Part shown: positions 1 to 61,793 of the stretch, one piece after another | Layout of the letters: the number at the start of each line of letters is the position of its first letter | Numbering within the stretch: position 1 is the stretch's first letter | Source: Sphingomonadales bacterium | GTDB lineage: Bacteria; Bacteroidota; Bacteroidia; NS11-12g; UBA955 | Length of the DNA: 61,793 nt | NCBI GenBank assembly: GCA_016872175.1 | Contig: VHBA01000008.1 | Location: forward strand, 1-61,793 | Reading direction: 5' to 3' | Made by a program: the position numbers and the translations under genes | Notes under the pieces: generated by a model | The model's input: only the letters and a program-made list of their open reading frames with translations | Databases searched by the model: none | Told to the model about the DNA's origin: nothing

Positions 1-1957
1 CTTCCGTAACGGAAACGGCTGCTGGCATAGCATAGCGTAAGGGCCTTCTCAGCGCGGGTTATGGCCACATAAAACAGACGCCTTTCTTCCTCAAGATCAG
101 CCCGCGATGTTAATGCCATTTGAGAAGGGAAGAGGTTTTCTTCCAATCCGCCAATAAATACATGCGGAAATTCCAGACCCTTGCTGCTGTGGATGGTCAT
201 CATACTCACGCAGTCGCGGTCAGGATCTTTGTCTTTCTGTTCATCGGTGTAAAGAGCAACCTCTTCCAGAAAGTTGGCCAGTGTTTTTTCCTTTTCGCTT
301 TCATCGTCTTCCGTAAACTCCTGTATACCATTTAGCAATTCAGTTACGTTCTCATATCGGCTGATGCCCTCAACTGTTTTATCATCATACAGGGTTTTGA
401 GAAGGGTGGTTTGTTTGGCCACATGGGTAGCCAGCTCAAAGGCACTGTGGGTGGTGGTCATAGCCATGAAACTCTTCATCATCATGGCGAAATTTTCCAC
501 CCTGGGCGCGCCGGTTCCTAAATCAGGATAATTGCGTGCATTGGCCACAATATCCCAGATTCCGTTTTTGTGCTCTGATGCCAGAAATAACAGGCGGTTT
601 ACTGTGGTATCGCCAATACCCCTGGCGGGATAATTGATGATGCGTTTCAGTGCCTCCTCATCGTTGGGATTTACCGTTAAACGAAGGTAAGAAAGCAGGT
701 CTTTGATTTCCTTTCGCTGATAGAAGCTGGTTCCGCCGTAAATGCGGTAATCAATGCTTTGTCTGCGCAAAGCTTCTTCAAAACTCCGACTTTGGCTGTT
801 GGTGCGGTATAAAATGGCGAAAGCCTTATTTGGAAGGTGTTTCTGGTTTTTTTGTTCAATAATCTGCTGGGCTACAAAGCGGGCTTCGTCGCTATCGGTG
901 GCAGAACGTACCACTTTTATTTTATCGCCGGTTTCATTGGCAGTCCAAACCTCTTTTTCCAGCTGTTTTTTGTTGTTTTTTATTACGCTGGATGCGGCAT
1001 TCACGATGTTTCGCGTGCTTCGGTAATTCTGTTCCAGTTTTACGGTAAAAAATTCTGTTCCAGTTTTACGGTAAAAACATCCGGATAATCGCGGTTAAAG
1101 TTGAGGATATTCTGGATGTTGGCACCCCGAAAAGCATAAATACTTTGTGCATCGTCACCCACCACGCAGATATTCTGGTGCACTGCCGCAATGCGCTTGG
1201 TAATCATGTACTGCACCGTGTTTGTATCCTGGTACTCATCAACCATCACATATTTAAAGCGGTGTTGCCATTTGTGGCAAACATCCGGGTGCTTTTCAAG
1301 AAGTATGTAGGTGTTTATTAGAATGTCATCAAAATCCATGGCACCTGCCCTAAAGCAACGCTCGGTGTAAGCCGCGAAAATATCTCCAAACTTGGGGCGG
1401 TTGGCGTTTTTATCCTGTTGGTTCAACTCTTCGTTGCGGCTGTAGGCAGCTGCCGTAATCAGGTTGTTTTTTGCCATACTGATGCGCCCCAGCACCATGC
1501 CCGGTTTATAGGTTTTGTCATCCAGGTTCAGCTCTTTCAGGATTGTTTTGATGAGGCTTTTGCTGTCGTCGGTATCGTAGATGGTGAAATTGGATGGATA
1601 GCCCAGTTTTTCGGCTTCCTGTCTGAGAATTCTGGCAAATACGCTGTGGAAAGTTCCCATCCACAGGCTTTTGGCAGCCGGCCCCACCAGGTTTTCAATG
1701 CGGTTTCGCATTTCGCGGGCTGCCTTGTTGGTGAATGTAAGCGACAAAATGCTGAAAGGATCCGCGCCTTCGTTTAGGAGATGGGCAATTCTGAAAGTGA
1801 GTACACGCGTTTTCCCTGAGCCGGCACCGGCTATAATCATAACTGGTCCGTCAATATGGGTTACTGCCTGGCGTTGCGGCTCGTTCAGTTTTTCCAGGTA
1901 TGGCGGAATGTCGTCGTTGTCGTTTTGGTCGGGCCAGCGCATAAAAAAGAACCACAA
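1..1957 (-). pseudogene. uvrD: UvrD/PcrA-type DNA helicase, 3' end outside window, frame broken by a 26-bp tandem duplication
   Basis: ATP-dependent superfamily 1A 3'-5' helicase that unwinds DNA in repair and replication restart. The N-terminal part (1040-1957) shows Walker A AGAGSGKT at residues 43-50, the Walker B region VDEYQDTN and motif III GDDAQSIYAFRGA. It stops early after LEQN, because 26 bp are repeated in tandem at 1025-1076. In the next frame the protein resumes with LEQNYRSTRNI and continues to base 1 with motif V (MTIHSSKGLEFPHVF) and motif VI (YVAITRAEKALTL). Without one repeat copy the reading frame is continuous. The C-terminal tail lies beyond the window. The start is uncertain: the ATG at 1957 or the one five codons later at 1942. 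Identification is firm; whether the gene is really broken is doubtful, since the lesion looks like an assembly fault. Confidence 0.9.
1025..1076. repeat. Exact 26-bp tandem duplication in uvrD
   Basis: Two identical head-to-tail copies, 1025-1050 and 1051-1076, each beginning AATTCTGTTCC. The insertion adds 26 bp (2 mod 3), so it shifts the helicase frame. Deleting one copy restores the protein. Confidence 0.95.
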
Positions 1958-2004
1958 ATTTACTCATGCTTTTGTGCTGACCGCTAAACACTTTTGCACA
2001 GTTC

Positions 2005-2949
2005 ATGCCCATAAAATGTTTGTATTTTCTAATAATAATTTGTAAGTTTGTTCAAACAAATATTAAGAGGCGTGCATTTATACATTCGCTTTGTGCGCTT
2101 CCGATGGGTGCTATGGTAACAGATTTGAATATTTTGCGTCAATGGATTGACGAAACACCGGCTACAGCCCGTCAGCCGGTTTTGTTCATCGGACATGGCA
2201 GTCCCATGAATGCTATAGAAACAAACCCATACACCAAGGCGCTGGAAGCAATGGGTAAAATGATTTTAGAGAAAAGCATGCCTTTGGCTACGCTTGTGGT
2301 TTCTGCCCATTGGCTCACCCTAGGAACCTTTGTTCAGGTGGCTCAAAACCCCGAAATTATTTACGACTTTGGCGGCTTCCCCGATGAGCTGTATAAGGTT
2401 CAATATCCAGTTGCCGGTTCACCGGAATTTGCAAAAGAAACGGCAGAACTTTTGCCTGGCGCACAAACAGCGACAGACTGGGGTCTGGATCATGGAGCCT
2501 GGGCGGTGTTGAAGCATCTTTTTCCCGGGGCAAATATCCCGTCATTTCAGTTGAGTATAGACTTGGGTAAACCCATGCAGCATCATTTTGAGCTGGCAGG
2601 GATGCTTTCAAAACTGCGCGACAGGGGCGTGCTGATTATCGACAGCGGCAACATCGTTCACAATCTTGGTGCCAGTATTCCTATGCTTGGACGCGGCGAT
2701 AAAAACGCATTTGACTGGGCCTTAGAATTTGATGGTTGGGTAGGGAATGCCTTGCAAAACGGGGATTACAGCAAACTTGTTAAGTATGAGAATGCAGGTA
2801 AAATGGCGCAATTGTCTGTGCCATCTCCCGATCATTATATTCCCATGCTTTACAGTCTTGGTATTGCCGGAAAAGCAGAATCTGTAAACACATTTTACGA
2901 AAGTGTGGAATATGGTGGTATTAGCATGCGCAGCTTCATTGTCCACTGA
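2005..2949 (+). CDS. ygiD: Extradiol ring-cleavage dioxygenase, YgiD/DODA family
   Basis: Class III extradiol (LigB-type) dioxygenase, related to E. coli YgiD, which opens the catechol ring of L-DOPA using Fe(II) or Zn(II). The family signature LFIGHGSPMNAIE lies near residue 54 of the longest frame, followed by a VVSAHW metal-ligand region and the DHGAWAVLKHLFP motif typical of the family. The N-terminus carries KRRAFIHSL ahead of a short hydrophobic stretch, which hints at a degenerate twin-arginine leader as in other Bacteroidota homologues. The start is unresolved: the ATG at 2005 lies upstream of the predicted transcription start, while ATGs at 2104 and 2113 lie just before the conserved domain. 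It stands alone, between the divergent uvrD and a downstream lipoprotein gene. The physiological substrate is not predictable. Confidence 0.85.
   Translation: MPIKCLYFLIIICKFVQTNIKRRAFIHSLCALPMGAMVTDLNILRQWIDETPATARQPVLFIGHGSPMNAIETNPYTKALEAMGKMILEKSMPLATLVVSAHWLTLGTFVQVAQNPEIIYDFGGFPDELYKVQYPVAGSPEFAKETAELLPGAQTATDWGLDHGAWAVLKHLFPGANIPSFQLSIDLGKPMQHHFELAGMLSKLRDRGVLIIDSGNIVHNLGASIPMLGRGDKNAFDWALEFDGWVGNALQNGDYSKLVKYENAGKMAQLSVPSPDHYIPMLYSLGIAGKAESVNTFYESVEYGGISMRSFIVH
2019..2050 (+). promoter_or_regulatory. Bacteroidota-type promoter upstream of the ygiD-like gene
   Basis: TTTG at 2019-2022, a 20-nt spacer and TAAGTTTG at 2043-2050 match the -33/-7 consensus of this phylum. The predicted transcript starts near 2057, downstream of the ATG at 2005. 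That argues against the longest reading frame's start. Confidence 0.55.
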
Positions 2950-2953
2950 CCAA

Positions 2954-2961
2954 TAAATTTG
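2954..2961 (+). promoter_or_regulatory. -7 element TAAATTTG upstream of the cytochrome lipoprotein gene
   Basis: A perfect TAnnTTTG element lies 33 nt before the ATG at 2995. No convincing -33 TTTG is seen at the proper distance, so support is moderate. It favours the start at 2995 over an upstream TTG at 2959. Confidence 0.4.
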
Positions 2962-2994
2962 GAAATCACAATAAAAATCCCTATATTAGCAGTA

Positions 2995-3321
2995 ATGAAA
3001 AATATAATAATGGTTCTTTCCTTGGTCTCGTTTGTTGTCATTGGGTTAAATAGTTGTAAAAAATCATCCGGAACGGCATTCGAGCACTCCACCATGCGCC
3101 CCTGGTTCGATAAAAATTGCCAATCATGCCATGGCAGTGGTGGCAGTAAAAGTGGTGCGTGGTCGTATAATTCTGACAATTATGAATCATCCATTAAAAA
3201 ACACATCAGCCATTTATATCAGGATGTTTTTGTAAATAAATCTATGCCCCCCGGCGGGTTGACTCAGGCTGAACTGGATCAGTTCAAGACCTGGTATGAT
3301 GCAGGTTATCCGGCTAAATAG
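2995..3321 (+). CDS. Small c-type cytochrome lipoprotein
   Basis: A 108-residue exported lipoprotein predicted to bind one covalently attached heme. The N-terminus is a lipoprotein signal peptide with lipobox GLNSC (Cys21). The heme motif CQSCH is at residues 42-46, and Met84 in SMPPGG is a likely distal ligand, because MPP..L motifs are usual there in such short cytochromes. No membrane segment follows the signal, so the protein should sit as a lipid-anchored periplasmic or surface electron carrier. It probably has its own promoter. Its redox partner is not apparent from the neighbours (a dioxygenase upstream, a histidine kinase downstream). Confidence 0.82.
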   Translation: MKNIIMVLSLVSFVVIGLNSCKKSSGTAFEHSTMRPWFDKNCQSCHGSGGSKSGAWSYNSDNYESSIKKHISHLYQDVFVNKSMPPGGLTQAELDQFKTWYDAGYPAK

Positions 3322-3352
3322 GATTAAATAGATTATTTTTTTTCTTACATCT

Positions 3353-3360
3353 TATCTTTG
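3353..3360 (+). promoter_or_regulatory. -7 element TATCTTTG before the orphan histidine kinase
   Basis: TATCTTTG ends only 4 nt before the ATG at 3365, so a transcript from it would be leaderless or nearly so. A T-run lies upstream, but there is no clear TTTG. Confidence 0.4.
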
Positions 3361-3364
3361 CGTA

Positions 3365-4309
3365 ATGCAAATTCACTCAGGCATAGACCTTTTTTGGGTT
3401 TTTGTTGGCATCATCGCATTGGGTGCTGCCATAGTGAGTTTGTTGTGGCGCAGCCGCGAACGTCTCATTTTGCGTTCTTTATCCAAATTGATTGCTACAG
3501 AAAAGGAAGACCATAATCAGCGCGATTTTGCGCAGGTGAAGGATGTAGAAGAGGCGCTGAAAAAACTATTTGAGGCACGCAAGGAGGAGATGGATCATCT
3601 GAAAATGTTGGAAGGCTATAGGCGCGATTACATTGGCAATGTGGCGCATGAGCTGAAAACCCCTATTTTCAGTGTTCAGGGGTATCTGGATAATATTCAG
3701 GAGGATGAAGAAATGGATACTGATACCCGAAAATTATTTCTGGAAAAGGCTTCCAAAAACACACAGCGTCTTGTGCAGATTGTGAGTGATCTGGATACCA
3801 TTACCAAATACGAGAGCGGTTTCCTTCGCCTGGAATATGAAGATTTTGACATCAAACTGCTGGCTGATGAAGTTATTGAAAGCCTGGAAATACAAGCCAG
3901 CGAAAAGAAAATTACCCTTTATGAATATTCAGGTGCAGGTCGGTTTTGGGTCCATGCCGATAAATTTCGTATTAGGCAGGTGCTGACAAATCTGGTTTTG
4001 AACAGCATACGATACGGGAAGGAAAGTGGTTACACCAAAATCAGGCTGAGCGACACCGGCGAAAAAATTATTGTGGAGGTTGCCGATAATGGAATTGGGA
4101 TTTCTGAAGAAGCCAAACCCAGGGTTTTTGAACGGTTTTTCCGCGCTGATAAAAGCAGAAACCGCGCCAGTGGTGGCAGTGGTTTGGGGCTGAGTATTTG
4201 CAAACATATTATGGATGCTCACGGAGAGTACATTGAGGTTATGAGTACAGAAGGGGCGGGTAGTGTGTTTTCTTTTGCACTGAAAAAAGCAGAGGAAGCC
4301 ACTGATTAG
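3365..4309 (+). CDS. Sensor histidine kinase, PhoR-like, short N-terminus
   Basis: A 314-residue membrane-anchored histidine kinase. A single hydrophobic segment spans about residues 9-28, followed by a charged helical linker and HisKA with the H-box NVAHELKTP (His95 is the phosphorylated residue). The HATPase domain shows an N-box NLVLNSIRY (about 209-217), a G1 box DNGIGI (241-246), the F-box ERFFRAD and a G2 box GGSGLGLS (270-277). All catalytic motifs are intact. The layout resembles the PhoR/WalK family but has no periplasmic sensor domain, HAMP or PAS. No response regulator is adjacent, which is unusual, since PhoR-like kinases in this phylum commonly sit beside a PhoB-like gene. Its signal and partner are unknown. 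Confidence 0.9.
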   Translation: MQIHSGIDLFWVFVGIIALGAAIVSLLWRSRERLILRSLSKLIATEKEDHNQRDFAQVKDVEEALKKLFEARKEEMDHLKMLEGYRRDYIGNVAHELKTPIFSVQGYLDNIQEDEEMDTDTRKLFLEKASKNTQRLVQIVSDLDTITKYESGFLRLEYEDFDIKLLADEVIESLEIQASEKKITLYEYSGAGRFWVHADKFRIRQVLTNLVLNSIRYGKESGYTKIRLSDTGEKIIVEVADNGIGISEEAKPRVFERFFRADKSRNRASGGSGLGLSICKHIMDAHGEYIEVMSTEGAGSVFSFALKKAEEATD

Positions 4310-4386
4310 TGGTATTAGATTTGGACAATTGAATTATGGTGTGAATAATTTTGAGCTGTTTCAAGCATTTACAAGTATGGTGTAGT

Positions 4387-4394
4387 TAAATTTG
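4387..4394 (+). promoter_or_regulatory. -7 element TAAATTTG upstream of gdhA
   Basis: A perfect TAnnTTTG element 26 nt before the start codon of glutamate dehydrogenase. No good -33 element is seen at standard spacing. Confidence 0.42.
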
Positions 4395-4420
4395 ACGCCG
4401 CTAACAATCAAAAATAAAGC

Positions 4421-5695
4421 ATGACAGACATAAGCAGCAAAGGGGCTCCACAGTATAATCCGCTGGAGAGCATGATGAGCCGTTTTAATGAGGCAGTGAA
4501 TATTTTGGGTTTGGACGATCATTTCGCCAGTGTACTTAAAGTGCCGGATAAGGCAGTGATTGTGAATATTCCGGCTACCATGGACGATGGAACCATTCAG
4601 GTATTTGAAGGCTATCGTGTAGTGCACAGTGTTCATCTTGGGCCCAGCAAAGGAGGTATTCGCTACAGCATGGATGTTCATCTGGATGAGGTAAAAGCCC
4701 TGGCCGCATGGATGACATGGAAATGTGCAGTGGTAAATATTCCTTATGGTGGTGCGAAAGGTGGTATCAAATGTGATCCGCGCAGCATGAGCAAAGGAGA
4801 ACTGGAGCGTTTGACCCGCGGTTATACCCTGGCCATGAAAGATGTGTTTGGTGAAGATAAAGACATTCCGGCACCCGATATGGGAACTGGCCAGCAGGAA
4901 ATGGCTTGGATACTTGATGAATTCAGCAAAATCAGGGGACAAAACAGCTGGGGTGTGGTAACCGGCAAGCCTTTGGTGCTTGGTGGAAGCCAGGGTAGGG
5001 TAGAAGCTACCGGCCGCGGTGTGATGGTGAGCACACGCAGTGCATTGGCCAAACTGGGGATAAAGCCTACGGTTGCTACCTGCGTAGTGCAGGGCTTTGG
5101 TAATGTGGGCAGTATTTCTGCCAAACTGATATCCAAACTGGGTGTGAAGATTGTAGGTATATCTGACATTAGCGGCGGATATCATAATCCCGAAGGAATT
5201 GATGTGGAAGAGGCGATGGCTTATGTGGCAAAAAGCCCGAGCCGCAGTCTTGAAGGCTACGCCGGTGGCAGCAAGGTTTCCAATTCCGAATTGCTCACTT
5301 TGCCTTGCGATGTGCTGGTTCCTGCCGCCATGGAAGACCAGATTACCGCAGAAAATGCGGCAGATATAAAAGCGAAACTTATTGTGGAAGGGGCAAATGG
5401 TCCCACTACCGCAGATGCCGATCCTATACTGAACGCCAAAGGTGTGTTGGTAGTGCCTGATATTTTGGCAAATGCCGGCGGTGTTACCGTAAGTTATTTT
5501 GAATGGGTACAGAATCGTCTGGGATACTACTGGACAGAAGAGCGCGTACATCGCCGTGCCGACAGGGTTATGAAAATGGCCTTTGACAACGTTTATGCTG
5601 CCTCAGAAAAATACAAGGTGAATATGCGTATTGCTGCATACATTGTGGCGATAGATAAAGTGGCCAGTACCCTTAAACTTAGAGGTTCTTTCTAA
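4421..5695 (+). CDS. gdhA: Glutamate dehydrogenase
   Basis: Catalyses the reversible oxidative deamination of glutamate to 2-oxoglutarate and ammonia in the cytoplasm, linking carbon and nitrogen metabolism. The 424-residue length fits the hexameric catabolic-type (RocG/GudB-like) enzymes. The substrate-binding region GPSKGGIRY (74-82), the catalytic Lys113 in PYGGAKGGI, and the dinucleotide-binding GFGNVG (225-230) are all present. The cofactor (NAD or NADP) cannot be fixed by eye. psd begins 9 nt after its stop, so the two may be cotranscribed. A second member of the same dehydrogenase superfamily (a leucine-dehydrogenase type) lies 3 kb downstream. Confidence 0.95.
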   Translation: MTDISSKGAPQYNPLESMMSRFNEAVNILGLDDHFASVLKVPDKAVIVNIPATMDDGTIQVFEGYRVVHSVHLGPSKGGIRYSMDVHLDEVKALAAWMTWKCAVVNIPYGGAKGGIKCDPRSMSKGELERLTRGYTLAMKDVFGEDKDIPAPDMGTGQQEMAWILDEFSKIRGQNSWGVVTGKPLVLGGSQGRVEATGRGVMVSTRSALAKLGIKPTVATCVVQGFGNVGSISAKLISKLGVKIVGISDISGGYHNPEGIDVEEAMAYVAKSPSRSLEGYAGGSKVSNSELLTLPCDVLVPAAMEDQITAENAADIKAKLIVEGANGPTTADADPILNAKGVLVVPDILANAGGVTVSYFEWVQNRLGYYWTEERVHRRADRVMKMAFDNVYAASEKYKVNMRIAAYIVAIDKVASTLKLRGSF

Positions 5696-5704
5696 TTTGA
5701 ATAA

Positions 5705-6358
5705 ATGACACTTCACAGAGAAGGATTTAAAATTATTCTTTTTTCAACCCTTACACTGGGTGGGCTTAACTTTGGCCTGCATGAATGGATTGGCGATAAC
5801 TGGATAACCACAACCGTATTGGTGTTGTCGCTGGTGTTTTATGTGCTTATAATTCAATTTTTTCGAAATCCTTCGCGTTTCACTCCAATTGATGAGAATC
5901 ATGTGATAGCACCTGCCGACGGAAAGGTGGTTGTGATTGAAGACGTAGAAGAACCGGAATTTTTTAAAGGGAAACGCAAACAACTCAGCATTTTCATGTC
6001 TCCTTTGAATGTGCATGTAAATCGCTACCCGATTGCCGGTAAGGTTGTTTATCAAAAATATTATCCCGGAAAATATCTGGTGGCATGGCATCCCAAAAGC
6101 AGCACAGAAAATGAGAGAACATCGGTGGTGGTTGAAAATGCCAAAACACAGATTTTGTTCAGACAGATTGCCGGTGCATTGGCCCGAAGGATTGTGTGTT
6201 ATGCAAAAGAAGGGGATTCTGCCAAACAGGGTGCTGAATATGGCTTTATAAAATTCGGCAGCCGCATAGATCTTTACCTGCCTGTGGATTGTAAAGTCAA
6301 TGTCAATTTAGGACAGAAAACAAAGGGTGGAGAAACCATTCTTGCATATTTGGCCTGA
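5705..6358 (+). CDS. psd: Phosphatidylserine decarboxylase proenzyme, short (archaeal-type) form
   Basis: Converts phosphatidylserine to phosphatidylethanolamine at the cytoplasmic membrane. The proenzyme is self-cleaved at a Gly-Ser bond to give a pyruvoyl group. The site is visible as FGSRIDLYLP (Gly185-Ser186). Conserved elements PADGK (70-74) and FMSPLNVHVNR (97-107) are present. Two hydrophobic segments near residues 10-25 and 34-52 anchor the protein. At 217 residues it matches the Psd-A subgroup common in Bacteroidota rather than the long E. coli form. It lies 9 nt behind gdhA. Confidence 0.93.
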   Translation: MTLHREGFKIILFSTLTLGGLNFGLHEWIGDNWITTTVLVLSLVFYVLIIQFFRNPSRFTPIDENHVIAPADGKVVVIEDVEEPEFFKGKRKQLSIFMSPLNVHVNRYPIAGKVVYQKYYPGKYLVAWHPKSSTENERTSVVVENAKTQILFRQIAGALARRIVCYAKEGDSAKQGAEYGFIKFGSRIDLYLPVDCKVNVNLGQKTKGGETILAYLA

Positions 6359-6372
6359 TTGTAGTAAATTTG
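6342..6372 (+). promoter_or_regulatory. Promoter of the Cys-rich protein gene
   Basis: TTG at 6342-6344, a 20-nt gap and TAAATTTG at 6365-6372 fit the phylum consensus. The -33 part overlaps the end of psd. The ATG follows 28 nt after the -7 box. Confidence 0.55.
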
Positions 6373-6400
6373 AAAGATATAACCTTAAAAAATTAATACC

Positions 6401-6790
6401 ATGAAAAAAATATTCGTATTCGCCATCTGCGCCGTAGGTTTTGCATTTGCGGCTCAGGCTCAAACCTCTGCTTCTGCCGCTTCTGCTGAAACCATTACCC
6501 AAGATCAGATTGCCGCTGAAAAAAATGGTACTGCCATCACTTCTGCTCAGCCTGCTCAAAGCGTTGAAAAGAAACAGTGTGCAGGTGCTGCTAAATCTTG
6601 TGGTGGTACTGCAACCAAATCTTGCTGCAAAGCAAAAACAGGTGAAGCGTCAACTGCAACTTCAACAGAAAAGAAATCTTGCTGCAAAGATAAAGCTGCT
6701 GCTTCTGCAGGTTGCAAGGGTCAAGAGACCTCTGCCAACGGTGAAAAGAAATCTTGCGCAAAGCCTCGCTGCAAGAAATCTGAACACTAA
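6401..6790 (+). CDS. Small exported Cys/Lys-rich repetitive protein, function unknown
   Basis: A 129-residue protein with a clear signal peptide (MKKIFVFAICAVGFAFAAQA, cleavage after AQA), then a low-complexity Ala/Ser/Thr segment, then a tail carrying repeated cysteine clusters: KKQCAG, KSCGG, KSCCKAK, KSCCKDK, GCKG, KSCAKPRCKKSEH. Eleven cysteines fall in the last ~70 residues, each flanked by lysines. I do not recognise the family. The spacing does not match a heme, iron-sulfur or zinc-finger motif I know, so metal sequestration or oxidative cross-linking in the periplasm is only a guess. It is monocistronic: its own promoter lies upstream and a strong terminator follows. Confidence 0.72.
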   Translation: MKKIFVFAICAVGFAFAAQAQTSASAASAETITQDQIAAEKNGTAITSAQPAQSVEKKQCAGAAKSCGGTATKSCCKAKTGEASTATSTEKKSCCKDKAAASAGCKGQETSANGEKKSCAKPRCKKSEH

Positions 6791-6808
6791 TTATAAAAAC
6801 AATCAACA

Positions 6809-6842
6809 AAAAGGCTGCCCTTTGGTGGCCTTTTCTTTTTTA
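6809..6842 (+). terminator. Rho-independent terminator after the Cys-rich protein gene
   Basis: An 11-bp stem (6809-6819 with 6824-6834, two G-T pairs) around a CTTT loop, followed by a T-rich run. It ends the transcript just before the 6874 gene. Confidence 0.85.
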
Positions 6843-6873
6843 TACGTTATTCTGACCTTTATTTTGCAGTGAA

Positions 6874-7755
6874 ATGCAAAAGGACAAGGGGTTTCGTCGC
6901 AGGGTAGTAACGCTGATTATTGTGGTACTGCTTACGGCGGCTGTGGTAGCGGTTTATTTGGCCTATGGCTTTCATTCGCGAAGCAACTTACCCCTTATTG
7001 TGCCCAAAAATGTAACCTGGTTTTATCACTTTCAAAGTAGAAGTGTGGATGAGGCAGCACGTAAATCGGCAGACAGTCGCCCATTGTATTATGATAGTTT
7101 TTATTATACACTAGTAAAATTACCTGTTTTACATAATGTGAAAGATGCAGGACAGCCCGGAATTTACCTGATGACGGATATTGTTCTATTTGCTGATTCT
7201 AAGGGATGGTATACGGCACTTACCGTTACTTCTGAAGAAAAACTTAATACTTTTTGCAAGGATAATGTGCCCGCTGACCTAGTAGAGAAACCGGTTGAAA
7301 AACCTGAATTTACCTATGTGAAATCTAAGACCCGTAATCTTTATTTTGCCTATAAACACAAAGCCTGTGTGTTTTACGTCCCCTCGGATACTTCATTAAA
7401 TATCGCTGCTGCTGAGGAAGCCTTGAAAGCAGTTTTCACCCAAAAAGACAATAGTATCTATAACAATCAGGCCCTGCAGCGTATTTATGATAAAGATTGT
7501 CAGATAGTTTTTTGGGGTGAAGGAATAGGGCATGGTGTGCATCTGGATGCAGGTTATGCTCAATTCCATTATACAGATTCCGTGCGAAATAGCCGACCGA
7601 TGTCTCCACTTTACCTTTTCAACCAAGCAGGTATAAAGTATTCTGAATCTGAAGTGGAGCGTATATTAACCAAAAACAATCAAATAAAATCTCGTGATTA
7701 TCTGAATCAGACATTCAGAGCGATGTATTACTTCCTTAAACCTTTTGTAAAATGA
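6874..7755 (+). CDS. Membrane-anchored protein of unknown function, coupled to the metH module
   Basis: A 293-residue protein with a short basic N-terminus (KDKGFRRR), one transmembrane helix at about residues 11-33 and a large domain that should face the periplasm. I do not recognise the family. The domain has an alternating pattern typical of a mixed alpha/beta fold and resembles the general layout of DUF4836-type anchored proteins, but I see no diagnostic motif. Its stop overlaps the start of the homocysteine methyltransferase gene (ATGA, 4 bp), so the two are translationally coupled. A functional link to methionine synthesis is possible but unproven. Confidence 0.75.
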
Positions 7756-8768
7756 GTATTTCAGCAACCATAAAAAAACTTCTCAGTGAGAGAATCCTGA
7801 TTATTGACGGTGCAATGGGCACCATGATTCAAAAACATAAACTAACCGAAGAAGATTATCGCGGTGAGCGTTTCAGGGATTATGCCCATTCACTGAAAGG
7901 GAACAATGATTTGCTGGTGCTCACGCAACCTCAGATTATTCTCGATATTCACCGTGCATTCCTGGAATCAGGAGCCGATATTCTGGAAACGAATACTTTT
8001 AGTGCCAATTCCATTTCCATGGCGGATTACCACATGGAGAATTTGGTTTGGGAGCTCAACGTTGAATCAACCAAACTTGCAAGAAAGGCTGCAGATGAAT
8101 ATACCGCCAAAAACCCTGCTAAACCTCGATTTGTGGCGGGTTCCATCGGCCCTACAAACCGCACGGCCAGCCTCAGTCCGGATGTAAACAATCCCGGTTT
8201 TAGGGCGGTGAATTTTGATGATTTGCGAATTGCTTATCGTGAGCAGGTACAGGCACTCATCGAGGCGGGTTGTGATTTGCTGCTGGTAGAAACTGTTTTT
8301 GATACACTGAATTGCAAAGCAGCATTATTTGCCATTAATGAACTGAAAGAAGAGCTGAACTCAGATATACCTGTGATGGTTAGTGGAACGATTACGGATA
8401 ATTCCGGACGAACGTTAAGTGGACAAACTCCTGAAGCCTTCTGGAATTCGGTGTCGCATGGCAATATTATTTCAGTTGGGTTTAACTGTGCGCTGGGGGC
8501 AGAGCAAATGCGACCTTATGTTGAGGAACTTAGCCGTGTGGCATGGATTAATGTAAGTTGTTATCCCAATGCCGGCTTGCCCAATGAATTTGGCGAATAT
8601 GACGATACCCCAGATGGAATGGCGGGTGTGCTGGAGAGTTGGTGTAAAGAAGGCTGGGTAAATATTGTTGGAGGCTGCTGCGGTACTACCCCCGATCACA
8701 TCAGGGCTATTGCGGATGTAGCGGCGAAGTATAAACCCAGAGAGGTTCCTGTGCTGTCTTTTTCATAA
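7752..8768 (+). CDS. metH: Homocysteine S-methyltransferase module of a split methionine synthase (MetH N-terminal part)
   Basis: Corresponds to the N-terminal homocysteine-binding domain of cobalamin-dependent methionine synthase, a zinc-containing (beta/alpha)8 barrel. The protein is 338 residues and ends where the barrel ends. The zinc ligands are visible as Cys246 in GFNCALG and Cys309-Cys310 in GGCCGTT. The N-terminal [10 protein letters not shown] and the ETNTFSAN motif are typical. The methyltetrahydrofolate, cobalamin and activation domains are absent here; in many Bacteroidota they are encoded by a second gene, which is not in this window. A betaine- or S-methylmethionine-dependent enzyme is less likely given the close MetH-like sequence. 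Confidence 0.88.
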
Positions 8769-8802
8769 GCACCAAAGTGTGATTTTTTTGCGCAATTGGT
8801 TG

Positions 8803-8810
8803 TATCTTTG
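8803..8810 (+). promoter_or_regulatory. -7 element TATCTTTG upstream of the leucine dehydrogenase gene
   Basis: TATCTTTG lies 15 nt before the ATG at 8826, with a T-run (8783-8789) about 17 nt further upstream standing in for the -33 element. It rules out the upstream in-frame start at 8796. Confidence 0.5.
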
Positions 8811-8825
8811 CAAACTCATTTAAAA

Positions 8826-9926
8826 ATGGCTGATATTCAAACCATGAATGCGCCCGCTACGGTCTTTGATCTTTTTGCAGGGCTTGAATCAACACAACAC
8901 GAACAAATCGTTTTTTGTCAGGACCATGCAACTGGCCTCAAGGCTATTATTGCTATACACAATACCGTTTTAGGACCGGGGCTTGGTGGAACACGAATGT
9001 GGTCTTATGCCAATGAAAAAGATGCAGTGCGTGATGCATTGCGTCTTAGCCGTGGTATGACGTATAAAGCATCTGTGGCAGGTCTGAACCTCGGCGGTGC
9101 TAAAGCGGTAATCATCGGCGATGCCAAAACTGCCAAAAGTGAAGCCCTCATGCGCAAGTTTGGTCGTTTTGTAGAAAACCTGAACGGTAAATACATTACT
9201 GCTGAAGATGTGGGAACCACAACCCGCGACATGGAATATGTGAACATGGAAACAGATCACGTTGTGGGTTTGCCTGAATCCATGGGCGGCGGCGGTGATC
9301 CATCACCTGTAACTGCTTTCGGAACATACATGGGTATTAAAGCATCTGCTAAAAAAGCATGGGGAAGCGAAAGCCTGAATGGTAAAAGTATAGCTGTGCA
9401 AGGCATAGGAAAAGTAGGCATGCATTTGCTTGAACACCTCAAAAAAGAAGGTGCATCACTGTATGTGGCCGATATAAATGAAGCTGCATTAAAGCAAGCC
9501 GCTGAAATGGGAGCCATTGTGGTGAGTGGGGATGATATGTATGATTTGGATGTGGATGTATTTGCTCCATGTGCTTTGGGTGCTATCCTGAATGATAATA
9601 CCATTCCCCGTTTGAAATGTCAGGTTGTGGCCGGCGCTGCCAACAATCAGCTTGAAGACGAGAAAGTTCACGGTGATATGCTGAAAACCAAGGGCATTAT
9701 GTATGCACCCGACTTTGTAATCAATGCAGGTGGCCTGATCAACGTATACAGCGAGTATACAGGATATGTGCGTGAACAGGCTATGTCACAAGCAGAAAAT
9801 ATCTATAAAACCATTTTGGATATCTATACGTTGGCCGACACCCAGAATGTGAATAACCAACAGGCTGCCATCAAGCTGGCCGAAAAGCGTATTCACGATA
9901 TGATGTTGGTTCACAGCACCTACTAA
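8826..9926 (+). CDS. ldh: Leucine dehydrogenase-like amino acid dehydrogenase
   Basis: Member of the Glu/Leu/Phe/Val dehydrogenase family: NAD-dependent oxidative deamination of branched-chain amino acids in the cytoplasm. The start at 8826 gives 366 residues, the usual size of leucine dehydrogenases and clearly shorter than glutamate dehydrogenases. It has the glycine-rich GPGLGGTRMW (50-59), Lys81 in GMTYKASVAG and Lys93 in GGAKAVI (the catalytic and substrate-carboxylate lysines of the family), and the nucleotide-binding GIGKVG (193-198). Valine or phenylalanine dehydrogenase activity cannot be excluded. It probably supplies 2-oxo acids for branched fatty acids or catabolises leucine. The ldh symbol here means leucine, not lactate, dehydrogenase. 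Confidence 0.88.
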   Translation: MADIQTMNAPATVFDLFAGLESTQHEQIVFCQDHATGLKAIIAIHNTVLGPGLGGTRMWSYANEKDAVRDALRLSRGMTYKASVAGLNLGGAKAVIIGDAKTAKSEALMRKFGRFVENLNGKYITAEDVGTTTRDMEYVNMETDHVVGLPESMGGGGDPSPVTAFGTYMGIKASAKKAWGSESLNGKSIAVQGIGKVGMHLLEHLKKEGASLYVADINEAALKQAAEMGAIVVSGDDMYDLDVDVFAPCALGAILNDNTIPRLKCQVVAGAANNQLEDEKVHGDMLKTKGIMYAPDFVINAGGLINVYSEYTGYVREQAMSQAENIYKTILDIYTLADTQNVNNQQAAIKLAEKRIHDMMLVHSTY

Positions 9927-10015
9927 GGTTAAAAACCATAACAGTACTAGTTTTATCCTGATTTTTCAGGTTCATCTGCCTTTTTATCACACAAATTGTA
10001 TTAATTGCAGGTGAT

Positions 10016-11482
10016 ATGAAGTTTCAGCGACCGAAAGTTCAAAACACGGCTGTTGCCCTTCTATTTATTTTTCTGGCAATAATTTTAGAACTGCTATTTT
10101 GGTGGAAGGCTGAATGGCCTGCCGGTGGTCAAGACAGCTGGAACCATTACCTGTATGCTCGTTTTGCACCATCTCACCCTGAATTATTTGCTGATCAGTG
10201 GGGAAAGCCCTTCTTTACGCTTATAGCTTCTCCTTTTGCACAGTTTGGAATTGAGGGAATTTATGTGTTGAATATCCTTTGTATGGCAGGCGGTGCATGG
10301 TTATTATTTCTTGCTGCCAGGCGCCTGAATTTTAAAATGCCTTGGCTGGCGTCCATATTTTTTTTGTTCCAACCCGTTGTTTTCGGTAATATTATCGGTG
10401 CACTTACAGAACCCTTAAATGCCTTTGTGCTATGTCTGGCACTTTATTGCCTGGCATCACTGAGGTATGTTCCGGCTGCTATTCTCGTTTCATTGTTTCC
10501 ATTCTTCAGGTCCGAGGGAATAATACTTTGGGCTGTTGTTTTTATGTTTTTTATCATTCGCAGCAAGTGGAAACCTTTGATATGGCTGTTTTCTGGAACC
10601 CTAATACTGAGTTTAGCAGGAGCTATTTATTCGGGAGACGTATTCTGGATCCTCACCCACAATCCTTATTTCAAGGCTGAAATAGACAACCGATTTCAAA
10701 TAGGGCATGGTGATTTTTTGCATTATTTACATGCCCAGCGACAGATATGGGGAATTGCCGTTACGGCATTAGTGGCGCTGGCACTGGCCTGGCTATTTGC
10801 CCATATTGTATATTTGGTTCAAAGAAAAACACCCGAAGAGAAAAGTAGGTTTTGCTTTTGGCTGGTGGCGCCTATGTTTTTGGCTTTTTTTCTGGCCCAT
10901 TCATGGATTTGGTATAAAGGGTCTTTCGGGTCTCACGGTTTGCTCAGGGTTTTTCTGCTGACGTCGCCACTCACCGCTTTACTGGCTCAGTATGCTTCTG
11001 AAAAAATACTATCTATTGAGGTGAATGTTATAAAAGGGGTTTTTGTTTATTCTGTTATTGCTGCAATGGTACTTGGTGGGTATGCCGGAAATAAAACAGC
11101 TTTTCCATGGCAGTCTAAACCATCAGTAGCGGCTTTTCCCGGAGAACCTCAGCTAGATAATGCCTTGGCATTTATTGAAAAGCAAGGTTTGAAAAGCAAT
11201 GTTCTTGTTCATCAGTTGCCATGGTTAAACGCACAGTTGGGTTTGGATCCCTGGGCTAAACCGGAAGTGGCCAAAACGTTTTATATCTGGAGCATTGACA
11301 AAAGGCCGGGTCAGGACTGGATGCCGGATAGTTGTGTCGTGTTATGGGATAATTTCCATGCCCGCAGGGATGCACCCATGACGCTTACTGATATGCGAAA
11401 GCTTACTCAGTACAAGGAACTGGCTTATTTCCCTGCCCCGGATAGCATCTATGATGTTAGGGTATTTATAAAATCCCGGTAA
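10016..11482 (+). CDS. Polytopic membrane protein, probable GT-C glycosyltransferase
   Basis: A 488-residue protein with about ten predicted transmembrane helices. The first loop after helix 1 contains GGQDSWNHYLYARFA, in the position where GT-C enzymes carry their catalytic acidic residue. GT-C enzymes use polyprenyl-phosphate sugars as donors at the periplasmic face. The C-terminal ~110 residues (from about 370) are less hydrophobic and could be the soluble lid domain. Exact family and acceptor are unknown. It is flanked by the leucine dehydrogenase gene and, on the other strand, by the decayed dehydrogenase, so the context gives no hint. Confidence 0.68.
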   Translation: MKFQRPKVQNTAVALLFIFLAIILELLFWWKAEWPAGGQDSWNHYLYARFAPSHPELFADQWGKPFFTLIASPFAQFGIEGIYVLNILCMAGGAWLLFLAARRLNFKMPWLASIFFLFQPVVFGNIIGALTEPLNAFVLCLALYCLASLRYVPAAILVSLFPFFRSEGIILWAVVFMFFIIRSKWKPLIWLFSGTLILSLAGAIYSGDVFWILTHNPYFKAEIDNRFQIGHGDFLHYLHAQRQIWGIAVTALVALALAWLFAHIVYLVQRKTPEEKSRFCFWLVAPMFLAFFLAHSWIWYKGSFGSHGLLRVFLLTSPLTALLAQYASEKILSIEVNVIKGVFVYSVIAAMVLGGYAGNKTAFPWQSKPSVAAFPGEPQLDNALAFIEKQGLKSNVLVHQLPWLNAQLGLDPWAKPEVAKTFYIWSIDKRPGQDWMPDSCVVLWDNFHARRDAPMTLTDMRKLTQYKELAYFPAPDSIYDVRVFIKSR

Positions 11483-11483
11483 T

Positions 11484-12292
11484 TTACATTTTAAGTAAAT
11501 CGCGCATTTTGCGCTGTATCGTATTGGCTGCAAATTCAGGATTAATGGGGTACAGGGTGTTCATCCATTTGGCATCATTGCCGATAAATATTTGATACGC
11601 TTTTTTTATTCAATGCCTTTGACAATGGCTTCCGCAGCCCTTTGCGGTGGAATCCGTTTATAATTTTTCGCTTTTGAATGGGGTATTTCCGGAGGGGTTA
11701 CACCGGAATTCATGCTTATTTCTGTGTCAATTGCACCGGGAAAATCTACCGAAACATAGATGCCCGTATTTTTTAATTCAGAATGAAGGCCCTCCGTAAA
11801 TAGCTTCACAGCGGCTTTTGAGGCACCGTAAAATACCTGTCAGGGAACCGGTACAAATCCGCCAATGCTGCAAACGTTAACAATGTGAGCTTCTTTGCGT
11901 GTTAACAAGTGCGGCAGGAATGCTCTTGTCATATTAACAGTGCCATAGAAATTGATGTTCATTACCCTTTCAATATCCTTCATTTCAATGTCTTTTACGG
12001 TGGTGAAAGGCTGAATAACACCAGCATTGTTGATGAGTCCATCAATACATCCATGATTATGCAGAATTTGATTTATCAATGCTGGAATAGCCTTATTTTC
12101 GGTAATGTCAAGGGCATGACACGAAAAGCGCACGGCTAAAGACCCGGCCTCCATCTCAGTTTCATGCAGGCCTTCCTCATCCTTGTCAATACATGCCACG
12201 CGTGCGCCTTTATCCAGCAAGTGCAAGGTAAGAGTCCTGCCAATGCCATTTCCTGCGCCGGTTACGGCAACGGTTTTTTGAGCAACATTCAT
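11484..12292 (-). pseudogene. Short-chain dehydrogenase/reductase, inactivated by an in-frame TGA and a frameshift
   Basis: Classical SDR fold with the cofactor motif TGAGNGIG (11-18) and NNAG (88-91). After GGFVPVP the frame meets a TGA at 11840-11842 where relatives have glycine (VPGQ). The frame then continues with QVFYGASKAAVK, which holds the catalytic Tyr155 and Lys159. A product stopping at the TGA would lack the active site. A second lesion follows VKGIE: a TAA arises in an A-rich run at about 11606, and the C-terminus (KKAYQIFIGNDAKWMN to RDLLKM) continues in another frame to the stop at 11484. Adding back one base gives 269 residues, a normal size. Two independent lesions suggest real decay more than one base-calling error, though the A-run could be an indel error. 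Confidence 0.8.
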
Positions 12293-12344
12293 AGCCGCTG
12301 CAAAGAGATTATTAAATAGAAGAAGATTAGCTGATTTAGGTCGC

Positions 12345-13631
12345 TTAGCTTGATGATATTTCGGTGAGGGCGCTTACCAGCACATCAAGGTCTTTTATCG
12401 TATTGCTTAGATGTGGCGTAATTCTTACACCATTGATAGCGGGATGCTCAATAGCGACGGTAAATATGCGGTATTTTGAAAATAGAATTTCGGCAAGTTT
12501 GCCAGGGGTGTAGCCATCAATTTTGCCAGGGGTGTAGCCATCAATGGCAACATTGGCAATGGCTCCGCAACGGGTTGCATCTTCCCAGGGTGTATTAAGT
12601 TTAATTTTGGGTGTTTTCGCCACTTTGCTTGTCCAGTAATGCATCATATAGCGAAGTCTTTTTTCTTTAAGTGCACTGCCAATCTTATTGTGAAAAGCAA
12701 TGGACTCAGGAATGCACTGCAAAGTTTGAATAGGGCGAGTTCCCACATGTTCAAATCGCCGAATATTATTGCTTGGCTGTGATGTGTCTCCCATAAGCGG
12801 CCATAATTCGGGAATGAAGTCTTTCCGCATCCAAAGAAATCCTGCTCCCAGCGGATTACAAAGCCATTTATGCAGGCTGGCTCCTACAAAATCTGCCTGA
12901 AGGTCGGCTATGCCAAATTCCAGATGCGCCACAGCATGCGCTGAATCTACCGCAACGGCAATATTCCTTTTTTTGGCTTCTGCCGCAATTTTAGCGACCG
13001 GAATTACCTGTCCTGAGAGGTTAATGAGGTGGGTGAGGTGAACCATGCGTGTTTTTCGGGTAAACAAACGTTGGTAAGCCTCGGTGACTTCCTCGTCGCT
13101 GTTGGGTATTAAAGGAACCTGTGCGTATTTCAATACAATGCCAAATCTTTTGGCTGCCTGCTGAAATGCCTCTGTCATACTGCCATAATCCTGATTACCC
13201 AGTACGACTTCATCGCCCTTTTCCCATGGGAAACCCATAATGACAATGTTCAAGGCTTCGGTTGTGTTGCGCAGCAGCGCCAGTTCTTCGGCATCGCACC
13301 TAAGAAAGCCCGCCAGAGAAGTTCTTGCGGATTCTATGGCTGCCTGTTGTTCTTTGCGCATAAACACACTGTTGCGGGTATTGATGTCCTTTTCGCTTTG
13401 CTGGTGAAATGCCAGTGTAGAAGCCGGTTGATGGCTGAAATAGCCGTTTTCAAGATTTATAAAGCCATCCGGTCTGGTGTATAGCGCTCTTACCTTGTTC
13501 CAATAATTTTCGTCTGCTACTCCAGCATCCGGTTCCGGTGATGTTGGTAGTGATTGTGACATTAAACGATTATTGATCAGGGTTGTTCCGGCCAGGGCGA
13601 TGGAGCCAGAAATGAAATCGCGACGCTGCAT
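12345..13631 (-). CDS. Class V PLP-dependent aminotransferase, exported (isopenicillin-N-epimerase-like)
   Basis: A fold-type I PLP enzyme of the cysteine desulfurase/isopenicillin N epimerase group. It carries a twin-arginine leader (MQRRDFISGS plus a hydrophobic stretch), so it is expected in the periplasm. The PLP lysine is Lys255 in ASLHKWL, and Asp229 and His232 lie in VDSAHAV. Near the C-terminus the eight residues DGYTPGKI/DGYTPGKL occur twice, owing to an exact 24-bp tandem duplication at 12498-12545. This is in frame, so the protein stays open (428 residues; 420 without it). The substrate is unknown. The start at 13631 is supported by the Tat leader. Confidence 0.85.
   Translation of the reverse strand: MQRRDFISGSIALAGTTLINNRLMSQSLPTSPEPDAGVADENYWNKVRALYTRPDGFINLENGYFSHQPASTLAFHQQSEKDINTRNSVFMRKEQQAAIESARTSLAGFLRCDAEELALLRNTTEALNIVIMGFPWEKGDEVVLGNQDYGSMTEAFQQAAKRFGIVLKYAQVPLIPNSDEEVTEAYQRLFTRKTRMVHLTHLINLSGQVIPVAKIAAEAKKRNIAVAVDSAHAVAHLEFGIADLQADFVGASLHKWLCNPLGAGFLWMRKDFIPELWPLMGDTSQPSNNIRRFEHVGTRPIQTLQCIPESIAFHNKIGSALKEKRLRYMMHYWTSKVAKTPKIKLNTPWEDATRCGAIANVAIDGYTPGKIDGYTPGKLAEILFSKYRIFTVAIEHPAINGVRITPHLSNTIKDLDVLVSALTEISSS
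12498..12545. repeat. Exact 24-bp tandem duplication in the aminotransferase gene
   Basis: Identical copies 12498-12521 and 12522-12545, each beginning TTTGCCAGGGG. It is in frame and adds eight residues. Confidence 0.95.
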
Positions 13632-13658
13632 GCCGCAATTTAACCTAGTAAGTTAAAT

Positions 13659-14420
13659 TTAAATAATATCCTTAGGCAAATTTTCTTCACCAGGTTTGTA
13701 ATGTTCCCTTAGTTCTGCAGGTGGCTGTGTTTTGCGATGCATTCGCATTTGAAGAATATCCACGAGAAAAGAAAATGCCATAGCAAAATATATGTATCCT
13801 TTTGGAATTTCCAGCCCCCAGCCCTCTGCAATCAGTGAAAATCCAATCAAAAGCAAAAATGCAAGAGCCAGCATTTTGAATGCAGGATGCTTATTTACAA
13901 AATTGCTTATGGGACCTGCGGCAAACAACATCATAACCACAGATAAAATAACCGCTACATACATAACCCAAAGTTCTTTTACCATGCCTACCGCAGTGAT
14001 GATGGAATCAATCGAAAAAACCAGATCCATTATAAGTATCTGAACAACTACCGCTGAAAAACCAGTTGTTTTTAGTTTAGAAGATACATCTCCGGCTTCC
14101 CCCTCCGTTTTGTGATAAATTTCTGCTACACTTTTGTACAACAGAAACAACCCTCCTGCAATCAGTATAATGTCTTTACTGGTAAATCCTTTGTTTAAAA
14201 TAGTCAGAAGTGGTTCATTCAACTGCATTATTAGCGTAATTATTCCAAGCAAAGCCAACCGCATAATACTAGCCAAAATCAAACCAATGCGCCTTGCTCT
14301 TCGCTGCTTTTCTGAAGGAAGTTTAGAAGCAAGTATTGAAATAAAAATCACGTTGTCAATACCGAGAACCGCTTCAAGCAGAACAAGCGTAAATATGGAA
14401 ATGATGATTTCTAATTCCAC
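13659..14420 (-). CDS. TerC family membrane protein
   Basis: An integral membrane protein of the TerC/Alx/YkoY family, associated with Mn2+ export and with tellurite resistance in some hosts. At 253 residues it has about seven hydrophobic helices. The conserved acidic intramembrane motifs are visible: LLEAVLGIDNVIF (about 14-26) and the second-half counterpart IMDLVFSIDSIITA, with Asp residues presumed to bind the metal. It starts 3 nt after the recJ stop, so both are probably on one transcript. Confidence 0.88.
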   Translation of the reverse strand: MELEIIISIFTLVLLEAVLGIDNVIFISILASKLPSEKQRRARRIGLILASIMRLALLGIITLIMQLNEPLLTILNKGFTSKDIILIAGGLFLLYKSVAEIYHKTEGEAGDVSSKLKTTGFSAVVVQILIMDLVFSIDSIITAVGMVKELWVMYVAVILSVVMMLFAAGPISNFVNKHPAFKMLALAFLLLIGFSLIAEGWGLEIPKGYIYFAMAFSFLVDILQMRMHRKTQPPAELREHYKPGEENLPKDII

Positions 14421-14423
14421 AGG

Positions 14424-16130
14424 TTAATTTTTAATGTCTTTTAATTTTAATTGCAAACTGGTTCTTCCATTGAAGGTGTTTTCCTCAATACAATAGCAGG
14501 CATGAAAGATACTTTTGTTGCTAACTGTATGTATGTAATGGCTCATGCCAAAGCCGATGGTGTCAATGCCTGAATTTCGTTGATGTACTGTCATTTTGAG
14601 ATGTTTCTCTTTTAATACTCTGGCGGTGCCATTTGACTGCATGTTGTCACTTCTAAAAACAGGAATCATATTGCCTGGACCAAAAGGAGCCATCTGGTTA
14701 ATAATATTCAGCATACCTGGATTGATATCGCTAAGTGAAATAAGCAAATCATATTCAATTTCCGGGAGGGTAGGTACCCCGTCGGCTTTCTGTTTGACAA
14801 TATCTTCAAATCTTCTGGCAAATTCCTCAAAGTTTTCAGAGCGAATGGAAAGTCCGGCTGCATATTTATGGCCCCCAAATTGCTCAACCACATCACTGCA
14901 GGATCCGATGGCTTCGTGTATGTCAAAGTCTTTTACACTGCGGGCAGAACCGGTGAGCATGCCATCGTTTTCCGAGAAAACAATAGTGGGTTTGTAAAAC
15001 TGTTCAACCAATCTGCTGGCTACAATGCCTATAACCCCCTTATGCCATTGATTACCAAATAGCACAGTACTTTTCTTAGCCAATAGTTCAGGGCTGGTTT
15101 CCACCAGTGAAATGGCTTCGCGGGTGATGTCATTATCCAATTCCTTACGCTCGTGGTTGCGTTCTTGCAGCACTTTGGCCAGCTTTCTTGCGGTATTGAA
15201 ATCTTTTTCGATAAGCACCGCTACAGCAGCTTTGGCATCAGCTATACGTCCTGCGGCATTGATGCGTGGCCCAATACCAAACACGATATCCGATATAGAG
15301 AGCGTACTTTTTTGCTGATAGCCCTCCAACAGTGCCTGAATGCCCAGTGAAGGATTCTCATTAATCTTTTTAAGACCAAAATAGGCGAGGGTTCTGTTCT
15401 CTCCCCGAATATCAACCAAGTCACTGGCGACACTCACAGCTACCATATCAATATATTCCATGATGGAATCCAGCGGTAGCCCATGTTTTTCTGCGAATGC
15501 CTGTATGAGTTTAAATCCAATGCCGGCTCCTGAAAGTTCCTTGTAGGGGTATTCGCAATCTTTTCGTTTGGGATTTAGTACTGCAGAGGCTTTGGGAATG
15601 GTGCTGCCGGGCAAATGGTGATCGCAGATGATAAAATCAACACCTTTGGAATTTGCATAGTCGATTAAATCATTTGAGCGGATGCCGCAATCCAGGGCTA
15701 TTACAAGTCCAAATCCATTTTCTGCGGCATAGTCAATCCCTATTTTGCTGATTCCGTAACCTTCCTTGTAGCGATCCGGAATATAGTAATCAATTTCGCC
15801 GGTATGTCTGTTGCTCAAAAAGCTGTATACAATACTCACGGCAGTAGTTCCATCAACATCATAGTCTCCAAAAACCATGATTTTTTCACCATTGGCGATG
15901 GCTTTGTCAATACGCTCAATGGCTTTTTCCATATCCTGCATCAAAAATGGATCATGCAGGTCTTCTATTTTCGGACGAAAGAATTTTTCAGCTTGCAGAT
16001 AGGTTTCTATACCGCGCTGAATAAGAATACTGGCAAGGCGTGGGTGAATATTTAATTCTCCGGCGAGACGTGCAACTTTTTCTTCAGGGGGTAGGGGTTT
16101 TGCACGCCAAATAAATTCCATAGCATGCAA
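14424..16130 (-). CDS. recJ: Single-stranded-DNA-specific exonuclease RecJ
   Basis: A 5'-3' single-strand exonuclease for recombinational and mismatch repair. It has the DHH phosphoesterase motifs: DYDVDG at residues 89-94, ALDCGI near 145-150 and the DHH triad at 170-172, all metal ligands. A DHHA1 domain with SGSAR-like GSARS and GGHKYAAGLS follows, and an OB-fold-like C-terminus. The 568-residue length is usual. The start could be ATG 16130 or the fourth codon ATG at 16121 (MEFIWRAKPL); the latter fits homologues better. It overlaps nothing and precedes terC by 3 nt. Confidence 0.95.
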   Translation of the reverse strand: MHAMEFIWRAKPLPPEEKVARLAGELNIHPRLASILIQRGIETYLQAEKFFRPKIEDLHDPFLMQDMEKAIERIDKAIANGEKIMVFGDYDVDGTTAVSIVYSFLSNRHTGEIDYYIPDRYKEGYGISKIGIDYAAENGFGLVIALDCGIRSNDLIDYANSKGVDFIICDHHLPGSTIPKASAVLNPKRKDCEYPYKELSGAGIGFKLIQAFAEKHGLPLDSIMEYIDMVAVSVASDLVDIRGENRTLAYFGLKKINENPSLGIQALLEGYQQKSTLSISDIVFGIGPRINAAGRIADAKAAVAVLIEKDFNTARKLAKVLQERNHERKELDNDITREAISLVETSPELLAKKSTVLFGNQWHKGVIGIVASRLVEQFYKPTIVFSENDGMLTGSARSVKDFDIHEAIGSCSDVVEQFGGHKYAAGLSIRSENFEEFARRFEDIVKQKADGVPTLPEIEYDLLISLSDINPGMLNIINQMAPFGPGNMIPVFRSDNMQSNGTARVLKEKHLKMTVHQRNSGIDTIGFGMSHYIHTVSNKSIFHACYCIEENTFNGRTSLQLKLKDIKN

Positions 16131-16199
16131 AAATCGTAAATTTTTACGAGGGTAAAAAATAAATCGATGATTATGTGGGTAAACCCGTTAATTAAAGCC

Positions 16200-16748
16200 T
16201 TATTCAGACTTTTTGAATATGGGTTCAATAGGTATTTCTAAAGCTGCCGCCAAATCACAACGCATCCAGCACACATCAATCCAGTTTCCGTTTTTCCATC
16301 CGGCTTTTTTATGAACACTTTGTTTTTTGAAACCGCACGAACTATGCAGTTTGATGCTCTTTTCGTTTGGCAATCCGATCAAGGCAAAAGCATGGGTGAA
16401 ATGCCGTTCTTTTAAGGTTGTTAGAAGTCTTTTATACAGCCTCTGTCCGAAACCCTTTCCGGTATTGTCTTTCGCCAGATAAATGGATGTTTCTACAGCC
16501 CAGCGATAAGCTGCACGTTCCCTGTGAGAGCATGCGTAAGCGTAGCCAATAATTTCATTTTCTTTTTCCAAAACATAAAAAGGAAAACGACTGGCAATCG
16601 CATCCAGTCTGGCACTGAAGGCAGTTAATTCCGGTACTGAAGTTTCAAAAGTATATGGGCCATTAAGGATATAATATTCGTATATACCCAATATGGCAGC
16701 TGCATCATCATTACTATAACTCCGAATATGTAAACCTTCTGGTGCCAT
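16200..16748 (-). CDS. GNAT N-acetyltransferase, phosphinothricin-acetyltransferase-like
   Basis: Acetyl-CoA-dependent N-acetyltransferase, 182 residues. The Pat-like features are YTFET after the first helices, GYAYACSHRERAAYRW, VETSIYL and the acetyl-CoA loop NTGKGFGQRL (Q/RxxGxG/A class), then LIGLPNEKSIKLH. Family members acetylate phosphinothricin, methionine sulfone or related amino compounds, and the true substrate is often unknown. It reads divergently from the T9SS gene at 16796. Confidence 0.85.
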   Translation of the reverse strand: MAPEGLHIRSYSNDDAAAILGIYEYYILNGPYTFETSVPELTAFSARLDAIASRFPFYVLEKENEIIGYAYACSHRERAAYRWAVETSIYLAKDNTGKGFGQRLYKRLLTTLKERHFTHAFALIGLPNEKSIKLHSSCGFKKQSVHKKAGWKNGNWIDVCWMRCDLAAALEIPIEPIFKKSE

Positions 16749-16753
16749 GCTTA

Positions 16754-16785
16754 TTTGAAAAACTGATGCAAATTTCGTAGTTTTG
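16754..16785 (+). promoter_or_regulatory. Promoter of the T9SS/PKD protein gene
   Basis: TTTG at 16754-16757, a 20-nt spacer and TAGTTTTG at 16778-16785 give a near-perfect phylum promoter. The ATG at 16796 follows 10 nt after the -7 box. Confidence 0.65.
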
Positions 16786-16795
16786 AATAATAGAG

Positions 16796-18097
16796 ATGAG
16801 AATATTTACTTTTTTGGCCATTGGCTGCATGATGGGTTTGGGTAATGCACAGATTACCATCACCCAAACATCAATGCCTGCTGCAAATGATACTATACGT
16901 TATTCAACAGTGCCTCCTGCTGGTTTGAGTTTAAACATTCAGCAAAAAGGCCCCTCTCAATCATGGGATTACAGCAAGCTCGTGGCCAATAGGCAGGATA
17001 TTTACCGCTATGCATCAGCAAACAGCACGCCGTATTTGCTCTATTTTTTCAATCAGATAGGTCTGAAAACCGCAGACAGCCTGGGTGCAGGACCGGTGAT
17101 GCTGAAAAACATTTATTCGTTTTATACCAAAAATAGCACGGTGTTCAAGCAGGAAGGAATTGGTTATTCTTTCCAGGGAATTCCGCTTGCGGCTCAGAAT
17201 AAAGACGACGATGAAATCTATCAGTTTCCCTTGAAATATGGAGATTCAGACGTTTCAACGTACAATTTCAGATTTGTTATACCGGGCAATATTCTCACTT
17301 TTGTTCAGTCGGGTGTTAGAACCAATGTGGTTGACGGCTGGGGTAGTATTGTTACACCTTACAAAACCTATCCCAATACCTTGCGGGTGAAAACATTCGT
17401 TAATGGTACTGATTCGCTGATAACACAATTTGCCAAGATTCCAATACCACGCAGGCAGGTTATATACAAATGGCTGAGTGCGGATGAGAAAATTCCGGTA
17501 TTGGAAATTACAGGCACTGAAACCAATGGAACATTTACTGCCAATCAGATTCGTTACCGCGATAAATATTTGGGTTTGGTGAGTCCTCTCAGGCCCAGAG
17601 CGGGTTTTACTATCAGCAAAACGTCGGGTTTTGTAACGGTTGATACATTTAATTTCACCGACAGAAGCCAGCCGTTTGCTACCAGTTTCAATTGGCAAAT
17701 AACCCCCACAGCCGGTGTTTCATTTGTAGGCGGAACATCCGCCGGCAGCCGCAATCCCCGTGTGGTTTTTCGGCAGGCAGGGCTTTACAATGTTACACTC
17801 ATTGCTACCAATAATTTTGGTTCGGATGATACTACTGCTCCCAATGCTATCAGCGTTCAATATGGACTTTCAACACGAAATATTACCCCAGAAAATATGT
17901 TTTTCTATCCCAATCCAAGTTGTGGTTATATAACATTTAAACAAGCAGGAAATCTGGAACTGTTTGATGCCTCTGGACGATGTGTTTTGAAGCGTCTTGT
18001 CTTTACAAATGAAAGGGTTTCAGTTGCTTGGTTGCCTAAAGGTTTTTACACACTTAAACTCAACGGCAGCAAACCGGCCTCTCTACTTTTTTATTAA
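16796..18097 (+). CDS. Secreted protein with a PKD-like domain and T9SS C-terminal sorting domain
   Basis: A 433-residue protein with a signal peptide (cleavage near GNAQ), a family-unassigned N-terminal beta-rich region of about 250 residues, a PKD-like domain (about 265-350; FNFTDRSQPF, FRQAGLYNVTLIATN), and a C-terminal T9SS type A sorting domain starting with FFYPNPSCGYITF and ending in LPKGFYTLKL. It should cross the outer membrane through the Por/Gld machinery and be attached at the surface or released. Function of the N-terminal domain is unknown. Confidence 0.85.
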   Translation: MRIFTFLAIGCMMGLGNAQITITQTSMPAANDTIRYSTVPPAGLSLNIQQKGPSQSWDYSKLVANRQDIYRYASANSTPYLLYFFNQIGLKTADSLGAGPVMLKNIYSFYTKNSTVFKQEGIGYSFQGIPLAAQNKDDDEIYQFPLKYGDSDVSTYNFRFVIPGNILTFVQSGVRTNVVDGWGSIVTPYKTYPNTLRVKTFVNGTDSLITQFAKIPIPRRQVIYKWLSADEKIPVLEITGTETNGTFTANQIRYRDKYLGLVSPLRPRAGFTISKTSGFVTVDTFNFTDRSQPFATSFNWQITPTAGVSFVGGTSAGSRNPRVVFRQAGLYNVTLIATNNFGSDDTTAPNAISVQYGLSTRNITPENMFFYPNPSCGYITFKQAGNLELFDASGRCVLKRLVFTNERVSVAWLPKGFYTLKLNGSKPASLLFY

Positions 18098-18104
18098 TTG
18101 ATAT

Positions 18105-18126
18105 TTACAGGTTAAATAACCTGTAA
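18105..18126 (+). terminator. Hairpin after the T9SS gene, possible terminator
   Basis: A perfect 9-bp stem (TTACAGGTT/AACCTGTAA) around an AAAT loop, 8 nt after the stop codon. The trailing T-run is weak, so the role as terminator is probable rather than certain. Confidence 0.5.
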
Positions 18127-18128
18127 AA

Positions 18129-18160
18129 TTTGCCATTGCATTCGCAAATCTTTACATTCG
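18129..18160 (+). promoter_or_regulatory. Promoter of the pntAA-pntAB-pntB operon
   Basis: TTTG at 18129-18132, a 20-nt spacer and TACATTCG at 18153-18160 (one mismatch to TAnnTTTG). The GTG start follows 21 nt later. Confidence 0.5.
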
Positions 18161-18181
18161 CAAGCGTTATTAATAACTGTT

Positions 18182-19285
18182 GTGAAGATAGCAATTTTAA
18201 AAGAAACCCGTGATCGTGAGCAGCGGGTGGCGGTTTCGCCTCAGGTGGCAGCTACCTGGGTGAAGCAGGGTTTAGAAGTTTCTGTTGAATCTGGTGCCGG
18301 AGCAGGCAGCTGGTTCAGCGATCAGCAATACACTGATGCGGGAGCCAAGTCAGGCAGCCAAAAAGATGTACTGAATGGCGCTAGCATTGTCATGAAAATC
18401 AATCCGCCGACAGTGGAAGAAATTGCTGCTTTGCCCGAAGGATGTCTGCTTTGCAGTTTACTATACCATCGCAGCAACGCTGAAACCATTGCAGCGCTAA
18501 ACGCGAAAAAGATTTCGGCCATTTCCCTGGATGCCATTCCGCGCATCTCTAGGGCTCAGGCCATGGATGTGCTGAGTTCCCAGTCAAATCTGGCAGGTTA
18601 TATGGCAGTAATCAAAGGCGCTGGCCATCTGGATAAAATATTTCCTTTGTTGATGACAGCCGCAGGCACTATCACGCCGGCGCGTGTGTTGATTTTTGGT
18701 GTCGGTGTGGCAGGATTGCAGGCCATTGCAACAGCCAAAAGGCTCGGAGCCATTGTGGAAGCAACGGATGTTCGCCCTGAAACCAAAGAGCAGGTAGAAT
18801 CCCTTGGTGGTAAATTCATTGAGGTAAAAGGAGCGGAAGTGGGCTCTGAAGGCGGATATGCCAAGGAAGCTACCGAAGAATACCGTGCTAAACAGCGCGA
18901 AGCTGTTAATAAATCGCTGGCACAGGCCGATTTGGTTATCACTACAGCATTGGTACCCGGCCGCAAAGCGCCCATTCTTGTGGATGAAGAGCAGGTAGGT
19001 ATGATGAAGCCCGGCTCTGTACTAATAGACATGGCCGCTGAACAAGGAGGCAATTGTGTGTATACCAAACCCTATGAAGTTGTGAATAAAAATGGTGTAC
19101 GTATTGTGGGCGCTGCTAATATGGCTTCGGAACTGCCCATCAATGCCAGCGAATTGTTTGCCAAGAATTTGGTGGAATTGATGAAGCTCATAGCCCCGAA
19201 ATCGGAGTTGGTGTTGGATGTTAACGATGAGATAGTTACCGGTTGTCTAATATGCCTCGGTGGTGAAATTCGGCACTCTGGTTAA
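18182..19285 (+). CDS. pntAA: NAD(P) transhydrogenase alpha subunit, part 1 (soluble NAD(H)-binding domain I)
   Basis: Soluble domain I of proton-translocating transhydrogenase, which passes hydride between NAD(H) and NADP(H) at the expense of the proton gradient. At 367 residues it has the alanine dehydrogenase/PntA fold. Visible are the N-terminal KETRDREQRVAVSP, RAQAMDVLSSQSNLAGYMA and the Rossmann motif FGVGVAGLQAI. The start is GTG at 18182, which gives the MKIAILKE N-terminus of the family. It is the first of three genes of the split-subunit form (alpha-1, alpha-2, beta), with 26 nt to pntAB. Confidence 0.94.
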   Translation: MKIAILKETRDREQRVAVSPQVAATWVKQGLEVSVESGAGAGSWFSDQQYTDAGAKSGSQKDVLNGASIVMKINPPTVEEIAALPEGCLLCSLLYHRSNAETIAALNAKKISAISLDAIPRISRAQAMDVLSSQSNLAGYMAVIKGAGHLDKIFPLLMTAAGTITPARVLIFGVGVAGLQAIATAKRLGAIVEATDVRPETKEQVESLGGKFIEVKGAEVGSEGGYAKEATEEYRAKQREAVNKSLAQADLVITTALVPGRKAPILVDEEQVGMMKPGSVLIDMAAEQGGNCVYTKPYEVVNKNGVRIVGAANMASELPINASELFAKNLVELMKLIAPKSELVLDVNDEIVTGCLICLGGEIRHSG

Positions 19286-19311
19286 TTTTAAAATAAAAGT
19301 ATAAAAAAATA

Positions 19312-19638
19312 ATGGACACAATATTCAATTTCATCGGAGAAAATATCTCCATGATATACCTGGTAATACTCATGGTTTTCGTGGGTATTGAATTAATAGG
19401 GCATGTGCCCAGTGTGCTTCACACGCCACTCATGAGCGGTGCCAATGCCATTCACGGGGTTGTACTCATTGGGGCAATTTATGTGATGGGACATGCGGCT
19501 GAAGATGATATGTTTAGCCTGGTTGTAGGCTTTATTGGGGTTATTGTAGGAACCTTAAACGTAATCGGCGGATTTGTAGTTACAGACCGTATGTTGGAAA
19601 TGTTTAAGAAGAAACCCGAGAAAGGAGCCAAATCATGA
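19312..19638 (+). CDS. pntAB: NAD(P) transhydrogenase alpha subunit, part 2 (membrane domain)
   Basis: A 108-residue membrane subunit with three to four hydrophobic helices forming part of proton-channel domain II. Conserved features are GIELIGHVPSVLHTPLMSGANAIHG near residues 25-47 (seen in pieces) and IGVIVGTLNVIGGFVVTDRML. Its stop overlaps the ATG of pntB by 4 bp (ATGA), so translation is coupled. Confidence 0.94.
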   Translation: MDTIFNFIGENISMIYLVILMVFVGIELIGHVPSVLHTPLMSGANAIHGVVLIGAIYVMGHAAEDDMFSLVVGFIGVIVGTLNVIGGFVVTDRMLEMFKKKPEKGAKS

Positions 19639-21076
19639 AACATGTACAAGAAGTATTGTTCCTGCTGGGCTCACTGGGCTTTGTAGTGGGATTGAAAATG
19701 ATGGGCAAACCCGACAGTGCCCGCAAAGGCAATCTTGTGGCTGCGGCAGGTATGCTGTTTGCTGTGCTGGGGATCATGTTTTTTAAACATGGCGAAGAAG
19801 GAATTCATGTGGTTAACAATGTGGGCCTGATTGCCGCTGCTATTGGTGTTGGAACCCTCGTAGGGTGGCTTATGGCCAAGCGTGTGCAAATGACTGCCAT
19901 GCCTGAAATGGTGTCGCTGTTCAACGGAATGGGTGGTTTATGTGCGGCCCTCATTTCCTTGCTGGAATGGAAGTTTAAAGGCGATGCAATCGCCACCATG
20001 CCTGCAGGCGAATATTTGGCTATCATCGCCGGTTTGATTATCGGAACTGTTTCATTTGTGGGAAGTATTGTAGCCTGGGGTAAACTCAGCGGTAAGCTGG
20101 GCGATTTTCGTTTTCCGGGCCAACAGTTCATCAATATCATCATGCTGCTTGCCATTGCAGGAACCGCGTGGATGAACTTCAGTGCTGCAGCAAATGGCAA
20201 TATGCTGTATTTCTATCTTGTAATAATTCTGGCAGCTGTTTATGGATTACTGTTTGTTTTCCCCATTGGAGGCGCCGATATGCCTGTGGTGATTTCGTTA
20301 CTTAACTCGCCGATATGCCTGTGGTGATTTCGTTACTTAACTCCTTTACAGGTGTAGCTGCTGCCTGCGGCGGATTTTTATACCACAACAATGTAATGCT
20401 GATGGGCGGCGTACTGGTGGGTTCTGCCGGAACAATACTTACAATCGTAATGTGCAAAGCCATGAACCGCAGTCTTACGAATGTGCTTATTGGTGCTGTG
20501 GGAGGTAATTCTGCAGTAACCTCCTCGTCAAGTAAATCAGGTGGTACTGTGCGCGAAGTTCAGGCCACCGATGTGGCTATCCTGATGAAATATGCTCAGA
20601 AGGTTATTGTGGTTCCCGGTTATGGGCTGGCAGTAGCCCAGGCGCAGCACGTGGTGCACGAACTGGAAGGACTTCTGGAATCTGAAGGGGTTGAAGTGAA
20701 ATATGCCATTCATCCTGTTGCCGGACGTATGCCCGGACACATGAACGTATTGCTGGCAGAGAGTAACGTTAGCTACGATAAACTTTTGGAAATGGAACAC
20801 ATCAACCCCGAATTTGCTACCACAGACGTGGTGCTGGTGGTAGGAGCCAATGATGTGGTGAATCCTGCGGCCAAAACCGATCCGGCAAGCCCCATTTACG
20901 GGATGCCTATTTTGGACGTTGAAAATGCCAAACAGATTGTGGTGCTTAAGCGAAGCATGAAATCAGGGTATGCCGGCATTGAAAACGAATTGTTTTACAA
21001 CAGCAAGTGCGGTATGCTCTTCGGCGATGCCAAAGCAAGCCTGCAAAAGCTGGTAAATGAAGTAAAAACGCTGTAA
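19635..21076 (+). pseudogene. pntB: NAD(P) transhydrogenase beta subunit, frame broken by a 35-bp tandem duplication
   Basis: Beta subunit with the remaining membrane helices of domain II and the NADP(H)-binding domain III. The N-terminal part (19635-20327) has the helices and EMVSLFNGMGGLCAAL. The C-terminal part (in frame up to 21076) has VPGYGLAVAQAQH, the PVAGRMPGHMNVLLAE motif and VGANDVVNPAA, all hallmarks of domain III. The frame is interrupted by an exact 35-bp repeat at 20274-20343, which repeats the coding of DMPVVISLLNS. Removing one copy gives 468 residues, a normal PntB. Since the rest of the operon is intact, the lesion is probably not real. Confidence 0.9.
20274..20343. repeat. 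Exact 35-bp tandem duplication in pntB
   Basis: Identical copies 20274-20308 and 20309-20343, each beginning GCCGATATGCC. 35 bp is 2 mod 3, hence a frameshift. Confidence 0.95.
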
Positions 21077-21123
21077 ATCAAAATTGGCGGGCTACGGTTT
21101 ATTGCCGTAATTTGCAGTATACG

Positions 21124-23304
21124 ATGAGGCAGGGTATTCTTTCCGCACTGATTTTTTTCTGTACTTCGGCATTTGCCCAGTCATACTATTACCAGCTGCC
21201 GCAAAAAGGCAATCCTGGAGGACTAAACCGTGAAAATGACCAGGAAAGTGATAACGGTGGAGGCTGGGTGCTCATCATGGATTCTGCGGCAAAGGCTTCC
21301 TACTCCGCTATTCAGGCACTTCCCATCGGTTTTGATTTTCGTTTTGCAGGCCAACCGGTAACCCACTTTAAAGTAAGTAGCACCGGGTTTCTCACATTTG
21401 ATACATTGGCAGCAAACACGCCAATAACTGGACCGGAAGCGCTTCCCAGCAATAACTTACCTAACAAAACCATTTCCATCTGGGGAATGGGTGCCAATGG
21501 CGACAATGATAAAGTCATTTGTAAGGTCATTGGCAATCCGCCTAACAGGCAGTTCTGGGTTAAGTTCTACAGCATGAGCACACCCAGGCAGTTCTGGGTT
21601 AAGTTCTACAGCATGAGCACACCCGGTGACAGCCTGTCATTCACCTACTGGAGTATGGTGCTGGAAGAAGGTACGCATCATATTTACCTGGTTTCCATGA
21701 GCCACGGTGCTGTGCGTGATTATGTTTCGCCGAAGCATACGCCCGGTATTCAGAATACTGTCAGCAACGCCACTATGATTAGCGGCAGTCCCAATGTTGT
21801 AAATACTGCTTTGGGCGAATCTTATAAAGACAATTTTTATTACCGTTTTATTTATGGTAATCAGCCTGCTACTGATGTTTCAGTAATGTCATTTCCGATG
21901 CCGGTTTTAACCCTTGCGGGGAATAATAATGCGGTTAAAGTTGTGGTGAAAAATGAAGGAGCACAAGCTGTATCGTCTTTAAAGCTGAATTATCAGGTAA
22001 ACAATGGAATTATTCAGTCGTTTAACCTCAGCGGATTAAACATATTACCATCTTCGGGTTCCATTGATACACTCACTACGGCAGGAAACATTCCGGCTGT
22101 TACACCCGGCGACAAACAACTGGTTAAAGTTTGGGTGAGCGATGTGAATGGGGGTTCTGAGCCTAACAAAACCAATGATAGTGCAGTTTCCCATACCACG
22201 GTTTATGCAGGAACAGCGCCCAAGGCGGACAAAGTGCTCCTTGAATACGCAACCGGCGCCTGGTGCGCTGATTGTCCGCCCGCTGATGCCGTGGTGGAGG
22301 AAATGAAAAAGCAGCTGGGAGATACACTTATTGCCATTGCCCACCATACACTAGATGGAATGGCTCTTACAGGTGATTCTTTGGTAAACGAAAAACTTGA
22401 TTCTTTTCCATCGGCAACCATACAAAGGGCTTTCAGTCCTTCCAACCAACAAATTGAGTTTGAAAGCTCCGGCAACTGGACTTACGCTGTTCGCAACGCA
22501 GCCCAAAAGCAGCGCTGGGCAGATATACGCGTAATCAATATGCAATTGGATACACAAGGCTTGCTCACATGGAAAATGAAGGTAAAAATGCTGGATTATG
22601 CAGCTAAATCAGATGTGAGGATAGGAAGTATAGTGGTAGAAGATAATATCCGTGGCAACGGGCAGGCATATGATCAGCAGATTGCCAATAAATATCTCAT
22701 AGCTGACGGAAGTTCCTTTAAAGGTAAATCCAGCCCGCTGGTGGGTTACTATCACCAAAATGTGCCTGTTTCTGTACCCAGTGGTATTTGGGGCGCTCCT
22801 ATTTCAACTGCCAACGATGTTCTGAAGCCCGGAGATAGTTTTGAATGGAGCATGAGTTTCCGTTTTCCCAAGTTGCTGAAAAAAGAATTCATGGCCGGTA
22901 CGGCTCAATATTCTCCAAAAGGAACGGATGTTTTTGTTGCCGGTAAGCCCATTGATATGAGGGTGGTTGGGTTTTTAGCCTTATACGGACAAGACGGAGA
23001 ACGAAAAGTATTGTCTGTCAACCAGTCCAAACTGTGGGATGTGAATATGAAGAGCCGTAACCTCAGCAAATCATCCATGCGCCTGTATCCCAATCCTGCT
23101 GCCGGACAGACGTTGTTGGTTACGGGCATGACAGGGGAGAAGCGTCTTGTTTTGTTATACCCCTCAGGCCGTGTGGTAAGGGAGTTTGCAACCCGCGAAA
23201 CCGATGTTGTTATCTCAACAGAAAATCTTTCTGATGGAATTTACTACCTGCAATGCATTGGCATTGAAGGTTCCAGGAAGGTTACCCTGATGGTTCGTCA
23301 CTGA
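21124..23304 (+). CDS. Secreted Omp28-like thioredoxin-fold protein with T9SS sorting domain
   Basis: About 726 residues from the ATG at 21124 (an in-frame TTG at 21112 is less likely, because the signal peptide MRQGILSALIFF...AFAQ starts at the ATG). A beta-sandwich N-terminal region is followed by a CARDB-like segment (about 265-365) and an Omp28-like thioredoxin-fold domain whose redox motif is WCADCPP (Cys381, Cys384). The C-terminal type A sorting domain begins at RLYPNPAAGQTLL. In the N-terminal region 13 residues (RQFWVKFYSMSTP) occur twice, owing to a 39-bp exact repeat. The stop overlaps the convergent yyaL gene by 7 bp. Confidence 0.85.
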   Translation: MRQGILSALIFFCTSAFAQSYYYQLPQKGNPGGLNRENDQESDNGGGWVLIMDSAAKASYSAIQALPIGFDFRFAGQPVTHFKVSSTGFLTFDTLAANTPITGPEALPSNNLPNKTISIWGMGANGDNDKVICKVIGNPPNRQFWVKFYSMSTPRQFWVKFYSMSTPGDSLSFTYWSMVLEEGTHHIYLVSMSHGAVRDYVSPKHTPGIQNTVSNATMISGSPNVVNTALGESYKDNFYYRFIYGNQPATDVSVMSFPMPVLTLAGNNNAVKVVVKNEGAQAVSSLKLNYQVNNGIIQSFNLSGLNILPSSGSIDTLTTAGNIPAVTPGDKQLVKVWVSDVNGGSEPNKTNDSAVSHTTVYAGTAPKADKVLLEYATGAWCADCPPADAVVEEMKKQLGDTLIAIAHHTLDGMALTGDSLVNEKLDSFPSATIQRAFSPSNQQIEFESSGNWTYAVRNAAQKQRWADIRVINMQLDTQGLLTWKMKVKMLDYAAKSDVRIGSIVVEDNIRGNGQAYDQQIANKYLIADGSSFKGKSSPLVGYYHQNVPVSVPSGIWGAPISTANDVLKPGDSFEWSMSFRFPKLLKKEFMAGTAQYSPKGTDVFVAGKPIDMRVVGFLALYGQDGERKVLSVNQSKLWDVNMKSRNLSKSSMRLYPNPAAGQTLLVTGMTGEKRLVLLYPSGRVVREFATRETDVVISTENLSDGIYYLQCIGIEGSRKVTLMVRH
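21547..21624. repeat. Exact 39-bp tandem duplication in the Omp28-like gene
   Basis: Identical copies 21547-21585 and 21586-21624, each beginning AGGCAGTTCTGG. In frame, adding 13 residues. Confidence 0.95.
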
Positions 23305-25334
23305 TGCAGGGAAATCAGGTCCTGAATCATGTCAATGGCCTGTTCGGCTGAATGAACGGGTTCCAGGCAGGTTTCACCCAGACAAACATAAATATGCAGC
23401 GTATCGGTTTTTTTACGGGTAAACTGGGGTAAATCACTTTCAGTTTCTGTGAAAGATACCTGTGCATGCGCGGGTAGGGCAAAGCACATTTTTTGCGCAG
23501 CATGCTGCGAATCTGGACCTGTGCAGGAAACCTGAATAAATCCTCCGGAAGAAGCCAGCGCCAGACGGCCCCAGTTGCTGTACCAGCCGGGATATTCAGC
23601 CAATTGTTTTTTAACAAATCCCATCAAATCCATCCCCATGGCAATAAAGCCCGGTTTTTGATAGATGGTGCCCAGTTTGCAAAGGCAATGTGCCATCACC
23701 GATACCGAACTGTTCATCACATCATCGGCCAGGTCTGTTTTTCTTACAATCAGGCTTTCGCCGTCTTCCGGGGTGAAATACCAAGTGCCGGTTTCGGGGT
23801 CGCGGAACTTTTGAATGGCTTGTTCATTATGGGTTTTGGCAAAATTGGCATATTCCTCTTTCCCGGTAGCCGTGTACAATGCAATGAGACCTTCCGTTAT
23901 ACAGGCATAATCTTCCAGAAAGGCGGTAATACCGGCTTTGCCGCGGCTGTGAATGCGATACAAGGATTTGTTTTGCCAAAGATTTTTTTGAATCCAACTG
24001 GCCAACTGCTCTGCCTTTTGGATATAATCCGAATTTTTGAGGTACAAACCCGCATCTGCCAGTGCTTTCAGCATCAGTCCATTCCAGGCGGCAATGATTT
24101 TATTGTCCAATGCGGGACGAGGCCGCAAATCCTGAAAATCGCGAAGCTTTTGTTTAACAGTACGAAGCAGTGCGGTGTAGCTACTCACATCGATATTGAG
24201 TGATTCGAGGACTTGCAAGGGTGCAAGATTTCGGTGGAGAATATTGTATCCATGCTCCCAGTTGCCGGTTTCTGTGAAGGAAAAAATGGTTTTGGAAAAT
24301 TCCAGTTCTTCCGCATCAAGGCATTGTTCCAGTTCGGCATGACTGAATACGTAAAATTTACCCTCTACGCCTTCGCTATCGGCATCCAGTGCACTGTAAA
24401 AGGCATGGCCATCATGTAGCTCATTTAAGCAAAACTTAATGCATTCTGTGGCGATTTCTTTGTAAAGCGGAGCATCAGAAATGGCATAAGCACGGCTATA
24501 TAAACTGATGAGTTGTGCATTGTCATACAGCATTTTTTCGAAGTGGGGTGCAAACCATTTCCCATCGGTGCTGTAGCGGCAAAATCCGCCTCGCAAATAA
24601 TCGTAGATGCCGCCATTGCCCATTTTAAGCAAGGAAAGATGGGTAAAATCCAGTGCCTCTTCGTTACCGGTTTGTAAATAGTAATCCAGTAAAAATTCGT
24701 ATTGGTTGGGAAGTGGAAACTTCGGCACCCGGTTTGCCCCGCCTTCTTCCCAGTCAAATCCCTCGGCCAGTTTTTCATACAGCGAAGGTATTTCTGCTTT
24801 GCCGAATTGAGAGGCACCGGCAGCCATAACATCATTCATCCCCCTAAGCCCGTTCATTACTTTGCCAGCATATTCCAAAGCCTTTTCCCTTTCATGGTTC
24901 CATAGGCTGTTGATTTGCAGTAAAATCTGCTGCCATTTGTCGATGGGGAAGTAGGTGCCGGCGTAGATGGGGCTTCCATCGGGCAGACAAAATACATTCA
25001 GTGGCCAGCCACCACGTCCGGTCATCAGCTGGCAAGCATCCATGTAAACCATGTCTATATCAGGGCGCTCTTCGCGGTCTACCTTCACATTGATGAAAAA
25101 CAAATTCATCAATTCAGCGGTTTTTTCATCTTCAAAACATTCCTTTTCCATTACATGGCACCAGTGGCAGGCACTGTACCCAACACTTATTAGCACGGGT
25201 TTATTTTCACGCTGTGCCTGTTGCCAGAGCTCGCTGTGCCATTCAATCCAGTTTACGGGATTGTGGGCATGCTGCAGTAAATATGGACTTCCGGCATGAA
25301 TAAGGTCATTGGTGTGTTTGGGATTGGCTTTCAC
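23298..25334 (-). CDS. yyaL: Thioredoxin domain-containing protein, YyaL/SSP411 family
   Basis: A 678-residue cytoplasmic protein of the DUF255 family: an N-terminal thioredoxin-like domain fused to an (alpha/alpha)6 barrel like N-acylglucosamine 2-epimerases. Diagnostic features are SPYLLQHAHNPVNW (16-29), the redox site CHWCHVME (Cys56, Cys59), DREERPDIDMVYM and TGRGGWPLNVF in the first domain, then GGFCRYSTDGKWFAPHFEKM in the barrel. The biochemical role of the family is poorly established. It has no signal peptide and reads divergently from the 25362 gene. Confidence 0.93.
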   Translation of the reverse strand: MKANPKHTNDLIHAGSPYLLQHAHNPVNWIEWHSELWQQAQRENKPVLISVGYSACHWCHVMEKECFEDEKTAELMNLFFINVKVDREERPDIDMVYMDACQLMTGRGGWPLNVFCLPDGSPIYAGTYFPIDKWQQILLQINSLWNHEREKALEYAGKVMNGLRGMNDVMAAGASQFGKAEIPSLYEKLAEGFDWEEGGANRVPKFPLPNQYEFLLDYYLQTGNEEALDFTHLSLLKMGNGGIYDYLRGGFCRYSTDGKWFAPHFEKMLYDNAQLISLYSRAYAISDAPLYKEIATECIKFCLNELHDGHAFYSALDADSEGVEGKFYVFSHAELEQCLDAEELEFSKTIFSFTETGNWEHGYNILHRNLAPLQVLESLNIDVSSYTALLRTVKQKLRDFQDLRPRPALDNKIIAAWNGLMLKALADAGLYLKNSDYIQKAEQLASWIQKNLWQNKSLYRIHSRGKAGITAFLEDYACITEGLIALYTATGKEEYANFAKTHNEQAIQKFRDPETGTWYFTPEDGESLIVRKTDLADDVMNSSVSVMAHCLCKLGTIYQKPGFIAMGMDLMGFVKKQLAEYPGWYSNWGRLALASSGGFIQVSCTGPDSQHAAQKMCFALPAHAQVSFTETESDLPQFTRKKTDTLHIYVCLGETCLEPVHSAEQAIDMIQDLISLHQ

Positions 25335-25361
25335 GAAAACTTAGTGTTAATTTGAACAATC

Positions 25362-25889
25362 ATGGGCAAAGTTCGTTTGGCATTGTCAATATTCGGCACA
25401 TTAATGCTGATAAATGTTGCATTCAGCCAACAAGTGCTCACCGCAGATACATTGCCCCGTAAATCATTTTTAAACTACCGTGAAGCGGCCGACACACTCT
25501 GGAGCAAACTGTCTCACAGAAAGAAATCTTCGCTGCTGGCCTATACTGCATCGGATTCGGTGTATTACCACATGCTCCGAAAACGAAACCCGGAACTGAG
25601 TGATCAGATTATGCGGGGTTTATGGCTAACCTACGGCTATAAGGTTGACAAGTCTTACAGCAAGGTTTACAAGCAGCTTAAAAAACAGAAAATAAGTTTG
25701 CAGCGCTCAAAAAAAGATACCGTACTGGTGTCATTCGACGCAAAAAATGCGGAGATTATGCGGGTGGAACAATATTTTACCAAAGGAAAACTACAGTATT
25801 GTCTTCGTTTTATGGTCTGGAACGCAGAGGGTGCCTGGTACTATACGGGCGGCATCGATTTTTACGAAGATCGAACCCGGCTGCGTTAA
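25362..25889 (+). CDS. Small exported protein, unknown function
   Basis: 175 residues with a signal peptide (MGKVRLALSIFGTLMLINVAFSQ). The mature part is rich in Lys and Tyr, with a helical first half (NYREAADTLWSKLSHRKK) and a beta-rich second half ending in GAWYYTGGIDFYEDRTRLR. I do not recognise a family. It reads divergently from yyaL, 27 nt apart, and its end overlaps the convergent pyrD by 4 bp. Confidence 0.7.
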   Translation: MGKVRLALSIFGTLMLINVAFSQQVLTADTLPRKSFLNYREAADTLWSKLSHRKKSSLLAYTASDSVYYHMLRKRNPELSDQIMRGLWLTYGYKVDKSYSKVYKQLKKQKISLQRSKKDTVLVSFDAKNAEIMRVEQYFTKGKLQYCLRFMVWNAEGAWYYTGGIDFYEDRTRLR

Positions 25890-26925
25890 AGTCCGGCGAG
25901 CAATTGCTTTACCATGCCCGGTCCCTGATATACAAAACCGGTATACACCTGATACAGATTGGCACCTGACGCTTTTTTCTGCTTAATATCGTTGGCCGTG
26001 AAAATGCCTCCTACACCCATAATTGGATAATCAGGCCCCAGCAATTGTCGTAATTGGGTAATAACTTCATTGCTTTTTTGACTTACAGGAGCTCCGCTCA
26101 ATCCGCCGGCGCCAATATTTTCAAGGGTTTTTATGTCGCAAACCAGCCCTTCTCTTGAGATGGTGGTATTGGTGGCAATTAGGCCTTCAATACCACATTC
26201 ACGAACAGTATCGGCAATTTCCTTTAGTGCTTCCGGTGTCAGATCCGGGGCTATTTTCAGGAGTATGGGCTTTGGGGTTCCGTATTGGCTCCTCAGCTGG
26301 TGCAATTCCCGGAACAGGTTTGTTAAAAATGCTTTCTCTTGCAATTCGCGCAGTCCGGGCGTGTTGGGGCTGCTCACATTCACCACAATGTAATCTACCC
26401 AGGGGTAAATTTTCTCAAAACAGATGCGGTAATCGTCAATGGCTTTCTCGGTGGTCGTCACATTGTTTTCTCGTTGGGCGTAACCTTGTTTTTCCCGATG
26501 TTACCGCCTACAATCAGGCCTTCAGGACGTTTTTTCAGGCGCTCCACCATGGCATCTATGCCTTGGTTGTTGAATCCCATCCGGTTAATCAGCGCCAGGT
26601 CTTTTTTCAGCCTAAACAGCCGCGGTTTTGGGTTGCCATCTTGTGGTATAGGCGTAACGGTTCCCACTTCCACAAAACCAAATCCCAGGTTTTTTAGTAT
26701 ATGCAGCCATCTTGCGTCTTTATCAAAACCGGCTGCCAGACCAATAGGATTGGGAAATTTGATGCCTAGAAAATTTACGGGATGTTCCGTATTGCTGCCA
26801 TATTGATTTTTGATAATGTTCTTTATGACAGGAAGTTTCAGGCCTATGGAAAGTAAATCCATGGCTACATAGTGCGCCTTTTCGGGTGGTAGCAGAAACA
26901 GGAAAAAACGCAGTATGCCGTACAT
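25886..26925 (-). pseudogene. pyrD: Dihydroorotate dehydrogenase (quinone, class 2), split by an imperfect 23-bp duplication
   Basis: Membrane-associated FMN enzyme that oxidises dihydroorotate to orotate with quinone in pyrimidine synthesis. The N-terminal helices (MYGILRFFLFLLPPEKAHYVA), GLAAGFDKD and VEVGTVTP are class 2 features; the second part has VVNVSSPNTPGL with the catalytic Ser, and GVGGIFTANDIK. Between them the frame breaks just after NIGKNKVTPNEK. The sequence at 26451-26473 looks like a diverged copy of the adjacent 26429-26450. Deleting these 23 bp gives ..VTPNEKAIDDYRI.. and a 338-residue protein, the expected size. It follows purH by 5 nt and is probably cotranscribed with it. 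Confidence 0.88.
26429..26473. repeat. Imperfect tandem duplication (22/23 bp) in pyrD
   Basis: 26429-26450 and 26451-26473 align with four mismatches and one single-base gap. Both start with GT and end with TTTCTCG. On the coding strand one unit encodes EKAIDDY and the other would encode a variant EKTM-DDH, as if two alleles had been joined head to tail. Confidence 0.7.
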
Positions 26926-26930
26926 GTTTT

Positions 26931-28427
26931 TTAGTGTTTAAAATGGCGCATGCCGGTCATAACCATGGCAATATTGTTGGCATTGCAATAATCGATACTG
27001 GCCTGATCCTTAATGCTGCCCCCGGGCTGCACCACGGCTTTGATGCCCGCCTTATCGGCAATTTCCATGCAATCGGGGAAGGGGAAGAAGGCATCGGAGG
27101 CCATCACCGCACCATCCAGGTCGAAACCGAACCGGCCGGCCTTTTCAATGGCCTGGTTCAGTGCGTCTACACGGCTGGTTTGTCCGGTGCCGCTGGCCAG
27201 CAAGCGGTTGTCTTTCGCCAGCACAATGGTGTTGCTTTTGGTATGCTTCACGATTTTCAGGGCAAACTCCAGGTCGGCATACTGACTATCGGTAGGAGAA
27301 AGGGTTGTGGCCGGTTTCATATCGACTTTGGTTGCCAGTCCGGTATCCCTATCCTGCACCAGTTCGCCGTTTAATACGGTTCTGATAAGCTGCTGCTTAA
27401 AAGCTCCATCGTAGGTTTTCAGCAGTATGCGGTTGGTTTTAGCCTGCAGTATTTGCAAGGCTTCTTGCGAATAATCTTCTGCCAGTAGCACTTCAAAGAA
27501 GAGTGTATCGATTTTTTTAGCGGTAGCCGCATCCACCGTGGCATTGAGGGCCAGAATACCGCCAAAAGCCGATACAGGATCACAGGCAAGTGCATCATCC
27601 CAGGCCGATTCTGCAGTGGGCCGGGTTGCCACACCACAGGCATTGTTGTGTTTCACAATTACACAGGTAACGCCCTGTTCTTTATCAAAATCGCGAAGCA
27701 GGCAAAGGGCGCTGTCCACGTCAAGTAAATTGTTGTAGCTGAGTTCTTTGCCTTGCAGTTTGGTGAAAATGGCTTCCAGATTGCCCCTAAATTCTGCCTT
27801 CTGGTGCGGATTTTCGCCATAGCGCAATGGATAATTTTTTGCACCGCCAAACCATTCGGCAATCTGCTCGTCGTAATTGGCTGTGGTATTAAACGCTCTG
27901 CGTGCAAGTTCTTTTCTTTCACCAATGTTCAGCGAGCCACTACCTTGGGTGTACTTTTCCAGAAACCAGCTGTAGTCTGCTTTGTCGCTGATAATGCCGG
28001 TATGGTTAAAGTTTTTGGCACCGGCTCGGATAAGCGAAACTCCGCCAATGTCAATCTTTTCGATGATTTCCTGTTCTGTGCCCCCTGCATTCATTGTTTC
28101 TGCGAACGGATATAAATCCACGATAACCAGGTCTAAGAGTGGAATTTCATATTGTGCCGTTTCAGTTAAATCTTGCTGATTTTCGCGGCGTGCCAGTATA
28201 CCACCAAATACTTTCGGGTGCAGGGTTTTAACCCTTCCGCCTAAAATACTGGGATAGCCGGTAACCTGTTCTATTCCGGTGCAGGGAATACCCAGGTCTT
28301 CTATAAATTTTTGGGTGCCTCCGGTGCTGTAAACAGTTACATGATTTTGGTGAAGTGCACGAACGATGGGCTCAAGACCGTCTTTGTAGAAAACAGAAAT
28401 CAGCGCAGATTTTATTTTATCATCCAC
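26931..28427 (-). CDS. purH: Bifunctional AICAR formyltransferase/IMP cyclohydrolase
   Basis: Performs the last two steps of purine synthesis, AICAR to FAICAR to IMP. The N-terminal cyclohydrolase domain shows ALISVFYKDGLEPIVRAL, STGGTQKF and GGRVKTLHPKVFGGIL; the C-terminal transformylase has LRYGENPHQKA, KHNNACGVA, AFGGILALN and the terminal QPGGSIKDQ with GMRHFKH. At 498 residues it is close to the family norm. The start is GTG at 28427, immediately behind a promoter -7 box, so the transcript may be nearly leaderless. pyrD follows after 5 nt, linking purine and pyrimidine synthesis in one transcript. Confidence 0.95.
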   Translation of the reverse strand: MDDKIKSALISVFYKDGLEPIVRALHQNHVTVYSTGGTQKFIEDLGIPCTGIEQVTGYPSILGGRVKTLHPKVFGGILARRENQQDLTETAQYEIPLLDLVIVDLYPFAETMNAGGTEQEIIEKIDIGGVSLIRAGAKNFNHTGIISDKADYSWFLEKYTQGSGSLNIGERKELARRAFNTTANYDEQIAEWFGGAKNYPLRYGENPHQKAEFRGNLEAIFTKLQGKELSYNNLLDVDSALCLLRDFDKEQGVTCVIVKHNNACGVATRPTAESAWDDALACDPVSAFGGILALNATVDAATAKKIDTLFFEVLLAEDYSQEALQILQAKTNRILLKTYDGAFKQQLIRTVLNGELVQDRDTGLATKVDMKPATTLSPTDSQYADLEFALKIVKHTKSNTIVLAKDNRLLASGTGQTSRVDALNQAIEKAGRFGFDLDGAVMASDAFFPFPDCMEIADKAGIKAVVQPGGSIKDQASIDYCNANNIAMVMTGMRHFKH

Positions 28428-28431
28428 GGGG

Positions 28432-28439
28432 CAAAATTA
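28432..28439 (-). promoter_or_regulatory. -7 element TAATTTTG upstream of purH (minus strand)
   Basis: On the minus strand TAATTTTG lies 4 nt before the GTG start of purH. No clear -33 element is seen. Confidence 0.45.
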
Positions 28440-28502
28440 GCCTTGAAAAAACGGTAAAGGATGTGGAATTGCACAAAGGTTTTTACATTTTGTACACAAA
28501 GC

Positions 28503-28712
<210 letters not shown>

Positions 28713-31700
28713 TTAGTCTTTGCCGTGGCAGCTTTTAAACTTCTTGCCGCTACCGCATGGACATGGGTTATTTCTACCCACCTTGATTTCGTTGCGGATA
28801 GGCGATTGAGGCATGGACTGATGTTCGCGCTGAGGTGGGGGCATAGAGGGATCCTGATGCATGCTGCCTCCGCCGATTTCCTCACGGCCGGTCTTCATTT
28901 TAGGTTCCTCTTTTCTTTTGCTTTCACGGGCTTCTTCCACACGGTCACCGCTCTCTATTTCACTGCGGAAAAGGAGTCCTAGCACGCGCTGGTTCAGGCG
29001 GTTCAGCATTTGTCCGAAAAGCTCAAAACTTTCAATTTTATAAATCAGCAAAGGATCTTTCTGCTCATATTGTGCATTGTAGGTGCTTTGCTTCAGCTCA
29101 TCCAATTCGCGCAAATGTTCTTTCCATTCATCATCAATCATTTGCAGGGTAACCATTTTCTCAAGTTCGTGGATGAGTTCCTTGCACTCTGAGCCAAGTG
29201 CTTTTTGAAGCGGAGTTACAATCTGAAATGCGTGGATGCCATCGGTCATGGGTACCAGCACGTTTTCGATTTTGTCACCTTGTTCCTGGTGAATGCCACG
29301 GAAAACGGGAAAGGCCTGTTTGCGTATGCGTTCGTTTTTATCCTGGTAGTGTTTGGTCAGTCCGTCGAAAAGCTGATCTATCAGTGCATCTTCTTTGGAA
29401 GTGAGGAAAGTTTGCTGATCAAATGGCAGTGCCGCAGCAAGGGTTTTAATTACCTCGAGCTCCAGTTGTTCGTAACTGTCGGCATCTTTGGCCAGTTGAA
29501 CCTGCTCTGTACACCAGTTGTAGAGCATGTTCTTAAGGTCAATGCTCAGGCGGTCGCCAAACAAGGCATTGCGGCGCATGCGGTAAATATTGGTGCGCTG
29601 CTTATTCATTACATCATCGTATTCAAGCAGGCGTTTACGTACACCAAAGTTATTTTGCTCCATACGCTTCTGGTTGCGCTCGATGGTTTTGGTCATCCAG
29701 CTGTGTTCAATCACATCGCCTTCTTTGTAACCAAATTTATCCATCATGCGGCTCACGCGCTCAGAACCGAATATGCGCATCAAATCATCTTCCAGACTCA
29801 CATAAAAGCGTGAAGTTCCCGGATCCCCCTGACGGCCTGCACGTCCGCGCAACTGGCGGTCCACACGTCGGCTGTCATGGCGTTCTGTACCAATAATGGC
29901 AAGACCACCGGCGGCTTTTACCTCGTCTCCGATTTTAATATCTGTACCACGACCTGCCATGTTGGTGGCAATGGTTACAGCGCTTGGCTTTCCGGCTTCA
30001 GCCACAATTTCCGCTTCACGTTGGTGCTGTTTGGCGTTAAGTACGTTGTGTTTAACCTTTTTCATAGTAAGCATGCGGCTCAGCAATTCACTGAACTCTA
30101 CGCTGGTAGTGCCCACCAGTACCGGTCTTCCCGCTTCCTGAAGTTTTACCACCTCTTCAATCACCGCATTGAACTTTTCGCGCATGGATTTGTAAACCTG
30201 ATCTTCGGAATCTATGCGTATGGCGGGTTTGTTGGTGGGAATAACCATCACACCCAGTTTATAGATATCCCACAATTCCTGCGCTTCTGTTTCAGCTGTG
30301 CCTGTCATACCAGACAATTTGTGGTACATTCTGAAGTAATTCTGCAGGGTAATGGTGGCATAGGTTTGGGTGGCCGCTTCGATGCGCACATTTTCCTTGG
30401 CTTCAATGGCTTGGTGAAGTCCGTCGCTGTAGCGACGGCCATCAAGCACACGACCCGTTTGTTCGTCTACAATCTTAACCTTATTGTCTTGGATGATATA
30501 CTCAACATCTTTTTCGAACATGGTATAGGCTTTCAGCAGCTGCTGAACACTGTGTATACGATCGCTTTTGATAGCAAATTCGCGCATCAGTTCGTCTTTG
30601 CGGCGCAATCTTTCTGCATCATCAGCCGATGTTCTTTCAATTTCTGCAATTTCACTTCCTACATCAGGAAGTACAAAGAAATTAGGATCTTCACCCGCAC
30701 CGGTAATCAATTCTATGCCTTTGTCGGTAAGATCTACGCTGCTGGTTTTTTCATCAATGGTAAAGTAAAGCAGTGCATCTGCCTTGGGCATTTCTTTTTG
30801 CTGATCCTGCAGGTAATAACTTTCTGTTTTAGTAAGAATATGTTTTAGTAAGAATAGTACGCATGCCTGATTCGCTAAGGAATTTTATTAAAGCCCGGTT
30901 TTTGGGCAAGCCGCGGTGTGCGCGAAGTAATGCAAGTCCGCCTTCTCCCTCTTTGCTGCCTGTATTTCCTTCACCTATGAGCCTTTTGGCGTCGTTAAGC
31001 GCAGTAACAATATACTTTTTCTGGGCTTCAACCAGTTTCTGAATTCTGGGTTTCAGGGCATCAAACTGCTGATCATCGCCGTGAGGGGTAGGTCCGCTGA
31101 TGATTAATGGAGTTCGAGCATCGTCTATTAAAACGCTGTCTACCTCATCCACAATGGCAAAATGGTGTTTTTTCTGAACTTGTTCTTCAGGGCCGTGTGC
31201 CATATTGTCACGCAGGTAGTCAAAACCAAATTCGTTGTTGGTACCATAGGTAATGTCAGCCAGGTAAGCTTTGCGGCGCGTTGTACTGTTGGGCTGATGA
31301 TATTCAAGACAATCTACCGAAAGTCCCAGAAAGTTATACAAAGGGCCATTCCATTCGCAGTCACGACGGGCCAGGTAGTCGTTTACGGTAACCACGTGCA
31401 CTCCGCGTTTTCCGAGTGCATTAAGATAAACCGGCAAGGTACTTACCAGGGTTTTACCTTCACCTGTGGCCATTTCGGCAATTTTACCGCGGTGCAGGGC
31501 TATACCGCCAATCAGCTGCACATCATAATGTACCATATTCCAGCGGATTTGCCCTCCGGCAGCGGTCCATTCATTTGAGTAAACAGCCTTTTCGCCCTGA
31601 ATCTGAACGTGGTTGCGGTTTACGGCAATTTCACGGTCAAGATCTGTGGCAGTGAAGGTTAAAGATGCATTTTCCGTTAGACGTCTTGCGGCTTCCTTTA

Positions 31701-32058
31701 CTACGGCAAAAGCTTCGGGCAAAATTTCGGCCAGTATTTCTTCCAGGCTGCTGTCACGGCTTTTTTCGAGTTCATCAATTTCATGGAAAAGACCATCCCG
31801 CAAATCTGTCTGATCTTCCGGGGTTTGACTCAGCTGTTCGCGTGTTTCCGTAATTCTGCCATCAATTTCAGTAAGGTGAAGATTGATGCGCTGGATGAAT
31901 TCATTGGTTTTGTTTCGAAGCTCATCGTTACTGAGTTGAGTGTAGGAAGCAAAGTGCTCGTTTATTTTTAGGACAATCGGCTCTATTTCTTTGCGGTCGC
32001 GGTCGGCTTTGTTTCCACCAAAAATATTGCTCAGTCCGGATATAATTTTTCCAATCAT
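28713..32058 (-). pseudogene. secA: Preprotein translocase ATPase SecA, frame broken by a 16-bp tandem duplication
   Basis: Motor of Sec protein export at the inner membrane. The N-terminal part (30829-32058) has [14 protein letters not shown] (Walker A at residues 197-203), [18 protein letters not shown] and the DEVD box [12 protein letters not shown]. The C-terminal part has FRMYHKLSGMTGTAETEA, MAGRGTDIKIG, RQLRGRAGRQGDPG and the zinc tail NNPCPCGSGKKFKSCHG. The two frames meet at an exact 16-bp repeat, 30825-30856. Without one copy the protein reads ..[20 protein letters not shown].. and has 1,109 residues, normal for this phylum. SecA is essential, so the break is almost surely not fixed in the living cell. 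A TAATTTCG box (32070-32077, minus strand) lies just before the start. Confidence 0.93.
30825..30856. repeat. Exact 16-bp tandem duplication in secA
   Basis: Copies TGTTTTAGTAAGAATA at 30825-30840 and 30841-30856. 16 bp is 1 mod 3, hence a frameshift. Confidence 0.93.
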
Positions 32059-32140
32059 GGGATAAGGTGCGAAATTACATATTACAAGATGTAAGCCAAA
32101 TAAGGAAATGATGAAAACACCGACATTTTGGCCGAAAATA

Positions 32141-32168
32141 AAAAATCCCTCAAAAAAGAGGTATTTTT
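32141..32168 (-). terminator. Terminator downstream of hsp20 (minus strand)
   Basis: An 11-position stem (32141-32151 with 32158-32168, one C-T mismatch) around an A6 loop. On the minus strand it is followed by a T-run, 22 nt after the hsp20 stop. Confidence 0.7.
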
Positions 32169-32190
32169 CTACTTCGCAAAGCCGACTTTA

Positions 32191-32631
32191 TTACTTAATC
32201 TGAATTTTCTTGGAAGTGGAAATTGCTTCCACATATTTCTTATTCAGGTTGATGTTCAGGATTCCATCTGTGTAGGTGGCTTTAATGCTGTCTTTTTCAC
32301 AATTTTCAGGAAGGGCAAAGGAACGCTGGAAAGCACGGTAGATGAATTCCTTTCTAAGAAATTTACCTTCCAGTTTTACTTCTTTCTATTCTTTCTTTTC
32401 GGTGGAAATGGTCAAAACATTATTTTGCAGTTCAATGTTGAAATCATCTTTTTTCATTCCGGGTGCTGCCAGCTCAATTTTAAAATCTTTGTCTGTTTCC
32501 CTGACATTTACTGAAGGGGTGGTGGCTGTGAGATCGCCGTCCCATTCCAGCAGGTCTTTGTTCAGAAAATCTTCCCACAGGGAGGTAAATGCCGGAAACA
32601 TCCGGGCGGTGGTTGTGGCTAATGTACTCAT
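32191..32631 (-). pseudogene. Small heat shock protein Hsp20/IbpA family, interrupted by an in-frame TAG
   Basis: Alpha-crystallin-type holdase chaperone. The reading frame encodes 146 residues of normal size. An N-terminal arm (MFPAFTSLWEDFLNKDLLEWD) is followed by the crystallin domain with SVNVRETDKDFKIELAAPGMKKDDFNIEL. After TISTEKKE there is a TAG (32386-32388), and the same frame carries on with KEVKLEGKFLRKEFIYRAFQRSFALP, YTDGILNINLNKK and IQIK. Relatives have Glu or Lys there, so a single G-to-T change (GAG to TAG) would explain it. The truncated 81-residue product would lack half of the crystallin fold. No frameshift is needed. A sequencing error or a recent mutation are the two explanations. 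Confidence 0.85.
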
Positions 32632-34181
32632 GATTGAAATTAGTTAAATGTTGAACCGCAAATTTGCTGTCCTAAAAGCCCGTATTTGCTGATAAATGTC
32701 AAATGGCAATATGTTTTTAGTGCCGGCTTTTTTCGCGTAAAATGATATCTTCCCCTTTTTGTTGAACTTTTCAGCGGTTGTTTTGTTTAATCTTTAATGC
32801 AACGAATTATTGTTTCTATTCTGTGTCTGCTAGTCACAAATGGTTTTTCTCAAAATATAATTATCAAAGGAGTTGTTAAGGATGCTTCCACCAACGCTCC
32901 CATAGCTTCGGCGGAGGTTAAAATTCTAAAAACTGAACTAACTGGCAAGTCAGATTCTGCAGGAAATTTCATGCTGCAACTTCCGGAACCCGGCTTTTTC
33001 GTTGTCGGTGCATACAAGGATGGGTATTTAGATGCTTTTGCGGCTGAAATGTTATTTACCTACGACAAAAGCCCGTTTGTGCAAATCAGCATGGAGAGTT
33101 TATCCAAAAGTATTGGTACTGTTAATATCTCGCGCAGCGCATTGCAGTCTCGCAAGGCGGAAAGTCCGGTGGGAGCGCAGTCGCTGAGTATACGTGAAAT
33201 AGAACGAAATCCCGGCGGCAACCGTGATATCAGTAAAATTGTGCAGTCGCTTCCTGGCGTTATCAGTGTGCCCAGTTTCCGCAATGATATTGTGATTCGC
33301 GGTGGTTCGCCTGTTGAAAATAAGTTTTACCTCGATGGTTTTGAAATTCCGGTAATCAACCATTTTCAAACCCAGGGCAGTACCGGTGGGCCTGTGGGTA
33401 TTCTCAATGTGAATTTCATCAAAGATGTTAACTTTTACACAGGAGCTTTCCCCATAAATTATGCCAATGGCATGAGCGCTGTAGTTGATTTCAAACAAAT
33501 CGATGGAAATACTGACAAGCCTAAGTTTCGCTTTACCCTGGGCAGTTCCGATTTGGGTTTTACAGCCGACGGACCGCTGGGAAAATCAAAAAAGACCACC
33601 TTTATTGTTTCGGCTCGCCAAAGCTATCTGCAGGGGTTGTTTACCTTGCTTAAACTACCCTTTCTTCCCAATTTTATTGATTATCAGGCCAAGGTAAAGA
33701 CCAAGCTAAGTAATAAATCTGAACTGAATGTGGTGCTGCTGGGAGCGGTAGATTATTTCCGTTTGAATACCAATGTTAATGACGGAATAACCGATTCACT
33801 GAAACTGAAAACCAATCAGTATATTCTGGGCTACATTCCGGATTATCAGCAGTGGAACTATACTATTGGCACTTCCTACACCTATTTTGGCAAAGCCAAG
33901 CACCAGGTGTTTTTGAGCCGAAATATGTTGAGCAACATCAGCACCAAGTTTCAAAACAATGATGAATCAGATCCTGCAAAGAAGATTCTTGATTACCGCA
34001 GTACTGAAGAAGAAAATAAACTTCGTTATGAGCAATTCCGCCGCTACGGTCGCTGGTCTGTGATGAACGGCGGCGGATTTGAATTTGCCCAGTATGGTAA
34101 CCGTACATTCAATAGAATATACACACCGGCAGGTCCACAAACCATTAATTTCAAGAGCGATTTGAATGTGGTTAAGTACAG

Positions 34182-34221
34182 TATATTCAGCAAATGGAAC
34201 CTATATTCAGCAAATGGAACC
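34182..34221. repeat. Exact 20-bp tandem duplication in the TonB receptor gene
   Basis: Copies TATATTCAGCAAATGGAACC at 34182-34201 and 34202-34221. 20 bp is 2 mod 3, hence a frameshift. Confidence 0.95.
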
Positions 34222-34599
34222 GCAGCTTTTCGTCGGGCGTGACGGTGGCCATGGGATTGCGACTGGATGGATCGGGATACAATGCATCCACGGCAAATCC
34301 TTTGAATCAGCCGGGAATATCATTATCGGCTTCAATCCCTGTAATGGATGGACTGTTTTTCAATGCCAACGTAGGCCGTTTTCATCAGCTACCTGCCTAC
34401 ACTTTGCTGGGATACAGAGACAGCGCAGGCAGACTGGCCAATCAAAATACCCTCCAATATTTGCGAAACAACATGGCCGCTGCCGGGTTTCAGTACAATT
34501 ATGGTTCAGAAACCAAAATAACCCTGGAGGGATTTTACAAGGAGTATAGCCGTTATCCGGTGAGTCTTCGCGAAGGAATCAGTTTGGGTAACCTGGGTG

Positions 34600-34813
34600 G
34601 AGATTTTGCCATTGTGGGAAATGAGCCGGTTGTGTCTAAAGGAACCGGAAGGGCTTATGGTATGGAGTTTTTGGTACAAAGGCGGAGCCGCAAAGGATTG
34701 TATGGCGAGATTTTGCCATTGTGGGAAATGAGCCGGTTGTGTCTAAAGGAACCGGAAGGGCTTATGGTATGGAGTTTTTGGTACAAAGGCGGAGCCGCAA
34801 AGGATTGTATGGC
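34600..34813. repeat. Exact 107-bp tandem duplication in the TonB receptor gene
   Basis: Copies at 34600-34706 and 34707-34813, beginning GAGATTTTGCC and ending GATTGTATGGC. This is the longest of the duplications and is a frameshift (107 is 2 mod 3). Confidence 0.95.
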
Positions 34814-35334
34814 ATTGCCAGCTACACGCTTTGCTGGAGTGGATTTGCCGATACAACCGGGAAAATGGTGGCCAGTGCGTGGGATAGCCGACATACGGTG
34901 GTGCTTACAGGCGGAATGAAACTTAAACGCAACTGGGAATTGGGTGTAAAATGGAGGTTTATAACAGGCAGGCCTTTTACGCCTTACGATACAAACCGAT
35001 CACTGTCAAATTATAGCTGGGATTTGGTGGGGCAGGCAGTTCCCAACTACAGCAGGATAAATTCAGTAAGGGTAGGAAATTTCAATCAGTTTGATATCAG
35101 GGTGGATAAGGTTTGGTATTTCAGAAAGAGTTCATTGAATTTATACCTGGATATCCAGAACTTCTTTAACACACAATATGTGGGCCCCAATACTTTGGTG
35201 GCCGCCAGAAATGCAGATGGGTCATTGTTGTCCGATCCGTCAAATCCATTGCAGTATAAGGCAGATTTTCTGCCGAATACTTCAGGAACTGTACTGCCTA
35301 CCATTGGAGTAATTCTGGATTTTTAATCATTAAA

Positions 35335-35357
35335 AAACCCGCCACAGGGGCGGGTTT
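35335..35357. terminator. Bidirectional terminator between the TonB receptor and usp genes
   Basis: A 9-bp stem AAACCCGCC/GGCGGGTTT with a 5-nt loop, between two convergent genes. The T-run is long on the minus strand and short on the plus strand, so it ends the universal stress gene best. Confidence 0.8.
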
Positions 35358-35378
35358 CTGTAGCAAGTTTGGTTTTTA

Positions 35379-36245
35379 TTAATAATCGTAGGTGAAACCT
35401 GTTTCTTTGGGGTGGATGCACATCACAGGCGTGTTGCTTCTGTTCACAATTTGCTGGGTGTAGGTGCCTCTAAGCATATCTGTAATCCCTAAATCGAGGT
35501 CGGTCATTACAAGGATAAGATCCGCATTTGCTTTTTCGGCATAATGCATGATTTCAGTGGCATAGTTTTCAAGCAATTTATCGGTAATTTCCACTGATTT
35601 GAAATTCACACCGTTTTGTGAAAGCTTATTCTCTACCGCCTTAACATTGGCTTTGATTCTGTTTTGGGTGAATTCATCGGTGCTGCCCTGGTAGGCAACA
35701 TGAATTTCAGAGTTGAACTTTTTGGCTACATGAATGGCCCAGTTGGTTTTCTGGCGACTTTCAATAGAAAGATCGATTGGCATAACAATTTTTTTGTAAC
35801 CTTCACCTACCGAATGATTTTTTACAACCACAACTGGAACCTCTGCATTTTGAATGGTGCGGCTGGCGTTGGATCCTATAACTTGTTCCAGGCCGTTGGC
35901 GCCGTGGCTTCCCATAATGATGGAATCAAAGCTCTCGTCATTGGCAATGTTGGATATGGTTTTGTAAATGCGGCCCGAATCAATGCGGGTATGTACGGTA
36001 ATGCCGTGTTTCTCTTTAACCTCGGCGGCAATATTATTAAGCCTGTTTTGAACGGCTTCTTTAATCAGTTCAGTTTGGTTACCCCCGGCAAAAATTCCGC
36101 CGAAAAGGCCTTCATCCACAATGTTCAGCAATGTGATTTCATTCTTGTAGGTCTGAGCAACTTTAATGGCGTGGCCCAGGGCACTGGTTGCCACATCCGA
36201 AAAATCGGTAGGCACTAGAATATTGTTATTGGTTTGGCGTTGCAT
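35379..36245 (-). CDS. Universal stress protein, two UspA domains
   Basis: 288 residues with two tandem Usp alpha/beta domains. The first begins NILVPTDFSD and shows IIMGSHGANGLEQVIGSNASRTI, the ATP-binding G-x2-G-x9-G(S/T) type loop. The second begins KIVMPIDLSIESRQK and ends LDLGITDMLRGTYTQQIVNRSNTPVM. The role is stress survival in the cytoplasm, with no known specific reaction. The start at 36245 (MQRQTNNNIL) is preferred over an upstream ATG at 36287, because a promoter -7 box sits between them. Confidence 0.9.
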   Translation of the reverse strand: MQRQTNNNILVPTDFSDVATSALGHAIKVAQTYKNEITLLNIVDEGLFGGIFAGGNQTELIKEAVQNRLNNIAAEVKEKHGITVHTRIDSGRIYKTISNIANDESFDSIIMGSHGANGLEQVIGSNASRTIQNAEVPVVVVKNHSVGEGYKKIVMPIDLSIESRQKTNWAIHVAKKFNSEIHVAYQGSTDEFTQNRIKANVKAVENKLSQNGVNFKSVEITDKLLENYATEIMHYAEKANADLILVMTDLDLGITDMLRGTYTQQIVNRSNTPVMCIHPKETGFTYDY

Positions 36246-36263
36246 AACTATAAATTGGTGCTG

Positions 36264-36271
36264 CAAAATTA
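36264..36271 (-). promoter_or_regulatory. -7 element TAATTTTG upstream of usp (minus strand)
   Basis: TAATTTTG on the minus strand lies 18 nt before the ATG at 36245 and downstream of the alternative start at 36287, which it makes unlikely. Confidence 0.5.
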
Positions 36272-36336
36272 CTACATTATACAGCAATAAAAGCGACTTT
36301 TATCACATTAATGCTGTTGTTTGTCGGTGTAAAAAA

Positions 36337-36363
36337 CAAAAAGCAGGACAAGCCTGCTTTTTG
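36337..36363 (-). terminator. Terminator after the PKD-repeat protein gene (minus strand)
   Basis: An 11-bp perfect stem CAAAAAGCAGG/CCTGCTTTTTG with a 5-nt loop. On the minus strand it is followed by TTTTTT, 19 nt after the stop at 36383. Confidence 0.85.
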
Positions 36364-36382
36364 ATAAGGGTAAGTCCTCCGT

Positions 36383-38779
36383 TTATGGATTTCTTTCAAC
36401 CACCAGCCGGCTTGTTTGGCGGCCTTCGTTGCCTTGCAACTGAATGGTGTATATACCTGGCGGCAGGGTAGAGGTTTTGAGCGTGGTTTTCTCACCGGAT
36501 ACAGCTGTTTTGTAAACCAATTTACCGGTTGATGCATATACATACAACTGGTTGTATTGCCCACTCCATGATATTATAGATGTTTGATCTGCGGGGTTAG
36601 GGTATACCTGCATTCCGGTACCGGTATTGTTCTGCTGATAAGATTGCACTGAGCGTGTTTTTACAACCTGAACGGTGATACAGAAAGTGGTGCTGCATTT
36701 ACCCAGAGAGTCCCATACGGTAAGGCAAATTTTGCGGGTGCCACCGAACCAATAAGCATGGTATACGGGTGATTTGAGCTTGCTATAGGTGCTGTCTCCC
36801 CAATCCCATGAATAGCTGTAGCCACCGGTGCTAAGATTGGTTACGAACACAATTCCACTTTTACTAATACTGTCAACCCTGAATTTAGCAACAGCCGAGC
36901 AAGGGTTGCAGTTAATTACCACATTCTGACAAATGGAGGTATCGCATTTCTTGCAGGTATCAATCAATTTAAGGCAAACACTGTAGGTACCATTGTTGGT
37001 GTAGTTTATAGTGTAAACCTGACCTGATCCCACTAAGGCACCAGCACTATACCAGCTGTATTTTACACAGCCGTTATTCAGGTTTTTAGCGGTGAGGGTT
37101 ACTTTTTTGCAATCTACCTTGTAAGTATAGCCAGCTCCTGCTTTTTTCCAGTTGCATGGTGAGGAACAATCTATGTAAATCTTTTGGCAAATGGTAGTAT
37201 CGCATTTTTTACAGTTGTCAGTTAATTTTAAACATATCCAATACCAACCATTACTGCTGAATCCTATACTCTGCACTCTGCCGTTGAAGGTTGCCAGCGG
37301 AACATTATTTGCATTAGATACAGTAAACGCGTATCCAATACAAGTATCATTAAGGTTGTTCCCTTCAAGTACCAGATTCGGGCATTTCAATGCATACGTA
37401 AATCCGGCACCACGCTTGGCCCAGTTGCAAGTTTCCTTGTAGCATGAAACGGTAACCGTTTTGCAAATCACAGTGTCGCACTTTTTGCAGTTGTTGTAAA
37501 GTTTCAGGCAAATGGTGTAAGTGCCGTTTTTAGGAAGGGTAATGCTTTTCAAACGTCCGCCAATACTATCAGTCAGAACACCGTTTACAGTCCACTTGTA
37601 AGAAATGCATGTGTCAACAAGATTGTATGCTTCTACTTTAACTATTGCGCAGGTAGTGGTGCTGGTAATGCCAAATCCTGCCTGTGTCCATACGCAACGC
37701 TTGGTTTCAACAACTACTACCACTTTCTGGCAAGTGGTGATTTTGCAGCGTTTATCGGCTGAGGTAATGGTTACGCAAACTGTAAATGTTCCTGATTTGC
37801 TGTAGGTTTTCAGAGGATCCATTCCTGTGCCTGTGGTGCCGTCACCAAAACTCCAGCTGTAGGTGGCGCCTTTATCAGTGCTGTAACCATAAAATTTATA
37901 AGTGCCATTACCCGTTTTCTTGAATGAGAAACCACCTTGAAGGCGACAAGGCTCTTCAATCACTACCTTTTTACAGATGGTGGTGCAGCATTTCTGTGTT
38001 TTGTCGCAGATTCGAACACACACCTCATAGGTTCCGGGTTTTTTGTACCATTTGGAAATGCTCTTTCCACTTCCGGTGGTTCTATCGCCAAATTTCCATG
38101 TATAATAATATCCATTATCGCTGGACGCTTCAAACTTAACCTGTCCGCCGGTTCCGTATGAAATTTTGAAATCTCCTTTAATGTTACAGGGATTGCTGCA
38201 GCTTATTTTTATCGCTTTACAGATTTCCTTTACGCAAACAGTAGTGGTTCCGGGTACTTTCCAGGTGGCTTTAAGGCATACCTTGTAAACACCATCCTTT
38301 ACGTATGTTTTACTTGGATCTGTTCCGGTACCGGTTCCGCCATCACCCCATGTCCAGCTGTAGCTTACACCGGTGTTGCTTAGCATGCCGGATGTGGCAA
38401 GAAATCTAATCGTTCTGCAATCTGCTTTCCAGGTAAAGTCAGGCTTGAAACTCAAGCAGGGATTGGGAGGGCAAGTGTCAACCGTAACAGATTTGCAGAT
38501 AATAGTATCCCATTTTTTACAGGTATTTAAAACCTTCATACAAACCTGGTAGGTTCCGGGTTTTGCAAATTTGTAGGTAAGGCTGTTTCCTGTATAGGTA
38601 GTTCCAGCGGCCTGCCAGTAAACGGTTATGCAGCTATCAGACTTGCCTGAATAGCTGGCTATAACGGTTAGACATTCGGTTTTATGACTCCATCCATACT
38701 GGGTTTGGGCTTTTAGTTCCTGTTTGCTGCTGAAAAGGAAGGCAATCAAGCTAAAAAGGAGGGTGTATTTTAATTTCAT
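36383..38779 (-). CDS. Surface protein with eight Cys-rich PKD-like repeats and a T9SS sorting domain
   Basis: 798 residues: signal peptide (to about 25), eight consecutive PKD-like domains of about 80-90 residues, and a C-terminal sorting domain starting MQVYPNPADQTSI. Repeats 2, 3, 4 and 8 have the classical WxWGDG/WxFGDG turn. Repeats 1, 5, 6 and 7 lack it and end instead in a conserved C(K)KCDTxIC/CKKWDTIIC segment. Cysteines recur at fixed positions in every repeat, suggesting disulfides and a stiff rod. No enzyme domain is present, so an adhesin or stalk role is inferred. It has its own promoter and terminator. Repeats differ enough in DNA sequence that they are not assembly copies. Confidence 0.85.
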   Translation of the reverse strand: MKLKYTLLFSLIAFLFSSKQELKAQTQYGWSHKTECLTVIASYSGKSDSCITVYWQAAGTTYTGNSLTYKFAKPGTYQVCMKVLNTCKKWDTIICKSVTVDTCPPNPCLSFKPDFTWKADCRTIRFLATSGMLSNTGVSYSWTWGDGGTGTGTDPSKTYVKDGVYKVCLKATWKVPGTTTVCVKEICKAIKISCSNPCNIKGDFKISYGTGGQVKFEASSDNGYYYTWKFGDRTTGSGKSISKWYKKPGTYEVCVRICDKTQKCCTTICKKVVIEEPCRLQGGFSFKKTGNGTYKFYGYSTDKGATYSWSFGDGTTGTGMDPLKTYSKSGTFTVCVTITSADKRCKITTCQKVVVVVETKRCVWTQAGFGITSTTTCAIVKVEAYNLVDTCISYKWTVNGVLTDSIGGRLKSITLPKNGTYTICLKLYNNCKKCDTVICKTVTVSCYKETCNWAKRGAGFTYALKCPNLVLEGNNLNDTCIGYAFTVSNANNVPLATFNGRVQSIGFSSNGWYWICLKLTDNCKKCDTTICQKIYIDCSSPCNWKKAGAGYTYKVDCKKVTLTAKNLNNGCVKYSWYSAGALVGSGQVYTINYTNNGTYSVCLKLIDTCKKCDTSICQNVVINCNPCSAVAKFRVDSISKSGIVFVTNLSTGGYSYSWDWGDSTYSKLKSPVYHAYWFGGTRKICLTVWDSLGKCSTTFCITVQVVKTRSVQSYQQNNTGTGMQVYPNPADQTSIISWSGQYNQLYVYASTGKLVYKTAVSGEKTTLKTSTLPPGIYTIQLQGNEGRQTSRLVVERNP

Positions 38780-38847
38780 ATTTTATATACTTATGTGGAT
38801 TTTAGTGACAGACGTATATTTTTTGTCGGGCGTTGCCCAAAACTAAT

Positions 38848-38880
38848 CAAACGTAGAATATTACAGGTCAAAAAACCAAA
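38848..38880 (-). promoter_or_regulatory. Promoter of the PKD-repeat protein gene (minus strand)
   Basis: On the minus strand: TTTG (38877-38880), a 21-nt spacer and TACGTTTG (38848-38855), a perfect phylum consensus. The transcript would have a leader of about 60 nt before the ATG at 38779. Confidence 0.62.
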
Positions 38881-38921
38881 ATATGGTGATATTGTTTGCT
38901 AATTTAGATTGAATTTAAATC

Positions 38922-40043
38922 CTAAATCATTAACTCTCTGCTTATTGCGTCAGATAGCAGGCGGCCTTTGGGTGTGAGAACTATGTGGTTGTCTTTAATT
39001 AATATAAGACTTTTTTCTGACATTTCCAAAATAATCAGGACCTTTTGTTCTTGCCAACCGGCATTTATCAGGCCAATAGTTTCTGTGTTTAGCCCTTTTG
39101 TTAATCTTAGACGTGTAATTATCAGTTCATTTATGTAATCATTATCGGAAAGTAACTCTTCTTCAAAGTTGAGTTTCTGATTTTCCACCCCCAGAACGTA
39201 AGACTGATTATCTGCAATATTCCAGCGCCGCGTGCGCTTACCATCAAAACTGTGCGCTGATGGCCCCAAACCCAGATACGGTTTGTTCTGCCAGTAATTA
39301 CTGTTGTGTTTGGCCTCAAATCCCGTTTGGCATAGGTTGCTCGTTTCATAATGAAGCCATTTGTTTTTATCCGCATATTCCTGCAACAATTCAAAATGCC
39401 GGGCCTGTTTGTCGTCATCAATTTCAGGAATTTTTCCCACGGCGATATCTTTTTGCATTCGGGTGTTGGGTTCGGATGTTAGCGCATAAGCCGAAATGTG
39501 CTGTGCCCCGCAATTGAAGGCCCACTGAAGGGTTTCCTTCCATGCCTCATCACTCAGCCATTGGCTGCCGTAAATCAAATCCAGGTTTACAGACTGTAGG
39601 CCTGCATTTACCAGTAGTTCTAAGGCTGAAATTGAATTTGCAGCTGTGTGCGCCCTGTTCATGGCTTGCAATTCTACATTGCTCAGTGACTGCACCCCAA
39701 GGCTTATGCGGTTAATGCCAGCCAGCTTCCATTTTTCGATATTCTCTACGTTTACATCTTCCGGGTTGGCCTCTATCGTTATTTCAGCACCGGGCTGAAT
39801 ACCACCGTTCAATTTTATATGTGTTATGAATTTACCCAACTGTTCAGCAGGGAGAAGCGAAGGTGTGCCACCTCCAAAGTAGAGTGTTTCCCATGGATCC
39901 GACCATTCAGGCAATAATAAATCATATTCCATTTGAATATACTGCATGAAATCTTCCCTGTATCGGCTGCCGGTAGTGAAATGGAAATTGCAGTAGGTGC
40001 AAGCCTTGCGGCAAAAGGGAATATGAATGTAAAGTCCCGACAA
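38922..40043 (-). CDS. hemW: HemW-like radical SAM protein (coproporphyrinogen oxidase-like heme chaperone)
   Basis: A radical S-adenosylmethionine protein related to HemN, thought to handle heme rather than oxidise coproporphyrinogen. The cluster motif CRKACTYC lies at residues 11-18 when translation starts at TTG 40043, which gives the typical short LSGLYIHIPFC N-terminus; it lacks the long N-terminal arm of true HemN. YFGGGTPSLL, TIEANPEDV, RISLGVQS and GLGPSAHSF follow. A longer frame opens with ATG at 40127, but it would overlap the signal peptide region of the divergent gene and lacks homologue support. Length 373. Confidence 0.88.
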   Translation of the reverse strand: MSGLYIHIPFCRKACTYCNFHFTTGSRYREDFMQYIQMEYDLLLPEWSDPWETLYFGGGTPSLLPAEQLGKFITHIKLNGGIQPGAEITIEANPEDVNVENIEKWKLAGINRISLGVQSLSNVELQAMNRAHTAANSISALELLVNAGLQSVNLDLIYGSQWLSDEAWKETLQWAFNCGAQHISAYALTSEPNTRMQKDIAVGKIPEIDDDKQARHFELLQEYADKNKWLHYETSNLCQTGFEAKHNSNYWQNKPYLGLGPSAHSFDGKRTRRWNIADNQSYVLGVENQKLNFEEELLSDNDYINELIITRLRLTKGLNTETIGLINAGWQEQKVLIILEMSEKSLILIKDNHIVLTPKGRLLSDAISRELMI

Positions 40044-40079
40044 TTCAAGGCAAAGTTCGTAATTTGCGGACAATACCGC

Positions 40080-41729
40080 TTGCAAAAAAAGTTTTTCATA
40101 TTGCTGCCCCTGATTTGTATTGTGCAATTTGGTTTTTTGCTTGCCAATCCCAAATTAGGTAATGCAGAAAAGGCCTTTTTTGATAGCACTGAAACAGAAC
40201 TAATTCTTAATAAGTTATGGCAACAGGGCTTTTTTGCTATGAGAAATCTGGATTCAGCCGGATATATTTCAGGAAAAGATGTGCCCTGTTGTTTTCGTGA
40301 GGCCGGCAGTCAGTGTCTCTTTAAGCCTAATGATTACATGGTTTTTCAGGACAGCTGGCTTTGGGTACAGTTGCAAACAGGTTATCCTTTTGCTTCCTAC
40401 AGGTGTATTCCCGATAGTGTAATCGGAAATACTGTTTACGTTTCCTGTGATCGTCAGTTGGGTCCTTTGTGCCTGTATGATTCAATCATAACCAATGATT
40501 TGAGGCTTTCGGGTTACTTTTTAAGCAAAGTAGGTTCATTGGTTCCAGGCTTGCCATTCAATGAGAATGAGGTGCAACAATTCAGGAGTAAAATGCTTGC
40601 TGCGGACGGATACGCGCTCAAAAGCGATATAATACCTTCATTCCATTATGGTTGTTTTGTACTTGATTATGGGGTAATTCGTCAAAAACGTGACCGTTTG
40701 TCCGGATTGCTAGGTTTGGCAACTCAGGCAAATCAAAAGCCGGTGGTTACGGGCGAAGCCGATGCTGCATTCTATGACCTGTTTGGGCATGGTGTATCTC
40801 TATATGCCCGGTGGAGACGGTTTCAGGCACGTTCGCAGGAGCTGTTTACAGGCACGGAATTACCCTATTTGCTGGGTACTCCATTTGTTACCGGACTGCA
40901 TTTCGGCCTTGAAAAATTCGATACGGTTTACACCCGCTTCAGGCAAACAGCAATGCTGCGATTTCCCGCTTCGCGCCAATGGCGGTGGGGTCTGGGAGTG
41001 GAGCGCACTGGTATTACAGGGCTGGGCATTGATAAGAATTTTGTTAAAAGCCAGCGTAGTCTTCCCTTAAATGCACCAAGCAGAGCCACCTCCTACATGG
41101 CATCTATTGAAAAAGTGAATCTTCAAATGGCTGTTTTTGCAAGGCAAGGCTGGTCAATGAAGGTGGAGACAGGCGTTGGAAATCGCTCCTGGCTGCGCGA
41201 TGCAGGAATTTCCTCCATTACGTGGAAAAATGCTGAAGGGAAATCAGAAAATATTTATGACAGTTTACAACGTACAGGAAAATTGAAGCAAACAACCATT
41301 AAATTGCGTTATTTTGGTTCCGGTTATCTTCCCGTTGTTCGCAGCTGGGTAATATTTTTTTCCTTACAGGGCGAGGTTTACAAGGCCCCCAATATCAATT
41401 TTGCAGAGTTATCGCGCTGGGGAGGAATAAATTCCATTCGCGGGTTCAACGAGCAGCGTATTTTTGCAAACGCGTTTCACATGGCCAATGTAGAATTTCG
41501 GTTTATGGCAGGACCGTCAGGTTTTGTTGCACCCTTTATTTCAGGGGCGCTGTACCGAAATGCCACGCTTCTGCAAAATGGAATTAACAGGCTTTATAGC
41601 CTGGGACTAGCCGGGGGCCTGAAAACGGGTGCCGGAATACTGAAGTTTGCATGGGCACTAGGTAATGAGGAAAATGGCTTGGATTTTAGGGATGCTAAAT
41701 TTCATTTGGGGCTGAGCAATGCTTTTTAA
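40080..41729 (+). CDS. Omp85/BamA-TamA-like outer-membrane barrel protein
   Basis: About 549 residues from a TTG start at 40080, which places the signal peptide (QKKFFILLPLICIVQFGFLLA) at the N-terminus. A short periplasmic region of about 150-180 residues follows; GLPFNENEVQQFRSKML may be the last POTRA strand-helix. A beta-barrel then extends to the terminal ..HLGLSNAF, ending in Phe like a BAM signal. The barrel carries GGINSIRGFNEQRIF, the Omp85 loop 6 (V/I)RG(F/Y) motif. BamA and TamA have three to five POTRA domains, so this is a minimal relative. The start is head-to-head with hemW, with 36 nt between the two TTG codons. It overlaps the next gene by 11 bp. Confidence 0.75.
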   Translation: MQKKFFILLPLICIVQFGFLLANPKLGNAEKAFFDSTETELILNKLWQQGFFAMRNLDSAGYISGKDVPCCFREAGSQCLFKPNDYMVFQDSWLWVQLQTGYPFASYRCIPDSVIGNTVYVSCDRQLGPLCLYDSIITNDLRLSGYFLSKVGSLVPGLPFNENEVQQFRSKMLAADGYALKSDIIPSFHYGCFVLDYGVIRQKRDRLSGLLGLATQANQKPVVTGEADAAFYDLFGHGVSLYARWRRFQARSQELFTGTELPYLLGTPFVTGLHFGLEKFDTVYTRFRQTAMLRFPASRQWRWGLGVERTGITGLGIDKNFVKSQRSLPLNAPSRATSYMASIEKVNLQMAVFARQGWSMKVETGVGNRSWLRDAGISSITWKNAEGKSENIYDSLQRTGKLKQTTIKLRYFGSGYLPVVRSWVIFFSLQGEVYKAPNINFAELSRWGGINSIRGFNEQRIFANAFHMANVEFRFMAGPSGFVAPFISGALYRNATLLQNGINRLYSLGLAGGLKTGAGILKFAWALGNEENGLDFRDAKFHLGLSNAF

Positions 41730-42675
41730 ACTCAAAAACCTTGCATTTATGTTTCTTGGGCTGTCTGTGCTTGCTGCTGATGTAACGGCTTCCACCACGA
41801 AAAAACGAACCCGTAGAGAAAGGATTGAAAATACCGAAAGAGAAGCACGCAGCAACATTGATACGCAGAAGATAAGCCGTAGCAAGTTTATAGACAGCCT
41901 TAGAAAAGATTCGCTTTGTGCGGTACTGAAATCAAGATTTACCATCAAATATAAAGATACCATCATACCAAGAATAAGAGATCCCTTCGATCCGTTTGTG
42001 CACCAGGCATTTTACCGAGTTGGCCAAGCCAAATTCTGGTTTTTTATCATTTCACTGGTGGTGCTGGGATTATTTATCTACTACCGAGCTGCATTTCCCA
42101 AACAATTCTATCAGCGCTACCGGGGTGTCTTTAATAATTATTATTTCAATGAGCTTATTATGGATCGCTCGTTATCCTTTACTTCAGGCAGTCTGGTGTG
42201 TGTGTTGCTTTCAACGTTTGTAATGGCACAGACTGTTATTCTTATAGCAGTATACAGTCAATTTTTGCAGTTAAACAGTGTAGTGTTTTTTATATTCATG
42301 CTCATCGGGGTTTTGGCTTGGAAAGTGATGCTCTATTTCTCGCAGCGTCTACAGTCTTTAGTGTTTTCTGCCGGTGAAGTTTCAAGATCGTTGCTTCAAA
42401 AACAGGTCACAGTGGACTTTTGGGCATCCATCATTGCTTTTCCACTTATTAATATTGTGTATTATAATCCAAATCGTTTGCGTGACATACCAGTGTCTCA
42501 ATGCCTTCTGATTATGGTAGTTGTATGGTTTTTATTGAAAATGCTTGTTCAGTTGGTTTACCTGTTTCGTGAAAAAAATTATTCATTCACCAATATTTTG
42601 TATTTTTGCGCCTTGGAAGTCTTGCCGCATGCAATTCTGACAAAAACCCTTTTCAGCATCTCACAAACTCCATGA
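41719..42675 (+). CDS. DUF4271 family membrane protein
   Basis: 318 residues with a signal-like N-terminal helix, a basic periplasmic-type stretch (TTKKRTRRERIENTERE), DPFDPFVHQAFY and then about six transmembrane helices, as in DUF4271 proteins, which in Bacteroidota are regularly encoded next to hemD. Function unknown. It overlaps the Omp85-like gene by 11 bp and hemD by 4 bp (ATGA), so all three are likely one transcript. Confidence 0.85.
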   Translation: MLFKLKNLAFMFLGLSVLAADVTASTTKKRTRRERIENTEREARSNIDTQKISRSKFIDSLRKDSLCAVLKSRFTIKYKDTIIPRIRDPFDPFVHQAFYRVGQAKFWFFIISLVVLGLFIYYRAAFPKQFYQRYRGVFNNYYFNELIMDRSLSFTSGSLVCVLLSTFVMAQTVILIAVYSQFLQLNSVVFFIFMLIGVLAWKVMLYFSQRLQSLVFSAGEVSRSLLQKQVTVDFWASIIAFPLINIVYYNPNRLRDIPVSQCLLIMVVVWFLLKMLVQLVYLFREKNYSFTNILYFCALEVLPHAILTKTLFSISQTP

Positions 42676-43439
42676 ACGAAAGAGAGAAAAAGGTAAAGAG
42701 CATCCTCATTACCCAGCCGCCGCCCGAAGCAGGCAAAAATGTCTATGAGGAATTTGCAAAAAAATACAAACTAAAGATAGATTTTAGGTCATTTATTCAT
42801 ATTGAGCCGCTGACGGCTAAGGAAATACGAAGACAGAAAGTAGCTTTTCCGGACTACACTGCCATCATTTTCAATTCGAAGAATGCAGTAGATTCTTTTT
42901 TTACCATGGCGCTGGAAATGAAGGTGGAAATGCCACAGGATACCAAGTATTTCTCAATCAACGAGAATGTTTCCAACTATGTGCAGAAATACATAGTGCC
43001 CCGCAAACGCAAAATGTTTCATGGAAAAGGAACGGAGAAAGATTTCCTGAACCTCATGAAAAACCATGGTTCAGAGAAGTTTCTTTTTCCCTGCTCCGAT
43101 ATTCGTAAACCCAATATTCCCAATTTTTTTGCCGATCATAAGCTGAATTTTAAGGAATGTATCATCTACAGAACTGTAAGCAGCGATTTGAGTGATTTGA
43201 GAGAGGTGTTTTATGATATTCTTGTATTTTTCAGTCCGGCCGATATAAAGTCTCTGTATGACAACTTCCCCGATTTTGTGCAAAATGCCACACGTATTTC
43301 AGGTTTTGGCGACAGTACTCAGAAAGCCATACAAGAGCATAGCCTGATTCTCGATATACCGGCGCCTGCGCCTGACAGCCCGTCCATGCTTGCTGCTTTG
43401 GAGAAATATGTAAAAAAAGCAAACGCTGAAAAGAAATAA
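42672..43439 (+). CDS. hemD: Uroporphyrinogen-III synthase
   Basis: Cyclises hydroxymethylbilane to uroporphyrinogen III in heme synthesis. 255 residues from ATG 42672. The family is weakly conserved; ILITQPPPEAGKNVY at the N-terminus, IIFNSKNAVDSFF in the middle and DILVFFSPADIKSLYDNFPDF followed by GDSTQKAIQEHSL in the second half are the recognisable elements. The sequence is the Bacteroidota type in which the gene follows DUF4271, as here (4-bp overlap). With hemW nearby this hints at a loose heme neighbourhood. Confidence 0.85.
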   Translation: MNEREKKVKSILITQPPPEAGKNVYEEFAKKYKLKIDFRSFIHIEPLTAKEIRRQKVAFPDYTAIIFNSKNAVDSFFTMALEMKVEMPQDTKYFSINENVSNYVQKYIVPRKRKMFHGKGTEKDFLNLMKNHGSEKFLFPCSDIRKPNIPNFFADHKLNFKECIIYRTVSSDLSDLREVFYDILVFFSPADIKSLYDNFPDFVQNATRISGFGDSTQKAIQEHSLILDIPAPAPDSPSMLAALEKYVKKANAEKK

Positions 43440-44627
43440 TCAGCGCAGCTTTTCCGTTACAAAGCAGGTTTTTTCGTCTTTTCCGGTAAAAAACAAGTAC
43501 AAAGTTCCACCGTCTTTCAGTTTTAATTTTTTACGGGTTTCTTCCGAGGGCATAACAAAATCTCTTGTGCTTACGTTGGCCTGCGTTATACCTGCTGTTT
43601 TAAGTTGATTGCCGATATGGTTCAGTGAGCCTGTAATCTTTTGGTTCAATGCAAAACACCTGCCCAGGGCAGAGGGAATGATGGTGTTTCCAGTTAAATA
43701 GTAACCATGCCGACTTGCCGCTTTCAGCCCTGCTTGTTCAATGATGCTGTCTCTAAATCCAGCCTTTATGGCAGCTGATGATAATTCGCAGAAAATTTCA
43801 GTTTTGGTTTCATGCAATTCCATAGGAACTTCCTTGCCAAAAATCCGGGTATTGTTATCCTCGCAGTGAACGACGCGAACGCCGGGGGATGCGTTTTCTC
43901 CCCAAACAGCCAGCAGTTCTTTTACTTCACTGCGATCGCTGAAAATATAAAACATTATTGGCTGTCCCAGCTGATTCTCAAACCAGTTTAAATCTGTCAT
44001 GGGGCTTAGCTTAACAATCCAGTTTTTGGCGAGATGGCTGAATTTTTTGTACAATGAGAAAATATCGGGGGAATAAGCCGAAACATCGGCAGCCATTCGG
44101 CTTCCCGCCGTCCTGCGGTCAGGATCGGCATAAATACAATCCCATTGGGTGTTTTGAGTCGGGAGAAAATCTTCTGCCGTGGTATCAAGCCGGGTGATAT
44201 TGATTATGCCCATTTGTAGGTTATTGAACCTTGCAATGGCATTGAGTCCCTTGTCGGGATCAAGGCTGGTAATGTGTTCGAATTTTTTGGAAAATGCCGC
44301 ATCATCCACTCCGAGTCCACCGGTGAGGCTTAACATATTTTTGCCAGAAAACAGGGAAGTTTTTGCATGGGCAATACTTTCCGAAGTGCACTGTTCAAGC
44401 GGTATAGAAGCAAATAGACAATGGTTTTTTGTCCATGATGGTAATTTTTTTGCTGCCTTAGGCAGGCAAAGCTGCTGTTCCGATAAAATCTCATAGGTAA
44501 ATGCGCGTTCATCATCAGGTAAATCCAATTTTTTAACCGCTGTTGAATAAATCCTGTCAGATATTCGTTCTATACTCAGTGTATTTCCCGAAATTGAGTT
44601 TAATTTGCAGTAAATTTCCCTTATCAT
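43440..44627 (-). CDS. THUMP-like domain class I SAM-dependent methyltransferase
   Basis: 395 residues from ATG 44627. The SAM-binding region MLSLTGGLGVDDAAFSKKF (motif I) is followed by SLDPDKGLNAIARFN, then CIYADPDRRTAGSR (a DPDR variant of motif IV). A C-terminal THUMP-like domain (about 300-395) is shared with a family of predicted RNA or protein methyltransferases whose substrate is unknown. An upstream in-frame ATG at 44705 is unlikely, because that stretch reads through the lipoprotein gene on the other strand. The start codon overlaps that of the divergent lipoprotein in the palindrome TCATGA. Confidence 0.82.
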   Translation of the reverse strand: MIREIYCKLNSISGNTLSIERISDRIYSTAVKKLDLPDDERAFTYEILSEQQLCLPKAAKKLPSWTKNHCLFASIPLEQCTSESIAHAKTSLFSGKNMLSLTGGLGVDDAAFSKKFEHITSLDPDKGLNAIARFNNLQMGIINITRLDTTAEDFLPTQNTQWDCIYADPDRRTAGSRMAADVSAYSPDIFSLYKKFSHLAKNWIVKLSPMTDLNWFENQLGQPIMFYIFSDRSEVKELLAVWGENASPGVRVVHCEDNNTRIFGKEVPMELHETKTEIFCELSSAAIKAGFRDSIIEQAGLKAASRHGYYLTGNTIIPSALGRCFALNQKITGSLNHIGNQLKTAGITQANVSTRDFVMPSEETRKKLKLKDGGTLYLFFTGKDEKTCFVTEKLR

Positions 44628-44754
44628 GAAAAAGGCAAAAGTAATCATCGCTATCCTGATTTGTATCACCGCAGTTTCCTGTGGTTCGTTTCGCAAGAAA
44701 GACAAGTGTCCTTCTGTAGGAATGGCGAATCATGGCATGATCATTAAAAAGTAA
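44626..44754 (+). CDS. Very small predicted lipoprotein (42 residues)
   Basis: Translates as MKKAKVIIAILICITAVSCG followed by a 22-residue tail with FRKKDKCPSVGMANHGMIIKK. The basic-hydrophobic leader and the cysteine in AVSCG form a lipobox, so the mature peptide is only about 24 residues on a lipid anchor. The stop TAA overlaps the next start (TAATG), which couples it to ytxJ. The start shares bases with the divergent methyltransferase start. A second cysteine (KCPSVG) is notable. Size makes a chance frame possible, but the signal, the lipobox and the overlap with ytxJ together argue for a real gene. Confidence 0.62.
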   Translation: MKKAKVIIAILICITAVSCGSFRKKDKCPSVGMANHGMIIKK

Positions 44755-45092
44755 TGTCATCAGCACCGCAGCTCACAGACGAGGCCTCACTTGAGGCTTT
44801 GATTGCAGAATCGCATGTGGTACCTGTTTTAATATTTAAGCATAGCACCCGCTGCTCCATCAGCAGTATGGCGTTGAATCGCATGGCCTCTTCCAACCCT
44901 GCACTTCAGTATCATATTGTAGATGTGATTGCGAACCGACCTGTGAGCAATAAAATTGCCGAAGTTTTTTCCGTGCACCACGAATCGCCTCAATTGCTGA
45001 TTATTCACAAAGGCGAATGTTTGTACGAAGCCTCTCATCTTGAAATTCAGCCCAGGGAAATTTTTCAGGAACTGCAGGTTCTCCAGTCATAG
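44754..45092 (+). CDS. ytxJ: YtxJ-like monothiol bacilliredoxin (DUF2847)
   Basis: 112 residues of thioredoxin-like fold with one active-site cysteine (FKHSTRCSISS, Cys34). The family is named after the bacillithiol system and is predicted to reduce bacillithiol-mixed disulfides; this suggests the organism makes bacillithiol, as many Bacteroidota do. DVIANRPVSNKIAEVFSVHHESPQ matches the conserved centre. Position between a small lipoprotein (overlapping by 1 bp) and a thioesterase. Confidence 0.85.
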   Translation: MSSAPQLTDEASLEALIAESHVVPVLIFKHSTRCSISSMALNRMASSNPALQYHIVDVIANRPVSNKIAEVFSVHHESPQLLIIHKGECLYEASHLEIQPREIFQELQVLQS

Positions 45093-45097
45093 ATTTT

Positions 45098-45496
45098 ATG
45101 AAAGCAATACACCAAACGGGGGATGTAATCCACATGGAAAAGGTGGTGGAAACAACCGATCTGGCAACATTTGAGACGGGAAACGTACATCCATTTTACG
45201 GCACATTTGCCCTGGGGCGTGATGTAGAATGGGCTTGCAGGCAGTTTGTGCTTAACATGAAAGACGAAGACGAAGAAGGAATTGGTACATTTCTGAATAT
45301 CAGCCACAAAAGCCCGGCCATGCTGGGAGATACGGTAACCATCACCGCTACCCTGATAAAACTGGAAGGCAATACGGTGGATTGCGAGTTTGTGGTTCAT
45401 GTAGGTGAAAGGCTTGTTGCCGAAGGCACCCAGGGACAGAAAATTCTGAAGAAAGAAAAAGTAGCGCGGTTAATTGATAGTTTGAAAGTTGGCTAA
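45098..45496 (+). CDS. Hotdog-fold thioesterase-like protein (FlK-related)
   Basis: 132 residues with the hotdog pattern of the fluoroacetyl-CoA thioesterase-like group: TGNVHPFYGT, a central helix with EWACRQFVLNM, then ISHKSPAMLGDTVTITATL and VHVGERLVAEGTQGQKIL. Substrate unknown. It starts 5 nt after ytxJ and overlaps smpB by 8 bp. Confidence 0.78.
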   Translation: MKAIHQTGDVIHMEKVVETTDLATFETGNVHPFYGTFALGRDVEWACRQFVLNMKDEDEEGIGTFLNISHKSPAMLGDTVTITATLIKLEGNTVDCEFVVHVGERLVAEGTQGQKILKKEKVARLIDSLKVG

Positions 45497-45941
45497 AAAA
45501 CCGAAAATAGAGATTCTCAACCGCAAGGCCAGCTTTAATTACCACGCCGATACCAAATACACGGCCGGTATCATGCTGCTGGGTACCGAGGTGAAAAGCA
45601 TTCGTGCGGGCAATGTGAATATGGGCGATGCGTATGCCGTGACGGATTCGGGAGAATTGTGGTTGAAAAATCTGCATATTTCGCCCTTTGCCCAGGGCAG
45701 TTTTGGGCAGCATGAGCCGCTGCGTGACAGAAAACTGCTGCTGAACCGCAAAGAGCTTAAGAAAATAGCGGTAGCATTGAAGAATGTGGGTATTGCTGCC
45801 TTTCCCATCAGGCTTTTTGAAGATGAAAAAGGGTTATTCAAACTTGAGTTGGGTGTGGGGCCGGGTAAGAAAACGCATGATAAGCGCGAAGACCTAAAAA
45901 CAAAGGATGTAGAGCGCGAAATGGCTCGTTTCAAACATTAA
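45489..45941 (+). CDS. smpB: SsrA-binding protein SmpB
   Basis: Delivers tmRNA to stalled ribosomes for trans-translation. 150 residues starting at TTG 45489 (MAKKPKIEILNRKASFNY). It shows the OB-fold core YTAGIMLLGTEVKSIRAGNVNMGDAY, NLHISPF, LLLNRKELKKI and the C-terminal basic tail KKTHDKREDLKTKD that inserts into the mRNA path. The start lies inside the end of the thioesterase gene. Confidence 0.96.
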   Translation: MAKKPKIEILNRKASFNYHADTKYTAGIMLLGTEVKSIRAGNVNMGDAYAVTDSGELWLKNLHISPFAQGSFGQHEPLRDRKLLLNRKELKKIAVALKNVGIAAFPIRLFEDEKGLFKLELGVGPGKKTHDKREDLKTKDVEREMARFKH

Positions 45942-45959
45942 TGTCTATTTTCGCAATTC

Positions 45960-46502
45960 ATGCGATTGCTTTTGCTGATTGTTTTTTTGTGTTTTGGCCG
46001 CCTGTCGGCTCAAACCCTTACAGCCGGAGCGGAATACAGCAATTTTACCTGGGAAAAGCTTAACAACGGAGTGATAAACGGCAAAGGATGGGGAAGGGGG
46101 CTGGTTTGCATGCTTTCCCGGGATCTTAAACCATCACTGGAGGCAGGTATCTCTTTTTCTGCGGGAGAGTATATCGAGAATGTTACAGCCCAAACCGCCT
46201 GGGGTGTAGCGCCATACGGACGTTTACAAGGGCAATTGCTTTGGTCGCCGGTAGTGGCACTGGGTAAGCAAAATTCCAGATTCAATGTAAAAATTACGGG
46301 CGGGTATTCAGCCTGTTATGTACCGGTATTTGCGGAATTGGGCTACAGAAAAGTGCATGCAGATGTTTCGGTAGGATTGCGACAAACACTTCAGATGGGA
46401 AAGTATACAGGAATTTTTGCCGATGTATCTCACCACCAGCGGATGGGAGCAGATTTTAAAACCATGCTGGGCGTGCGGTTTGGGGTACTGCTAAGGTATT
46501 GA
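45960..46502 (+). CDS. Small exported beta-rich protein, possible outer-membrane barrel
   Basis: 180 residues with a signal peptide (MRLLLLIVFLCFGRLSAQ) and a mature chain of alternating polar/apolar beta strands with aromatic girdle residues (TLTAGAEYSNFTW, GISFSAGEYIE, FGVLLRY at the end). The terminal aromatic residue fits an outer-membrane barrel signal. No family assigned. It lies 18 nt after smpB. Confidence 0.65.
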   Translation: MRLLLLIVFLCFGRLSAQTLTAGAEYSNFTWEKLNNGVINGKGWGRGLVCMLSRDLKPSLEAGISFSAGEYIENVTAQTAWGVAPYGRLQGQLLWSPVVALGKQNSRFNVKITGGYSACYVPVFAELGYRKVHADVSVGLRQTLQMGKYTGIFADVSHHQRMGADFKTMLGVRFGVLLRY

Positions 46503-46825
46503 TGATTCAAATACATGAATAATGATATTACATTTGTATGCTAGCCTGCAATTTACATTATGTATAAATGGTTTAAAAATAAATAAAAAAATATTGCTAT
46601 TGATTTATTTCAATCAAATGTTTGAATTTTATAACCAAGCACGGTGAAAATTAAGGTAATACTTGATATCTAGCATCAAATGTTTAAACTAAACTGTAGT
46701 CTATAAACTTTAAACTGTCAACTATTTTAGGGGTTACTCGTTCGTCCCGGCCGCGCCGAGACTCACTCGTGAACCCGGGTGGGGAGGCTTCAAACCAAAA
46801 AGCCCGGCTCCTGCGTCGCCCGGTT

Positions 46826-46880
46826 CTTTTTTCGTATCCGTCCACTTTAGCTGCGCTCAGACTTCCGGATACGAAAAAAG
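46826..46880. repeat. Perfect 15-bp inverted repeat beside the tRNA-Ser terminator
   Basis: CTTTTTTCGTATCCG (46826-46840) and its exact complement (46866-46880), separated by 25 nt. The second arm shares AAAAAAG with the tRNA terminator stem, so the two hairpins are mutually exclusive. Confidence 0.85.
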
Positions 46881-46900
46881 CCCCGAATACAGGGCTTTTT
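46875..46900 (-). terminator. Terminator of tRNA-Ser (minus strand)
   Basis: A 9-bp stem AAAAAGCCC/GGGCTTTTT with an 8-nt loop, followed on the minus strand by a T-run. It begins 4 nt beyond the tRNA 3' end. Confidence 0.8.
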
Positions 46901-46904
46901 GGTT

Positions 46905-46992
46905 TGGCGGAGAGAGAGGGATTCGAACCCCCGGTCCTGTTACAGACAACGGTTTTCAAGACCGCCGCATTCGACCGCTCTGCCATCTCTCC
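46905..46992 (-). tRNA. tRNA-Ser (anticodon TGA)
   Basis: On the minus strand the sequence begins GGAGAGATGGCAGAGCGGTC and folds as a type II tRNA. The acceptor stem is GGAGAGA/TCTCTCC with discriminator G and an encoded CCA. The anticodon loop is CTTGAAA (TGA), the variable arm is long, and the T-arm is GGGGGTTCGAATCCC. It reads UCA and UCG codons by wobble. Confidence 0.96.
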
Positions 46993-47081
46993 TTCTTGGG
47001 ATTTCTCCCAACAGGGCTGCAAAAATAGGGTTTATATGCGCCTTTTGCAACGGTTTGTTGCGAAAAAGTGTTTGGCGCCGG

Positions 47082-48191
47082 TTAAATGATGATGCTCTGA
47101 AAAAATAATACCGACATCGGAAACCATAATACAAAAAACACAATGGCTATGGCCCACAGCCAGCCAATGTGAAGGTTTCTGAACATTGAATACCCCGGCG
47201 AAAGCAGCGCACAGCCGCGGTACAGCGATACATCCATGCCCACCGAATACGGAAACATCCAGAATAGAAAAATAAGCATGACCTGAAAGGCCGTGAAATC
47301 GCCTTTGCGACGGATTACTGCCCAAGCGGCTGTTATAAGCACGCCAACCATAATGACCAGATTCTGCACCTCCACCCAGCTTTTCATGCCCCAGCTGTGG
47401 CCGAACAATAATTTCAGGTGCTGACCAAAATGCTTCAGCGGACTGTGCAGTCCGTGTCCGTATTTCTGCTGAATCAGAAACATGGCGTTCCAATGTCCCG
47501 TTGCCACAGCATCATAGCCCCACCAAACCAACATACCAACAAATGTTACCAATCCCGTTTTCAATGCAAGCTGCCATGGAAATGCTTTGGTTTTTATCCA
47601 TTGCATCAAACCCCAAAGGGCAAGCCCAATCAGCAAAAACACCCCACCGCTGTAGGAGAGAACCGCCAAAAAGCCACAGATACCGGCTTTCAGGTATGCT
47701 TCTTTGCCCAAAAAATAATGTAGCAGCATCAGCAAAAACACCACCATCGAAACCGGAAACAAGGCCTGAAAATAAATAGATCCGGGTGCAAACCCAACCA
47801 TGATAAGCCCCAGCCAGCTGCGTACGGAAAAATCCCGTACTTCCCACAACCTGGCCGCTACCATCAGCAATCCCAAAAAGAAAATCTGGCTTAGCCACAA
47901 ACCGCTTTGGGCAGGCGCTGGACCCAACAGTGTACATGCCTTTATCAGTAACGGATACAAAGGTGCCCAGCCGGCGTTGCCACACCAGGCTCCGGGCCAG
48001 TCGGGGCAGGGGATGAGGTTGTGGCCTTGTTCCGCAATTTGCAGGTACAAGCCGCTGTCCCAACGGCTCCAGCATTCTGCAGTCCAGCCGCCATAGCACT
48101 GCGATTCAATGCCCATGAAATGCGAAGCTACGCGGGCCAGCAGCCACACGGTCAGCGGAATGAGCAGTTCCGGTTTCAACCAGAATTTCAT
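47082..48191 (-). CDS. Polytopic membrane protein, PIG-V-like mannosyltransferase family
   Basis: 369 residues, about nine transmembrane helices. The first loop has SRWDSGLYLQIAEQGH, the RWDxxxYxxIAxxGY-type pattern of PIG-V and related GT-C glycosyltransferases, with the catalytic Asp. Donor (polyprenyl-phosphomannose in relatives) and acceptor are unknown here. The start ATG overlaps the stop of the M3 peptidase gene (ATGA, 4 bp), so the two are coupled on one transcript. Confidence 0.72.
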   Translation of the reverse strand: MKFWLKPELLIPLTVWLLARVASHFMGIESQCYGGWTAECWSRWDSGLYLQIAEQGHNLIPCPDWPGAWCGNAGWAPLYPLLIKACTLLGPAPAQSGLWLSQIFFLGLLMVAARLWEVRDFSVRSWLGLIMVGFAPGSIYFQALFPVSMVVFLLMLLHYFLGKEAYLKAGICGFLAVLSYSGGVFLLIGLALWGLMQWIKTKAFPWQLALKTGLVTFVGMLVWWGYDAVATGHWNAMFLIQQKYGHGLHSPLKHFGQHLKLLFGHSWGMKSWVEVQNLVIMVGVLITAAWAVIRRKGDFTAFQVMLIFLFWMFPYSVGMDVSLYRGCALLSPGYSMFRNLHIGWLWAIAIVFFVLWFPMSVLFFQSIII

Positions 48192-49888
48192 TCCAGCGTA
48201 TGCAGTTCGGATTCCAGTGCGTACAGTTCTGATTCCAGAAAGGCAAACAGCGATTGGATATAATTAGCCGAAAAGTCAAACTGAATGCCTGCAGTACGGT
48301 AAATTTCAGGAATGCTGCGGGTATATCCCAGTTTCAGGGCTTCCTTGTATGCTTGCAGTCCTGCCGTTTCATTGGCGTTGCAATTTTTCCAAACGCCCAA
48401 CGCGCCGAGTTGCGCAAATCCGTATTCTACATAGTAAAACGGCACCTCAAAAATGTGCAATTGCTTATGCCAGCTGTAGGCCAGGGCATTTTCGTATCCG
48501 TTGTAGTCCATCATGCCGGTGCCAAACCTGGCAGCCAGTTGAAGCCATTGTGCCTTTCGTTCTTCCTGGCTGTGTCCCGGATTTTCATAAATCCAGTGTT
48601 GGAATGCATCCACCTGGGCAATCCAGGGCAGTGTGCCAATAATGCCTTCCAGTTGCTCGGTTTTGGCCCTTTTCAGTTCTTCTGTATTGCTGAAATAAGC
48701 ATCCCAGCCTTTCATGCTGATAAGTTCCATGCTCATGCTGGCCAGTTCGGCGACTTCGCTGGGCGTGTTTTTAAACGCATTCAGGTGCAAGGGTGCCATG
48801 AGAAAACTATGAACAGCGTGACCGCCTTCGTGTACCAGGGTTTCCACATCGCGCAGGTTGCCGCTGGCATTCATGAATATGAAGGGTAAATTGGTTTCTG
48901 CCAAAGGATAGTTATAACCACCGGGAGCCTTGCCCAGTCGGCTTTCCAGATCAAGCAGTTTCTTTTGCTGCATGGTTTGCAGGCATTCGGCAAAAAACAC
49001 ATCGGTTTTGCGCAGGCAATCCAGGCTTTTGTGGAGCAGGTCTTCTCCATTGGTAAAGGGTTTCAGCGGTTCCCGGCCCAGCGGATCTACCGATGTATCC
49101 CAGGGTTTCAGTGCTTCCAATTGCAATTGCTCTTTGTGTTTTTGCGTGATTTTTTTGAGCAACGGAACCACGTGGGTTTCAATGGCGGCATGAAACTGTT
49201 TGCAGTCTTCGGCGGTATAATCATACCGACCAAGCGCTTTGAACATATAATCGCGGTAGCTATTAAAGCCTGCATTTAGTGCCATTTGATGGCGTTTTTG
49301 CACCATGGTGTCGAACAGCGATTCCAGTTTTTCGGTATCCTGTTGTCTGCGCTCGTTCATCGCAGTCCACACGTTTTCGCGGAGGGCGCGGTCGGTGCGG
49401 AGCAGGAAATTCGAGGCCTGCTGCATGGTGTAGGTTTGTCCGTCAATATCAACGGACATAGCACCTTGTATGGAGCTGTATTCCTGCGCCAGTGTTTGCA
49501 GTTCGGCCTGTATGGGGATATTTTCCTCTCGGTAAAGCTCAATCGCACCGCGCAGGCTGCGGAAATAAATGCGCACGGCTTCATCCTGTTCTGCTTCTTT
49601 GGCAAAGGGAGATTCCACCACCTTGCGGTTCAGTTTATCTTCCAGCGGCGCCAGTTCGGGCTGAATGTTCTGCACAAAATCCAGGTAGGCGGCCTCGTGT
49701 TCCTTGTTGCTTGTATCGCAGGTCATGCGGATGTAGCGCCAGGCAAGGTCTTCGGAAACCGACGATTCCAGGTCCGAAATTTCCTTCAACCAGCTGGCAA
49801 AATCTTCCTTGCTGCTGGCTTCAAAAGCTATCAGCCGGTTGAAATGTTCAATCAGGGCGGCTGCAGTGAGTGGTTTTTCAATAATCAT
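48188..49888 (-). CDS. pepF: M3 family oligoendopeptidase (PepF-like)
   Basis: Cytoplasmic zinc peptidase that trims oligopeptides. 566 residues. The zinc motif HEGGH is in TLVHEGGHAVHSF, and the downstream glutamate ligand is in SEVAELASMSMEL. NLPFIFMNASGNLRDV precedes the motif, as in family M3B. The C-terminus ends with a seven-residue near-repeat, ESELYAL ESELHTL, encoded by imperfect 21-bp units (48190-48231). A promoter -7 box lies just before the ATG at 49888, leaving almost no leader. Confidence 0.9.
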   Translation of the reverse strand: MIIEKPLTAAALIEHFNRLIAFEASSKEDFASWLKEISDLESSVSEDLAWRYIRMTCDTSNKEHEAAYLDFVQNIQPELAPLEDKLNRKVVESPFAKEAEQDEAVRIYFRSLRGAIELYREENIPIQAELQTLAQEYSSIQGAMSVDIDGQTYTMQQASNFLLRTDRALRENVWTAMNERRQQDTEKLESLFDTMVQKRHQMALNAGFNSYRDYMFKALGRYDYTAEDCKQFHAAIETHVVPLLKKITQKHKEQLQLEALKPWDTSVDPLGREPLKPFTNGEDLLHKSLDCLRKTDVFFAECLQTMQQKKLLDLESRLGKAPGGYNYPLAETNLPFIFMNASGNLRDVETLVHEGGHAVHSFLMAPLHLNAFKNTPSEVAELASMSMELISMKGWDAYFSNTEELKRAKTEQLEGIIGTLPWIAQVDAFQHWIYENPGHSQEERKAQWLQLAARFGTGMMDYNGYENALAYSWHKQLHIFEVPFYYVEYGFAQLGALGVWKNCNANETAGLQAYKEALKLGYTRSIPEIYRTAGIQFDFSANYIQSLFAFLESELYALESELHTLE

Positions 49889-49895
49889 TCACTTA

Positions 49896-49903
49896 CAAAA
49901 TTA
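49896..49903 (-). promoter_or_regulatory. -7 element TAATTTTG upstream of pepF (minus strand)
   Basis: TAATTTTG on the minus strand, 7 nt before the start codon, implying a leaderless or very short leader mRNA. No clear -33 box. Confidence 0.45.
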
Positions 49904-49957
49904 CATGTTGCAAGCGGTATGTGAGGATTGTGCTTGTTTGAAAGTCACATAATTTTC

Positions 49958-51253
49958 TCAACTACGCTTACCATACCACTTACGGCGAGGCTTTGCGTCA
50001 CCGCGACCTGCTGCATTCCCCTGGTTTGAATTTCCGTTTCTGGGACGATTCCTGTCACCGTGTGATGGTTTGCTCTGTGAAGCTGTATTCGGCTGGGTCG
50101 TAGCCTGTGCAGGGGCGCTTGAAGCAGGAAATGGATTGTTTTCTGCCAGCGGAATGGACTTGCGTATCAGCTTTTCAATATCGCGGATGTACGGTCTTTC
50201 TTCCTGTTCGCAAAAAGACAGGGCAGTACCACTGGCGCCGGCCCTGCCTGTGCGGCCAATGCGGTGCACGTAGGTTTCGGGAATGTTGGGGATATCGTAA
50301 TTGATTACCCAGGCCAGTTCGTCAATGTCGATGCCACGGGCGGCAATATCGGTGGCCACCAGCACGCGTGTGTTTTTGTCTTTGAAGTTGCTGAGAGCCC
50401 GCTGTCTGGCGCTTTGCCCTTTATTGCCATGGATGGCTTCCGAACGGATTCCGGCCTTGATGAGCATTCTCACTACTTTGTCGGCGCCGTGTTTGGTGCG
50501 GGTAAATACGAGTGCCGTTTCTATGTTGCGATCCTGGAGGATGTCGGTGAGCAGGTTGATTTTGTTGTTCTTGTCGGTGTGATACAGAAACTGCTGCACG
50601 GTATCGGCGGTGGATGATACGGGTGTTACGGAAACCGATTCAGGATTGCTGAGGATGGTATTGGCCAGACTCACAATTTCAGCGGGCATGGTGGCAGAGA
50701 AGAACAGCGACTGCCTGCGATGGGGCAGGGCCTTGATGATTTTCTTTACATCGTGCACAAAGCCCATGTCCAGCATGCGGTCGGCTTCATCCAGCACGAA
50801 ATATTCAATGTCGCGTAGGGTAATGAAACCCTGATTCATCAGGTCGAGCAGGCGGCCGGGAGTGGCTATCAGAATGTCGGTGCCGCGCTGAATGGCGTCG
50901 GTCTGGGGTTTTTGACCCACACCGCCAAAGATCACCACCGATTTTAAACCGGTGTGGCGTCCGTAGGTTTCAAAACTCTCCTGAATCTGAATGGCAAGTT
51001 CGCGGGTTGGGGTTACCACCAAACACCTGATTTTGCGGCGTTTTTCGTTAGCGCGGTTGTTGTAAAGGTTTTGCAAAATGGGCACGGCAAAGGCGCAGGT
51101 TTTTCCGGTACCGGTTTGGGCGCAGCCCATGAGGTCGCGGCCTTTTAGCACAATAGGAATGGCCTGTTGCTGAATGGGTGTGGGGGTGTCATAGCCTTCC
51201 TGCTGCAATGCGCGCAGAATGGGCTCAATGAGGTTGAGTTCGTTGAATTTCAT
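49958..51253 (-). CDS. rhlE: DEAD-box RNA helicase, RhlE-type
   Basis: ATP-dependent RNA helicase. 431 residues: Q motif ([11 protein letters not shown]), Walker A AQTGTGKT (45-52), DEAD ([13 protein letters not shown]), SAT (FFSATMP), then [10 protein letters not shown] and [10 protein letters not shown] in the second RecA domain. The last ~60 residues are basic and rich in Gly, Asn, Arg and Gln, typical of RNA-binding tails. RhlE helicases act in ribosome assembly and RNA decay, often in the cold. Stands alone. Confidence 0.94.
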
Positions 51254-51507
51254 TTTTAATAAATTTTGACGAGAGCAGCTTTACCGGGTTAAATACGAAT
51301 GGTTTTAATTGTCAGCTGCCGTTGTTGGTGCAAAACCCGTTGATGAAATAAAAACGAGCCAATTAAATGCCAGAGATACTAAAACAGAAAGAACGTTCGT
51401 CTGTGTAGGTGCAAAGATAGGTGAAAATGAAGGGATTGCGTGAAATACGATAAGTTGCGGTAATCCCGCAGAAAAAAAAGCTACTAAAATCGAGTTTATA
51501 AAAACCC

Positions 51508-52059
51508 TTACGATCCCATTTTGCGGGGCGTGGTGGTTTTGGCTTTTACACCACCGGTGGGCTTGGGAGCCGAGGTTTTTACCTTTTTGGGTGCAGCTGC
51601 CTTGCCTGTGGTTTTTTCTGCGGGTTTGTCGCCACTGCTACCCTCTTCGGTGCTTTCTTCCTCTTCCTGTCCCAGTTTGCTCCAGTCCAGCAGGCCTTTG
51701 ATAATGCCATACCAGCTAAACAGCTTCTTCATGTCACCGGGATAAACCTTTTCGCGGTCGTAACTGGGAAGTACCTTGCCCATATAGGCTTTGATTTCGT
51801 CGTTATCGGCATTGGAAGCGGGCGGGTTGGAACCTGCTTCATCCAGCGATTTCAGCTGCTGAAGCACCTGCCACAATTTGGTTTCGCCTTCGTCGGTAAA
51901 CATGGCAATATCTGCCAGTACGCTCACACGCTGCTGCAGGGTGGTGGCAAATTTCTTGCCTGTGCCAATGGTTTCAACAATTAAACCGGTTTTGTTTCTT
52001 CCGATGATTTTGTGCAGGCCGGGAACACCCGATACCGAAACGATGTCTTTCAATTCCAT
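51508..52059 (-). CDS. DUF5606 family protein
   Basis: 183 residues from ATG 52059 (MELKDIVSVSGVPGLHKI), which fits the family better than the upstream ATG at 52068. The N-terminal domain of about 130 residues (GLIVETIGTGKKF, RVSVLADIAMFT, VLPSYDREKVYPGDMKKLFSWYGII) is the conserved part. The tail is low complexity, acidic then Lys/Thr/Pro-rich, and likely disordered. Function unknown. Upstream (51254-51507) I see no gene. Confidence 0.8.
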   Translation of the reverse strand: MELKDIVSVSGVPGLHKIIGRNKTGLIVETIGTGKKFATTLQQRVSVLADIAMFTDEGETKLWQVLQQLKSLDEAGSNPPASNADNDEIKAYMGKVLPSYDREKVYPGDMKKLFSWYGIIKGLLDWSKLGQEEEESTEEGSSGDKPAEKTTGKAAAPKKVKTSAPKPTGGVKAKTTTPRKMGS

Positions 52060-52184
52060 GTGGGGCAAATTTCGGGTTTTATGGGCATACCTGCAAATGG
52101 ATGGAACTTATTGAGAAATGAATATACAAAAAAAAGGTGACATTTCCAAATTAATCCTTCAGAATTTGGCAGGAAACAATCGTG

Positions 52185-53375
52185 TTAACTGAGTTTGCGG
52201 ATACTCAAATACTGAATCAGCCACACGACAGACAAGGCAGCCACCGCACTAATAATGGTAAGCGGATTTATACCTGCAGTAATGTTAAAACCAAATTTTC
52301 CGAGATAATCTGCCACCATGCTTTTAATAAACCAAACCAAAGCTGATGAAGTGACAATAATGACGGTGTAAATGATGCCTATATTGACGGAATACCAGTT
52401 GATGATATGTTTTCGCGGAACACCCAGCAGCAGCAAGGTGTCGATTTCATATTTTGCTTTGTTTATGGAAAGCAATACATAGAGGATGGTAGAAAAGAAG
52501 GCGAGGAACAGGATAACAATTCCCAGAATTCCCACGGCTACCAAAATCATTTCGAGCAGGAAGGCAAATTTGCTTGTCATCAGCCTGCTTTCGTTGGTTT
52601 CCCAGTTTTTTTCTTTGATTAGCTTATACAATTCGCCTGATTTACTTTGGTCAATTTCAACAATCAGACGGCCTTTTTTTTCTTTTTCGGTAGTTGGTGA
52701 TAATGCGTTATTGGTAATGTCCATGAAGTTTTTTGGAACCAAAACCGAGTTGAGCCGCTGGGAGTATCCAACTACGCGGCCGGAATATTCCTTTAAACCG
52801 GTGCCTCCGGTTAATCGCAGTTTGAACCTTGCCATTTTAATGGTGTTGGGAGAGATGAGCGGCAGGCCTCTGGCCGGAGCGAAGGTGAAGTTATACAGGT
52901 TAATAAAATCGGCAGGTAATATCAGTGGAATGGATTCCTGACCTTCTTTCCAGCCCCAGTCTTCGGGCAAATTATCGATAAACCTATCATCAACAGCTTC
53001 AAAAAATAGTTCGGTTCTGATTCCCGGACTGTAATTGCCCATGGATAATTCCGCTAGTACATTGAAGCGGTTGGCGGTGAAAGATCCAACGTTCTGAACC
53101 GATGGCAGCTTTTTAATGTCCTCAATGTCATCAGCGCTAAATGCAGAAATGCCTCCGCTAAGCGTATTTAAAGCTGATATTTTTTTATTGATGATTATAT
53201 ATTGTTTCCCAAAATCATTTTTAGGCTCTTTGAAAAGACTCTTGTATTCAAAATAAATCTGAACAGCGAGCGACAGCAACAAAACTCCTATAAACGTGCC
53301 TGCAATACCACCAATCAGTTGTTTTGGATTCTGGGTTTTGCTCAGTAATTTATGTAAAATGCGTTTTGAGCTCAT
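52185..53375 (-). CDS. FtsX-like ABC transporter permease
   Basis: 396 residues with the MacB/FtsX layout: one N-terminal helix (about 21-41), a large extracytoplasmic domain (about 42-270) and three C-terminal helices (about 275-305, 325-350, 370-392). The domain sequence is not one I recognise. Such permeases act as dimers and either drive lipoprotein or peptide movement by mechanotransmission or regulate cell-wall hydrolases. It overlaps the stop of the ATPase gene by one base (53375) and lies third in the DUF4836-ATPase-permease unit. Confidence 0.82.
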   Translation of the reverse strand: MSSKRILHKLLSKTQNPKQLIGGIAGTFIGVLLLSLAVQIYFEYKSLFKEPKNDFGKQYIIINKKISALNTLSGGISAFSADDIEDIKKLPSVQNVGSFTANRFNVLAELSMGNYSPGIRTELFFEAVDDRFIDNLPEDWGWKEGQESIPLILPADFINLYNFTFAPARGLPLISPNTIKMARFKLRLTGGTGLKEYSGRVVGYSQRLNSVLVPKNFMDITNNALSPTTEKEKKGRLIVEIDQSKSGELYKLIKEKNWETNESRLMTSKFAFLLEMILVAVGILGIVILFLAFFSTILYVLLSINKAKYEIDTLLLLGVPRKHIINWYSVNIGIIYTVIIVTSSALVWFIKSMVADYLGKFGFNITAGINPLTIISAVAALSVVWLIQYLSIRKLS

Positions 53376-54019
53376 TAAATTATTAAAGAAATAAAATCAT
53401 TTTGAACGAATCGCTTATCCAATCCGGTGATAATCAGTCCTGCATTTCGTCTGCGGCATTCTTCCGTAATCAGCAACCTTGCCGCTTCCATGTTTTCCGA
53501 ATCCAAATGGCTGAAAGGCTCATCCAGCATTAGCCAGCGGAAATTTCTGTTTAAGGCGCGGATGATAGCAACCCGTTGTTTCTGTCCGTAGGATAAAAAC
53601 CGGGCTTTGGTGTCCATTTTTTCCTCGATTTTCAGTTTGCTGCTCCATTCTCCAATGGGGAATTCTTCGGTTTTATGGGGTGTGAACGAATCCAGAATGC
53701 CGATATTTTCCTGCATAGTCAGCTCATCAAAGAGTTTTAAATCCTGATAGACAGTGCTGATCTTTTGGTTGCGAATGGAAACCCATTCATCCACACCCGC
53801 ATTTTTCAAAGGCTTACCGTTAAATGATATTTCTCCTTCAAAATCTTTTCTGTAACCGTTAAGAATGCCGATGAGCGTGGATTTACCACTACCGGATGGG
53901 GAAATTACCTGATAGAATTTTCCGCATTCCAGTTCAATCTGCTGATTCCAGACAGATTCCGGATTGATAATCCGAATGGGATTGGGTTTTACCTGATTCA
54001 GGATAAATGAATCTTCCAT
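53375..54019 (-). CDS. ABC transporter ATP-binding protein, H-loop histidine missing
   Basis: 214 residues, at the short end for the family. Walker A PSGSGKST (41-48), Q-loop Gln92 in VYQDLKLF, signature LSYGQKQR (142-149), Walker B RWLMLDE (161-167) and D-loop SHLD (170-173) are intact. The switch region, expected to read xxTHD, is IITGLDKRF (about 196-204) with no histidine. Without that residue ATP hydrolysis is usually impaired, though some ABC proteins use degenerate switches. The best guess is a MacB/LolD/FtsE-like partner for the permease that follows. It begins 51 nt after the DUF4836 gene. Confidence 0.86.
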   Translation of the reverse strand: MEDSFILNQVKPNPIRIINPESVWNQQIELECGKFYQVISPSGSGKSTLIGILNGYRKDFEGEISFNGKPLKNAGVDEWVSIRNQKISTVYQDLKLFDELTMQENIGILDSFTPHKTEEFPIGEWSSKLKIEEKMDTKARFLSYGQKQRVAIIRALNRNFRWLMLDEPFSHLDSENMEAARLLITEECRRRNAGLIITGLDKRFVQNDFISLII

Positions 54020-54070
54020 ACGGAATCAATTGTTTTGAGCCAACACGAAACGGAGAAGAAAATACTGCTT

Positions 54071-55795
54071 TTATTGCACGTATTCAACTGCGGTGTCGTA
54101 TACAGCGGCAGGCTCTTCTTCCATGTAGGGTGTCTCTTCGGTCGTTGCAGAATTTGAGTCAAACAGATTGTCAAAATCACCCAGCTCAAGAATTCCGTTA
54201 ACCAGCCTGTAGAGGCTATTACCTTCTCCCTTCTTGAGATTCAGACGCACAACACTTTTGTCGTTGTCTGTGGATACCATCGTCAAGTCCTGCATCATTC
54301 CCATAAAGTTTGATGCTTTCTTAGACATTTTACCGCCCATGGATTCGAGTGGGTAATCATCAGGGTTGAGGCTCAGGTAAAAAGCCATGGCATTTTCCGT
54401 GAGTGTTTTTGTGATGTTTTCGTTGGATGGTTTTTGCCAGGGGTTGCCATTTTTTATGTTGGCAGCTTTTGGATCCGTAGAAATAATCAATCTGTCATTC
54501 TGAGGCACAATGTACATGTCGCCCAATTCTGAATTGATGGAATAAACGCCACCGTCTGATTTAATTTGATAGTTGTTGCTTGCCATAAATTCAATTATCT
54601 TTTTTATATCGGAAGGCTTTGAAATGCCCAGCTGCAAATTGAAAACGGGCATCATTCTTTTTCTTTTTACCTCATACATTTCAAATGTTTCATAATCCAT
54701 GTCCATTTCTGTAACTTCTATTTCTTTGAATTCGGAAACAGAGACCGCAAATTCTCCAGTTAGCATTTTCAGGATATCCTTCATGGTGTAGTCCGGAATA
54801 ACAACCTCATTAATGTCCTCATTCCCGACCACCGATTCGGTCATTTGTATCAGTGTTTGTGCATCCAGGCTGGCACCAAAAGCGCCTACTGATTTGCCGT
54901 TGGAGGTGAGGTAATCGGTATATTTTTTATCAAGATTTCCTTTTAATAATTTATCAACTTTTTCCGGATTTTCATAATATACGAAGCTGTTCAAATCAAC
55001 GGAAGCGTCTTCAAAATTCAAATGGGCAGAAAATCCATCCATGTTTTTGATAGATTCCAAAGCCCGAGCATTATTCTTGCTTAATTCCTTCAACCCAACA
55101 TTGTTATTGAGGATTTTTACAATTTGATCCATATTGACGAAAAAGTCAACGTCTCCGCTGTTTTTCACGAACTGGCCAAAGCCCTTGGTCTCATATATGT
55201 TGTTGGTTTTCTCAAGGCTGAGTATTTTTTCGGCATAATTGGAAATATTGGTTTCATTTTTGTAACCTTCTTTGAACGTTATAACGAGCACATCGTTATT
55301 CCAGGCAAAAGCATGCTCTCTGTCATTTTCTTCAGAAGGGTAGGCTTTATTCATGTCTTTGTCTTCTCTGAAGGTGTAATCTGCTCCAGCCGATTCACCA
55401 ATGTTTTCAATGAGTTTTTTAATATTTTCCTTGTTGTCTACGGCAAGTAAAATACCACCTTGCATGTTGTTGACCTCGTCTTCATCGAGGCTAAAAAACA
55501 CGACGGGATCTACTTTGAAATCAACCCCGGATTTATCGGGCGACTCCATCACTTCTTTAAAGAATTTTGGTGCTTCATCTTTTATTTTGTCCATTGCATC
55601 TGCAACAACATCTTGCTTTTTAATTTTCTCGAAGTCCATTTTTTTGAATAGACTCACAATGCTTACTTTTCCTACTGCAATGGATTCTTTGGGTACATAG
55701 GCATACAGTTTGTTTTTGCTGTCATTGAAGAACCAAATGGCACCGGCGATTCCTGTAATCGCTACAATGGCAATAATGAGGGTTTTCTTATTCAT
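54071..55795 (-). CDS. DUF4836 family membrane-anchored protein
   Basis: 574 residues from ATG 55795, the start favoured by a -7 promoter box at 55814-55821 that excludes an upstream ATG at 55816. One N-terminal transmembrane segment (KKTLIIAIVAITGIAGAIWFF), then a large domain of about 530 residues built from two similar halves: KLYAYVPKESIAVGKVSI early on, IPDYTMKDILKMLTGEFAVSVSEF in the centre. Such sequences are annotated DUF4836 and have no known function. A very acidic tail (TTEETPYMEEEPAAVYD) closes the protein. It heads the ABC unit and may be its extracytoplasmic partner. Confidence 0.8.
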   Translation of the reverse strand: MNKKTLIIAIVAITGIAGAIWFFNDSKNKLYAYVPKESIAVGKVSIVSLFKKMDFEKIKKQDVVADAMDKIKDEAPKFFKEVMESPDKSGVDFKVDPVVFFSLDEDEVNNMQGGILLAVDNKENIKKLIENIGESAGADYTFREDKDMNKAYPSEENDREHAFAWNNDVLVITFKEGYKNETNISNYAEKILSLEKTNNIYETKGFGQFVKNSGDVDFFVNMDQIVKILNNNVGLKELSKNNARALESIKNMDGFSAHLNFEDASVDLNSFVYYENPEKVDKLLKGNLDKKYTDYLTSNGKSVGAFGASLDAQTLIQMTESVVGNEDINEVVIPDYTMKDILKMLTGEFAVSVSEFKEIEVTEMDMDYETFEMYEVKRKRMMPVFNLQLGISKPSDIKKIIEFMASNNYQIKSDGGVYSINSELGDMYIVPQNDRLIISTDPKAANIKNGNPWQKPSNENITKTLTENAMAFYLSLNPDDYPLESMGGKMSKKASNFMGMMQDLTMVSTDNDKSVVRLNLKKGEGNSLYRLVNGILELGDFDNLFDSNSATTEETPYMEEEPAAVYDTAVEYVQ

Positions 55796-55813
55796 AGCTT
55801 TTCTTAAGACCGG

Positions 55814-55821
55814 CAAATTTA
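55814..55821 (-). promoter_or_regulatory. -7 element TAAATTTG upstream of the DUF4836-ABC unit (minus strand)
   Basis: A perfect TAnnTTTG match on the minus strand, 18 nt before the ATG at 55795. It probably drives all three genes of the unit. Confidence 0.5.
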
Positions 55822-55931
55822 TAATAAAGGTTTTATGTTTTTATTTTTAAACAAAGTTTGTCTGTTAAAGACAACGGGTTTTTGGGGTTAATAATAAAAT
55901 ATGAATAAAACAGGCAGTTGTCTTTTTATGA

Positions 55932-56273
55932 TTATTCGCTAAGTTTTTTGCGAATTACTACTTTTTGAAAGGCCCTTAGAACCGATGCTTTTGCGAGATT
56001 TTCGGTAAACTCCCCCGGCATGGATTTTACTTTTTTGTACTGGCTTTCGCTGAGATCAATTCTATTTACTACCCGCATCAGTGCGGCCGGATTTTTTTGT
56101 TGTAAATCCGCCATAAAGATTTTCAATTCGGATACCATTGCCGGTAAATCAGGGTAGGTTTCTTCCTTGAATGTGAAATCAGCAATGCCTACATCTTTTT
56201 CCAGCTGGGTTTTGGTGGCCAGCAGAATATCAGCATCGGGTTTAAAGGAAGAGAGCTCCTGAAACTCATTCAT
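55932..56273 (-). CDS. Small cytoplasmic protein, unknown function
   Basis: 113 residues, no signal or membrane helix, mostly helical, with PALMRVVNRIDLSESQYKKV and a basic C-terminus (VVIRKKLSE). Not a family I recognise. Its start lies inside the last codons of the symporter gene (8-bp overlap), so it is translated after it on the same message. Confidence 0.68.
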   Translation of the reverse strand: MNEFQELSSFKPDADILLATKTQLEKDVGIADFTFKEETYPDLPAMVSELKIFMADLQQKNPAALMRVVNRIDLSESQYKKVKSMPGEFTENLAKASVLRAFQKVVIRKKLSE

Positions 56274-57513
56274 GGGCGTGTTCCAAACCGTTTTCCCATT
56301 TGCTCACAGCCGAGGTAGCAAGCGCATTACCCAGCACATTGGTCATGCTGCGGCCCATATCGCAGAAATGGTCTATGGGTAAAATCAAAGCGATGCCTTC
56401 TGCGGGTATATTAAACATGGCGCAGGTAGCCGTTACCACAACCAGGCTGGCTCTAGGGACACCTGCAATGCCTTTGCTGGTGAGCATTAGCACCAATAGC
56501 ATGGTGATTTGGGTGCCTGTATCCAAAGGAATACCATAGGCTTGTGCAATAAAAATGCTGGCGAAAGTCATATACATCATGCTGCCATCCAGATTGAAAC
56601 TGTAGCCCAACGGCAAGACAAAACTTACAATATTGGGGCGGCAGCCGAAGCGTTCCAGTTCTTCGGTGAGTTTTGGAAAAACGGCTTCGCTGCTTGTGGT
56701 GCTAAAGGCAATAAGCAGTGGCTGTTGAATGCGTGAAAGCAGGGTTTTTAATCTTTTTCTAAGGATGATGAATCCGGCGACCAATAACACAAGCCACAAA
56801 AAGGCCAGTCCCAGGTAAAAACTGCCCATGTATTTGCCGTAAACAGTAAGAACCCCCAAACCTTTTTTAGCCACGATGGCTGACACACCGCCGAGCACAC
56901 CCAGCGGGGCAAACCACATGATATAACTTACCATTTTCAGGCAAACGTGCCCAATCGTATCCAAAGCGCGGGTGAGGGGAGCGGCTTTTTCACCCAGTGC
57001 GGTCATGGCAACGCCAAAAAAGATGCTAAATATCACGAGTTGCAATATTTCGTTTGTTGCCATTGCCTCAATCACACTTTTTGGGAAAACGTGCTCTATA
57101 AAGCCTTGCAGGCTGAATCCTTTACTGTTGCTCAGGAAATCCTTGGCGCCGGCCACGTCTCCTTCGCCCAGATTTACGCCCACGCCGGGTTTAAAAATAT
57201 TCACAAGGACCAAACCCAGCAAAAGGCTGATAAGACTGGCACTGATAAACCAAAGCATGCTTTTGCCACCAACACGGCCTACCGCTTTCAAATCGCCCAT
57301 TTTGGCAATACCGGCCACCAGGGTGCTGAATACCAGTGGTGCGATTATCATTTGAACGAGTCGCAGAAAAATGGTAGTCAGCAGTTTCATGCGTTCAGCA
57401 AACAAAAGAGCATTGGGTTTGGTGCTGCTGAGGTAAATCCATTCACCCAGCGCAATACCAATCAGCATACCTGCTATGATGAGAACGGTTAATTGATGTC
57501 GTTTGGCAATCAT
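56266..57513 (-). CDS. Dicarboxylate/amino acid:cation symporter (DAACS, GltP/DctA-like)
   Basis: Secondary transporter that imports glutamate/aspartate or C4-dicarboxylates with protons or sodium. 415 residues from ATG 57513 (MIAKRHQLTVL); a longer frame opening at 57681 has no plausible leader. Eight helices plus two re-entrant loops are expected; AFSTTSSEAVFPKLTEE is the serine-rich loop motif, GYSFNLDGSMMYM the NMDG-type motif, and GVPRASLVV and LILPIDHFCDMGRSMTNVLGNA complete the signature. Substrate cannot be fixed by eye. Confidence 0.92.
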   Translation of the reverse strand: MIAKRHQLTVLIIAGMLIGIALGEWIYLSSTKPNALLFAERMKLLTTIFLRLVQMIIAPLVFSTLVAGIAKMGDLKAVGRVGGKSMLWFISASLISLLLGLVLVNIFKPGVGVNLGEGDVAGAKDFLSNSKGFSLQGFIEHVFPKSVIEAMATNEILQLVIFSIFFGVAMTALGEKAAPLTRALDTIGHVCLKMVSYIMWFAPLGVLGGVSAIVAKKGLGVLTVYGKYMGSFYLGLAFLWLVLLVAGFIILRKRLKTLLSRIQQPLLIAFSTTSSEAVFPKLTEELERFGCRPNIVSFVLPLGYSFNLDGSMMYMTFASIFIAQAYGIPLDTGTQITMLLVLMLTSKGIAGVPRASLVVVTATCAMFNIPAEGIALILPIDHFCDMGRSMTNVLGNALATSAVSKWENGLEHAHE

Positions 57514-57614
57514 TGAAAATTCGGCTTTGCAATAATACTCACTTTGGCCGGCAACCTGTATGCATTTCAGGCATAAAATGGGGCTTATTCCGTGCAAAAC
57601 CGCTGTGAATGCCG

Positions 57615-57622
57615 TATTTTTG
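57615..57622 (+). promoter_or_regulatory. -7 element TATTTTTG upstream of hldD
   Basis: TATTTTTG ends 5 nt before the ATG at 57628, so the transcript is leaderless or nearly so. It excludes the upstream in-frame ATG at 57592. No -33 TTG is seen. Confidence 0.42.
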
Positions 57623-57627
57623 ACCCA

Positions 57628-58593
57628 ATGATAGTAGTTACCGGAGCAGCGGGATTTATAGGTTCGGCCATGCTGGGGCATTTGCAGTCACTGGGCTACG
57701 GCGATCTGGTGGCGGTGGATGATTTTTCCAACCCCGAAAAAAGCCCCAACCTTGAGGGTAAAAAATTCAGCCACTGCGTGCACCGCGATGATTTTTTCAC
57801 CTGGTTTGAACACCACGCCGATCGTATGCAGTTTGTGCACCACATTGGCGCCCGCACCGATACCACAGAATTCGGTGAAGATGTCTTGAATCACCTAAAC
57901 CTGGAATACAGCAAGCGTGTCTGGGAATTGTGCGTAAAACATTCTGTGCCGCTTATCTACGCAAGCAGCGCGGCTACCTATGGTGAGGGCGAGCATGGCT
58001 TTTCAGACAATCCTGAACAGTTGCAAAAATTGCAACCGCTAAATCCTTACGGACTCAGTAAACATAAATTTGATCTTTGGGTGATGCAGCAGGAGCGCAC
58101 ACCGCCATTTTGGGCTGGATTTAAGTTTTTTAATGTTTTCGGACCCAACGAATACCACAAAAAACGCATGGCCAGTGTGGTTTTTCATGCTTACAACCAA
58201 ATCCGTGAAACAGGTTCTGTAAGTTTATTTCGCAGTCACAGAAATGATTACGAAAATGGTAAACAACTTCGCGATTTTATTTATGTAAAAGATGTCTTAA
58301 AAGTTTTGACCTTTTTCATGGAAAAACGCAAAAACAGTGGCTTGTATAACCTGGGTACAGGAAAGGCCAGAACATTTCAGGATCTGGTGATGCCAATTTT
58401 TCTGGCATTGAACGAAGTGCCCCAAATTGACTTTGTGGATATACCCCAAGATATCCGTGAAAAATATCAGTATTATACTTGTGCAGACATGGACAGACTT
58501 TTAAAAGCCGGATACAACAAGGGTTTTTATGAGCTGGAAGACGCCATTATGGATTATCTTGGTAAGTATCTTATGGCGGGCAACTATATGTAA
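57628..58593 (+). CDS. hldD: ADP-L-glycero-D-manno-heptose-6-epimerase
   Basis: An extended short-chain dehydrogenase that epimerises ADP-heptose for lipopolysaccharide core synthesis. 321 residues from ATG 57628: nucleotide motif TGAAGFIGS (5-13), the SSAATYGEG region with catalytic Ser/Thr, the YGLSK motif with the catalytic Tyr and Lys, and FKFFNVFGPNEYHKKRMASV characteristic of RfaD. The histidine kinase gene follows 6 nt after its stop, so a shared transcript is likely. Confidence 0.93.
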   Translation: MIVVTGAAGFIGSAMLGHLQSLGYGDLVAVDDFSNPEKSPNLEGKKFSHCVHRDDFFTWFEHHADRMQFVHHIGARTDTTEFGEDVLNHLNLEYSKRVWELCVKHSVPLIYASSAATYGEGEHGFSDNPEQLQKLQPLNPYGLSKHKFDLWVMQQERTPPFWAGFKFFNVFGPNEYHKKRMASVVFHAYNQIRETGSVSLFRSHRNDYENGKQLRDFIYVKDVLKVLTFFMEKRKNSGLYNLGTGKARTFQDLVMPIFLALNEVPQIDFVDIPQDIREKYQYYTCADMDRLLKAGYNKGFYELEDAIMDYLGKYLMAGNYM

Positions 58594-58599
58594 AACAAC

Positions 58600-61500
58600 A
58601 TGGCAAACTGGTTTCGAAAGCCCGGACTGATATGGATGATTGCTGGCTTACTGCTGGCTATTTCGGGATATGTGCTGATGCTTCGCAACCAGAATCTGGG
58701 CCCGGAAGCCTCCCTTCAGCGGGAATCTGCCAGAATTACGGAAGTGTTGCAGGAAGCCCGCGACCTGATAAGGGAAGAATGGACTTTTGCGGCCAATCCT
58801 AAGCAGATAGATGAACGCAGTGCAACAGCCTTAAAGTTCAAAAAGGCAGGCGTAGAAATTTTTGTTTTCCGCGGGAACAGCCCTGTCTACTGGACATCCA
58901 ATAGTTACAACCTTCAACCTAAAAGAAGCAATGGTGTTGAAATTCAGAAACACTACGGTCGATACCTTGCCGTTTGGAATTATCATACCGACACGCTGGA
59001 TTATGTTTTTGCGTGTGATCTAATCCGAAACCCGGAACTCAAAGCCTTGGGTACGGCTATGCTGGCGGAAGAGAAAGATAATAAATTTTCATTGTCTGCC
59101 AATCCTATAGACAATAGCAGACCGGTGGAGATTGCAGCTATGCCGCTGTTTTATCTGGTTATTGATGAATTTAAACCGGGAATCCCGTTTGATGTGATGA
59201 CGGGTCTGGGCCTGATTTTATTGAGTTTGGGATGGGCCGGTTTTGCATCACGACGCAAATGGAATTTGTTAAAATTGCCGGTAAATCTATTGCTGTGGCT
59301 CTTCGTTGCCTTTTTGTACTACAAGGGATATGCTTTCTGGAATCTTTCCGCTACAGCGCTTTTTGCCCCCGAAGTTTATGCCTCTTCTGCCTACTTCCCC
59401 AATCTAGGGGTGTTGCTGTTTCTCAGTATCTGGGGATATTATTTTGTTTCCTGGCTAAACTTGCTTACATCACATTTTTCAGGTAGGTTACCCAACTGGT
59501 TAAAATTGCTGCTTCTTGTACTTACCCTCTTTGCCCTTTACGGTTCCTCTTTGTTTATTCTGTCTGAGACTGCCAAACTCGTGCGCGACAGTTCGGTGAA
59601 TTTTAATTTTCACGACATACACTTGGTTAATGTTTTCTCTTTGCTGGGACTGGCAGCTATTGTAATTTGGTATGTTGTACTTTTTAGGCTGTTGCAGCAG
59701 GTAAAGTTATTCGAGGCTTATTTTAAAATTCAAACACGGCGCTGGCTTGCCGCTATTTCATTAATCCTGTTTTATTCCTGGGCTTTCTATTCACAGCCTT
59801 TATGGCTTTCTGTTTTTCTGTCTGTAGTGATTGCCGGGTTGCTGTTATATGATTTGGCCTTTAAGGATCACAAAGAATGGATTCGGGTAGGTCTGAAGAT
59901 TGTTATACCCAGTCTTGTTACAGGATTGATATTTAACCGACAGATTGCCATAAAAGAATTGGAGGTTCGCGAAATTCTTGCTGCCAAACTGCTTTTGCAG
60001 AATGAAAAAGAACCTTATAATCTGTTGGTTTCAACCGAGCAAAAACTTTTGTATGACAAAGGTGTGGTAGACTATTATACCTGTACCGATGAAACCAAAA
60101 ATGAGTTTGAAAAGCGCCTCAGGCAGCTGTATTTCTCTGAATACAGCGAAGATTTTGATTTGCTGGTTTTCGATTATAATTCAGCAGGTCGCGGATACCG
60201 CGAGCAAAATCCTTTTGATTATACAACCATCAACAATCTTTTTTACAGCGATGTGTGTAAACCCATCACAACTCGATTTGCGCTGGTCAACGAACGAAAG
60301 CTGAAGGGCAGTTATCTGGGTCGTTTTGATGTTGGAGATAGTGGTATATACCTGGGAACTTATTTTGTATTGTTGAAACCCCGCATATCCGGCACGCAGG
60401 GCCGCCTTGCAGATATGTTTAACAAATCACCGCTGGAAGGATTGTTTACCGAAAATGGTTACAGCTACGCCATCTACAGTAAAAATAAACTGGGCAGGAG
60501 GTATGGACAGTTTAACTATGCTGTTTCTTTTCCGGATTTTGGGAAAGATACTTTGCTGACCAAAGAAGGCTACAGCCACCTAACCTATTCCGATGAACTG
60601 GGCAATGAAATTATTATAAGTAAACCTTCCGGTTCAATATTGGAATCTGTTTCCGGATTTACCGTATTGGGAATAGCCGGGTTGTTCATTACGTTGCTGT
60701 ATTATGTGGTTATTCTACTCCGTCAGTTTGTGCTTACACTTCAAACCGCTACTGTTACGCGACTACGGGTGCTGAAAATGCTGAAAAACCGCATTCCGTT
60801 TACATCAGGTAGAGAGCTGTTTCTCAGTTCAAAACTGCAGGTATACGTAACCTTGGTTGTGTTTGTAACCTTTGTGGTAGTGCTGTTTGTAACCATCAAC
60901 TATTTCCGCAGCAATTACACACTTCGTCAAAGAGAAACACTGTGGAATAAAACCTCGGAAATTGCCAACGCCATTGGCACCCAGGCTAGCCTTGATGCAC
61001 TATTTAACAATTTTCAGACTGGATTAATCTATGACCTAAGCAGTTACTATAATACTGACATCAATTTGTATGATGCCCGCGGGAAATTGCTTATTTCAAG
61101 CAATGATAAAATTTATGAGCAGGATATTCTGGGTAACCTCATGAATCCTGAAGCCTACAGGCAATTGCATAATGGCAGTTCGGGATTTGTGGTTGATGAA
61201 CAAATTGGGGATTTAACCTACATCTCAGCATATTATACTATACTTGATAATGACCTGAACATTAAAGGATATCTGAATTTGCCGTATTTCTCCAATAGAA
61301 AGGATCTGTACCGCGAAATTTCAAATTATGCCGTAACCATCATCAACCTGTTTGCTCTTGTGTTTACGCTTGCCGCTTTGATAGCATACATAATGGCGAG
61401 GCGCATTACGGGTCCGTTGAATTTAATTCGTCAGCAGATGGGATTGGTGAAACTGGGCTTACCCAATTCGCCCATTGAATGGCAACACAACGATGAAATT

Positions 61501-61793
61501 GGTTTGCTGATTTCGCAGTACAATAAAATGATTCTTGAGCTGGAAGAAAGCACGTCCCGGCTTGCAGAAGGAGAGCGTCAGGGAGCATGGCAGGAAATGG
61601 CAAAACAGGTGGCGCATGAAATAAAAAATCCGCTCACCCCGATGAAGCTTAGCCTTCAGCACCTTCAGTATGCCATTCAGCGCAAGGATGAAAAACTGGA
61701 GGAAAAAATTAAAAAAACAACCGAACTGCTGATAACCCAGATCGATTCTTTATCTGCGATGGCCGAAGAATTTTCTTCCTTTGCCAAAATGCC
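58600..61793 (+). CDS. Large NtrY-like sensor histidine kinase, 3' end outside window
   Basis: The frame is open for 1,064 codons from ATG 58600 to the window edge. It has an N-terminal helix (about 9-27) and a first soluble domain to ~200. A block of about eight hydrophobic helices follows (to ~440), then a second soluble region, two more helices, a third extracytoplasmic domain and a last helix. Next come HAMP (GPLNLIRQQMGLVKLGL) and a HisKA H-box VAHEIKNPLTPMKLSLQ, with His1006 as phosphorylation site. The HEIKNPLTP type is that of NtrY/PleC-like kinases. The ATPase domain lies beyond the window. The multi-helix sensor is far larger than in classical NtrY. It is 6 nt downstream of hldD. 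Confidence 0.9.
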   Translation, partial: MANWFRKPGLIWMIAGLLLAISGYVLMLRNQNLGPEASLQRESARITEVLQEARDLIREEWTFAANPKQIDERSATALKFKKAGVEIFVFRGNSPVYWTSNSYNLQPKRSNGVEIQKHYGRYLAVWNYHTDTLDYVFACDLIRNPELKALGTAMLAEEKDNKFSLSANPIDNSRPVEIAAMPLFYLVIDEFKPGIPFDVMTGLGLILLSLGWAGFASRRKWNLLKLPVNLLLWLFVAFLYYKGYAFWNLSATALFAPEVYASSAYFPNLGVLLFLSIWGYYFVSWLNLLTSHFSGRLPNWLKLLLLVLTLFALYGSSLFILSETAKLVRDSSVNFNFHDIHLVNVFSLLGLAAIVIWYVVLFRLLQQVKLFEAYFKIQTRRWLAAISLILFYSWAFYSQPLWLSVFLSVVIAGLLLYDLAFKDHKEWIRVGLKIVIPSLVTGLIFNRQIAIKELEVREILAAKLLLQNEKEPYNLLVSTEQKLLYDKGVVDYYTCTDETKNEFEKRLRQLYFSEYSEDFDLLVFDYNSAGRGYREQNPFDYTTINNLFYSDVCKPITTRFALVNERKLKGSYLGRFDVGDSGIYLGTYFVLLKPRISGTQGRLADMFNKSPLEGLFTENGYSYAIYSKNKLGRRYGQFNYAVSFPDFGKDTLLTKEGYSHLTYSDELGNEIIISKPSGSILESVSGFTVLGIAGLFITLLYYVVILLRQFVLTLQTATVTRLRVLKMLKNRIPFTSGRELFLSSKLQVYVTLVVFVTFVVVLFVTINYFRSNYTLRQRETLWNKTSEIANAIGTQASLDALFNNFQTGLIYDLSSYYNTDINLYDARGKLLISSNDKIYEQDILGNLMNPEAYRQLHNGSSGFVVDEQIGDLTYISAYYTILDNDLNIKGYLNLPYFSNRKDLYREISNYAVTIINLFALVFTLAALIAYIMARRITGPLNLIRQQMGLVKLGLPNSPIEWQHNDEIGLLISQYNKMILELEESTSRLAEGERQGAWQEMAKQVAHEIKNPLTPMKLSLQHLQYAIQRKDEKLEEKIKKTTELLITQIDSLSAMAEEFSSFAKM

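Follow-up and report, generated by a model that had tools for sequence, protein, structure and literature searches.

What a DUF4836 protein, an ABC ATPase and a permease of the FtsX superfamily do together is the question raised by a locus of a Sphingomonadales bacterium (GTDB UBA955; assembly GCA_016872175.1, contig VHBA01000008.1), on which the three are encoded side by side. The window, meaning the whole stretch of DNA that was analyzed, has 61,793 nt. An earlier note, based on the sequence alone, had interpreted the genes as an uncharacterized unit in which DUF4836 may be the extracytoplasmic client of the permease, and this interpretation as a whole is partly supported. The reading preferred here, to which we assign a probability of roughly 0.5, is that the unit forms a type VII mechanotransmission complex with a tethered DUF4836 protein and handles a lipid or lipidated substrate.

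Table 1. Features of the three-gene unit (genes and DNA elements by position in the window, protein regions by residue)
Feature	Position	Strand	Size	Basis
DUF4836 gene	54071-55795	(-)	574 aa	Pfam PF16120
ABC ATPase gene	53375-54019	(-)	214 aa	Pfam PF00005
FtsX-superfamily permease gene	52185-53375	(-)	396 aa	Pfam PF02687
DUF4836-ATPase intergenic gap	54020-54070	(-)	51 nt	sequence
TAAATTTG, Bacteroidota-type -7 promoter element	55814-55821	(-)		pattern match; putative, with a presumed function
DUF4836 protein regions	anchor ~7-24; two-lobed periplasmic domain ~26-545; disordered C-terminal tail			model
Permease regions	TM1 17-49; extracytoplasmic domain 50-261; TM2 262-306; TM3 321-359; TM4 371-395			AlphaFold

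The locus and its three proteins

All three open reading frames are present on the minus strand with the spacing that the earlier note had given, a 51-nt gap followed by a 1-base overlap, in which base 53375 is common to the ATPase and permease genes (Table 1). As for the single promoter predicted for them, the -7 pattern TAAATTTG starts at 55821 on the minus strand, 18 nt ahead of the DUF4836 ATG; no -33 element was seen at the usual spacing from it, and a sigma-70-type promoter scan upstream of DUF4836 gave scores no better than those of shuffled sequences. The triad is flanked downstream by genes for a DUF5606/DUF6852 protein and a DEAD helicase, and upstream by a 113-aa ORF and a dicarboxylate symporter gene, none of which has an evident connection with the unit. 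Since the immediate neighbours are of these kinds, no lipoprotein-export or antibiotic-resistance gene adjoins the triad, just as the earlier note had remarked.

The 214-residue protein matches PF00005 (E 4.1e-26), in agreement with its proposed role as an ATPase. Across 88 ATPases of the family, Walker A, the Q-loop, the Ser-Gly of the signature, the Asp-Glu of Walker B and the Asp of the D-loop are invariant. None of the 88 has the switch (H-loop) histidine, and the D-loop, which reads SHLD or close to it in every member, contains an invariant histidine. The switch histidine is found in nine of nine other parsable ABC ATPases of the host genome. From these sequences we infer that the D-loop histidine may replace the missing switch histidine, and the absence of the latter could lead to slow or no ATP turnover. 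The protein scores under every cut-off among the NCBIfam models listed, including the LolD equivalog TIGR02211 (98 bits against 307.75) and the FtsE equivalog TIGR02673 (96.8 bits against 264.85).

The permease matches the FtsX family PF02687 (E 6.7e-9, 36.3 bits against a cut-off of 25.5), and its AlphaFold monomer model (pLDDT 88.9) consists of four helices with an extracytoplasmic domain of ~210 residues between TM1 and TM2. PF12704 (MacB_PCD) has no match in the protein and PF18075 (FtsX_ECD) is absent from it. Sequence similarity is recognisable for the C-terminal membrane part only, save for a weak profile match into the periplasmic domain, obtained against the four MacB/LolC/E-like permeases of the host genome (residues 181-355, probability 37%, E 3.5e-4). 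Structural alignment ranks LolE of the Lpp-bound complex first (Z 17.7, 351 residues), followed by YtrF, LolC, FtsX, MacB, YbbP and BceB, with Z about 10-15 for LolC, MacB, FtsX and YbbP; the isolated periplasmic domain matches LolE at Z 9.0, and MacB and LolC as well, while MacB occupies the first Foldseek row for the permease. On these models, the extracytoplasmic domain most likely has a divergent type VII fold of the MacB/LolC/LolE type. The earlier description of the permease as FtsX-type with a domain missed by Pfam is thus correct, but that domain, which the note had called unrecognized, has a recognisable predicted fold. At a conservation of 90% or more, the permeases share 34 positions, and 27 of these fall within the extracytoplasmic domain, as expected if this is where the work is done. 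Separate LolC/E-like, MacB-like and FtsX permeases, the last carrying PF18075, are encoded elsewhere in the host genome, so the permease of the triad is additional to them.

The third protein belongs to DUF4836 (PF16120, E 4.4e-32, 112.1 bits against a cut-off of 27), and its membrane anchoring is borne out by a hydrophobic, probably transmembrane, segment at its N-terminus. By sequence, most members from Bacteroidales and Capnocytophaga are anchored through a lipobox, and the others, the protein of this genome among them, through a hydrophobic stretch that probably spans the membrane; an anchor of the latter kind speaks for placement in the inner membrane. The AlphaFold monomer (mean pLDDT 86.6, pTM 0.85) is a two-lobed alpha/beta structure in which no long coiled coil is seen, and no enzyme domain is recognised in the protein. 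The family is very divergent, with a mean column identity of 20%, and such divergence beside a conserved permease domain is odd for a tight interface.

The nearest solved fold to DUF4836 is TP0453 of Treponema pallidum, which is also a lipoprotein and is the only Foldseek match at about 1e-3 or below. Comparison of the two structures gave Z 9.3-10.4 over four entries, the best covering 215 of 247 residues with an rmsd of 5.8 and 7-8% identity. The predicted likeness is modest, and function does not follow from a common fold; moreover, TP0453 has about 250 aa and is outer-membrane associated, whereas DUF4836 has about 500 aa. To judge by the titles of two papers cited in PMC5956850 (Luthra 2011 and Hazlett 2005), TP0453 reportedly senses membranes and integrates into them via amphipathic helices, and is said to raise membrane permeability. 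The extracytoplasmic domains of PknH and TiME, and DcrB, match the N-lobe of DUF4836 with Z 6-8. Searching the PDB by sequence yielded nothing beyond designed propellers and further chance matches, with no relation to TP0453, and a viral structure library gave no convincing match. A LolA fold, which came into view because both RseB and LolA are among the matches listed, is not claimed: LolA ranks 29th in Foldseek, with TM-scores of 0.07 and 0.18, and the RseB match is limited to RseB residues 220-315.

Conservation and linkage of the unit

A search of 58 related genomes found the permease in 16, the query genome being one of them, and at all of the relatives' loci with enough contig the gene order DUF4836-ATPase-permease is identical and the flanks differ. 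A phylum sample of 395 genomes was searched with a permease family profile, and full-length matches above 250 bits were taken; 11 genomes, including the query, contain such a match, and the next best hit scores 36 bits. Nine of the ten new loci are triads and come from two other families, and at the tenth (L070) the contig stops at the ATPase. DUF4836 occurs in all 11 permease genomes of this sample, as compared to 6 of the remaining 384. A peptide-pattern scan built from the single permease returned 106 stretches and no relatives. One alignment (A3) was too diverse to yield peptide patterns.

A pattern search of species genomes yielded more than 450 permease relatives, the best 80 of which were analyzed as loci, including those of Bacteroides, Phocaeicola vulgatus ATCC 8482, Prevotella, Capnocytophaga, Cyclobacteriaceae and Algoriphagus. 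Sufficient upstream DNA was available at 77 of these best 80, and DUF4836 lies just upstream on the same strand at 75 of them, comprising 64 triads with the ATPase in between and 11 DUF4836-permease pairs. At the other two (L122 and L130) the permease stands alone, which counts against a partnership with DUF4836. The 64 triads are made up of 62 found by script and two added by hand: at L112 the ATPase ORF is truncated, and at L148 the permease ORF is too long and breaks the overlap rule; the DUF4836 gene of L142 was recognised by eye. Furthermore, among 121 genomes of the family Bacteroidaceae (83 with the permease, 86 with DUF4836), 81 have both genes, two the permease only, five DUF4836 only and 33 neither, which gives a Fisher probability of 5e-22 when shared ancestry is ignored, and 77 of 84 permease genes in these genomes have DUF4836 within 3 kb. 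The triad arrangement is far beyond chance, and the neighbourhood whose conservation the earlier note had proposed to check is strongly kept across other Bacteroidota.

In several Prevotella genomes, DUF4836 and the permease adjoin each other without the ATPase between them, and the family ATPase is found elsewhere, beside rsmE, with the same signature of a missing switch histidine and a D-loop histidine. In P. vulgatus, the entire unit lies by rsmE. This is most simply explained by a joint move of DUF4836 and the permease in Prevotella, and these pairs, standing apart from the ATPase, mark DUF4836-permease as the tightest link of the unit. Loss of the ATPase was rejected as the origin of the pairs, because the family ATPase was found elsewhere in all but two of the genomes. 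The two Prevotella genomes with pairs that gave no match to the family ATPase are MAGs, possibly incomplete, and are therefore not evidence for ATP independence.

DUF4836 is tied less closely to the permease than the permease is to DUF4836. Relatives of DUF4836 without the permease are found near hisS in one lineage, and others adjoin a protein of ~400-470 aa and a small lipoprotein. The idea of DUF4836 as a partner of the permease thus survives, but a client is no more than a candidate role for it, since these relatives occur without a permease, and the fold predicted for it hints at a partner that engages membranes or lipids and is not passively acted on.

A proposed type VII complex and the alternatives to it

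Type VII ABC machines send ATP-driven motion across the membrane, their function being defined by their partner, and for several of them the extraction of lipid-like substrates has been proposed (PMC12646458). That the unit has a type VII ABC architecture is hardly in doubt, and it is very probable that DUF4836 is a functional partner of the permease and forms a complex with it. The lipid or lipidated substrate is put forward tentatively, with far less confidence than the complex. A pair of ATPase subunits and a pair of permease subunits would form a machine in the inner membrane, which is probably homodimeric because the unit has a single permease gene. ATP binding and turnover in the cytoplasm would move the extracytoplasmic domains (mechanotransmission), and these would act on the DUF4836 protein anchored alongside, by a transmembrane helix here and by a lipid in Bacteroidales. 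A more detailed version, in which the system, widespread in gut Bacteroidota, would pass a lipid or lipidated molecule onto the tethered DUF4836 as the acceptor and the D-loop histidine would replace the lost switch histidine across the dimer, appears rather unlikely.

Among known systems, YbbAP-TesA resembles the unit in combining a type VII ABC transporter with a dedicated periplasmic partner, and lipid extraction has been proposed for it (PMC12646458). YbbP, however, has 10 helices as compared to four in the permease of the unit, and TesA is a hydrolase, as compared to DUF4836, in which no enzyme domain is recognised.

FtsEX-EnvC shares with the unit separate ATPase and permease genes, the type VII fold and an extracytoplasmic partner. 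In a rival reading, the permease may be a regulator that, as FtsEX does with EnvC, allosterically switches DUF4836 or its ligand without any lipid or lipoprotein substrate. Such a mode exists among type VII systems (PMC12646458). The DUF4836 protein is held at the membrane and is not a free chaperone, and ATPases that lack the switch histidine might be slow switches. The unit nevertheless has no FtsX_ECD and an FtsE score far under the cut-off; the extracytoplasmic domain is large, of LolE/MacB size, and is not the PF18075 domain seen in the separate FtsX of the host. In addition, DUF4836 has neither the long coiled coil (in its model) nor a recognised enzyme domain, and among the genes that accompany the unit in the relatives' loci, none was recognised as a cell-wall gene. 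A regulator of this kind is somewhat unlikely.

LolCDE is likewise built from four-helix type VII permeases with a large periplasmic domain and a separately encoded ATPase. LolE is the best structural match of the permease, many DUF4836 proteins are themselves lipoproteins and a weak Foldseek row links DUF4836 to LolA, so that the unit could be imagined as a second Lol system, which extracts some of the lipoproteins destined for the outer membrane with DUF4836 as an anchored LolA/LolB-like acceptor. LolCDE, however, uses the pair LolC and LolE as compared to one permease gene per triad, and a soluble LolA in place of the anchored DUF4836, whose best fold match is not LolA. LolF variants of LolCDE have a single permease. 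The ATPase lies far below the LolD cut-off (98 against 307.75 bits) and lacks the switch histidine, and the host genome has its separate LolC/E-like permeases. With only 11 of the 395 sampled Bacteroidota genomes containing it, the unit is missing from most of them and cannot be a general lipoprotein pathway. A second Lol system is quite improbable. The passages found in a paper on Lol in Bacteroidota make no mention of such a unit.

MacB tops the Foldseek rows for the permease, and the core fold is alike in MacAB-TolC, as is that of the domain despite the PF12704 miss, yet efflux with DUF4836 as an exporter adaptor is highly improbable: MacB is fused to its ATPase whereas the unit has separate genes, no MacA- or TolC-like partner was recognised near the unit, and, as a weaker argument, no MacA-type adaptor is among the DUF4836 matches listed. 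It is equally hard to credit that only the ATPase and permease cooperate and DUF4836 is merely co-transcribed, since, even though solo DUF4836 genes exist, the triad is kept across families despite different flanks, Prevotella keeps DUF4836-permease pairs without the ATPase, and the two genes co-occur almost perfectly.

Place among type VII systems

LolCDE, FtsEX and MacAB each fail at least one of the tested features, and the unit is therefore filed as a further type VII ABC system that handles, in the preferred reading, a lipid or lipidated substrate. None of the LolC/E, MacB and FtsX sequence models claims the permease; together with the conserved neighbourhood, this means that the idea of an undescribed three-gene type VII unit with a DUF4836 partner survives from the earlier note. 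What the unit does appears to have been described by nobody. The note's statement that no such system had been described is consistent with, though not proven by, the literature searched, in which subscription papers are thinly covered and no mention of DUF4836 or PF16120 was found.

The type VII ABC systems of E. coli number only four; three, which act in envelope processes, are extensively characterized, and the fourth was characterized only in 2025 (PMC12646458). The unit would add another such system, seen here only in Bacteroidota, where it occurs in gut and environmental members and in about two thirds of the sampled Bacteroidaceae-family genomes. It is present in Phocaeicola vulgatus, a cultivable species of the human gut. 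The ATPase signature, with the switch histidine missing and a histidine in the D-loop, makes a clear biochemical prediction on ABC catalysis, and, if the proposed reading is true, DUF4836 would gain a function.

Surroundings of the unit

The gene row around the DUF4836–ATPase–permease unit in Phocaeicola vulgatus (locus L138; L-numbers denote compared loci from other genomes, in their own coordinates) runs from an MFS-type transporter through a bifunctional nuclease and RsmE to DUF4836, the ATPase, the permease and UPF0047, and many other Bacteroidales share with this row the two genes upstream of the unit. Within the genus of the window, and also in one relative, the genes that border the unit encode a BPD-type permease, a hexapeptide transferase and a family-2 glycosyltransferase. 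A DUF5606/DUF6852 gene adjoins the unit in the window, and in two distant genomes a relative of it lies two genes upstream of DUF4836.

Permease and DUF4836 genes in other arrangements

At L122 and L130, the permease gene is accompanied by neither ATPase nor DUF4836 across approximately 2.5 kb and 6.9 kb upstream, respectively. A tandem pair of DUF4836 paralogues precedes a single permease at L089, L113 and L116. Furthermore, three loci carry a distinct, permease-free arrangement, in which a DUF4836-like protein of 620–680 residues is encoded together with a companion of 400–470 residues and a small lipoprotein. The window itself holds a second, weak DUF4836-like match (E 7.7e-5, 21.5 bits), which falls below the Pfam cut-off.

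Coordinates of the features described
Sequence	Positions	Strand	Feature
Window	6874-7755	+	ORF with second DUF4836-like match
Window	7141-7515		DUF4836-like match
Window	51508-52068		DUF5606/DUF6852 gene
L023	5508-11077		Unit and flanks
L028	5736-11632		Unit and flanks
L067	236-640		DUF5606/DUF6852 relative
L068	279-698		DUF5606/DUF6852 relative
L138	2203-8634		P. vulgatus gene row
L185	1670-5650		Permease-free arrangement
L187	2098-6004		Permease-free arrangement
L188	3209-7144		Permease-free arrangement
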